32,673 nucleotides of DNA from a virus: positions 1 through 32,673 of the IMG/VR virus record IMGVR_UViG_3300005529_001103; one strand, given 5' to 3'. The position numbers were made by a program, and so were the translations under genes. Shown in pieces: positions 1 to 32,673 of this stretch. The notes below the pieces were generated by a model. That model saw nothing but the letters and a program-made list of their open reading frames with translations, ran no database searches and was not told where the DNA came from. Each line of letters begins with the position of its first letter. Position 1 is the first letter of the stretch.

Positions 1-42
1 GGCGGCGGCGAGGGCGGCGGCGGAGGCGGCGAGGGCGGCGAA
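1..42. repeat. GGC-rich triplet tract
   Basis: GGC units are interrupted by GAG, GGA and GAA. The tract probably encodes the Ala/Arg/Glu run of the partial gene that ends at 100. It is the only simple-sequence tract of this kind in the window. Confidence 0.6.
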
Positions 43-100
43 AACTTGGCAGATTTATGCGCCGGCAGAATTGCTCCGCCAGCTTATCGAGGTTGCCTAG
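2..100 (+). CDS. C-terminus of an Ala-rich protein (cut by window edge)
   Basis: Frame 2 is open from the left edge to a TAG at 98-100. It reads as an Ala/Arg/Glu-rich run followed by an amphipathic tail ending AELLRQLIEVA. Phage genomes often carry early-region proteins with AAxA-type repeats and a short helical end, and this fits that pattern, but only 32 residues are visible. The function is not recognised. Its TAG overlaps the stop codon of the convergent zinc-ribbon gene in the palindrome CTAG. Confidence 0.45.
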   Translation, partial: AAARAAAEAARAAKTWQIYAPAELLRQLIEVA

Positions 101-288
101 TCGGTTTTGAAACCAACACTCAGATTTTTGCGGGCGGCGTCATAAATAATCGCCGCCCTGCATTTCGGACACTGGATATGAGCGCCATCGAGCCACAGTT
201 TTTCTGAGGGTTTAATCGGATATCCGCATTCAGAACAAAGGAAATCAAAATTGTATTTTTGGCCCGGCTTGAACTCTTTTCTTGGCAT
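97..288 (-). CDS. small zinc-ribbon protein
   Basis: A 63-residue protein when started at the ATG at 288 (MPRKEF...). An upstream in-frame ATG at 351 would add 21 residues of less protein-like sequence, and no clear ribosome binding site supports either start. It has a C-x2-C pair (LCSECG) and a second C-x2-C pair (IQCPKC) about 20 residues later, which is a classic zinc ribbon for binding nucleic acid or protein. The exact role is unknown. It is transcribed away from the integrase and converges on the Ala-rich gene, whose stop it overlaps. The position beside the integrase suggests an accessory or early phage gene. Confidence 0.6.
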   Translation of the reverse strand: MPRKEFKPGQKYNFDFLCSECGYPIKPSEKLWLDGAHIQCPKCRAAIIYDAARKNLSVGFKTD

Positions 289-378
289 TGCAGTCGATTT
301 TAGCAATTTCGCTATTTTCTGATGCGGAAACTTGACGGCGCATGAAAACAAATAGTTTCTTGCGCGAATTTAGGTTTT

Positions 379-414
379 GGGTACGTGATTGGGTACAGGA
401 GTGAAAAAGTACCC
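379..414. repeat. GGGTAC direct and inverted repeats upstream of integrase
   Basis: GGGTAC occurs at 379-384 and 391-396, and its inverse GTACCC at 409-414. The two direct copies are 12 bases apart, about one helical turn. Short direct and inverted copies beside an integrase gene are typical of integrase arm sites or a regulator's operator. The function is inferred from position only. Confidence 0.35.
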
Positions 415-492
415 ATGAATTTGACACAGACGATTTGCATTGTGCTCGTGGTCTGCGGAATGTGGGCTCTAAGACGCGATTTCGGGCGATGA
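415..492 (+). CDS. possible 25-residue membrane peptide
   Basis: An ATG at 415 opens a 25-codon frame ending in TGA at 490-492. It encodes MNLTQTICIVLVVCGMW followed by a short basic tail: one hydrophobic segment with positive charges at its end, as in a single-pass membrane peptide. An AGGAG lies about 13 bases upstream, a long spacing. It ends 22 bases before the integrase start. It may be a chance frame in a leader. Confidence 0.25.
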   Translation: MNLTQTICIVLVVCGMWALRRDFGR

Positions 493-514
493 TGGCTGCT
501 ACCGGAGATTCTGA

Positions 515-1723
515 TTGCCATTAACTGACAGCAAAATCAAAGCGTTGGAGAGGCCAACTAAACGCCGCATGATCTGCGATGGAGCGGGCCTGTGGCTCGA
601 ACATCACCCATCGGGAGTGCTGAGCTGGCGGTTGCGCTATACGCTCCGCGGCTGGCCTGGGAAGGTGAACCTGGGCCGGTATCCATCCGTGAGCTTAGCG
701 GATGCCAGGCGCCGCAGTGCGGCTATTATGGCTGGCATTCGCGAGGGCCGATCGCCAGCCGAACAGCAACGATTAGCCAAACAAGCAGCGGTTCACTGGG
801 CCTCATTTAAAGCTTTTGGTGATGGTTATTTGCGATATCTCGAACTCAATCGTATCCGCAAAGACATAAAACCAATACGCCGGTATCTTGAGCGCGATAT
901 TTACCCTGTGATTGGAAGCAAGCAGATTGAAAAAATCGAAGCCGATGAGTTGCGCGAGATGATTTTTGCGCGGCGCGATGAAGGCAAGCCGCAAGCGGCG
1001 CTCGCGATACGCAATTTATTGAAAAGATTATTTGATTATGCGCTTGTATGCGGCGTTGTGAAGTCTAACCCGCTACTTGCGATTCCTCCGAAGTTTATTG
1101 CCAAAACCAGCAGCCGAAACCGGTCTCTTGACCCGGTTGAGATCCGCATCTTTCTGCGCGCGCTCGATGTTTCGACAAAGCTCAAATCAAAATACAAAGC
1201 CGCCTTGCTGTTGATTTTGTTGACTTTGACACGCAAAGGCGAGCTGTTATTGGCGCAATGGAAGCATATTGATTTTGGGCGTGGCGAGTGGCAGATCCCA
1301 CAAGAAAACAGCAAGACTGATGCATCTCAGATCGTCTATTTGAGTCGGCAGGCGATTGAGATTCTGCGTGAACGCTGGAAGCCATACCACAGCCGATCAC
1401 TTGGTAAATTGCCAAACCAGTACGTGTTTCATGCCCACAAATCGCCCACACAACCCATGAGTGCAAGCGCTCTCAATCGTGCGCTGTTAAATCTGAGAAC
1501 AGAGCTTAAACACTTCACTGTTCATGATTTACGAAGGACAGCAGCCACTAATCTTAGCGAGCAAGAGCATGCGGCGGATGTGATCGAGAAAGCTTTGAAT
1601 CACAAAATCAAAGGCGTGCGCGGCGTTTACAACCGTGCTCAGTACGCTACCCAGCGTCGGGCGATGCTCCAAGACTGGGCTGATTGGCTCGATTCTTTGC
1701 GCGCTTCGAGCGGAGCGCGGTAA
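515..1723 (+). CDS. int: P4-type tyrosine recombinase / phage integrase
   Basis: 402 residues. It catalyses site-specific recombination between attP and the host attB. The N-terminal DUF4102-type arm-binding domain spans about residues 1-90 (DGAGLWL, LGRYPSVSLADAR). The core-binding helical domain is about 95-195 and the catalytic domain about 200-395. The catalytic residues are visible: R240 (TRKGEL), K267, H337 and R340 (HDLRR), H363, and the nucleophile Y372 in GVYNRAQY, which is typical of P4-like integrases. The start is TTG at 515: an in-frame TGA lies immediately before it, and GGAG sits 8 bases upstream. The length is normal for the family and no defect is seen. No tRNA or attachment core is visible nearby, although many members target tRNA genes. 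Confidence 0.95.
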   Translation: MPLTDSKIKALERPTKRRMICDGAGLWLEHHPSGVLSWRLRYTLRGWPGKVNLGRYPSVSLADARRRSAAIMAGIREGRSPAEQQRLAKQAAVHWASFKAFGDGYLRYLELNRIRKDIKPIRRYLERDIYPVIGSKQIEKIEADELREMIFARRDEGKPQAALAIRNLLKRLFDYALVCGVVKSNPLLAIPPKFIAKTSSRNRSLDPVEIRIFLRALDVSTKLKSKYKAALLLILLTLTRKGELLLAQWKHIDFGRGEWQIPQENSKTDASQIVYLSRQAIEILRERWKPYHSRSLGKLPNQYVFHAHKSPTQPMSASALNRALLNLRTELKHFTVHDLRRTAATNLSEQEHAADVIEKALNHKIKGVRGVYNRAQYATQRRAMLQDWADWLDSLRASSGAR

Positions 1724-1737
1724 CTGTGAAGTTGTAA

Positions 1738-1807
1738 GGCCGCTGCGGGCTGGGCTCAGGTTTGAGTATTTGAGCTGATAGCAAACTCCCCAGATGGGCC
1801 AGCGGCC
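1738..1807. other. nested inverted repeat after the integrase gene
   Basis: GGCCGCTG (1738-1745) is exactly complementary to CAGCGGCC (1800-1807). Inside it, CTGGG (1750-1754) can pair with CCCAG (1789-1793), and GCTCA (1754-1758) with TGAGC (1771-1775), though these last two share a base. No T-run follows, so it is not a simple terminator. It lies in the 264-base gap (1724-1987) that holds no convincing gene. It could be part of attP, an RNA structure or a protein-binding site. Confidence 0.35.
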
Positions 1808-1870
1808 AACCCTTTAAACAGAGGCTAAGTGTATGAAGTAACAAGCGTTACATCGCAAGCAAAATGACGG

Positions 1871-1935
1871 GCCTCAGTCGCGATCGCTCGCGCGGGTCCT
1901 TCCGCCATCGGTCTCCGCACGGGTGACGCGCCATC
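1871..1935. other. candidate cos (packaging) region
   Basis: The segment is G/C-rich with local symmetry: the palindrome GCGATCGC at 1880-1887, then CTCGCGCGGGTCCTTCC and CACGGGTGACGCG. It lies immediately upstream of the Nu1-like small terminase, which is where lambda-type phages place cosN/cosB. The CTCGCG-GGT stretch recalls lambda's cosN. The terminase type (gpA) predicts cos-type packaging. The exact nick sites cannot be read from sequence alone. Confidence 0.35.
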
Positions 1936-1987
1936 GCGCTTGTGCCCTAGCGCCAGATTTTTTAACTGTTAGTTCCGGTTCCGGCCT

Positions 1988-2554
1988 ATGCCGAAAAACG
2001 AAACGCGAAAAAACTTCGCCGCAATGAGCGTTACCGATGTGGCGGAACTGCTTGGCGTGTCGGATCGTGGCGTTCGTAAGTGGATAAAGGAAAAGGGTTT
2101 ACCAGCCAAGAGCGATCCGCGCGGTTTTGTGCTCGACTGGTACGCAACTCTGCGATGGTTTGTAGCCTATCAGATCGAGGAAAACGCCGGAACGGGCGGA
2201 ACGAAACGAGGTAAAAACAGCCCTGAAGATGAGCTTGAAACCTATGACAAAGCCCTTGCTAGAAAGACACGCGCCGAGGCTGATTTAAAAGAGTTACAGC
2301 TTGCCCGAGAGCGCGGGCAAGTAGCCGCAATCGCCGACGTGCAGAGGGTGCTCACAGCTTCCAATAAGTCTATTCAGACCTTGCTTTTGGCTATGCCTGC
2401 TGCACTTGCTACTCAGCTTATCGGCCTCGCTGACCGAGGCCGGATCTATTCCATCATCGAGCGCGCTGTGCGCGGCACGCTTTCCAATATGGCGAACATT
2501 GACGCTATTCTTGAGGCCCGCGCAATGAGCCTGGGCGCCGAAGAGGAAGAATGA
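1988..2554 (+). CDS. terminase small subunit, Nu1-like
   Basis: 188 residues, close to lambda Nu1 (181). Nu1 binds cos and brings the large subunit to the DNA during packaging. Residues about 13-36 (SVTDVAELLGVSDRGVRKWIKEK) form a winged helix-turn-helix. Residues about 75-110 are a charged helix. The C-terminal part (SNKSIQTLLLAMPAALATQL, then ADRG) matches the helical end seen in Nu1-type proteins. The start at 1988 has no strong ribosome binding site, and an alternative ATG lies at 2024. It overlaps the following methyltransferase by ATGA, so the two are probably translated together. The candidate cos site lies just upstream. Confidence 0.85.
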   Translation: MPKNETRKNFAAMSVTDVAELLGVSDRGVRKWIKEKGLPAKSDPRGFVLDWYATLRWFVAYQIEENAGTGGTKRGKNSPEDELETYDKALARKTRAEADLKELQLARERGQVAAIADVQRVLTASNKSIQTLLLAMPAALATQLIGLADRGRIYSIIERAVRGTLSNMANIDAILEARAMSLGAEEEE

Positions 2555-3234
2555 AGCCCTATTACGAACGCGGCGGCATCGCGATCTACCACGGCGATTG
2601 CCGGGAAATCCTGCCAGATCTGCAACCTATCGGTGCCGTTGTGACTGACCCGCCTTATGGAATAGGCGCCGCGCGCAAGAATTTTGGCGGTAAAGGCGTC
2701 CGTAAACATCGGAGCGGGATCTGTGCCGGAAAACCAATCTCACCGCGGTGGACCGATTACGGCGATTCTTGCTGGGATGATGAACCGTGTCCACCAGAGC
2801 TGATTCGTGTCCTGATTGGTCTAGCTCCGAAAGTGATTCTGTGGGGGGGCAATTATTTTCAAGTCCCGCCGGCCAAGGGGTGGCTTGTGTGGGATAAGCT
2901 ACGCGGCGATACAGACTTTGCGGATTGCGAACTAGCCTGGACTAATCTCAATTTCTCGGTTCGGCGCCTGCGGCATCGCTGGAATGGTTTTCTGCAGGAA
3001 CCAGGCAAATATGAAAAGAGATACCACCCTACCCAGAAACCCCTACAGGTGATGCGGTGGTGTATCGGCTTGCTTGGCGACGGAATTCAATCAATCTTCG
3101 ATCCCTTTATGGGCAGTGGGACCACGCTGGTAGCAGCCAAAGAGCGCGGTATCCGTGCAATCGGCGTGGAATTAGATGAGCGGTATTGCGAAATTGCGGC
3201 GGCTCGGTTAGCGCAAGAAGTATTGCTCGTATGA
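2551..3234 (+). CDS. DNA methyltransferase, beta class (DPPY), probable N6-adenine
   Basis: 227 residues. It transfers a methyl group from S-adenosylmethionine to a DNA base. The catalytic motif DPPY is at 33-36. The conserved HPTQKP is at 159-164 and the SAM-binding FDPFMGSGTT at 183-192. Motif IV before motif I is the beta-class order. DPPY favours N6-adenine, but N4-cytosine cannot be excluded. It overlaps the small terminase by ATGA and the next methyltransferase by ATGA. No restriction enzyme is nearby, so it is an orphan methylase, probably protecting phage DNA or marking it for packaging or regulation. Confidence 0.9.
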   Translation: MKPYYERGGIAIYHGDCREILPDLQPIGAVVTDPPYGIGAARKNFGGKGVRKHRSGICAGKPISPRWTDYGDSCWDDEPCPPELIRVLIGLAPKVILWGGNYFQVPPAKGWLVWDKLRGDTDFADCELAWTNLNFSVRRLRHRWNGFLQEPGKYEKRYHPTQKPLQVMRWCIGLLGDGIQSIFDPFMGSGTTLVAAKERGIRAIGVELDERYCEIAAARLAQEVLLV

Positions 3235-3635
3235 AAGGCACCACCCCAATTTTCAGCTCACAAACCGTAGACTGGCCTACGCCACGGGATGTGTACGCAA
3301 AACTTGATGAGGAGTTTCATTTCGATCTCGATCCGTGCCCGTTGGGGGGGGCGCTCTGGATGCAGGGCGATATCCCTCTATTGTGTGCGTGGGAGGGTCG
3401 GCGCGTATTCTGCAACCCGCCTTACGGCCCGAAGATCGCCGATTTCCTGAGACGTGCCCGCGAACCACAGCTCGCCGTATTTCTAATTCCAGCACGCACG
3501 GATACGCGCTGGTTTCACGAGCTTGTCTTACCTTATGCCAGCGAGATTCGCTTTGTGCGCGGTCGGTTGAAGTTTGGCGATGCCAAGAATTCTGCCCCAT
3601 TCCCTTCGATGATTGTGGTGTATCGCAATGAGTAG
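3231..3635 (+). CDS. phage Dam-family DNA N6-adenine methyltransferase
   Basis: 134 residues from the ATG at 3231, which overlaps the previous stop (ATGA). It has the layout of the phage DNA N-6-adenine-methyltransferase family: an N-terminal WPTPRDVYAKLDEEF, then FDLDPCP, the catalytic NPPY in FCNPPYGPK, LIPARTDTRWFH, and the ending GRLKFG with APFPS. It is somewhat shorter than many members, yet all core motifs are present. It ends 8 bases inside the large terminase gene. It is the second methyltransferase between the two terminase subunits. The target sequence is unknown. Confidence 0.88.
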   Translation: MKGTTPIFSSQTVDWPTPRDVYAKLDEEFHFDLDPCPLGGALWMQGDIPLLCAWEGRRVFCNPPYGPKIADFLRRAREPQLAVFLIPARTDTRWFHELVLPYASEIRFVRGRLKFGDAKNSAPFPSMIVVYRNE

Positions 3636-5673
3636 TACACAGCGCGTATACGAAACATCGCCCGAAGGGTTCGCAGCGCTGGGTGGCGCCTTCCGTGCCG
3701 GGCATAAGATGTTTAGGCCACCAGAGGCGCTCACGCTTTCGGAGTGGTCAGATCGCTTCGCTTTCATCCCCAAAGAATCCGGCGCCTATCCCGGCAAGTT
3801 CCAAACCAGCTTTGCCGAATATCAGCGCGGCGCGCAGGATGCTATCACTGATCCTGATATCGAAACGGTCGTATTTATGTGGGCTGCGCAGACAGGAAAG
3901 TCGCAGATTCAGCTCAATGCGATCGGTTTCTATTCCCATTGGGACCCGTCGCCGATTCTGACTATTCAGGCCAGCGAACGCGAAGCTGAAAAATTTTCGA
4001 AAAACCGTATCGCGAAGATGATCCGGGATACACCGGTTTTGAAAAAACTCTTTCCGTCGCCACGTTCGCGCGACTCCGGTAACACACTCCTCAACAAAGA
4101 ATTCCCTGGCGGCGTGCTTGTCATAGCTGGTGCCAATGCGCCAGCCGGCCTCGCTTCGATGCCTATTCGGGTGCTTATCCCCGATGAGGTTGACCGATAC
4201 GACGAATCAGCCGGCACCGAAGGCGATCCGATCGATCTTGCCGATAAACGCACAACTACATTTTGGAATCGCCGAAAGATCCTGGCGTCTACGCCAGGCA
4301 TAAAGCACTTATCGCGCATCGAGGCCGGAATGGAGTCGAGCGATTGGCGCCGCTATGCTGTGCCGTGTCCACATTGCGGCGAAATGCAATTTCTCGAATG
4401 GTCGCGGCTGAAATGGGAAACCGAAGACGTTAACCAGAACTCAAAACCACGCGTCACCTCGTGGTGGTATGTGTGCGTCAACGGCTGCGTCATCGAAGAA
4501 AAAGACAAGCACGAGATGATAAGGCAAGGGCAATGGCGCGCTACAAAGCGTAGTCATGACGGCAGGACTGCCGGATTTCATCTCAATGCGCTTTATTCCC
4601 CCGTGCTCGATTGGTCCAAGCTCATCTACGAATGGATCGAGGCGCAGGGCTCGCTTGAGCGCATGAAGGTGTTTATTAACACGCGCCTAGCTGAAACATG
4701 GGAAATTCGTGGGACGGGTGCCGATCTGCATGAGTTGGAATCGCGCGGCCGATTCTCGCGTGAACTGTTGCCTGCGGGTGTGCTTTTTCTCACCGCCGGC
4801 GGTGACGTGCAGGATGATCGGCTTGAGATATCGGTTATCGGCTGGGGTATGAATGATGAGCGTTGGGTGATTGACCACCAAGTTTTTCCCGGCGACCCTT
4901 CGCTACCTGATTCCGATGAGGCGAGCCCATGGGCCAGGGTGCGCGAATACTTGCTTGAGCCGTGGGAGCAGGTTGGTGCCGGCGAAGGTGCGCGTATCTC
5001 GATGCAAGTCGAATGCGCGCTATTTGACTCGGGCGGCCACAATACCGAGCGCGTGTATGAGTTCACGCGCAAGCATCATCTGCGTCGCTGGTACGCCATC
5101 GTAGGCCGCGCCGGCATCGGCAAGCCGCTTGCCAGCTCGGGATCGCAGGTGGGGCCATTTAAAACAATGTTGTTCACGGTCGGTGTGGATACGGCGAAGG
5201 AAGATATTTTCACTTCATTTCGCGTGAAAGAGCCGGGCGCCGGTTATTGCCATTTCAGCGCCGATCTGCCGGCAGAATATTTTCGCCAGGTCACGGCAGA
5301 AAAACTTGTGAAGACGAAAAAAGATTTCATCACCACGATGCAGTGGGTGAAGACACAGGAGCGCAACGAAGCGCTCGATTGTTTCGTCTACGCGCGGGCC
5401 GCCGTGGCTGTGCTACGGCCGCACTATCGCAAGATTCGCCGCAATCTCGATCGGCAGATAGAGACTCTTCGGCGGCAACGCGAAGCAGCCGGCAAACCTA
5501 CACCGGCTCCTATTGAGGAAATTATTGCGCCAGCAGTGCCTTTGCCGGCGTCGGAGCCCGCACCACAAGAGGAGGCCACCACCGAGCCAGAGAAAAAACA
5601 ACCTCTACCAAAGCGTAAAAGAAAGCGCGTTAGCGTTGCTGATCAACTTCGCAATCGCCTTGTTTTGCGCTGA
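3628..5673 (+). CDS. terminase large subunit, lambda gpA family
   Basis: 681 residues from the ATG at 3628, which overlaps the methyltransferase by 8 bases. It is the ATP-driven packaging motor and the nuclease that cuts concatemers at cos. A Walker A-like AAQTGKS is at 86-92 and Walker B PDEVDRY at 185-191. A zinc-finger-like region has CPHC at 247-250, but its second half reads CVNGC (283-287) instead of a regular C-x2-C. The nuclease domain starts near GGDVQDDRLE (391-400). The C-terminus is Pro/Glu-rich and then strongly basic (KRKRKR). The length is near lambda gpA (641). Confidence 0.93.
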   Translation: MSSTQRVYETSPEGFAALGGAFRAGHKMFRPPEALTLSEWSDRFAFIPKESGAYPGKFQTSFAEYQRGAQDAITDPDIETVVFMWAAQTGKSQIQLNAIGFYSHWDPSPILTIQASEREAEKFSKNRIAKMIRDTPVLKKLFPSPRSRDSGNTLLNKEFPGGVLVIAGANAPAGLASMPIRVLIPDEVDRYDESAGTEGDPIDLADKRTTTFWNRRKILASTPGIKHLSRIEAGMESSDWRRYAVPCPHCGEMQFLEWSRLKWETEDVNQNSKPRVTSWWYVCVNGCVIEEKDKHEMIRQGQWRATKRSHDGRTAGFHLNALYSPVLDWSKLIYEWIEAQGSLERMKVFINTRLAETWEIRGTGADLHELESRGRFSRELLPAGVLFLTAGGDVQDDRLEISVIGWGMNDERWVIDHQVFPGDPSLPDSDEASPWARVREYLLEPWEQVGAGEGARISMQVECALFDSGGHNTERVYEFTRKHHLRRWYAIVGRAGIGKPLASSGSQVGPFKTMLFTVGVDTAKEDIFTSFRVKEPGAGYCHFSADLPAEYFRQVTAEKLVKTKKDFITTMQWVKTQERNEALDCFVYARAAVAVLRPHYRKIRRNLDRQIETLRRQREAAGKPTPAPIEEIIAPAVPLPASEPAPQEEATTEPEKKQPLPKRKRKRVSVADQLRNRLVLR

Positions 5674-5706
5674 TATGGCTTAATTGGCGCTAAATTCGCA
5701 TTCAGA

Positions 5707-5725
5707 CCCATGCTCAAAACATGGG
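5707..5725 (+). promoter_or_regulatory. hairpin covering the start codon of the gpW-like gene
   Basis: CCCATG (5707-5712) pairs with CATGGG (5720-5725) around the loop CTCAAAA. The right arm contains the ATG (5721-5723) of the gpW-like gene, which lacks a recognisable ribosome binding site. The core CCATGCTCAAAACATGG (5708-5724) recurs with two changes at 29004-29020 over the lysozyme start. A role in translation control is inferred. Confidence 0.45.
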
Positions 5726-6356
5726 GAACCTTGCCAATCCAGATACACCAGTTCCGGCGCTTGCCGATGCTGCGGTGCCGTATGTTCCACCGGAACTCAG
5801 GCAAGGCGATTCGTGGAATTGGACGTGCTCGTTTATCGACTATTCGAGCGGCCTTTACACGTTGACCTATATCTTCAATTCACCGAACTATCGGTTCACC
5901 CTCCTCGGCACCGGATCGAATCCGCCAATTACCGCAGACGATGATGGGCAATCGTTCGATATCCAGGCTACCTCTGCGCAGACACAGCAGTGCCAGCCGG
6001 ATACCTATCAGATCGTGGCTGTGCTCGCTGGTATCGCGGGCACAAAGGCTGATGGCCAGCAGATAACGATACCTCTACAGAACGTCAAAATTGAGCCGAA
6101 TCTCGCTACAGCCGCAGGGCCGGTAGATACGAGGAGCTTTGTCAAAAAGACGCTCGACATGATCGAGCAAGCGATTCTCGGCAACACGTCGCCAGATGTG
6201 CAGGAGTACATGATCAATGGCCGGCAATTGAGACGCATTGACCCCAAAGAAATGTTGCAACTTCGCCAGCAATACAAAGGGCTTTATCGTGCCGAGTTGC
6301 GCGCGAAGGGTGAATACGCGCCGCGGCGCACAATCGGATTTCGTTTTAGCCGTTAG
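5721..6356 (+). CDS. head-tail joining protein, gpW-like C-terminus with extra N-terminal domain
   Basis: 211 residues. The C-terminal ~65 residues (about 147-211) look like lambda gpW: helix, INGRQLRRID, then LRQQYKGLYRAEL and a basic end. gpW plugs the filled head before tail attachment and is usually under 80 residues. The N-terminal ~130 residues form a beta-rich domain (GDSWNWTCSF, YTLTYIF, DTYQIVAVLAG) resembling the Ig-like fold of baseplate BppU-type proteins. The position between large terminase and portal is the lambda W position. The start ATG is inside a hairpin and has no clear ribosome binding site. The N-terminal domain could decorate the connector; this is inference. Confidence 0.75.
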   Translation: MGNLANPDTPVPALADAAVPYVPPELRQGDSWNWTCSFIDYSSGLYTLTYIFNSPNYRFTLLGTGSNPPITADDDGQSFDIQATSAQTQQCQPDTYQIVAVLAGIAGTKADGQQITIPLQNVKIEPNLATAAGPVDTRSFVKKTLDMIEQAILGNTSPDVQEYMINGRQLRRIDPKEMLQLRQQYKGLYRAELRAKGEYAPRRTIGFRFSR

Positions 6357-6364
6357 TTCTAAGG

Positions 6365-8098
6365 ATGAGCATGGAGAAAACACAGAAATCCGGTTTCTTT
6401 TCGCGCGCACTGCGTGCTATCGCTGATGGCATCGACACAGCTAAGCGCTCCATGACCTCAGAGAGTACGCTTGGCCAGCTCGGCGGCGGTAGCGGATGGA
6501 TGGGTTTCAATGCCGCGAAGAATAGCAGGCTGCAGAACGATTGGCCGTCTGCATCTCGCTCCGCCGATCAGGATCTTGTGGTTGATCTGCGTAAGCTGCG
6601 CTCGCGCGCGCGCCAGCAAGCCATCAATTCACCGATCGCTACAAAGTTTCTCGGCATGGTTCGTTCGAATGTAGTAGGGCGCCACGGGGTCAAGTTGGCA
6701 TTCAAGGTGCCGGCCGCGCGCAAAACAAAAGGCAACGGTGGCCTTGACGAAATAACCAATGAGACATTGCGCCAGGCGTGGCACGAGTGGGGCAAGAAGG
6801 GCTCGTGCACAGTCTGCGGGCGGTATAGTTGGCGCGATCTGCAGCGGCTGATTGTCGAAGATACCGCCCGCGATGGCGAGCAGCTTTTGCGCAAAGTGTA
6901 TGTGCCGAAATCTGTAAATCCGTTCGGCTTTCAACTTCAGTTGATCGATGCCGATCAACTTGATGACACATACAATCAGCTCGCCGCAGCGAATGAGACA
7001 CAAATCCGCATGGGTGTCGAGGTGGATGGCAATCAAAAGCCACTCGCTTATTACCTATTCAAAGGTAATCCTTATGAGGTGAGCTTCGGCTCGGCGCAGC
7101 GCGTGCGTGTGCCCGCCGATCAGATCATTCATTGGTTCATTGCGCACCGCACCGGGCAGACGCGCGGCTATCCGTGGTTTGCGTCAAGCATGAGTCAACT
7201 CAATATGCTCGACGGCTATTTTATGGCCGAACTCACGGGCGCGCGCATCAGCAGTTCGCTGCTTATGTCTATTCAAACAGAAGGCGACAATGGCGACGAT
7301 GAATTTGAGGGCGACGGCCTGAATGCCGATGGAACCAAGGCGATTGACATAAACGGCGGGACAGCGCTTGAGATGCCGGCCGGGCAGAAGCTTGTCAACA
7401 ACACGCCGTCTCATCCAACCAATGCATTCGAGGGATTCGTTAAGCAATCCGGTCGCCTGATTTCATCGGGCATGAATGTGGCCTATCACAAGCTGTGCAA
7501 CGATCTTGCCGGCATCAATTACAGCTCAGGGCGCCTGGGTGAATTGGAAGAGCGCGATTTCTGGATGGAGATGCAGACTTCGCTAATCGATAACGTGCTC
7601 GAACCGGTTTACGATGCATGGTTGAAATCTGCGCTGCTCAATCGCGCAGTCGATCTTTCTTTTGGCGATTCCAAGCGATTCATGGGCACTTCGCTTAAAT
7701 GGGAGCCGCGCCGCTGGCCATGGGTTGATCCGCTCAAGGATGTGCAGGCAAGCACGTTGCTTGTGCAAAACGGATTCGATACTAATGCCAGCATTCTCGA
7801 AAGCCAAGGCAAAGATCTCGAAGACGTGTACGCCGAACGAAAACGCGAGCAGGATCTCGCCGATAATCTCGGCCTGAAGTTTGGAACCGATATTCGCGGC
7901 GAGGGAACGAGCGAGGTTAATTCCGGTGCAGACACAGTGGAGAGCGGTGAAGACGAGCCCAATAGCGGCACCGGCAAGCCAGCCAAGCCGAAGGCGCAGA
8001 CAAAACCCGCACCGGAAAAACCGAAAGGACGTGGACTCGTGAACGGGATGCACCCGGCAAATGCGGCGCTTTGGGATCTTACGGAGGGTGAGCAATGA
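6365..8098 (+). CDS. portal protein, lambda gpB family
   Basis: 577 residues. It forms the dodecameric ring at the capsid vertex through which DNA enters and leaves. The family pattern is clear: an N-terminal LRSRARQQAINSPIATKF, then NVVGRHGVKL, the core QLQLIDADQLD, the segment IIHWFIAHRTGQTRGYPWF, and the helical wing LIDNVLEPVYDAWL. The C-terminal ~70 residues are acidic and then Pro/Lys-rich and probably disordered. A second ATG at 6371 is 5 bases after AAGGA and may be the true start. It follows the gpW-like gene by 8 bases and overlaps the first exported-protein gene by ATGA. Confidence 0.95.
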   Translation: MSMEKTQKSGFFSRALRAIADGIDTAKRSMTSESTLGQLGGGSGWMGFNAAKNSRLQNDWPSASRSADQDLVVDLRKLRSRARQQAINSPIATKFLGMVRSNVVGRHGVKLAFKVPAARKTKGNGGLDEITNETLRQAWHEWGKKGSCTVCGRYSWRDLQRLIVEDTARDGEQLLRKVYVPKSVNPFGFQLQLIDADQLDDTYNQLAAANETQIRMGVEVDGNQKPLAYYLFKGNPYEVSFGSAQRVRVPADQIIHWFIAHRTGQTRGYPWFASSMSQLNMLDGYFMAELTGARISSSLLMSIQTEGDNGDDEFEGDGLNADGTKAIDINGGTALEMPAGQKLVNNTPSHPTNAFEGFVKQSGRLISSGMNVAYHKLCNDLAGINYSSGRLGELEERDFWMEMQTSLIDNVLEPVYDAWLKSALLNRAVDLSFGDSKRFMGTSLKWEPRRWPWVDPLKDVQASTLLVQNGFDTNASILESQGKDLEDVYAERKREQDLADNLGLKFGTDIRGEGTSEVNSGADTVESGEDEPNSGTGKPAKPKAQTKPAPEKPKGRGLVNGMHPANAALWDLTEGEQ

Positions 8099-8997
8099 GA
8101 CGCACATTGCTGTTGATCGCCTTGTTTGTTGTGGGTGCGGTTTGCGTTTTAGGGCAAACGGTTACAGTCACCTCATCTCACTTTGCGGATTCGGCGGGAA
8201 ATCTATATACGGGCTCGGTAACGTTTCAGCCAACGATCAACGGATTGCCGACCGCCTATCACCTGAGCACCGGAGGTCAGCGCACATCGGCGCCCGTAAG
8301 CGTGTACTCGCAGGCTGGCGTATTCAGCATCACATTGCCGGATACGACAACCACTGATCCCGCTAATTTTTGTTTCAAGATGACGGCTGGCACAATGCCC
8401 GGCTTTCAGGGTTATGCGTGTCTACAGCCGCATACAACAGCAACCGGATCGGGTGATTGGTGTCAGGCGGGAGTTTGCAATCTCGATAACTATTCGCCAT
8501 CGTTCCCCACGCTCGCGCCCGTATGGGGAATTTCAAGTATCAATGGCATTAACGGGCCGGTGCAGTTTTCAGGGCCGGGCTTATCGCAGAACGGAAACAG
8601 CTTTTTCTTTAGCGGCCAAAATGGCGGTGGAAGCATCGGCGATTCGGACGTAACCAACCAAACCGCATCGCAGGGAACCGTGAATTTGGTTGGCACAACG
8701 CCATCGGCCGGTAAGTATCGGATTAGTTACTACGTAAGTCAGCATACGCTCTGTGTTACGGGCGCCAACACGGTGCAGCTCACTTTTCATTGGTCAGATG
8801 GCCTTCAGTCTCGTTCGACCAATAGCGTTGCTTTGACGCTCAACTCTTCGGCCTCTGCAGCCTCGATTCAGGGCGTAATCCCAATCTATGCGGCTGCAGC
8901 TTCGGCCATCACCTACACATCGACACTCGCCGGCTCCTGCGCGACCGGCGGCCCGTCTAGCTACGACGCGCACATTTCCGTGGAGGCTGTTCAATGA
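8095..8997 (+). CDS. exported protein with C-terminal beta domain (cassette gene 1)
   Basis: 300 residues. The N-terminus (MRRTLLLIALFVVGAVCVLG, then QT) is a typical Sec signal peptide with cleavage after Gly. The mature N-terminal half (about 22-130) reads like a beta-sandwich: SSHFADSAGNLYTGSVTFQP and TYSQAGVFSITL-like strands. The C-terminal domain (about 185-300, from DVTNQT) is clearly related to the C-termini of the next two genes and contains Cys pairs suited to oxidation outside the cytoplasm. It starts on the portal's ATGA, so it is coupled to the structural operon. The function is unknown; a secreted adhesin, host-surface modifier or virion decoration is possible. Confidence 0.7.
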   Translation: MRRTLLLIALFVVGAVCVLGQTVTVTSSHFADSAGNLYTGSVTFQPTINGLPTAYHLSTGGQRTSAPVSVYSQAGVFSITLPDTTTTDPANFCFKMTAGTMPGFQGYACLQPHTTATGSGDWCQAGVCNLDNYSPSFPTLAPVWGISSINGINGPVQFSGPGLSQNGNSFFFSGQNGGGSIGDSDVTNQTASQGTVNLVGTTPSAGKYRISYYVSQHTLCVTGANTVQLTFHWSDGLQSRSTNSVALTLNSSASAASIQGVIPIYAAAASAITYTSTLAGSCATGGPSSYDAHISVEAVQ

Positions 8998-9911
8998 AAA
9001 AGATTCTGCTCGTTCTTCTGTCTCTTTCTTTTGGTCTGCGGCTATGCGCTCAGACCGCCAACGCAAACTATCCCGAGGGGCAGCTCGCGCCGAGCTATGC
9101 GGCCGACACGGGAGCCGCAAACACGCTTGTGGCGAGCCCAACATCGGGATGCCCTACTGCGCTTGTGGATGGCATGGTGGTTCGTGTGCTGCCAGGGCAC
9201 GCCAATTCAACCACAACGCCAACGCTTAATTGGTGCAATCTCGGTGCGAAGACGATTACGAAATTCGGCACCTCTGCTGTGGCGGCAAATGATCTGACGA
9301 CTACCGCGAAGGCGATTTTTGTCTATGATGCCACATCGACTGACTATCAGTTGATCAACCCACAAACAGCCGGATCGAGCGGCACTGTGCAGGATGGCGG
9401 CGGCACTACCACCGCAAACGGTCTCGGGGTTTCAACCGGAACCGCGCACGTGATCGGCTATAACCTCAACGATATTGTGCAATCAGACGGGCATTTTTCC
9501 ACTTATGACGGCCTGACAACAGCCGGATTGGGGCTTGATGTGCCGCTTGCGGTTTCGGATGTGACTGCGCAGTCGGCTTCACAGACGACCGTTAATCTGA
9601 TTGCCTCAACAAGCGCAGCCGGGCACTACATGGTGCGCATGTATCTCGATCAAAGCGCGCTCTGTGCAACCGGGACGGGCTCTGTCTATGCGACTGTTAG
9701 CTGGACAGATGCTTCCCATGCGCGCCAGGCGCAGACGGTACCACTAACGCTCGCCAATACAACCAACTCCGCAACTGCTGGATATATCGACGCAGCAATC
9801 CCGTTGTGGTCGGCGGCTGCTTCCGCAATCAGTTATACGACCACGTATGCGGCCTGTGGTTCCGGCACTGCTACTTATGATCTGCACGCCGAAATCGAGC
9901 GCACAAACTAA
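8994..9911 (+). CDS. exported fibre-like protein (cassette gene 2)
   Basis: 305 residues, overlapping the previous gene by ATGA. A signal peptide (MKKILLVLLSLSFGLRLCA, then QT) is followed by a segment of about 35-125 that resembles tail-fibre beta modules (TPTLNWCNLGAKTITK, then IFVYDATSTDYQLI). A Gly/Thr-rich linker leads to the C-terminal domain (about 189-305, DVTAQSASQTTVNLI), which aligns along its length with the C-terminus of gene 1, including PLTL, AAASAI-Y-TT and the conserved Cys. It is probably a carbohydrate-binding or trimerising surface protein. The export signal is unusual for a phage structural gene. Confidence 0.7.
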   Translation: MKKILLVLLSLSFGLRLCAQTANANYPEGQLAPSYAADTGAANTLVASPTSGCPTALVDGMVVRVLPGHANSTTTPTLNWCNLGAKTITKFGTSAVAANDLTTTAKAIFVYDATSTDYQLINPQTAGSSGTVQDGGGTTTANGLGVSTGTAHVIGYNLNDIVQSDGHFSTYDGLTTAGLGLDVPLAVSDVTAQSASQTTVNLIASTSAAGHYMVRMYLDQSALCATGTGSVYATVSWTDASHARQAQTVPLTLANTTNSATAGYIDAAIPLWSAAASAISYTTTYAACGSGTATYDLHAEIERTN

Positions 9912-9923
9912 GCGAGGGTTGTC

Positions 9924-10931
9924 ATGAGGCGATTTCTCTGGCTCAATCTGTTCCTGGCCGCATTGTCTGCGGCCAGCGCGCAGACGGGCACTGTCAAAAC
10001 GGCGCACGATCTTGCTCTTCCCAAACAATGCGCCGATTCATCTGGCTCAGGTACAGCGCAGAGCTGCTCGACGGCGCCGACATTCACGCCGGCTGCAAAT
10101 GACCTGATTATTTACACCACAACCACCGCGAACACGGGAACCAGCCTCACGGTAAACGTAAATTCGTTGGGCGCGAAATCTGTAGCAATCGCCGGATCTT
10201 CGGGATGGACCACGACTTTGACGGCTGGCGTAATCCAGGCGAACAAACCGGTACTGATGATCTATGACGGCGCAAATTGGGATGTAATGCAGACCGGAAC
10301 TGCGGCAAGCGGCGGAGGTGGCTCATCGGGCACGCTCGTGCAATCCTCAACAACTACCTCCAGTATTGCGCCCGCGAGTTTGATTTCAAGCGTAGCCTCG
10401 ACGCCAGGCATGTATACCGATCAGTGGGATGTTTCGATAACCACAGTCGCCACTGGAACATGTACAGGATCGAGTCTACTTAATCTCTATCTGATGTGGA
10501 TCAATCCCAGCGTGCCAACAACCACATTGAGTGCCGCAGTGACAACAACGGGCCAAACCAGCATATCTGTCACGAGCGGCGTAGATGTTCAGAACAATCA
10601 ATACATTCTCCTGGGATCTGAATACGCTCTCGTGGTAAGCGGCGGCGGCACAAGTAGCCTAACGGTGACGCGCGCGCAACTCGGAACCACCGCATCGACT
10701 TATTCCAACGGCGCGACGGTTACGGTGCCAAATGTGGAACTGGCAGCCACATTGAGTCTAGGCAATACAAACAGCCTCAATGGCTATCGCGGGTCCGTAG
10801 CGAATGGCATTGAGAGTATTCTCGCCAAAAATGCCACGGCAATTCAATACGCCACAACATATACCGCTGGCGCGGGCTGCACGGCGCCACCAACTTATCA
10901 GGTGAGCCATGTTATTACAGCGACTCATTAA
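9924..10931 (+). CDS. exported fibre-like protein (cassette gene 3)
   Basis: 335 residues, with GAGGG upstream of the ATG. The signal peptide is MRRFLWLNLFLAALSAASA, then QT. Residues about 50-120 carry the fibre-like module (LTVNVNSLGAKSVAI, PVLMIYDGANWDVMQTG). The C-terminal domain (about 143-335) is a diverged copy of the domain in genes 1 and 2 with an inserted beta segment (TTTGQTSISVTSGVDVQNNQ), and it ends YATTYTAGAGC and HVITATH. It overlaps the next gene by 23 bases. The function is unknown; the shared architecture suggests the cassette arose by tandem duplication with N-terminal swapping. Confidence 0.7.
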   Translation: MRRFLWLNLFLAALSAASAQTGTVKTAHDLALPKQCADSSGSGTAQSCSTAPTFTPAANDLIIYTTTTANTGTSLTVNVNSLGAKSVAIAGSSGWTTTLTAGVIQANKPVLMIYDGANWDVMQTGTAASGGGGSSGTLVQSSTTTSSIAPASLISSVASTPGMYTDQWDVSITTVATGTCTGSSLLNLYLMWINPSVPTTTLSAAVTTTGQTSISVTSGVDVQNNQYILLGSEYALVVSGGGTSSLTVTRAQLGTTASTYSNGATVTVPNVELAATLSLGNTNSLNGYRGSVANGIESILAKNATAIQYATTYTAGAGCTAPPTYQVSHVITATH

Positions 10932-12339
10932 GATCACGCTCTTGCTCTCGGTGGCAGTCTGCAGCGCGCAACAACAGAACGGCGCGAATTATGCGCTGCA
11001 GACCGTGCAGTATGGCGAAACCGGGCAAGGTTCGAACGATTCTGGAGTCAATCCGCTTGAGCTAGGCGACCAGTTCATAGTGGGCACGCCGCCGCCGGCT
11101 TATTTTTCGGGCTGTTCGATGTTCGTGATCTCTCCGGACAACACACAGCAATGGGGCTGTGGTATCCGAGCTGACAGCACAAATGTGCCGGGGGCATTGA
11201 AATGCAGCGCGATGAGCAGCAATGCAAACCCGACCGTTCCGGCACCGGTTGCAGGCTGGAATAACCGCAATTTGACGGGGTGTGGTGCGCCGGTCGCTGC
11301 GGGAAAGTTGTGGGTGCAATCCTTCACGGCATCGGGTACACAGGAGCCTGGTTTCTCGCAGCCATTCTCGGCAACCACAACCTGCCCCGGCAGCACGGTG
11401 AGCAGTGACTATTCAAATAGTCTCAGCGGCCCACCGTACAGCATGCCGGGCACGTATGCAGGTCAGCAGGGAACACAAACGTGGTGTTACTCGCAATATG
11501 TAACAGCCGTGTTTGCGACGGGGCGTAATGGTAAAAACTACAACACGCCGCAAGGCATTCCTAACGGGCCTTGGGGTCAAAACGGCCGCTCTTATGGCGG
11601 GTCAAATGTTGCGATGGGCTGGATTGATTTCAATCTCGGCCTGAGTAACGGTGCTACGCCGACCACAACCACGCTCGGGAATTCATCGATAGGCAGCCCC
11701 TGCACATGGGCTTTAACGAACAATCAAAACCTTACGGGAGACAATAGCGCTGCTCTTGGCACGGCTCTCTCGACGGTTGTTGTGAGCGGAACCGCATATT
11801 CAGGCTCGCCCAGCGCAACCGCGATCAGTCTTAAATACACCACAAGCGCCAGCTCGCCAGGTGGCTACTATACATGCACTCTGCCATCAACGTATACGCT
11901 TCTTTCGGTATGTTACGACTGGAAGACAGATATTCCGATCTCAGATGTGAGCCAGGAAGATGATGTTAAAGCGATTGCGGGCGATGGTACAGACGGGTTC
12001 CTGATTTCGCTTCTTGCATCCGGTAATTCACTCTGGTTTGGCGGTGAAGAAACAAATGGAGCGACAACTACCACATCACTCGACAATGTTCCAGTTCTGC
12101 CGAACACAAAATATACAGTGTGCATTGATAAAGTGACAGGCGGCGCCACTAACACCGCGCGGGTTTATTCGGCTTCAGGTGTACTGCAGGGCACGATTCA
12201 TCTCGCCTCGGGAACTGGATCTCACCCGGCCGGAATTATCCTTATAGGTACTACAGGTAACGAGACAGAGACGAATGGGCACCATAAATGGTGGAGTAAT
12301 ATCCGCATTGTAACTTCAGGATCACTCGCCATCCCGTAA
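10909..12339 (+). CDS. exported lectin-like (LamG/ConA-type) protein (cassette gene 4)
   Basis: 476 residues. The start ATG at 10909 lies inside gene 3, preceded by AGGTG. The signal peptide is MLLQRLIKITLLLSVAVCSA, then QQ. The middle region is rich in Gly, Ser, Thr, Asn and Cys. The last ~170 residues (about 300-476) resemble a concanavalin A/LamG jelly roll: SVCYDWKTDIPIS, DGFLISLLASGNSLWFGG, NTKYTVCIDK, ARVYSASGVLQGTI and a C-terminal WWSNIRIV strand. It does not share the C-terminal domain of genes 1-3. It is followed immediately by a strong terminator. It is likely a glycan-binding exported protein; its role in the phage cycle is unknown. Confidence 0.68.
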   Translation: MLLQRLIKITLLLSVAVCSAQQQNGANYALQTVQYGETGQGSNDSGVNPLELGDQFIVGTPPPAYFSGCSMFVISPDNTQQWGCGIRADSTNVPGALKCSAMSSNANPTVPAPVAGWNNRNLTGCGAPVAAGKLWVQSFTASGTQEPGFSQPFSATTTCPGSTVSSDYSNSLSGPPYSMPGTYAGQQGTQTWCYSQYVTAVFATGRNGKNYNTPQGIPNGPWGQNGRSYGGSNVAMGWIDFNLGLSNGATPTTTTLGNSSIGSPCTWALTNNQNLTGDNSAALGTALSTVVVSGTAYSGSPSATAISLKYTTSASSPGGYYTCTLPSTYTLLSVCYDWKTDIPISDVSQEDDVKAIAGDGTDGFLISLLASGNSLWFGGEETNGATTTTSLDNVPVLPNTKYTVCIDKVTGGATNTARVYSASGVLQGTIHLASGTGSHPAGIILIGTTGNETETNGHHKWWSNIRIVTSGSLAIP

Positions 12340-12356
12340 ATTGATTCTCTTCCTAC

Positions 12357-12385
12357 AAGAGCCGCTATTTTAGCGGCTCTTTTTT
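12357..12385 (+). terminator. rho-independent terminator after the exported-protein cassette
   Basis: AAGAGCCGCTA (12357-12367) and TAGCGGCTCTT (12371-12381) form a perfect 11-bp stem around a TTT loop, with a run of T from 12380 to 12385. It is oriented for + strand transcripts only. It separates the cassette from the protease-capsid gene, so capsid expression needs a downstream promoter, read-through or antitermination. Confidence 0.9.
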
Positions 12386-12432
12386 GCGTCTGAAATTAGC
12401 GCGGTTTACCGCATTAGGCGCACAAAGAAAGT

Positions 12433-14451
12433 ATGAGTGATGAGAAAAAGAACATTGCGGCATTGCCGATGCAATATCGAGCAGGTATTGTCGATGCCGA
12501 GCGCAAAGAAGGCGAGCGGCTTTCGGGTGCAGATCCTGGCAGGTTTCGCTTTACAGTGTCGAGCGAAGAGCCGGTAAGGCGCTGGTTTGGCAACGAGATT
12601 CTCGATCACTCGAAAGACAGTGTGCGTACTGGCCGGCTTGATGCGGGCGCAGTGCCAGGCTTGCTGAATCACGAGCAGCGTTTTGGCAAAGTCGATAAAT
12701 ATTCGCTCAAAGACGGGAAGCTTACGGTAGAAGGTCCTTTCAGCCGCACACAGTTTGCTCAAGACGTTCGCCAAGATTACGACGACGGCATTTTGACAAA
12801 TGCATCCGTTGGCTATCGCGTGCACAAGATGGTGCGCACCGAAGACGAAGACAACCCAAACATGCCGGATGAATGCCGAGTGACGGATTGGGAGCCGTTC
12901 GATGCGAGCCTCGTGGACGTGCCTGCAGATGCCACGGTCGGCGTAGGCCGCGCAGCGAATGCGGGCGAAGAATTTCCGGTTGCCATTCAAACCATCTCGC
13001 GGCGTTCAGCTCAGAGCGCTGCACAACCTATCATCGAAATTCAACCACAGGAGAAAAGAAACATGGCCGAGACGGCTACAGCACCCAGCGCATCGGAATT
13101 GGAAATTGCGCGGCGCAACGAAATCATGGCCGTTGCGACCGATAAAGATTTCCGCAAATACACCTCGATCGATGAAGCACAGAAGGCCATCGCAGAGGGA
13201 ACCTCTGTCGATAAGTTCAAGGATCAGGTAACTCGCAAGATCGTGGAAGAGAACGACGCCGCGAAAGTTGGCACGGCCGGCGATAACATCTTCCGCAATC
13301 TGCCCGAGAATGCGCAGAAGAGATATTCCGTGCTGCGCTTGGTGCGCGGCATGGTCAACCAGATGAGCGGCACGAAGCGCTTTGCGAAGGAAATCTCGGA
13401 CAACGGCCTGGAGATGGAAGTTTCGCAGGAGCTTGCGCGCAACCTGAAAGTACAGACCGAAGGCCCGCTGATGCCGTTATCCGCTGCCCGCGCGCTCGGC
13501 ACGCAGGGGATAGGATCGGGAGCTGGTCAGATTGCCGTAACGTCTGAGGCTGCGGCTGTCGAGACCATCACGAGACCGGAAGTGATCGAGTTGCTCCGTC
13601 ACCGGGCTCGCGTTTTGCAGCTTGGCGCCCGCACTCTGGGCGGCCTGCAGGGCGTGATTCGGTTGCCGCGGCAAACCGGCGCGAATACTGCGACGTGGAC
13701 CACAGAAGGCGCCGCAGGGACGCCGGCAGACCTGACCATGGACTACGTTTCCATGCAGCCACGGCGTATTACGCAACAGACCTCGTGGACCATCGAGCTG
13801 CTCGCCGAGACTTCGCCGGATGTTGAGGGTTTGGCGCGCATGGATCTCGATAAGGTGCGTAACCTGGCTCTCGATCTTGCGGCAATTTCTGGATCGGGCA
13901 CGAGTGGCCAGCCTACCGGCATCATGAACACAACCGGATTGACGCTGCTCGCACCGTCCGGCACGGCGTTTTCGGATGGTGGAAAGCCGCTGCTCTGGTC
14001 AGATGTTTTGGCTTACGAGAGCACGGTTGCGGCGGCCGATGCGGATGTTGCCACCTCGGGTTGGTTGTTTACACCGGAAGTGCGCGCGCAGCTCAAGGCA
14101 ACCGCGAAGTTCACGGCGGGCAGTGTGGCCGGCTTGGTTGCAATCTGGGAAGATGGCCCGAAAGATCCCATTGGGCTCGAAGTTGGGCCACTCGGATACA
14201 TGGCCGGTGTCACCAATCAGCTTGCAAAGAATGGCACGAAGGCTGGCGTCACGGGCAGCATTCTGCATAACTCGATCTTTGGAGATTTTAGCCAATTGAT
14301 CTTCGCCGATTGGGGCGTGCAGGAAGTGGTGGTTGATCCATACACCCAGGCGCTTAACGGTGCCGTGATTGTGACGGCGCGCAGCCTGCACGATATCGCG
14401 ATCCGCCACATTGCTGCATTCGTGGCTAACCCCTATATCGCCATCTCGTAA
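12433..14451 (+). CDS. HK97-type prohead protease fused to major capsid protein
   Basis: 672 residues in one uninterrupted frame. Residues 1-190 are a U35-type prohead protease: AGAVPGLLNHEQ with likely catalytic H80, GILTNASVGYRV with likely S125, and the typical ending DWEPFDASLVDVPAD. Residues 211-672 are an HK97-fold capsid protein: a helical scaffold-like delta domain (about 220-340), then EVIELLRHRARVLQLGA, GVIRLPRQTGANTATW, TSWTIELLAETSPDVE, and the C-terminal SLHDIAIRH with AFVANPYIAI. A second ribosome binding site and ATG at 13063 would give separate capsid. The ribosome binding site upstream of 12433 is weak. The gene follows a terminator and is the capsid centre of the phage. Confidence 0.93.
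   Translation: MSDEKKNIAALPMQYRAGIVDAERKEGERLSGADPGRFRFTVSSEEPVRRWFGNEILDHSKDSVRTGRLDAGAVPGLLNHEQRFGKVDKYSLKDGKLTVEGPFSRTQFAQDVRQDYDDGILTNASVGYRVHKMVRTEDEDNPNMPDECRVTDWEPFDASLVDVPADATVGVGRAANAGEEFPVAIQTISRRSAQSAAQPIIEIQPQEKRNMAETATAPSASELEIARRNEIMAVATDKDFRKYTSIDEAQKAIAEGTSVDKFKDQVTRKIVEENDAAKVGTAGDNIFRNLPENAQKRYSVLRLVRGMVNQMSGTKRFAKEISDNGLEMEVSQELARNLKVQTEGPLMPLSAARALGTQGIGSGAGQIAVTSEAAAVETITRPEVIELLRHRARVLQLGARTLGGLQGVIRLPRQTGANTATWTTEGAAGTPADLTMDYVSMQPRRITQQTSWTIELLAETSPDVEGLARMDLDKVRNLALDLAAISGSGTSGQPTGIMNTTGLTLLAPSGTAFSDGGKPLLWSDVLAYESTVAAADADVATSGWLFTPEVRAQLKATAKFTAGSVAGLVAIWEDGPKDPIGLEVGPLGYMAGVTNQLAKNGTKAGVTGSILHNSIFGDFSQLIFADWGVQEVVVDPYTQALNGAVIVTARSLHDIAIRHIAAFVANPYIAIS
13049..13065 (+). 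promoter_or_regulatory. internal ribosome binding site and start codon for free capsid protein
   Basis: AGGAG (13049-13053) stands 9 bases before the in-frame ATG at 13063-13065 (residue 211), exactly at the boundary between protease and capsid domains. Initiation here would give a 462-residue capsid protein. This is a better initiation signal than the one upstream of the full gene. Confidence 0.7.
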
Positions 14452-14463
14452 ACCACAAACCGA

Positions 14464-14493
14464 TGAGCCGGTGCCGAATCTGACACCGGCTCA
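14464..14493 (+). other. hairpin after the capsid gene
   Basis: TGAGCCGGTG (14464-14473) pairs perfectly with CACCGGCTCA (14484-14493) around a 10-base loop. No T-run follows, so it is not a standard terminator. It lies in the 79-base capsid/next-gene gap and could stabilise the 3' end of capsid mRNA. Confidence 0.6.
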
Positions 14494-14530
14494 GCCCTGC
14501 AAAAAATCCAGCGCTACAGGAGTGAGGAAA

Positions 14531-14839
14531 ATGCTAAAACAGCAGAAGACGCAACCGCCCGTCAAGGTGGTGCTTAAGACGCACATGATTGTTGACGGCG
14601 AACCGCACGAGAAGGGTGATGTAGTTGAGGTTCCGTATCGGGAGTTTGTATATCTCTCGAACTACAATCGCGTGGCCGAGGCCAACAAAGAGAACATCGC
14701 TGCCGTGAAGGCCGAGATTAAGGCCGAAGAGGAAGCTGCTGAAAAGCAGGCCGCTCAAGCCAGCGAGCTTGAAACCACCAAGGCGTTGCTCGCCGCGGCT
14801 CGGGCGCAAATCGCGGAGCTAGAAAAGAAAGCGAAGTAA
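14531..14839 (+). CDS. small head-region protein with coiled-coil C-terminus
   Basis: 102 residues from the ATG at 14531, with GAGG upstream. Residues about 10-55 (VKVVLKTHMIVDGEPHEKGD, then VVEVPYREFVYL) resemble the small DUF7210-like phage proteins found beside capsid genes. Residues about 60-102 are a long Ala/Glu/Lys helix, very likely a coiled coil. The position matches lambda FI, between capsid and FII, but no sequence link to FI is claimed. A role in head completion or packaging is possible. Confidence 0.65.
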   Translation: MLKQQKTQPPVKVVLKTHMIVDGEPHEKGDVVEVPYREFVYLSNYNRVAEANKENIAAVKAEIKAEEEAAEKQAAQASELETTKALLAAARAQIAELEKKAK

Positions 14840-14847
14840 AACGACCC

Positions 14848-15144
14848 GTGTTTGGTGACTCAGATCTGCCGGCATTCTTCCGCGATTTTGGCGTATCGGT
14901 GAGCTGGAACAGCGAACCGCCCGTCAACGGAATTTTGGACACGTCCGCCGATGTGTTTAATAGCGGAGGGTTGCCGGGCGGATTCGAGCGCAATACGGTT
15001 TGTCTGCGTATTCCGCACAACGCATTCAGCGCCACTCCGAAGCCACGTGATCAGATTTTGGTGGACGGCGCAACCTACACCGTGCATTCGTTGCCAGAGC
15101 AGAAGGATATGCAGGTAACGGAGATGTATCTCAAGCGCACATGA
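14848..15144 (+). CDS. head-tail joining protein, gpFII-like
   Basis: 98 residues starting at GTG 14848; no strong ribosome binding site is seen. The pattern matches small gpFII-type connectors that form the interface between head and tail: FRDFGVSVSWN, GILDTSADVF, a strand pair around VCLRIP, then PKPRDQILVDGATYTVHSLP and a final strand EMYLKRT. The order after the capsid gene agrees with lambda FI-FII. It is 9 bases downstream of the previous gene, so probably co-translated. Confidence 0.75.
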   Translation: MFGDSDLPAFFRDFGVSVSWNSEPPVNGILDTSADVFNSGGLPGGFERNTVCLRIPHNAFSATPKPRDQILVDGATYTVHSLPEQKDMQVTEMYLKRT

Positions 15145-15192
15145 TCAACCACACCACAAACAGAATGCTGAATCCTGAATCAGAGGAATGCC

Positions 15193-15576
15193 ATGGGAAA
15201 AAGTGTCAACAAGGTTATCTTGCTCGGCAATGTCGGCCAGGTGCCGGAAGTGAAGACGAACAACGGGAAACCGCGAGCGAGCCTATCACTGGCAACGAAC
15301 GAGCGTTTCAAAGTCGGCGAGAAGTGGGAAGATCGCACGGAATGGCATCGAGTCGTATTCTTTGGCCGGCTAGCTGAAATAGTTCGCGACTACGTGAGCA
15401 AAGGCTCGAAGCTTTATATCGAGGGACGCTTGCGAACCTATAAATGGGAAGACGATTCTCAGCAGACGCGCTACGCAACCAATATCATTGCCGAAGATAT
15501 CACGTTGTTGGATGGTCGAGATGCGCGCCAGGCGCAACCACCCGACGAAATTGTAGATGAGGATATTCCGTTCTAA
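15193..15576 (+). CDS. ssb: single-stranded DNA-binding protein
   Basis: 127 residues with an OB-fold: NKVILLGNVGQVPEVK, ASLSLATNERFK, DRTEWHRVVFFGRLAEIV, KGSKLYIEGRLRTYKW and YATNIIAEDITLLDG, then a short linker and the acidic tip DEDIPF, which recruits replication and repair proteins in this family. GAGG precedes the ATG. The linker is short compared with host SSBs (often 160-180 residues), as is usual for phage copies. The location is odd: it sits between the gpFII-like connector and the tail terminator-like gene, where lambda encodes gpZ. Its stop TAA is directly followed by the next ATG. Confidence 0.95.
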   Translation: MGKSVNKVILLGNVGQVPEVKTNNGKPRASLSLATNERFKVGEKWEDRTEWHRVVFFGRLAEIVRDYVSKGSKLYIEGRLRTYKWEDDSQQTRYATNIIAEDITLLDGRDARQAQPPDEIVDEDIPF

Positions 15577-16035
15577 ATGCCGCTCCCTATTCCAATCTGG
15601 AATCAAGCAACCACGGCCATCCTCGATGCGCTTAATGCGGATGGATCGCCGGCGGCGGCATATCGTGCGCGGTTCGCGGCCGTAGCGTCCAGTGAATCTG
15701 CATTCAATGCGATCCCGCACAAAATTGACTGCAGGTATGATTGCGCGAATGATTCAGCGAAGATCGATTTTCATGTGGTGATTCGCATATATGTGGCCGC
15801 CATCGATGAGGTTGATTTGGCCTTTGACCCAATGATTTGGTGGGCGTGGACACAAATTCGCCAAGATCCAACGCTCGGCCAGCTTGTTGAAGATGCGTAT
15901 GTAGACAATATCGAGATCGGTTATCTAGATAAATCGGCAAACGATCAAGTTTGCGCGGATATGACGATCCGCGTTGAAGTGGAAGTAGACAGAAATAATC
16001 CAGCAGTCAATAAGACTTACGGCGCGCAGTTGTAA
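15577..16035 (+). CDS. tail terminator-like protein (gpU position)
   Basis: 152 residues starting right after the SSB stop (TAA-ATG). The pattern is that of small tail terminators and completion proteins: an N-terminal helix (ATTAILDALNAD), a beta strand with KIDFHVVIRIYVAA, then FDPMIWWAWTQIRQDPTLGQL with VEDAYVDNIEIGY, and a final strand DMTIRVEVEVDR. The family caps the tail tube after it reaches full length. The place before the tail tube gene supports this. The identification comes from pattern and position, not from a diagnostic motif. Confidence 0.65.
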   Translation: MPLPIPIWNQATTAILDALNADGSPAAAYRARFAAVASSESAFNAIPHKIDCRYDCANDSAKIDFHVVIRIYVAAIDEVDLAFDPMIWWAWTQIRQDPTLGQLVEDAYVDNIEIGYLDKSANDQVCADMTIRVEVEVDRNNPAVNKTYGAQL

Positions 16036-16053
16036 GTTCGGAGGAAAACGAAA

Positions 16054-16797
16054 ATGAGCTTGCTGAATCCAACCGTAACGGTAACGCCGAATCCGGCATC
16101 TATCACTGCCCTGCAGGCAAGCAATGTCACGGTTACGGTGAGCGGCACGGGCGGAGTGCCAACCGGAACAGTGAAACTCACCTGCGGCGCCTACTCATCG
16201 GCTGCCAGCGTGCTTGTGAATGGCTCTGTGGTTATTGCCGTGCCGGGCAATCTGCTTCCCGTTGCGGTCGATACTTTGACGGCGACATACACGCCAGATG
16301 TGAACAGCGACGGCATCTATACTGGCGGGACGGGAACCGGCAACCTGACTGTTACCGGCGTGGCGGTTACGCCGTGCAAGCTGCCAGGTTATCGCGCTCA
16401 GCTCGGCTATATTCCGGCTGCGGGCGGTGCCATGCAGATTCTCGCAGGCGTCAAAGATCTGGATGGCGAGTTTTCTGCCGATGAGCTGGATTCGAGCGAT
16501 CACTCGGGCTCATGGAAGAGCCGGATAAACGGAATGCTTGATTTCTCGGCGACGGCCACGGTTGACTATATCGCGGGCGACGCCGGGCAAGAGGGATTTC
16601 TCGCGGCTGTAATCAATCGCACGCCGCTCAATATCTACATGTTCCCGGCGCAGGGCTCGGGATCGGGTGTTGATCAGTATTACGGCCAGGTTGTGATTTC
16701 CAGCTTCAAGTGGTCGGGCAAATTGAAGGATCTGCAGAACGCGACGATTTCTATGAAGAATGCAGCCAACGCGGGCTTTACGGTCGCAGCGCAGTAA
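16054..16797 (+). CDS. major tail tube protein with N-terminal Ig-like domain
   Basis: 247 residues, with a strong GGAGG before the ATG. Residues about 1-105 are a bacterial Ig-like domain (PTVTVTPNPASITAL, GVPTGTVKLTCGAYSSA, VDTLTATYTPD, TGTGNLTVT). Residues about 110-247 are the tail tube fold: LGYIPAAGGAMQILAG, FSADELDSSDH, WKSRINGMLDFSATATVDYI, QYYGQVVISSFKWSGKL and ATISMKNAA. Lambda gpV carries its Ig-like domain at the C-terminus; here it is at the N-terminus. Ig domains on tails are thought to bind cell-surface glycans weakly. A strong terminator follows, as expected for a highly expressed gene. Confidence 0.85.
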   Translation: MSLLNPTVTVTPNPASITALQASNVTVTVSGTGGVPTGTVKLTCGAYSSAASVLVNGSVVIAVPGNLLPVAVDTLTATYTPDVNSDGIYTGGTGTGNLTVTGVAVTPCKLPGYRAQLGYIPAAGGAMQILAGVKDLDGEFSADELDSSDHSGSWKSRINGMLDFSATATVDYIAGDAGQEGFLAAVINRTPLNIYMFPAQGSGSGVDQYYGQVVISSFKWSGKLKDLQNATISMKNAANAGFTVAAQ

Positions 16798-16881
16798 GTT
16801 GCCAGGGCAGCGTGACGGAATTGTAACCCGGCACGCGAAGGGGAGACCGGAGGAAAGTACCAAGCCGCCGGCTCTGAGGGA

Positions 16882-16914
16882 AGGGCGGAGCCTTATAGCT
16901 CCGCCCTATTTTTT
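16882..16914 (+). terminator. rho-independent terminator after the tail tube gene
   Basis: AGGGCGGAGC (16882-16891) and GCTCCGCCCT (16898-16907) form a perfect 10-bp stem with loop CTTATA, followed by ATTTTTT. It lies in the 128-base gap 16798-16925, which otherwise holds no gene. The next gene starts 12 bases later, so transcription must pass it or restart. Confidence 0.9.
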
Positions 16915-16925
16915 GAAGGTCACAC

Positions 16926-17300
16926 GTGATTCAGAGAAAGCCTGTTTACATCGAACTTGATCGGCGCCGGCAACTCACATTCAACCTGAATACGGAAATC
17001 ATGATCAGGGATGTGAGTGGACGCGGAAGCTCATTATGGGAAACGGTCGGAGAGAGTAAGGATGCTGAGACTGGCGAAGTGAGGCGTACCCTCGATGTAA
17101 ATCTCGACAACCTACGCACCTATCTTTGGGCGGCACTCTATGAAGATGCTGAGAAGCGCGGAGAAAAGCTGACCATCGAGGATGTGGGCCGCATGCTTTC
17201 GCGGCGCAAATGGGTAACCGCGGCCGTATACGCCATATCTGAGGCGATGAATCAGTATTACGGCGATACCGAGGGGGAAGCAGAGGCCCCGGCCGAGTAG
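16926..17300 (+). CDS. tail assembly chaperone, gpG-like
   Basis: 124 residues starting at GTG 16926, with GAAGG 6 bases upstream. The protein has the gpG-type layout: an N-terminal strand pair (KPVYIELDRRRQLTFNLNT), a helical core (NLDNLRTYLWAALYEDAEKR, then TIEDVGRMLSRR) and an acidic end (DTEGEAEAPAE). gpG and its frameshifted form gpGT hold the tape measure and recruit tail tube subunits. The frame is followed by a second open frame in the -1 register with a T-like domain, and a G-rich slippery stretch lies at 17273-17280. Confidence 0.8.
   Translation: MIQRKPVYIELDRRRQLTFNLNTEIMIRDVSGRGSSLWETVGESKDAETGEVRRTLDVNLDNLRTYLWAALYEDAEKRGEKLTIEDVGRMLSRRKWVTAAVYAISEAMNQYYGDTEGEAEAPAE
17273..17280 (+). 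promoter_or_regulatory. probable -1 frameshift site (G-to-GT)
   Basis: GGGGGAAG occurs near the end of the gpG-like gene. Zero-frame codons here are GAG GGG GAA GCA. The -1 frame is open from 17243 through the downstream T-like domain to 17662. Lambda shifts at GGGAAAG in the same place. P-site re-pairing on GGG is perfect, while A-site re-pairing is weaker, so the exact slip position is inferred. Confidence 0.6.
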
Positions 17301-17377
17301 GAAGCGGCGCGGGGCGCAACAAGGCAAAGGTTTGGAGCTGGGATGACGCATTTCGTCTTTGTTGTGGCGAAATTGGC

Positions 17378-17662
17378 ATGAGCGTAACGCAGTTCTATTC
17401 GCTCCGCTATTGCGAGTTGGTGCTTATTCTCAAGGGAAGAGCCGATCGCCACAAAAACGAGGCACGCATCCAGCGCGAAGAAAGCGCCTGGATCGTGAGT
17501 TGGTTGCTTCTGCCTCACAAGAAAGAAGGTGCAGATCCCATCACGCCAGCTCAGCTCATGGGTAAGAAGAGCCGAGGTATTAAAGGAAAAGCTTTTGCGA
17601 GCGATGAGGATGCTGCACGTGCATATATTGCCGCATTGAAGAGAAAATCTAAAAAGAGGTAA
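17378..17662 (+). CDS. tail chaperone T-like domain, probably made by -1 frameshift
   Basis: The frame from the ATG at 17378 gives 94 residues (MSVTQFYSLRYCELVLILKG...). The conserved part of such T domains begins earlier: in this frame, upstream of the ATG, the DNA reads WSWDDAFRLCCGEIG (W codon at 17333), matching the W-x-aromatic helix before the 'SxxxFyxLryxEl' helix of tail chaperones. The frame is open back to 17243, overlapping the gpG-like gene, so the natural product is most likely a gpGT fusion (16926 to 17662 with a shift near 17276). The C-terminal ~40 residues are basic and Ala-rich. Independent initiation at 17378 cannot be excluded. Confidence 0.7.
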   Translation: MSVTQFYSLRYCELVLILKGRADRHKNEARIQREESAWIVSWLLLPHKKEGADPITPAQLMGKKSRGIKGKAFASDEDAARAYIAALKRKSKKR

Positions 17663-17663
17663 G

Positions 17664-19634
17664 ATGATGGCAAGTAAAGGCGGCGTAACAATCGTAGTGG
17701 CTGGCGAGGATTTAACTGGCCAGGTGTTTGCGGCCGTCCAAAAGAATCTTGCCGAAACGCAGCTTGCCGCCGAAGCCACGTCCCGGTCATTTAGTCGCAT
17801 TGGCGAACAAGCTGTGCCACAGTTTGCCGCCGCCTCTGCGGCTGTGCGCGCTTTCGAGGGCACCCTCTCCGTGCGTGCGACCGAACGTTTTCTTACTGGC
17901 GTGCTTGGGCTCGGGCCAGCGTTGATGACTGCCTTTCCAGTTATCGGCGCCCTTGCATTTATTGATGTACTTGGTCAGGGCGCGAAGCGCATCGGGGAGT
18001 TTACTGAAGACATTTCGAATATATCTGCGGAACTTGGTGCGGGATGGCTAGATGCTGCTATAGGAAAGTTCTTTGGGTTAGGAGATGCGGTAAGGCAGGC
18101 TGATGCGGAAATCGAGCAGCTTGCTAAGGGGTTAGATGAGACTCGCCACGTTTCACGGCAACTCGATGTACAGTTTATTGAATTGACACAGGGAAGAGCC
18201 GCCGGATTGAGGGCAGAGAAGACTCAATTAGATCAAAATATCGAGTCGCAAAAACAACTCTTATTGATCGCAAAACAAACATACGAAACCGATCGCGGTC
18301 GGAGTATGGTGCAAAGAAACGGAAAACCTACCAATATAGAAAATGATTCAACCGTTTCCCTTGAGGCTAAGGCGGCATCAAAAATTGACCTTGAACAGGT
18401 TCGATCGATTGAAGCTGAAATAAACAAACTTCAAGAGGAATCTCGCAATAAGGCGCTTGAAGCACAAAAGGCTGAAGAGGAAGAAAATAAAAACAAACTG
18501 ACAAAATTTTCGGCGGTGCAGAAACAGATCGACGATGCCCAGAAAAGAGCAGACACGGCCGGTTCGCAATTGGCGGCCGCGGCGGCGCAGGCGGATGCGA
18601 ACCGCGTCAAAGCGGAAACAGGCATGATGCTCGATATCCTCGACAACATGCACTCGCAAGGCATCACGTCCGATATCGACTACTATGCTCGCAAACAGCA
18701 GCTCCAAGAGGCAGCATTTGACGCCGAGCAAAGTAATTTGCAATTTCAACAAAATGCGCTGCAAGACAAACTTGATGAAGTTTCATCCAAGACGCCGAAG
18801 ACAGAGAAGGAAAGGCTTGCCGCCGAGGCGCAGACTGCGGAGATTCAGAAGCAGATTCTTGATCTCGATTCTAAGTTGCTTGACTTCGATCAAAAAAGAG
18901 CGAAGGCCGCAGAAGAGATCGCGATCGCTCAGAAGCGGGCCCAGGAAGCCATCGAGAGGCCAATTGATATGTCGAGCATAGAGGGCACAGCTCGTGAGCA
19001 GGAAAAGAGCTTGAAAGATCTCATGATCACTCTGAGCCAGCCTATGCCGAAAGTGATTATGAATCCTCTTGGTCAAGAGATTCAGGGCGAATCAGAGAAG
19101 TTTGCCCATAGCGTTTTTGATCCGCTATTCGATTTAGGCAATCGCTGGGATCAGACGTGGAAACGAATCCGCGAAAACATGCTGCGCGATCTTGGGCAGA
19201 ATATGGAGAGTCTTCTCTTTAAGGGGTTGTTCGGCGATCCGCAAGGTAGCGGCGGGCGTGGATGGACTGGTATTGAATCCTCCAGTAAGCGCCACAGTAT
19301 TTCCGGTGAGCCCGGCGGATTACTTGGTGATCTCTTTGGAATGTTCAAGAAAAAATCCAGCGTTGCTTCAAACGGAAATCTTGGATCTGGTGCCGGCACA
19401 ATTCCAACGGCCGCGGCGAGTCTGATGCAAATGGGTAATGGATCGTCGGCAAGCGGCGGTATTCAGGTGATCTTAAATAATCAAGGCGCACCAATGCAGG
19501 TAAGCCAAACTCAGCAATCAGGCGGGGATGGTGGAGAGCAGCAAGTGATTCAGATCATGCTCAAGCAACTCGAAACCAATGGCCCGGTCGCACAGGGTAT
19601 AACAGGACTCTTTTCGTTGGCTGGAATTCTTTAG
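17664..19634 (+). CDS. tape measure protein, gpH-like
   Basis: 656 residues. It sets tail length and later may help DNA entry. The N-terminus (GVTIVVAGEDLTGQVFAAVQ) is typical of tape measures. A hydrophobic stretch is at about 76-108 (FLTGVLGLGPALMTAFPVIG and following). A long Glu/Lys/Gln/Ala coiled coil runs from about 150 to 430, and residues near 475-530 (FDLGNRWDQTWKRIRENMLR, then LLFKGLFGDP) form the usual C-terminal region, ending in a Gly/Ser-rich tail. GAGGT is 6 bases before the second ATG (17667), which may be the real start. It is short for a tape measure, suggesting a comparatively short tail. It ends 4 bases inside the inverted gene that follows. Confidence 0.9.
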   Translation: MMASKGGVTIVVAGEDLTGQVFAAVQKNLAETQLAAEATSRSFSRIGEQAVPQFAAASAAVRAFEGTLSVRATERFLTGVLGLGPALMTAFPVIGALAFIDVLGQGAKRIGEFTEDISNISAELGAGWLDAAIGKFFGLGDAVRQADAEIEQLAKGLDETRHVSRQLDVQFIELTQGRAAGLRAEKTQLDQNIESQKQLLLIAKQTYETDRGRSMVQRNGKPTNIENDSTVSLEAKAASKIDLEQVRSIEAEINKLQEESRNKALEAQKAEEEENKNKLTKFSAVQKQIDDAQKRADTAGSQLAAAAAQADANRVKAETGMMLDILDNMHSQGITSDIDYYARKQQLQEAAFDAEQSNLQFQQNALQDKLDEVSSKTPKTEKERLAAEAQTAEIQKQILDLDSKLLDFDQKRAKAAEEIAIAQKRAQEAIERPIDMSSIEGTAREQEKSLKDLMITLSQPMPKVIMNPLGQEIQGESEKFAHSVFDPLFDLGNRWDQTWKRIRENMLRDLGQNMESLLFKGLFGDPQGSGGRGWTGIESSSKRHSISGEPGGLLGDLFGMFKKKSSVASNGNLGSGAGTIPTAAASLMQMGNGSSASGGIQVILNNQGAPMQVSQTQQSGGDGGEQQVIQIMLKQLETNGPVAQGITGLFSLAGIL

Positions 19635-19981
19635 CGAATCGGATCGTCAGAATAGTTCTTACGTGCTATCTCAATCACGTAATCTCTTTGCTGTTTAATA
19701 TCGCGGAGACCTTGACAGGCATTGATTAAATCGCCGCCGGTCGTGAGCATTTTGCAAGGATTTGAAGAGGTTTCTATTTTCGCTTTAGTGGCATCCCAGA
19801 GTTTATCTGACTGCTGTTTGGCTTCAGCATATGCCCGCTCTTCACGATCTAGATCCGCCGCTTCTCGTGCGCGTACCGGTGCATTCTCTATCCACGGTAT
19901 AAAGTAGTAGAGGCCGCCCAGGATAGCCACAGCCAATAAAATTCCGCAAGTGACAGCAAACATGGTTTTTGAAAATCTCAC
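19631..19981 (-). CDS. small membrane-anchored protein on the opposite strand
   Basis: 116 residues starting at GTG 19981, with GAGGG 7 bases upstream on the minus strand. One N-terminal transmembrane segment (about 7-28, MFAVTCGILLAVAILGGLYY) is followed by a charged, helical outer part (REAADLDREERAYAEAKQQS) with two Cys (NPCKML, INACQGL). The N-in topology would place the rest outside the cytoplasm. Its stop overlaps that of the tape measure tail to tail. It forms an inverted pair with the gpZ-like gene. The function is not recognised; a spanin-like or superinfection-exclusion role would fit the layout but is speculative. Confidence 0.7.
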   Translation of the reverse strand: MRFSKTMFAVTCGILLAVAILGGLYYFIPWIENAPVRAREAADLDREERAYAEAKQQSDKLWDATKAKIETSSNPCKMLTTGGDLINACQGLRDIKQQRDYVIEIARKNYSDDPIR

Positions 19982-20028
19982 AACTAATCCCTCAAAGCGA
20001 TCCTCACTATATCATCTGTTGATGAGGT

Positions 20029-20745
20029 TTAAAAGGAAATTTTAAGCCCACGGGCCATGATTTGACGCCAAGTTTCCCGCCAGCGGGCGGGGAAGGATGT
20101 CTGTACGGCGCGATCAACCGTCTGCTCCATGCCGAACCGCGGTTTAATTACGGCATCAGGGATGAGCAGATAGAACGGATATGCATCGCGATCTGTCCAA
20201 TAGCGGCCCATAATGGCATGGCGTCCTTCACGAAGCTCCTGCACAAAGAAAACAAAGCCTTTGACGAGATTTTGATTGCGCAGCGCCATTTGGCCGGTTA
20301 CCCGTTTGAATGCCGTGAAACGGCCACCTACAGCCCCAAGTAACGCGCGCGGACGTAACTCTGCAGGGATTACTCCAGGCGCCATCTGGCGCAGATAGCG
20401 AGTCGGAACAGCGAGATATTGCCGGCCGGCATGCGGGACCTTCTCGCCGCCTTCCTCTTGCGGTAAGAGGTAGTCTGGGGCACCTGTGGCGCGATTAGCT
20501 GTGTCTGTATGCACGTCGGCCTCGATACGCGCGGCGCGCTTCTCTGCCGGCGTGATGCGAATGCCTTGGCGCGTGAAATTGTTGCGCAGTGTGAATTTTT
20601 CGCCAAGGCTATCCTGTACGGCTACCTGGCCATCTTTTGCGCAGCCGGTAAGAGTCTTTGCGAGCGCGAAGGGGATATGCGCTTTCTGCAGATCATTGAG
20701 GCCGGCAACAGCCTCTGATATATCGACGGTTGTGTGTAGCTGCAT
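20029..20745 (-). CDS. gpZ-like minor tail protein on the opposite strand
   Basis: 238 residues. The layout matches the gpZ-like family of minor tail proteins: an N-terminal helix with LNDLQKAHIPFALAKTLTGC, basic RNNFTRQGIRITPAEKRAARIE, a middle with AVPTRYLRQ and RPRALLGAV, then FVQELREGRHAIMGRYW and YPFYLLIPDAVIKP, and a C-terminal helix ending WRETWRQIM. gpZ acts late in tail completion in lambda. In lambda its gene lies between FII and U; here it lies after the tape measure and is inverted. The divergent gap to the next + strand gene is only 46 bases. The gene appears intact. Confidence 0.65.
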   Translation of the reverse strand: MQLHTTVDISEAVAGLNDLQKAHIPFALAKTLTGCAKDGQVAVQDSLGEKFTLRNNFTRQGIRITPAEKRAARIEADVHTDTANRATGAPDYLLPQEEGGEKVPHAGRQYLAVPTRYLRQMAPGVIPAELRPRALLGAVGGRFTAFKRVTGQMALRNQNLVKGFVFFVQELREGRHAIMGRYWTDRDAYPFYLLIPDAVIKPRFGMEQTVDRAVQTSFPARWRETWRQIMARGLKISF

Positions 20746-20791
20746 ACCTTCAACTTAGCGCGAATTCACCGATTCGGAACACGCTGAAAGT

Positions 20792-21733
20792 ATGGCGTCG
20801 TTCCCGCTCATCTTTCCGTCACTATCGCGCCAACCTAGCATGGATTCCTCGAAAAGCATCGAGGATGACACGATTCGCGATCCGGCGGAGAGCGGGTACG
20901 TTGCCACGCGACCGCGCTATACGCGCACTCGGCGCACTTGGAAGGCGAACGTCCGCAACCTAGTGGCTGAAGATGTGCGGGTGCTCGATGAGTTTGCTAT
21001 GTCGCCGAGTTTCGCGGCGCGCGGCGGTAACAGTTTTCTATATCCAAATCTTCTGCCGAATTGGTCATTTGAATTTCCGGCACTAATAAGCAGCGAGATT
21101 GTGCTCGGGTGGAGTAAGACGACCGTAACGCAGATGAGCTGCAGTCTGATTACATCCGGCGCCCAGGACGGCAATAACGCAATTCAGTTCTCAACAGTCA
21201 ACGGGCAGGCGGTTGCCGGCGGCTCTGATCTCTACGCCTTCGTTCAATCGGATACTAAGATTCCCTGTACTCCAGGCGAGGTGTATCAGATCAATGCCGG
21301 CGTGAATGTTGTTGATGGTGAAACCGGGCCGGGCTCAAGAATCGCTTACGCGACTGCGGTTTTCTATGACGCCAGCGGGACCGAGGTTTCTGAGGTTCCG
21401 GTCATCATCGTGCAGAATCCGTTTGCGTCCGGTTGGAAAAATTTCAGCGGCACATTCAATGTTGCCGGCGGATGTGCCAGCTTCACGATAAAACTGCAGC
21501 TACGCATCAATGATCTTGCGGGCGGCGGATACACGCTGAATGGTGGCACGCACGCATCGTTCGATCAGGTTGGCTGCGCCTTGCTTACGCCGCTCTCGGC
21601 TTATGGCCGCATGGTTGGTAGTCAATCTCTCGGCTGTCAGGTGCGTTTTTCGAGCCTCCCCGAAACAAGCGATATCGGCTGGGGAGGTGGCGTGAAAGTT
21701 TATGGCGCTCACTTTGAGCTGACAGAGGTGTAA
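20792..21733 (+). CDS. tail tip protein, gpM-like, with inserted carbohydrate-binding domain
   Basis: 313 residues. The first ~85 residues fit a gpM-type tail protein: MASFPLIFPSLS, YTRTRRTWKANVRNLVAEDV, LDEFA, and SFLYPN where the family has its aromatic 'F-W' segment. The family's closing strands appear only at the end (CQVRFSSLPETSDIGWGG, then KVYGAHFELTEV). Between them, residues about 87-270 look like a CBM-type jelly roll: LLPNWSFEF, IQFSTVNGQ, YAFVQSDTKIPCTPGEVYQI, GWKNFSGTFNVAGGC and GGYTLNGGTHASFDQVGC. The position after tape measure and Z-like gene is that of lambda M. It is probably a tip protein with a glycan-binding arm. Confidence 0.72.
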   Translation: MASFPLIFPSLSRQPSMDSSKSIEDDTIRDPAESGYVATRPRYTRTRRTWKANVRNLVAEDVRVLDEFAMSPSFAARGGNSFLYPNLLPNWSFEFPALISSEIVLGWSKTTVTQMSCSLITSGAQDGNNAIQFSTVNGQAVAGGSDLYAFVQSDTKIPCTPGEVYQINAGVNVVDGETGPGSRIAYATAVFYDASGTEVSEVPVIIVQNPFASGWKNFSGTFNVAGGCASFTIKLQLRINDLAGGGYTLNGGTHASFDQVGCALLTPLSAYGRMVGSQSLGCQVRFSSLPETSDIGWGGGVKVYGAHFELTEV

Positions 21734-21736
21734 ACC

Positions 21737-21955
21737 GTGCAACAGCTTTTTCTAGTCGGCAAATTCATAGCACAAAAAACCGAGGGCATCGTGTGGGAAT
21801 TCGGCGGAATTTTTGATACACGCGAAGCAGCCGAAACAGCCTGCTATGACGATAAATACTGTGTTTGCTCGGTTGCATTGAATCAACCCGCGCCCCAAGA
21901 AAGCGTTGAATTTGCGGATTGTATCTATCCCTTGTATCGAGGTGAGAAAGGATGA
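21737..21955 (+). CDS. small tail-region protein
   Basis: 72 residues starting at GTG 21737, 3 bases after the gpM-like stop. It reads QLFLVGKFIAQ, VWEFGGIFDTREAAETAC, SVALNQ and a YPLY end. Small proteins with the same 'VGKFIA...W-F-GIFDT-E-A...C' layout are common between M- and L-like genes in phages of this kind; no function is established from sequence. It overlaps the L-like gene by ATGA, so it is translated with the tail tip operon. Confidence 0.65.
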   Translation: MQQLFLVGKFIAQKTEGIVWEFGGIFDTREAAETACYDDKYCVCSVALNQPAPQESVEFADCIYPLYRGEKG

Positions 21956-22617
21956 GCGCCGCCACTTCACCGATGGCAGTTCTTTCGATTGCGGCTCAAT
22001 GGGATAAGTCGAAGCTCGCTTCGGGCGATGCGTGGATACTACTGCTCGATCTAATTTGGAACGGAGAACATTTTCGTTTCGCTCGCAACATAGATGCAAT
22101 CAGTTTTGACGCCGGCGATGGCCTCGGCCTCAATACTTACCAGCCCTTCAATTTTGAGGTTTCGGTTGAAGATCCTGGCGGTGCGCAGCTTCCCACGGTA
22201 CTCGTGCGGGCCTCAAATACGATGCGCATCCTGCAAGGGATCATCGAGCAATTTGCCGGCGTCGTAGGTGCTACCGCGAACCTTTATGTGTATAACACGG
22301 CCCACCCGGCCGGCGAGCCAGATCTCGCCATCACCACAACGGTGATGAAGACAACGTGCACCGCCGATATTGTGACGCTTTCACTTTCGGCTGTATCGCC
22401 GATGCGGCAACTCTTCCCGATGTTTCTCTACCGTGCTGATTTCTGTATGTGGGTATCGAAATATAAGGGCGCTCAATGCGGCTATAGTGGCCCACTCTCG
22501 AATTGTGACGGCACATACAACGGCACAAATGGATGTATCGTTCACGATAATGCAACGCGCTTCGGCGCCTTCCCCGGTATCGGCACGAACGGCATCGTTC
22601 TCGCAGCGCAGCAATGA
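21952..22617 (+). CDS. minor tail protein L-like, Cys-rich C-terminus
   Basis: 221 residues. Residues about 35-150 form the beta-rich body (FRFARNIDAISFDAGDGLGL, NTMRILQGIIEQFAG, TADIVTLSLSAVSPM). The C-terminal part carries four spaced Cys (C165, C176, C185, C195) in FCMWVSKYKGAQCGYSG and following, then TRFGAFPGI. Lambda gpL holds an iron-sulfur cluster through four C-terminal Cys, and this arrangement agrees. It is the tail tip hub part that joins tape measure and J. It overlaps the K-like gene by ATGA, preserving the lambda L-K order. Confidence 0.8.
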   Translation: MSAATSPMAVLSIAAQWDKSKLASGDAWILLLDLIWNGEHFRFARNIDAISFDAGDGLGLNTYQPFNFEVSVEDPGGAQLPTVLVRASNTMRILQGIIEQFAGVVGATANLYVYNTAHPAGEPDLAITTTVMKTTCTADIVTLSLSAVSPMRQLFPMFLYRADFCMWVSKYKGAQCGYSGPLSNCDGTYNGTNGCIVHDNATRFGAFPGIGTNGIVLAAQQ

Positions 22618-22991
22618 AGAATCTTTCGATGGAAGTGTGGTTTGATCTGCTCGGCAAGCCATTCAAGGATGGCGCTCGCGGGCCAGATGCCTACGATTGC
22701 GTGGGCGTGTTTCTTGAGCTGCAGCGCCGCTTAAACCACGCGATTCCGGAGTGGGGAAGTCATGCCCGATTCCTATCGGCTGCCCGCGAGCAATGGCAGA
22801 AAACGGAAGATCCGCAGCCAGGCGACGGTATTTTGATCCACTCAATCAATCCGTCCTGGCATCTTGCGGTGGTATCCGGTTCCGGATACATGATTCATGC
22901 GCATCCCGATTGCGGAAGTGTCGTAAGAGAGCGCTATAACCGCTTTCCATGGCACAACCGAATTGAGGGCTTCTATCGATGGAAGGGTTAG
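22614..22991 (+). CDS. NlpC/P60-type tail peptidase (gpK-like)
   Basis: 125 residues. The fold is that of NlpC/P60 Cys peptidases, which cut peptidoglycan cross-links or act in tail assembly: C29 in YDCVGVFLELQRR is the nucleophile, H83 in WHLAVVSG the base, and H95/H97 in MIHAHPD a likely third residue. DPQPGDGILI gives the usual strand before the histidine. Lambda gpK has an extra N-terminal JAMM domain that is absent here, so this is the minimal form. It overlaps the J-like gene by 13 bases. Confidence 0.85.
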   Translation: MKNLSMEVWFDLLGKPFKDGARGPDAYDCVGVFLELQRRLNHAIPEWGSHARFLSAAREQWQKTEDPQPGDGILIHSINPSWHLAVVSGSGYMIHAHPDCGSVVRERYNRFPWHNRIEGFYRWKG

Positions 22992-25900
22992 GCAGCGCGC
23001 TCGAAAATGTTTCACTCGTAACGATCCCCAAAATAGAGCAATCCATCGACACAACGCACGCACTTGGCGTGCGGGTTGCGCGGCTCATTGTAGTTGAAAA
23101 TCCTTTTCGTCTATCTGAGCGCATCAACGTCACTCTTCCGCCGCTCGATAACGAGAGTCTCGGTGCCTTTATTGCACGCGCCGGCTTTGATCCGCAGAAA
23201 TTCGAGATCAGCCGCACCGGCCACCGTATTGAGGATGAGTTTGTCTGGTGCACGGCGGTTGTGCCCGGTGAAGAGTTCGTACTTTTCCCGCGCGCCGGCG
23301 GCGGCGGTTTTGGAAAAAAATTGATGGGGATGTTGATCGTGCTCGCTGGCGCTATTGCTGGCATGTTCACGGTCGGCATGGCGCTGTTTGCATTTCCCAC
23401 TCTCGTGGGCGCTCTCGGAACAACGGGAATTGCTGCGGTCATGGCAACGGGCGCCGCCATAGGTTCGGCGCTTCTTAGCTGGGCTCTTGCGCCAGGATTA
23501 CCTCAGCAGCCGGCGTGGTCCACCACTTACGATCCGACCGGGCCGAAGGGACTTGCGCAGCCAGGCTCGCCGGTCCCAAAGGCTTACGGAACCTTTGCGT
23601 GGAACGGTAACATTATTTCGAGTTACGTGCAGTTCGACGGCAAAGATGCGTATATCTACGCTCTGGCTTGTTATGGTTTCGGCTCGGCTGTTTCTGTTTC
23701 AAATATTCTGCTTAACGGCAAACCGATTTCCGAGTATCAGAACACGAGCTATCAAACCAGACTTGGCACTAACAATCAGCTCCCGATCGCCGGCTTCAAT
23801 CAAACCGTGAACGGCTACCCGCAGGAAACGCAACTGCTAGTCTCTGTGGGGCCAGCTACCGTCTCGGGCACCGGAACCGATGTGGAAGGCTTGCAGATTA
23901 CATGCAAACTGCCAAGCGGCCTTTACCGCATCACAAATGACGGCAACTATGTGCCGCTCAAGGTAATTTACAAGATCGAGTATGCGCCACACGGAACAAG
24001 TGGCTGGCAGATGCCGCTCTTCCCGAATGAAACTGAGCCAATCTTTACGACCGATGGTAGTGGTGATGCGATTTATCCGGCATGGGTGGTTGTGCCTACT
24101 GATCGTTTTGCCGGCAGTGGCATCGTCTATGCCTGGGATAACGGTTCGCATACGCCGGGCGATGCATGGAGCAGCACAGAAACCGTCACAATCACCAATC
24201 TCGATACATCCACAACGACCACGAGCTACACGTTTCAGGGAACTTGGCAGCCATGCGATCCGACGCTCGGGCAGGTTGGTGTCACGAGTTGGTTTGAGGG
24301 TTATCGCGTTGTCGAAACCAGCACGCTCAATCCTTACTTTGACACCGTATCGATCTACGGGCTTACGGCTGGTCAATGGGATGTGCGCGTAACCAAGATT
24401 GGCTACTGCCAGGACAACAACAACGATGTTGTTTTTGCTGATTCAACAGATGCAAAGCACATCGAGGATATATGGCTGTGGAACGTGAACGAGATCACGC
24501 TTTCAAATCTTGCCTATCCCAACATGATCCTTGTGGGTGTCCAGGCGCTCGCCACTTCGCAGATGAGCGGCGCGAACCTGCAAATTCAGGCGACCATCGT
24601 TCACGATCTTGGCGTTGACACGACTCTACCGGCGGAGCTGGCCAGCTTTGAGCATGACAACCCGGCTATCGTAGCCTATGACGTTTTGACGAATTCGCTT
24701 TATGGTGCGGGCGTGGCCGCAGCAAATATCGATGTTCCAGCATTCGTGGTCTGGGCTGAGTTTTGTGATGAGTCAGTGACGAATCAGGATGGCAGCGCCG
24801 TGCGCCGGTTTATCTTTAACGGGGTCTTTGATCAGACCGGTGATGTATGGAAGACTCTGCAGGCGATCGGCAATATGAGCCGTGCCAGTGTCTTCCCGAT
24901 GGGTAAAACCTACTCTGTTGTGATCGATGCTCCCGCAGATCCCGTGCAGCTCTTCACGGTTGGCAACATCACCAAAGACAGCTTCCAAGAGATGTGGCTT
25001 GCGCTCGATGACCGCTGCACTTTGATTGAAGCTGATTTCTCAGATGCCGCGCGCAGTTACCGCATGGATCTTCCAGTCGCTGTCATGACGGCTGAGGATA
25101 TCAATTCCGGCCTGCAGCCAAAGGTGACGCGCACAAAGCTGCTCGGATGTACGAGCCGCGATCAAGCGTGGCGCTGGGCATACTTTCATCTTCTGAGCAG
25201 CAAGCTTACGTTGCGCACGATTCAGTTTGCGGCGCCCATCGAGGCCGTGTGTTGCACCCGCGGATCGGTTATCGGCGTGCAGACGGATATCACGCAATGG
25301 GGTACGGGTGGTCGTATACTCGCGGGCTCAACCTCGAATACGGTGATCGTTGACCGTACCGATCTTACTTTCCTGCCTTCGGCAGGATGGACCGTGAGCG
25401 TACAACATCCGGTTGTGCAGCGTGGCACGGCCACGGTGCAATCAGTCAGCGGAAACACAGTGACCATGACCGCTGCGCTGCCATCTGGCCGCATCTTGAA
25501 AGCAGTCGGCCCAAATGGATGGGAATATGTGGTCACCGGATATAGCGGCTCGACAATTACGGTAGAATCGCTGATTTTGCAGGGGCATGCCTCTACTTTG
25601 CTCGCCGGGCAGACGGTAACACTCTATGACGTAAACGTAATTGATGTATTTGCGGCGAGCGCCGTAACGGTTACGCCGGATTCAAGCGCCGGGCCAGGTT
25701 CTGCAGCGATTCAAATTTCCGGTTCGTTCTCAGCAACGCCGAACGCCGGCGCGGCTTGGGCGTATGGCCAGAGCGGCGGAGGCCAGCCGGCAAAGCTTTT
25801 CCGCGTTGTAAGTATTAAAAAATCGGGAGACTTCAGTTTCCAAATTGGGGCACTCGAATACAACTCTGCGATCTACACAGATCCAACGCCGAATTATGGC

Positions 25901-28339
25901 GAGATTGTTGGAATCCCTGACACCTCACCTTTTTTGCTCAACCTTACGATAGCCGAGCAGTTCCAAGATGGAACGCTTACGAAATCACCGAACTCTGCGG
26001 TGGTTACGGTTGGATGGCAGAACGGAGGCACGGCCGTAGGCGCGCGTATCTGGGTGCAATCCGGCAATGGATCTTTCGAGCTGCTCGGTGATACTAAGGG
26101 AACTGGCGCATCGTTTATTGGCGTCATTGGAACCACGTACACCGTGAAACTTGTTGCGCTCGATTGGGCCGGCGGCGTGCTTGGCGATCCAATCGAGACT
26201 TCGATCACGGTTGTAGCCTCAACCAACGCACCGCCAAATGTTACGGGCCTCACTATGACGCCGGGCGTGGGCGGCAATGTGCTCACATGGAATACGGTGG
26301 TCGGTGCCGATCATTACGAAGTACGCTACGCCTCGCAGATTGCCGGCATCGATTGGGAAGATGCAGCCGTGTTGTGGGATGGAACCGCGACAACATACAC
26401 AGATGCGTCGGCGCCATCTTCGGGCGTCTACATGGTTGCCGCGATCGGCTCTCTTGCTACCGGGAGCGTGAGCAGCGTAATTCCTGCGGTATGGCAAATT
26501 GGGCTCTCGCCAACATCTACTGTGGCTGCACCGAGCGGCGTAACGATCGAGGATGACACAGCCACCGCGCTCGTTCTCTCAGATGGATCAAGCGTGGCGC
26601 GCGCCCTGGTGTCTTGGACGCCACCGAGTGATGCTTATGTGCTGCTGGGTGGATCAATTCAGGTGCAGTACGCATTCTGGAACCCTGATTCACAGCCTGT
26701 TCCATCACCCGGCCCAATTCGCAAGTTTCCAAAATTATTTGTGAATGTGATGATCGGTGGCGTCTCTACGCAGATCGATCAAACCGATTGGGTTGACTAC
26801 GGTACCCTAAGCGGAAGCTCAACATATTGCTATATCGACATTCCGGCCAACTACGCTTATATGACCGTGCAGATCCGCGCAGTACGCGCCAACGGGCTTA
26901 GTTCTGCCTGGGTGCAGGATGGCGAGACGGCCGGCGGATCTCCGCATCTGCCTACCCACCCTTTTCCGATTCTGAAGTATGGCGACGGCGCAACCACGAT
27001 CGATTCTTTGAGGCCGCTTGAGGCTGGAGCCAATGTTACAGAAACGCGCGTATCGCTTCAGACAAGTAATCTAAACAATCATACGTTAGATAATCTTGCC
27101 GATAGTCCGTCACGCTTTGCTTCTGCTCAAGCCGCCGCATTTGGCGATGGCACCCAGATTGTCTCAAACCCGGAATTCGCAAATGGCTTGACGGGTTACG
27201 GCGCTTATCAGGTCGGAACTCTTTCGCTCGTGGCGGATGCAGCAACGCCGAACAACACGGGGCAGAAGTTGCAGGTGACAGCATCTTCTGGCTTGGGCCC
27301 AACTTTCCCAAATGGTTTGGGATATAAATACGGGTCCATGCTAGCGAATACATCTGGATTGTTCACTGCCGACGCATTCGTCCCAGGCCACACCTATATC
27401 GTTCGCATTCGCGCACTGATTCCGACGGGCTTCAATTGCGCATTGGCTTGGGATAACGGCTGGACCTATACGCCGTTAAGCAGCGTCGCGGGTAGTGGGG
27501 CGTGGCAGGACTACTACTTCAAGATGGTTGCTCCAGCGCCCGGTTATAGCGGCTTTGCGGATTTTGGTTATCTCTACGCGTTGCCGCAGCTCGGCCAGAC
27601 GAGCGGCACGATGTATATTGCGCTTACCTCCTACATCGATATCACGGCGCCGGCGGGGATGAGCGTTTCACATGTTGATTCAAATCGTCGGGCATTGATC
27701 GATCTTTCCCAGGGTGGTCACCTTAATAAATCGACCCAATACCTATCCGAAGGCGGTGGTAATTATTTCGCTGGTGAGCATGGCGCGGACATAACAGGAA
27801 ACCACACTTCGGCTGACACTTCGAATGTCAACGGTGTGCCAGCGCATATCATTTCGCCTATCGGCACACTGATGCCTGCAGAACCATCCGCTAATGTGAC
27901 AAATGCGCACGTACTCACGGCGGTTTCTGCGCCCAGCAGTAATCTCACGCTGACCACCTCACCGCAAGCTGTGCCGGGTTGGGGTTTCAGCATCAATACA
28001 GCTAATTCGGCGGATGTGTACAACATCTGGGGCGTCATTGAAGCGACAACCAATACTTCATCAGCCGATGCCTATATTGATTTCTATATCTATCTCGATG
28101 GGACTCAGTTAAGCGCATTCCAGTGCATCGTAAGAGCTGGTTCACCTGGCACTGTCTTCTCGCCGTTTGTGTCTTCATTAACGGGCCTTTCTGTGGGTTC
28201 GCACACGATTCAGATCTATGCAAAGCTGGATTTTCCAGTCGGCGGAACACAGACCGTCATTTGCCCCACAACAAGCAGCGGCTTAGGGATCACTTTCTAC
28301 ACAGCCGGAAGTTATGCAGTCTGTCAACGAATCTTTTAA
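22979..28339 (+). CDS. central tail tip / host specificity protein J-like
   Basis: 1786 residues, the largest gene of the window. Residues about 30-110 are a beta-rich domain with NPFRLSERINVTLPP, followed by Gly-rich FPRAGGGGFG and a hydrophobic segment (about 115-170, LIVLAGAIAGMFTVGMALFAF-type) as in TipJ-like proteins, covering what lambda splits between gpI and gpJ. The hub begins near PGLPQQPAW and SPVPKAYGTFAWNG. A fibronectin III-like domain is at about 1080-1165 (NVTGLTMTPGVGGNVLTWNT, YEVRYAS). A CBM-like jelly roll follows at about 1395-1560 (NPEFANGLTGYGAY), and a beta-rich receptor-binding end after that. It is the probable receptor-recognition protein. Confidence 0.92.
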   Translation: MEGLGSALENVSLVTIPKIEQSIDTTHALGVRVARLIVVENPFRLSERINVTLPPLDNESLGAFIARAGFDPQKFEISRTGHRIEDEFVWCTAVVPGEEFVLFPRAGGGGFGKKLMGMLIVLAGAIAGMFTVGMALFAFPTLVGALGTTGIAAVMATGAAIGSALLSWALAPGLPQQPAWSTTYDPTGPKGLAQPGSPVPKAYGTFAWNGNIISSYVQFDGKDAYIYALACYGFGSAVSVSNILLNGKPISEYQNTSYQTRLGTNNQLPIAGFNQTVNGYPQETQLLVSVGPATVSGTGTDVEGLQITCKLPSGLYRITNDGNYVPLKVIYKIEYAPHGTSGWQMPLFPNETEPIFTTDGSGDAIYPAWVVVPTDRFAGSGIVYAWDNGSHTPGDAWSSTETVTITNLDTSTTTTSYTFQGTWQPCDPTLGQVGVTSWFEGYRVVETSTLNPYFDTVSIYGLTAGQWDVRVTKIGYCQDNNNDVVFADSTDAKHIEDIWLWNVNEITLSNLAYPNMILVGVQALATSQMSGANLQIQATIVHDLGVDTTLPAELASFEHDNPAIVAYDVLTNSLYGAGVAAANIDVPAFVVWAEFCDESVTNQDGSAVRRFIFNGVFDQTGDVWKTLQAIGNMSRASVFPMGKTYSVVIDAPADPVQLFTVGNITKDSFQEMWLALDDRCTLIEADFSDAARSYRMDLPVAVMTAEDINSGLQPKVTRTKLLGCTSRDQAWRWAYFHLLSSKLTLRTIQFAAPIEAVCCTRGSVIGVQTDITQWGTGGRILAGSTSNTVIVDRTDLTFLPSAGWTVSVQHPVVQRGTATVQSVSGNTVTMTAALPSGRILKAVGPNGWEYVVTGYSGSTITVESLILQGHASTLLAGQTVTLYDVNVIDVFAASAVTVTPDSSAGPGSAAIQISGSFSATPNAGAAWAYGQSGGGQPAKLFRVVSIKKSGDFSFQIGALEYNSAIYTDPTPNYGEIVGIPDTSPFLLNLTIAEQFQDGTLTKSPNSAVVTVGWQNGGTAVGARIWVQSGNGSFELLGDTKGTGASFIGVIGTTYTVKLVALDWAGGVLGDPIETSITVVASTNAPPNVTGLTMTPGVGGNVLTWNTVVGADHYEVRYASQIAGIDWEDAAVLWDGTATTYTDASAPSSGVYMVAAIGSLATGSVSSVIPAVWQIGLSPTSTVAAPSGVTIEDDTATALVLSDGSSVARALVSWTPPSDAYVLLGGSIQVQYAFWNPDSQPVPSPGPIRKFPKLFVNVMIGGVSTQIDQTDWVDYGTLSGSSTYCYIDIPANYAYMTVQIRAVRANGLSSAWVQDGETAGGSPHLPTHPFPILKYGDGATTIDSLRPLEAGANVTETRVSLQTSNLNNHTLDNLADSPSRFASAQAAAFGDGTQIVSNPEFANGLTGYGAYQVGTLSLVADAATPNNTGQKLQVTASSGLGPTFPNGLGYKYGSMLANTSGLFTADAFVPGHTYIVRIRALIPTGFNCALAWDNGWTYTPLSSVAGSGAWQDYYFKMVAPAPGYSGFADFGYLYALPQLGQTSGTMYIALTSYIDITAPAGMSVSHVDSNRRALIDLSQGGHLNKSTQYLSEGGGNYFAGEHGADITGNHTSADTSNVNGVPAHIISPIGTLMPAEPSANVTNAHVLTAVSAPSSNLTLTTSPQAVPGWGFSINTANSADVYNIWGVIEATTNTSSADAYIDFYIYLDGTQLSAFQCIVRAGSPGTVFSPFVSSLTGLSVGSHTIQIYAKLDFPVGGTQTVICPTTSSGLGITFYTAGSYAVCQRIF

Positions 28340-28349
28340 TGGAGAGATC

Positions 28350-28679
28350 ATGGTTACCTTCACATTGGCTACGCCGACCACAACCGGCGAACTCGGCTCC
28401 CAAAAAACTGTTACATCGCTGCAGATCGCAGCTTTCGGAATCAATTTTAAGCCGGAAGTTGCCGCGCTCGGAGAAGCGGAAATGCATGTGGCGGTTACAG
28501 ATCCAAAGAGCGGATATCTTCAGAGATTTCAATACAAAGACAAAACAATCCCGGCATTCTGGGCCAGCACGCCAAATGTGCCGGCCGGCCTGAATTTAGG
28601 CGATGCTTTGTCTGAAGGCATCTTCCAAAAACTTTTGGCTGATGGTAAGATCCCAGCCGGGACCATAAGCCATAGTTAA
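28350..28679 (+). CDS. small tail-associated protein
   Basis: 109 residues from the ATG at 28350, with GGAGAG just upstream; an in-frame ATG at 28314 overlaps the J-like gene and lacks such a signal. It reads TFTLATPTTTGELGSQKTVT, EAEMHVAVTDPKSGYL and AFWASTPNVPAG, ending DGKIPAGTISHS. Small proteins of this layout often follow J in related phages; the function is unestablished, with a tail tip or fibre accessory role likely from position. Confidence 0.6.
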   Translation: MVTFTLATPTTTGELGSQKTVTSLQIAAFGINFKPEVAALGEAEMHVAVTDPKSGYLQRFQYKDKTIPAFWASTPNVPAGLNLGDALSEGIFQKLLADGKIPAGTISHS

Positions 28680-28686
28680 AAGGGCC

Positions 28687-28983
28687 ATGATGAAAAAGCT
28701 TCTGAGCATCTTTCTCTTCGCATCTTTGTTGCCTGCACAAACCAACCCAAACCCGCCGGCGCTCTGCAATCAAGGCAATGGGTGTTCAACGGTTGAACAG
28801 ATGGGCTCAAACTCATCGTTCGCACCGAAGATATACATTCCGATAACAGCCGCAGTGAGCGCCGGCGCATGGGCTCTTTCCTTCCGCGCAAAGCATGAGC
28901 GGCATCGACGCAAGGCGCGCATGTTGCGCATAATCGGCACGCTCGCAGCCGGTGCCACGGTCGGTGAAATCGTGACGAAATAG
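28687..28983 (+). CDS. small exported or membrane protein, lysis-region
   Basis: 98 residues. An N-terminal signal (KKLLSIFLFASLLPA, then QT) has the same ending as the exported cassette. A CNQGNGC pair could form a disulfide. A second hydrophobic segment is at about 51-68 (YIPITAAVSAGAWALSF), then a very basic stretch (KHERHRRKARM) and a weak third segment (IIGTLAAGATVGEIV). It sits directly before the lysozyme, so a holin, spanin or pinholin role is plausible. The second ATG at 28690 is an equal start candidate. Confidence 0.65.
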   Translation: MMKKLLSIFLFASLLPAQTNPNPPALCNQGNGCSTVEQMGSNSSFAPKIYIPITAAVSAGAWALSFRAKHERHRRKARMLRIIGTLAAGATVGEIVTK

Positions 28984-28997
28984 CCGGGCTTTGTCGA

Positions 28998-29028
28998 GCT
29001 GAGCCATGTTTAAAACATGGTGCTCAGC
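28998..29028 (+). promoter_or_regulatory. hairpin covering the lysozyme start codon
   Basis: GCTGAGC (28998-29004) pairs with GCTCAGC (29022-29028). CATG (29005-29008) pairs with CATG (29016-29019), with further T-A pairs possible inside and a two-base bulge. The ATG at 29017 and the overlapping GTG at 29020 are both in the right arm. No ribosome binding site is visible upstream. The core (29004-29020) matches the gpW-gene hairpin at 15 of 17 bases. Masking of lysozyme translation is inferred. Confidence 0.6.
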
Positions 29029-29502
29029 GAAACAGGTTTGGCATTTATTAAAAGCTTTGAAAGCTTCAGGGGAAGCGTGTATCCCGACGATAAAGGGATA
29101 CCCACGATCGGGTACGGGCATCGCTTGCTGCCAGGTGAGCGATTCCCGCACAGCATTACCGAGCCGGAGGCCGAGGCGATCCTTGCCAAAGACACAGCCA
29201 AGGCACAGAACACGGTGAGCCGGGTTGTGCGTGTGGCTATGACGCAGGGCATGTTTGATGCGCTTGTCAGTTTCGAATTCAATGTGGGCGAGGGAAGTCT
29301 AGAAGAATCGACACTGCTGCGCGATCTAAACAACGGGCAGGAGCAAGCCGCGGCCCTGCAGCTTTTGCGGTGGGATCACGAGGGTGCGGTTGAATCTGCT
29401 GGTCTTCTGCGGCGCCGCAAGGGCGAATATAAGCTGTGGACCGGCCAGGATGCGCCACCCGATGTTGCCCCACATTCGGCGTCAAAGTTGCCCGCCAAGT
29501 AA
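29017..29502 (+). CDS. endolysin, T4-type lysozyme (GH24)
   Basis: 161 residues. It hydrolyses the glycan strands of peptidoglycan to release virions. The catalytic E-8-D-5-T triad is E15, D24 and T30 (SFESFRG, YPDDKGIPTIGYGH). FNVGEG lies in the middle, and the family's C-terminal RR-x3-E (RRRKGEYKLW) is present. It has no signal peptide or anchor, so it needs a holin, for which small membrane proteins on both sides are candidates. The length is normal. The start lies in a hairpin, suggesting delayed translation. Confidence 0.93.
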   Translation: MVLSETGLAFIKSFESFRGSVYPDDKGIPTIGYGHRLLPGERFPHSITEPEAEAILAKDTAKAQNTVSRVVRVAMTQGMFDALVSFEFNVGEGSLEESTLLRDLNNGQEQAAALQLLRWDHEGAVESAGLLRRRKGEYKLWTGQDAPPDVAPHSASKLPAK

Positions 29503-29540
29503 GCCTCAGCGCACAGTGAAGGCATGAGGAAGATCAAGAT

Positions 29541-29714
29541 ATGAACAACATCGCTGATAACGTGTGGGCGGTTGTGGTGATTGTGGTTGGGGTTGGAACG
29601 GCAATCGCGGGCGCGCACATGAACAGCAAAGATCTGCTGACGCTGGGTTCGACGGTGGCCGGTTACGGTGCCGCCTGGTTTCAGGCATCACGGAAAGCCA
29701 GCCAAAACTCCTAA
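29541..29714 (+). CDS. small holin-like membrane protein
   Basis: 57 residues: MNNIADNVWAVVVIVVGVG and onward, with one strong transmembrane segment (about 9-26), a short loop (MNSKDLL), and a weaker second segment (TLGSTVAGYGAAWFQA) before a basic tail (SRKASQNS). GAGGAAG lies 11 bases upstream of the ATG. The position just after the lysozyme and the two-segment plan with a charged end fit a class II holin. It is intact. Confidence 0.65.
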   Translation: MNNIADNVWAVVVIVVGVGTAIAGAHMNSKDLLTLGSTVAGYGAAWFQASRKASQNS

Positions 29715-29757
29715 ATCTCCAAAATCAACCGCAGTCGCGGTTTCTGAGGTGAAAAGC

Positions 29758-30066
29758 ATGATCACATTCAAATCGGTGGGGCATTTCTTCGCGACCGCTT
29801 ATAGGGCGATTGTGAACGATATCCCGAAAGTTGAGGCCACCAAAACAACCGTTGAAGCGGTTACCAAGGTTGCCGATCCGAATCTGGTTCCCGTTGAAGA
29901 TACGGCGTATGCCATCCTGGGCGAAGTTAGCTCGGTGCTGACTGCTGGCGGGGCAGCGGCAGAGGCGAAGCTGGCCGATGCCGGCCTCGATGTCAATGTT
30001 ATCAACATGGTGAAAACCGCGCTTGCATCAGTGCCGAACCTCGTGGTGGTAGCGAAGGCGCTGTAA
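29758..30066 (+). CDS. hypothetical helical protein
   Basis: 102 residues from the ATG at 29758, with GAGGTG upstream; an open frame reaching back to 29668 has no better start. The sequence is rich in Ala, Val and Thr (VEAVTKVADPNLVPVEDTAY, SSVLTAGGAAAEAKLADAGL), probably amphipathic helices without a true membrane segment. The function is not recognised. It is followed directly by the next ATG (TAA-ATG), so the two are co-translated in the lysis region. Confidence 0.6.
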   Translation: MITFKSVGHFFATAYRAIVNDIPKVEATKTTVEAVTKVADPNLVPVEDTAYAILGEVSSVLTAGGAAAEAKLADAGLDVNVINMVKTALASVPNLVVVAKAL

Positions 30067-30729
30067 ATGAAGGTCTCGAACTCGGATTACGCCGTAATCA
30101 TCGGAACAGCCCTGGCCGCTCTCGCGGTTTGGGGCTGTTTTGGTTTGACCGAACATGCGATCGTGGCCGTGGATCGGTTCGGTGAAGCCGGCGCTGGTTT
30201 GGCGCAAACCGCCGCAAGGCTCAACGGGAAACACGGCACGATTTCGATGCTCGATGAAGATGCAGGAGCGGTGAAGAGCCTCATTGTGCATGGTGATCTC
30301 GTTGCGCGGCACGAAGAGCAGTCTTTGAAAATCTGGGATACCCGCGGCACTGAGCTGTTCAATAACCTTGACGGCGGTATTACCGATATTCGCGGAACCA
30401 TCCGCGCGGCCACAGGGACCGCTAATGCGGCCACGGCGGCGATTGGTGAAGCCAGTAAGACAATTCAAGCCGTGCGGCCCATCCTAGGCGATTCTGATGC
30501 GGCCGTGAATGAGATCCGCAAGCTTACGCCGGATATCGCGCGCGGCGTGAAGAGCGCCGCCGATACAACCGAACATGCCGCCGGCGCAATGGGCGATGTT
30601 CACAAGGTTGCCGATCATTTTGAGCAGGAAATTGACAACCCGAAATTGCGGCCTTGGTATATCAAACTCTTGCCACACGTACTGCAGGATGCCGTGCAGG
30701 CCACATTGATGCGATGGGCTGCGCGCTAG
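30067..30729 (+). CDS. membrane-anchored coiled-coil protein
   Basis: 220 residues. One N-terminal transmembrane segment (about 8-26, YAVIIGTALAALAVWGCFG) is followed by a long Ala-rich helical part (about 35-195) with heptad-like repeats (IRAATGTANAATAAIGEASK, VKSAADTTEHAAGAMGDV), then PWYIKLLPHVLQDAVQATL near the end. The plan recalls signalling-type or spanin-like coiled coils, but no motif fixes the role. It starts immediately after the previous stop. A weak terminator follows. It might span the envelope during lysis; this is a guess from topology. Confidence 0.65.
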   Translation: MKVSNSDYAVIIGTALAALAVWGCFGLTEHAIVAVDRFGEAGAGLAQTAARLNGKHGTISMLDEDAGAVKSLIVHGDLVARHEEQSLKIWDTRGTELFNNLDGGITDIRGTIRAATGTANAATAAIGEASKTIQAVRPILGDSDAAVNEIRKLTPDIARGVKSAADTTEHAAGAMGDVHKVADHFEQEIDNPKLRPWYIKLLPHVLQDAVQATLMRWAAR

Positions 30730-30739
30730 GAAAAACAAG

Positions 30740-30763
30740 GCCTCGCCTAATTGGCGGGGCTTT
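30740..30763 (+). terminator. weak rho-independent terminator
   Basis: GCCTCGCC (30740-30747) pairs with GGCGGGGC (30753-30760) with one T-G wobble and loop TAATT, followed by only TTT. It closes the lysis gene group before the TTG-started gene at 30799. Confidence 0.55.
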
Positions 30764-30798
30764 CGTGTATCTGGGCATAGTGAGACTAGGAGCCGCGC

Positions 30799-31074
30799 TT
30801 GTCACCTATGGAGAAATCTGCGATCGATGCGTTGACCGAAGAGGTGCGCGGCTATCGTGCCGAGGTGCAGATTCTTCACACAAAACTTTTCGGAGACAAA
30901 GACGGCGAAAATCCGAGGGGCCGGCTACCGCAGCTTGAGTCGCAAGTTGAAAGACAGTCTCGACGCATCGATCGCATTGCACCACTCGGATTGTGGTTGC
31001 GGGCATTGCGCGCAGTGGCTATCGCCGCGGCGGGTTATGCCATAAAAAGCTTTCTTCCTTTCAAGGGGCATTGA
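30799..31074 (+). CDS. small coiled-coil protein with C-terminal membrane anchor
   Basis: 91 residues starting at TTG 30799. AGGAG (30788-30792) is 6 bases upstream of this TTG, whereas the ATG at 30808 would be 15 bases away, so TTG is preferred. The N-terminal part is a charged helix (IDALTEEVRGYRAEVQILHT) with a GDKDGENPRGRL loop and a second helix (PQLESQVERQSRRID), then one transmembrane segment (about 66-86, LRALRAVAIAAAGYAIKSF). This resembles phage lysis-region coiled-coil tail-anchored proteins (hemolysin XhlA-like layout). Its TGA overlaps the next ATG (TGATG). Confidence 0.6.
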   Translation: MSPMEKSAIDALTEEVRGYRAEVQILHTKLFGDKDGENPRGRLPQLESQVERQSRRIDRIAPLGLWLRALRAVAIAAAGYAIKSFLPFKGH

Positions 31075-32210
31075 TGCCAAACCAACACCAGACAATTACC
31101 ACAGAGAAAGCTCGACAGATTGCCAGGTTGTTTAAAAAAGGGCTCTCATCGCGCGAAGTTTCGCGCCATACGGGCGTTGATTCTACGAGTTGCCTGCGAT
31201 ACAAAGATGGGCCGAAGGCGCCCACGCCAAAGACACCGGAAGAGCTTGAATCCGCGATCCGCACACTCCTGCGCCGCGGTCACCGGTCGGCGAAAGATTT
31301 AGCGAGTGAGCTTGGCGCGCGAATCGGAAAGATCCGTGAGGCAGTCTCAGCGCTTCAAGAGCGCGGCGTGATGGTTATTGAATTGCCGGGCGGCGCTTAC
31401 GATCTGGCGCCCACGTCGGCGCTCGAAGGCGGCCGGCATGAAATTCGGGGTAATGTTGATGCCGAATGGACTCATCATTTCGGGGTCACTTCGGACAATC
31501 ATCTTTGCAGCCGGCATAGCCGGCTCGACGTGCTGAATGCCGCTTATGACCACTTCAGGCGTCAAGGCATAACTACCGTTTTCAATGCCGGCAACTGGAT
31601 CGACGGCGAGGCGCGTTTCAACAAAGCTGAACTTGTGACGGCGCCCGGTATGGATAATCAGCTCGATTATCTGATTGACAAATACCCGCTGCGGGCCGGC
31701 ATTACGACGCACTACATTGCCGGGGATGATCACGAGGGATGGTATGCCCAGCGTGAAGGTATTGAGATCGGGAATTATCTGCAGATTCGCGCTGAAAAGC
31801 AGGGGCGCACAGATCTCAAATACCTTGGGTATGCCGAATGTGACGTTGAGCTGAAATGCGGATCAGGCTCATCGGTGATGCGTGTTTTACATCCAGGCGG
31901 CGGATCAGCCTACGCCACGAGCTACACAGCGCAAAAGATCGTTGAGAGCTATCAGGGCGGCGAAAAGCCTTCCGTTCTGATCATCGGCCATTATCACAAA
32001 GCCGAGTACGGATATCCGCGCGAAGTGCATTGCGTTCAGGCTGGATGCACGCAGGATCAGAGCCTCTTTATGCGCAAAAAGAAGATTGCGGCGCATGTTG
32101 GCTTCTGGGAAGTGAAGCTCAAACAGGATGCGCGCGGCATCATCACGCGCTGCGCGGTTGAGTGGTTCCCGTTCTTCGATCGCGGCTTCTACGAGAAGCG
32201 GTATCGGTGA
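31074..32210 (+). CDS. helix-turn-helix / metallophosphoesterase fusion protein
   Basis: 378 residues. Residues about 10-45 are a helix-turn-helix (KARQIARLFKKGLSSREVSR). Residues about 57-112 are a winged helix (AIRTLLRRGHRSAKDLASEL, VMVIELPGGAYDL). Residues 135-330 are a calcineurin-like phosphoesterase with all metal-binding motifs: D141-x-H143, GN-x3-D (172-177), GDDHE (217-221), H273 and GHYH (305-308). Such enzymes act as two-metal phosphodiesterases or nucleases (Mre11/SbcD) or phosphatases; the two DNA-binding domains point to a DNA substrate, which is inference. It overlaps the previous stop by one base and lies at the far end of the late region. Confidence 0.85.
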   Translation: MPNQHQTITTEKARQIARLFKKGLSSREVSRHTGVDSTSCLRYKDGPKAPTPKTPEELESAIRTLLRRGHRSAKDLASELGARIGKIREAVSALQERGVMVIELPGGAYDLAPTSALEGGRHEIRGNVDAEWTHHFGVTSDNHLCSRHSRLDVLNAAYDHFRRQGITTVFNAGNWIDGEARFNKAELVTAPGMDNQLDYLIDKYPLRAGITTHYIAGDDHEGWYAQREGIEIGNYLQIRAEKQGRTDLKYLGYAECDVELKCGSGSSVMRVLHPGGGSAYATSYTAQKIVESYQGGEKPSVLIIGHYHKAEYGYPREVHCVQAGCTQDQSLFMRKKKIAAHVGFWEVKLKQDARGIITRCAVEWFPFFDRGFYEKRYR

Positions 32211-32213
32211 GCC

Positions 32214-32393
32214 GTGTTTGAGTGGTTTGACGACTTCGACGATTCAGAGGATCTCTCTGAGTTGTTCGCCTATGGCAGAAATAAACGGGGGAAGCATGAA
32301 GAGCGCAGAGGGAGCAGGGTTCAAATTTCTGAATGCGAAATTCCTAGAGGCGATGAACGAAATCGGCAGCTATGGAAACGAGAAGTACGGTAA
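32214..32393 (+). CDS. possible small acidic protein overlapping the next gene
   Basis: GTG at 32214, four bases after the previous stop, opens a 59-residue frame starting FEWFDDFDDSEDLSELFAYG and ending basic. The first ~25 residues look protein-like and acidic, but the second half overlaps the MazG-like gene in another frame. The real product, if any, is uncertain. Confidence 0.3.
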   Translation: MFEWFDDFDDSEDLSELFAYGRNKRGKHEERRGSRVQISECEIPRGDERNRQLWKREVR

Positions 32394-32673
32394 AGAAAGT
32401 TTTCATCAGCGCGCTGCGGCCGGCGATAGATCGCGGGGAAGCTTGGATCGGACGGCGCCAGAGGTGATTGCGCGGCACGCAAACGGGCATTTTGTCGAAT
32501 ATCTGACCGGCATCAGGCATGACCACTTCCAGACCCGCAAACATCAATTGGCCGCCGTGGCTTTTAACGCCATGATGGAGTTTTTCTTTGCGGGTCTCGA
32601 AGATGAGGCTACGCCGACCGCCGCATTGCCCGAAGCCCAGGCTTCGCCTGATCTCGTTCACTCAATTCAATAG
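32296..32673 (+). CDS. MazG-like / dATP-dGTP diphosphohydrolase-type protein
   Basis: 125 residues from the ATG at 32296 with GGGGGA just upstream; an in-frame ATG at 32272 has no such signal. The sequence fits an all-alpha NTP pyrophosphohydrolase fold: IGSYGNEKYGKESF, then HANGHFVEYLTGIRHD, and FQTRKHQLAAVAFNAMMEFF. Members of this DUF5664-like family in phages hydrolyse dNTPs or modify the nucleotide pool; the acidic metal ligands are not clear here, so activity is uncertain. The C-terminus is acidic and Pro/Ala-rich. Its stop is the last codon of the window. Confidence 0.6.
   Translation: MKSAEGAGFKFLNAKFLEAMNEIGSYGNEKYGKESFHQRAAAGDRSRGSLDRTAPEVIARHANGHFVEYLTGIRHDHFQTRKHQLAAVAFNAMMEFFFAGLEDEATPTAALPEAQASPDLVHSIQ

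Follow-up and report, generated by a model that had tools for sequence, protein, structure and literature searches.

According to the textbook view, the assembly of tailed phages takes place entirely in the cytoplasm, and a signal peptide on one of their adhesins is not expected. We analyzed a window, i.e., the whole stretch of 32,673 nucleotides of viral DNA (IMG/VR record IMGVR_UViG_3300005529_001103), in which four consecutive genes, named here E1 to E4, encode putative exported adhesins. The closest described systems are the modular receptor-binding proteins of tail fibres and tailspikes (collagen-like, GDSL-bearing, phrog_5073, phrog_11541, phrog_5240), with which the E1 family has shaft and enzyme modules in common. 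Both combine a conserved N-terminal domain (N-domain) with variable C-terminal parts and are encoded after the tape-measure or J gene. Unlike them, the E1 family has a signal peptide and paired cysteines, and the genes of the window are short and located in the portal-capsid gap. T4 Hoc-type capsid decoration adhesins can bind preformed capsids; Hoc adds adhesin domains to a capsid, as E1 to E4 might, but, unlike them, is made in the cytoplasm without a signal peptide.

Exported proteins are also found among phage products. Lambda Lom, encoded just after J, is likewise exported and lies within the late structural operon, beside fibre genes. It has been described as a beta-barrel outer-membrane protein (PMC12309495), whereas E1 is predicted to fold into two beta-sandwich domains and has fibre relatives. 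T5 Llp, a receptor-masking lipoprotein (on Llp, see PMC9586334), is also phage-encoded and exported, and acts on the receptor. In contrast, E1 to E4 are multidomain adhesins of a late operon and carry no lipobox. Finally, Pantoea stewartii WceF is an exported protein with a phage tailspike fold which acts on the host's own exopolysaccharide (PMC7949094). It differs from E1 to E4 in being bacterial, Tat-exported, a catalytic beta-helix, and encoded outside phage operons. In the literature searched, we found no phage fibre or tailspike described as bearing a signal peptide, an absence that is no proof. The present case unites export, paired cysteines, and a fibre architecture in a single family of phage proteins, from hosts of a single bacterial family.

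A Run of Exported Genes in the Head Operon

The source phage of the window is a temperate lambda-like siphovirus of soil Acidobacteria, and E1 to E4 (8095-12339) are inserted between its portal and capsid genes (Table 1). The sequence-only reading had described four overlapping genes, coupled to the portal gene by ATGA and closed by a terminator within the late operon. The coupling is indeed present, since the portal stop and the E1 start overlap as ATGA, as do E1 and E2, and E3 and E4 share 23 bases; the description fails only for E2 and E3, which are separated by a 12-base gap. The terminator was also recovered, as a hairpin at 12357-12381 followed by a T-run 3' of E4 (MFE about -17.6 kcal/mol); our terminator scanner returned 4 candidates in the window against 4.5 in shuffles, this hairpin being the longest found. 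The placement in the late operon was likewise retained, the genes lying inside the head operon. No promoter beyond chance was detected in the E1-E4 region, which, together with the head-operon position, points to late lytic expression.

Table 1. Features of the E1-E4 locus (window coordinates; a slash marks the predicted cleavage site).
Feature	Position	Strand	Remarks
Portal gene (lambda family)	6365..8098	+	Pfam PF05136 E 4.8e-85, phrog_21; upstream anchor
E1, exported fibre-like protein, 300 aa	8095..8997	+	
E1 signal peptide, MRRTLLLIALFVVGAVCVLG/Q	8095..8154	+	score 6.58; kept in 22/22 first-found relatives
E2, exported protein, 305 aa	8994..9911	+	C-domain homologous to E1 C-domain
E3, exported protein, 335 aa	9924..10931	+	parts homologous to Acidobacteriaceae exported fibre-like proteins
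E4, exported protein, 476 aa	10909..12339	+	C-terminal part resembles Acidobacteriaceae protein domain
Intrinsic terminator	12357..12385	+	11-bp stem, 3-base loop, T-run
Major capsid gene with fused prohead protease-like part	12433..14451	+	PF05065 E 4.2e-30, phrog_617; downstream anchor

The N-termini read MRRTLLLIALFVVGAVCVLG/QT (E1), MKKILLVLLSLSFGLRLCA/QT (E2), MRRFLWLNLFLAALSAASA/QT (E3), and MLLQRLIKITLLLSVAVCSA/QQ (E4). They were evaluated with a home-made heuristic score rewarding a positive n-region, a hydrophobic core, and an AxA-like site. E1 to E4 obtained 5.25-6.58. Among the head and tail structural genes of the window, none exceeded 5, whereas a small membrane-protein ORF adjoining the lysin gene did. 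In a control of 70 annotated lambda and P22 genes, a score of at least 5 was reached by Lom, Bor, and Rz only, and by no structural protein. Since only 7 of the 176 six-frame ORFs of the window score at least 5.2, four signal peptides in a row are not due to chance. The Sec signal peptide claimed for all four genes is confirmed by this heuristic score, n-, h-, and c-regions, an AxA-like site, and, for E1, conservation in relatives all being found as for signal-peptidase I substrates. Direct reading of the four N-termini revealed no lipobox ([LVI]-x-[GAS]-C) ahead of the cleavage region. One further ORF with a signal-like N-terminus (28123-28593) was discarded as a gene, since J and o28314 occupy part of its sequence in a different frame.

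Domain Organization of the Four Proteins

E1 consists of a signal peptide (residues 1-20), an N-domain with four cysteines (~21-140), a glycine-rich linker, and a C-domain (~180-300), both domains being predicted beta-sandwiches. The structure model indeed shows two beta domains, with pLDDT mostly >90 in the N-domain and ~55-63 in the C-domain. The best structural match of the N-domain, obtained with VIA-align, is a tail-tip chain of mycobacteriophage Bxb1 (Z 8.6, rmsd 2.7, 83 aligned); the other rows mostly match the low-confidence C-domain to generic beta-sandwiches and were set aside. Foldseek gave no match of E1 to the PDB at E <0.001, its best one being the lambda gpJ central fibre (E 3e-3), which, with a low TM-score, is a hint only. 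The C-domain of E2 (~188-302) is 45% identical to that of E1, and parts of E3 are homologous to domains of exported fibre-like proteins in Acidobacteriaceae genomes. In E4, residues ~244-471 are similar to the C-terminal domain of a protein from Acidobacteriaceae that has chitobiase-C-like repeats, and this part of E4 is probably a lectin-like jelly-roll. An AlphaFold2 model of E4, built with one homologue, was unusable (mean pLDDT 36). Pfam and PHROGs returned nothing for E1 to E4 at E up to 1, and thus no catalytic domain. The beta-rich, lectin- or fibre-like nature proposed earlier agrees with structure prediction for E1 (N-domain) and with homology for the E4 C-terminus; E2 and E3 owe their fibre-like label to homology with E1 and with further exported proteins of several domains. 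The Acidobacteriaceae exported proteins matched by E2, E3, and E4 domains are encoded in chromosomal-looking neighbourhoods, and some of the E2/E3 type adjoin asparagine-synthase/GATase genes, which are often found in exopolysaccharide loci.

E1 Relatives in the Portal-Capsid Slot and in Tail Modules

All 22 E1 relatives returned by the first IMG/VR scan have retained the signal peptide, down to ~34% identity, most of them with the cleavage site A/QTVTV. Most E1 relatives are located in the portal-capsid slot; elsewhere, this slot contains other exported genes (L001, L015) or a methyltransferase gene, or is empty (L023). The host genomes carrying the family are all Acidobacteriaceae, in line with the Acidobacteria host guessed from the sequence, and a phylum-wide search for E1 beyond the Acidobacteriaceae gave 3 of 396 genomes, all three already in the family sample. 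E1 and E4 had no tblastn match in 50,697 phage records, and no relatives of E2, E3, or E4 were found in the viral contigs searched. E1 alone recurs in the slot and E2 to E4 lack close relatives in these contigs, so the four-gene cassette first described is not a conserved unit.

The E1 N-domain also begins long tail-fibre genes directly 3' of tape-measure or J genes, i.e., in the tail module, whereas E1 to E4 of the window lie between portal and capsid. Modules found in relatives include collagen, CBM_5_12, BppL_N, GDSL esterase, and tail-fibre PHROGs, and homologous fibre modules (collagen, GDSL, BppL_N, tail-fibre PHROGs) occur in the E1-N-domain proteins L001, L006, L081, L083, L085, L086, and L090. 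The majority of the long members have a signal peptide. Exported fibres follow the tape-measure or J gene in L081, L093, L046, L047, and L048, and unexported members hold the same position in L085, L086, and L090; phrog_11541 and a GDSL module are common to L083 (exported) and L086 (unexported). The premise that phage structural proteins lack signal peptides seems to fail in this phage-host group: tail modules contain fibre and tailspike genes with signal peptides, also in two cultured virulent phages. One contig (L025/L046) carries both a short E1 in the portal slot and a long exported fibre after J, and therefore the short E1 is not simply "the" fibre.

Cysteine Pairs and the Unexported Clade

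Cysteines are present at both the C93 and C109 columns in about 36 of 46 exported N-domains, compared with 0 of 7 unexported rows. Of the 32 exported proteins, 29 have an even cysteine count in the mature form, versus 5 of 13 other proteins of the window. Such paired, even cysteines are evidence for an oxidising compartment, which the exported members would enter. Export, as first proposed, is well supported, both by the predicted signal peptide of the 22 E1 relatives and by this family-wide excess of even counts. The unexported relatives start right at the position of the would-be cleavage site. In a tree of 53 N-domains, the exported/unexported label needs a single change: the unexported members constitute one clade, with neither a signal peptide nor complete cysteine pairs. 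Repeated co-variation of cysteine and signal-peptide loss was therefore rejected, and the link between the two losses probably reflects one event.

Possible Roles of the Exported Proteins

The explanation we tentatively favour is that E1 to E4 are exported, disulfide-stabilised phage adhesins that may attach to virions at or after lysis. These modular fibre/lectin proteins would be transcribed late, together with the head genes, and use the host Sec pathway. In the periplasm, their signal peptides would be removed and their disulfides formed as they presumably fold there, and cell lysis would set them free. The C-terminal domains may bind a glycan of the host surface, possibly an exopolysaccharide, and the N-domain could dock on the capsid or tail of finished virions at or after lysis, which would need the exported protein to meet the virions before they disperse. 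As exported family proteins replace ordinary cytoplasmic tail fibres, glycan binding and virion attachment appear to be the most likely role. On the other hand, E1 to E4 are in the head module, away from the J fibre, and are short (300-476 aa); their role may thus not be that of the long fibres encoded in tail modules. It is conceivable, with somewhat more reserve, that Acidobacteriaceae tailed phages split their assembly, receptor-binding fibres being Sec-exported, disulfide-bonded in the periplasm, and added at lysis to particles built in the cytoplasm.

The main rival, which we consider rather unlikely, is soluble masking. Exported lectins would saturate the surface glycans on a dying cell and on its debris, which would keep progeny from being trapped by dead envelopes and superinfecting relatives from binding; the lectins would never enter the virion. 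This would resemble the described role of T5 Llp, which acts at debris, and it suits both the distance of the short E1-type proteins from tail genes, in phages that can also have a long fibre, and the recurrence of E2/E3 domains in exported proteins encoded on host chromosomes, in some cases next to asparagine-synthase/GATase genes. However, neither a lipobox nor another outer-membrane anchor is visible, soluble proteins would have to pass the outer membrane before lysis, and the whole tail-fibre architectures of the long members (GDSL, collagen, BppL_N) exceed the needs of a mask. Late expression makes ordinary superinfection exclusion a weaker proposal than receptor masking or virion decoration.

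That E1 to E4 are morons, i.e., surface- or exopolysaccharide-modifying genes of the host secretome carried in a late operon, seems improbable to us. WceF offers a precedent (PMC7949094). The match of E2, E3, and E4 domains to chromosomally encoded exported proteins and a slot that also accepts a methyltransferase gene or can be empty are in keeping with this origin. But the head-operon place, with no promoter beyond chance, suggests expression late in the lytic cycle, by which time a benefit to the host no longer matters, and no catalytic domain was found in the four proteins. Hydrophobic N-termini do occur on some phage virion proteins, and the neighbouring genes encode heads and tails, but it is very doubtful that these segments are uncleaved anchors or attachment helices of ordinary virion parts assembled in the cytoplasm, given the conserved A-x-A/QT site with its n- and h-regions, the start point of the unexported relatives, and the cysteine pairs lost in that clade while counts are even in exported members.

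An Exported Run in Cultured Phages

Tunturi_1 and Tunturi_2, cultured lytic phages of Tunturiibacter (T. psychrotolerans X5P2 in the case of Tunturi_1), bear exported fibre and tailspike genes of their own, in an overlapping run that is separately arranged. The destination of such proteins (virions, cells, or debris) is therefore directly testable. Annotation practice would change too, since a prophage fibre gene that has a signal peptide can easily be misfiled as encoding a secreted protein of the host. In Tunturi_1, signal peptides are found at the start of ORF12, 13, 14 (tail spike), 16, and 17, which form one overlapping run, and no signal peptide was seen in the head and tail proteins checked. 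Its exported proteins include ones annotated as tail spike and as virion structural protein, which argues against a purely soluble mask. The four large proteins of the run carry 10-32 cysteines, and the C-terminal tip of ORF12 is 65% identical to that of the prophage fibre L081.

A Cassette of Exported Proteins in the Head Operon

By its gene content, the phage of the window (32,673 bases of a virus record) is a temperate lambda-like siphovirus, with an integrase, terminases, a head-tail joining protein, portal, the four genes E1–E4, capsid, a single-strand DNA-binding protein (SSB), tail genes, J (1,786 aa), and an endolysin. The position of E1–E4 claimed by the sequence-only reading was borne out with one small correction, as E2 and E3 do not overlap but are 12 bases apart, and its observation on these genes was right: their export is well supported by signal peptides and by the cysteine pattern. 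We scored signal peptides on a home-made heuristic scale with a cut-off of 5, which, applied to 70 genes of lambda and P22, flagged only Lom, Bor, and Rz. On this scale, none of the head and tail structural genes of the window scored as exported and, besides E1–E4, the sole gene above 5 was a small ORF adjacent to the lysin gene. Its 98-aa product combines a signal-like N-terminus with another hydrophobic segment and is possibly a lysis protein.

Features of the window
Feature	Position	Strand	Setting
DNA methyltransferase gene	2551-3234	+	adjoins terminase genes, as in L023
E1	8095-8997		portal-capsid slot
E2	8994-9911		portal-capsid slot
E3	9924-10931		portal-capsid slot
E4	10909-12339		portal-capsid slot
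SSB gene	15193-15576	+	between capsid and tail genes, as in relatives checked
Minor tail protein gene (phrog_1924)	20029-20745	-	within plus-strand tail operon
98-aa ORF	28687-28983	+	directly before endolysin gene

An IMG/VR scan with E1 as the query returned 22 loci, and one with a profile returned 37 (relatives' loci are numbered with L). In every one of the 22 loci from the E1 scan, the E1 gene has a signal peptide, mostly ending A|QTVTV. Most lie between portal and capsid genes resembling those of the window, sometimes adjoined by a methyltransferase gene; a minority of the relatives (L016, L020, L021, L024, L034-L036) have neighbours that we could not assign to a structural module. The E1 gene is optional, since L023, with a portal 66% and a capsid 60% identical to those of the window, has an empty slot. 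The methyltransferase gene varies in position, lying between E1 and capsid in L003, L008-L019, L028, and L030. The reversed orientation of phrog_1924 is kept in L023, L046, L047, and L090, and in L002/L003 and L005 two tandem major tail protein genes replace the single one after the tail terminator gene.

The E1 Domain in Phage Fibres, With and Without Export

The beta-sandwich domain following the E1 signal peptide (N-domain, residues ~21-140) is conserved, with Cys 93, 109, 123, and 128 invariant among 11 aligned members, and the remainder of E1 varies from phage to phage. This domain was found in 32 of 398 Acidobacteriaceae genomes (34 with a broader profile); a phylum-wide sample contained it in only three genomes, all already in this set. 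In Acidobacteriaceae prophages, it starts long genes directly 3' of tape-measure or J genes, which carry tail-fibre PHROGs as well as collagen, GDSL esterase, CBM_5_12, and BppL_N modules. The N-domain is thus a domain of phage fibres. Several phages have a tandem pair of such genes (L083, L088, L094), and one L044 protein contains two N-domains.

The majority of members have a signal peptide, and six distinct ones (L057, L058, L059, L061, L063, L064) are unexported; their start lies shortly ahead of the domain, by a few residues, at the point where exported ones would be cleaved. Exported and unexported members are found at equivalent positions: behind the tape-measure gene, L081 and L093 are exported and L085 and L086 unexported; behind J, L046 and L047 are exported and L090 is not. 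Moreover, phrog_11541, phrog_5240, and a GDSL module are common to L083 (exported) and L086 (unexported). Export hence varies among proteins of one architecture and place.

At the two alignment columns of the first cysteine pair, Cys is found in 36/46 and 36/45 exported rows and both Cys in 0/7 unexported rows, which also lack the loop of the second pair. As the unexported rows fall into a single clade (support 79/71), this loss probably happened once. Independently of it, the Cys count is even in 29 of 32 mature exported proteins after removal of close relatives (binomial 1e-6, assuming an independence that relatives do not have), including E1 to E4 (6, 4, 4, and 10), compared with 5 of 13 other window proteins. 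Such even counts would be expected of disulfide-bonded exported proteins.

Exported Arrays in Cultured Phages

Tunturi_1 and Tunturi_2 are podophages isolated on Tunturiibacter (PMC11924767). We found that their ORF12, 13, 14, 16, and 17 form an overlapping array inside the structural region. All five start with a signal peptide, and the four large proteins contain 20, 10, 21, and 32 Cys. ORF14 is annotated as a tail spike or pectin lyase and ORF17 as a virion structural protein. No signal peptide was detected on the portal, capsid, and other head or tail proteins checked, nor on the Tunturi_3 and 4 fibres checked. Over its final 54 residues, ORF12 shares 65% identity with the end of the prophage fibre L081, and this tip is also present in exported L082_90, which ties the cultured cassette to E1-domain fibres; for its remaining parts, no sequence relation to E1–E4 was found. 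The tip (~45 residues, two Cys, GPATAPSGxC..GAWxFSxDGHATFCNxGTWVTKI) closes L081:9904-12306 and ORF12 of Tunturi_1 (L102), and occurs in L082 3226-5535 (-). Exported fibres that are otherwise unlike, in prophages and in a cultured phage, thus have it in common, as if it were swapped as a module.

From Export to a Site of Action

E1–E4 would be transcribed late with the head operon, as their position and the terminator suggest; promoters in this region were not above chance. Sec export and cleavage, for which the sequence gives strong support, would be followed by disulfide folding in the periplasm, which the Cys pattern supports, and probably by release at lysis, because an endolysin gene is present and no anchor is visible. 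The proteins may then dock on virions, as suggested by synteny with unexported fibres and by the Tunturi arrays. There is precedent for such docking, as P22 tailspikes and T4 Hoc can be added in vitro to finished particles. Alternatively, E1–E4 could mask receptors or debris, which is nearly as probable as docking where the window's own short proteins in the portal slot are concerned; we place docking slightly ahead. The site of action of exported adhesins, virion or cell, is testable with the cultured phages.

A Pool of Exported Adhesin Modules

The E2 C-domain is homologous to that of E1. E2 and E3 domains recur in long exported Acidobacteriaceae proteins, some of which also contain collagen, beta-helix, or BppL_N modules, and some of the genes adjoin asparagine-synthase/GATase_7 genes. 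At its C-terminus, E4 matches a protein containing chitobiase-C-like repeats, a module also found in Tunturi ORF17. The proposed fibre or lectin nature holds for E1 and is likely for E4. In L004, J and o28314 (an ORF near J in the window) are followed by a comparable pair, first an E1 relative and then an exported ConA-like lectin (PF13385). This recurrence across phages and Acidobacteriaceae genomes points to a pool of exported adhesin modules common to phages and hosts. The meaning is larger than one cassette: it would extend to an exported class of adhesins in Acidobacteriaceae phages. Very long exported fibre- or beta-helix-like Acidobacteriaceae proteins with phage-type modules also occur outside recognised tail operons (L152, L155, L156, L158, L164), some near asparagine-synthase genes.
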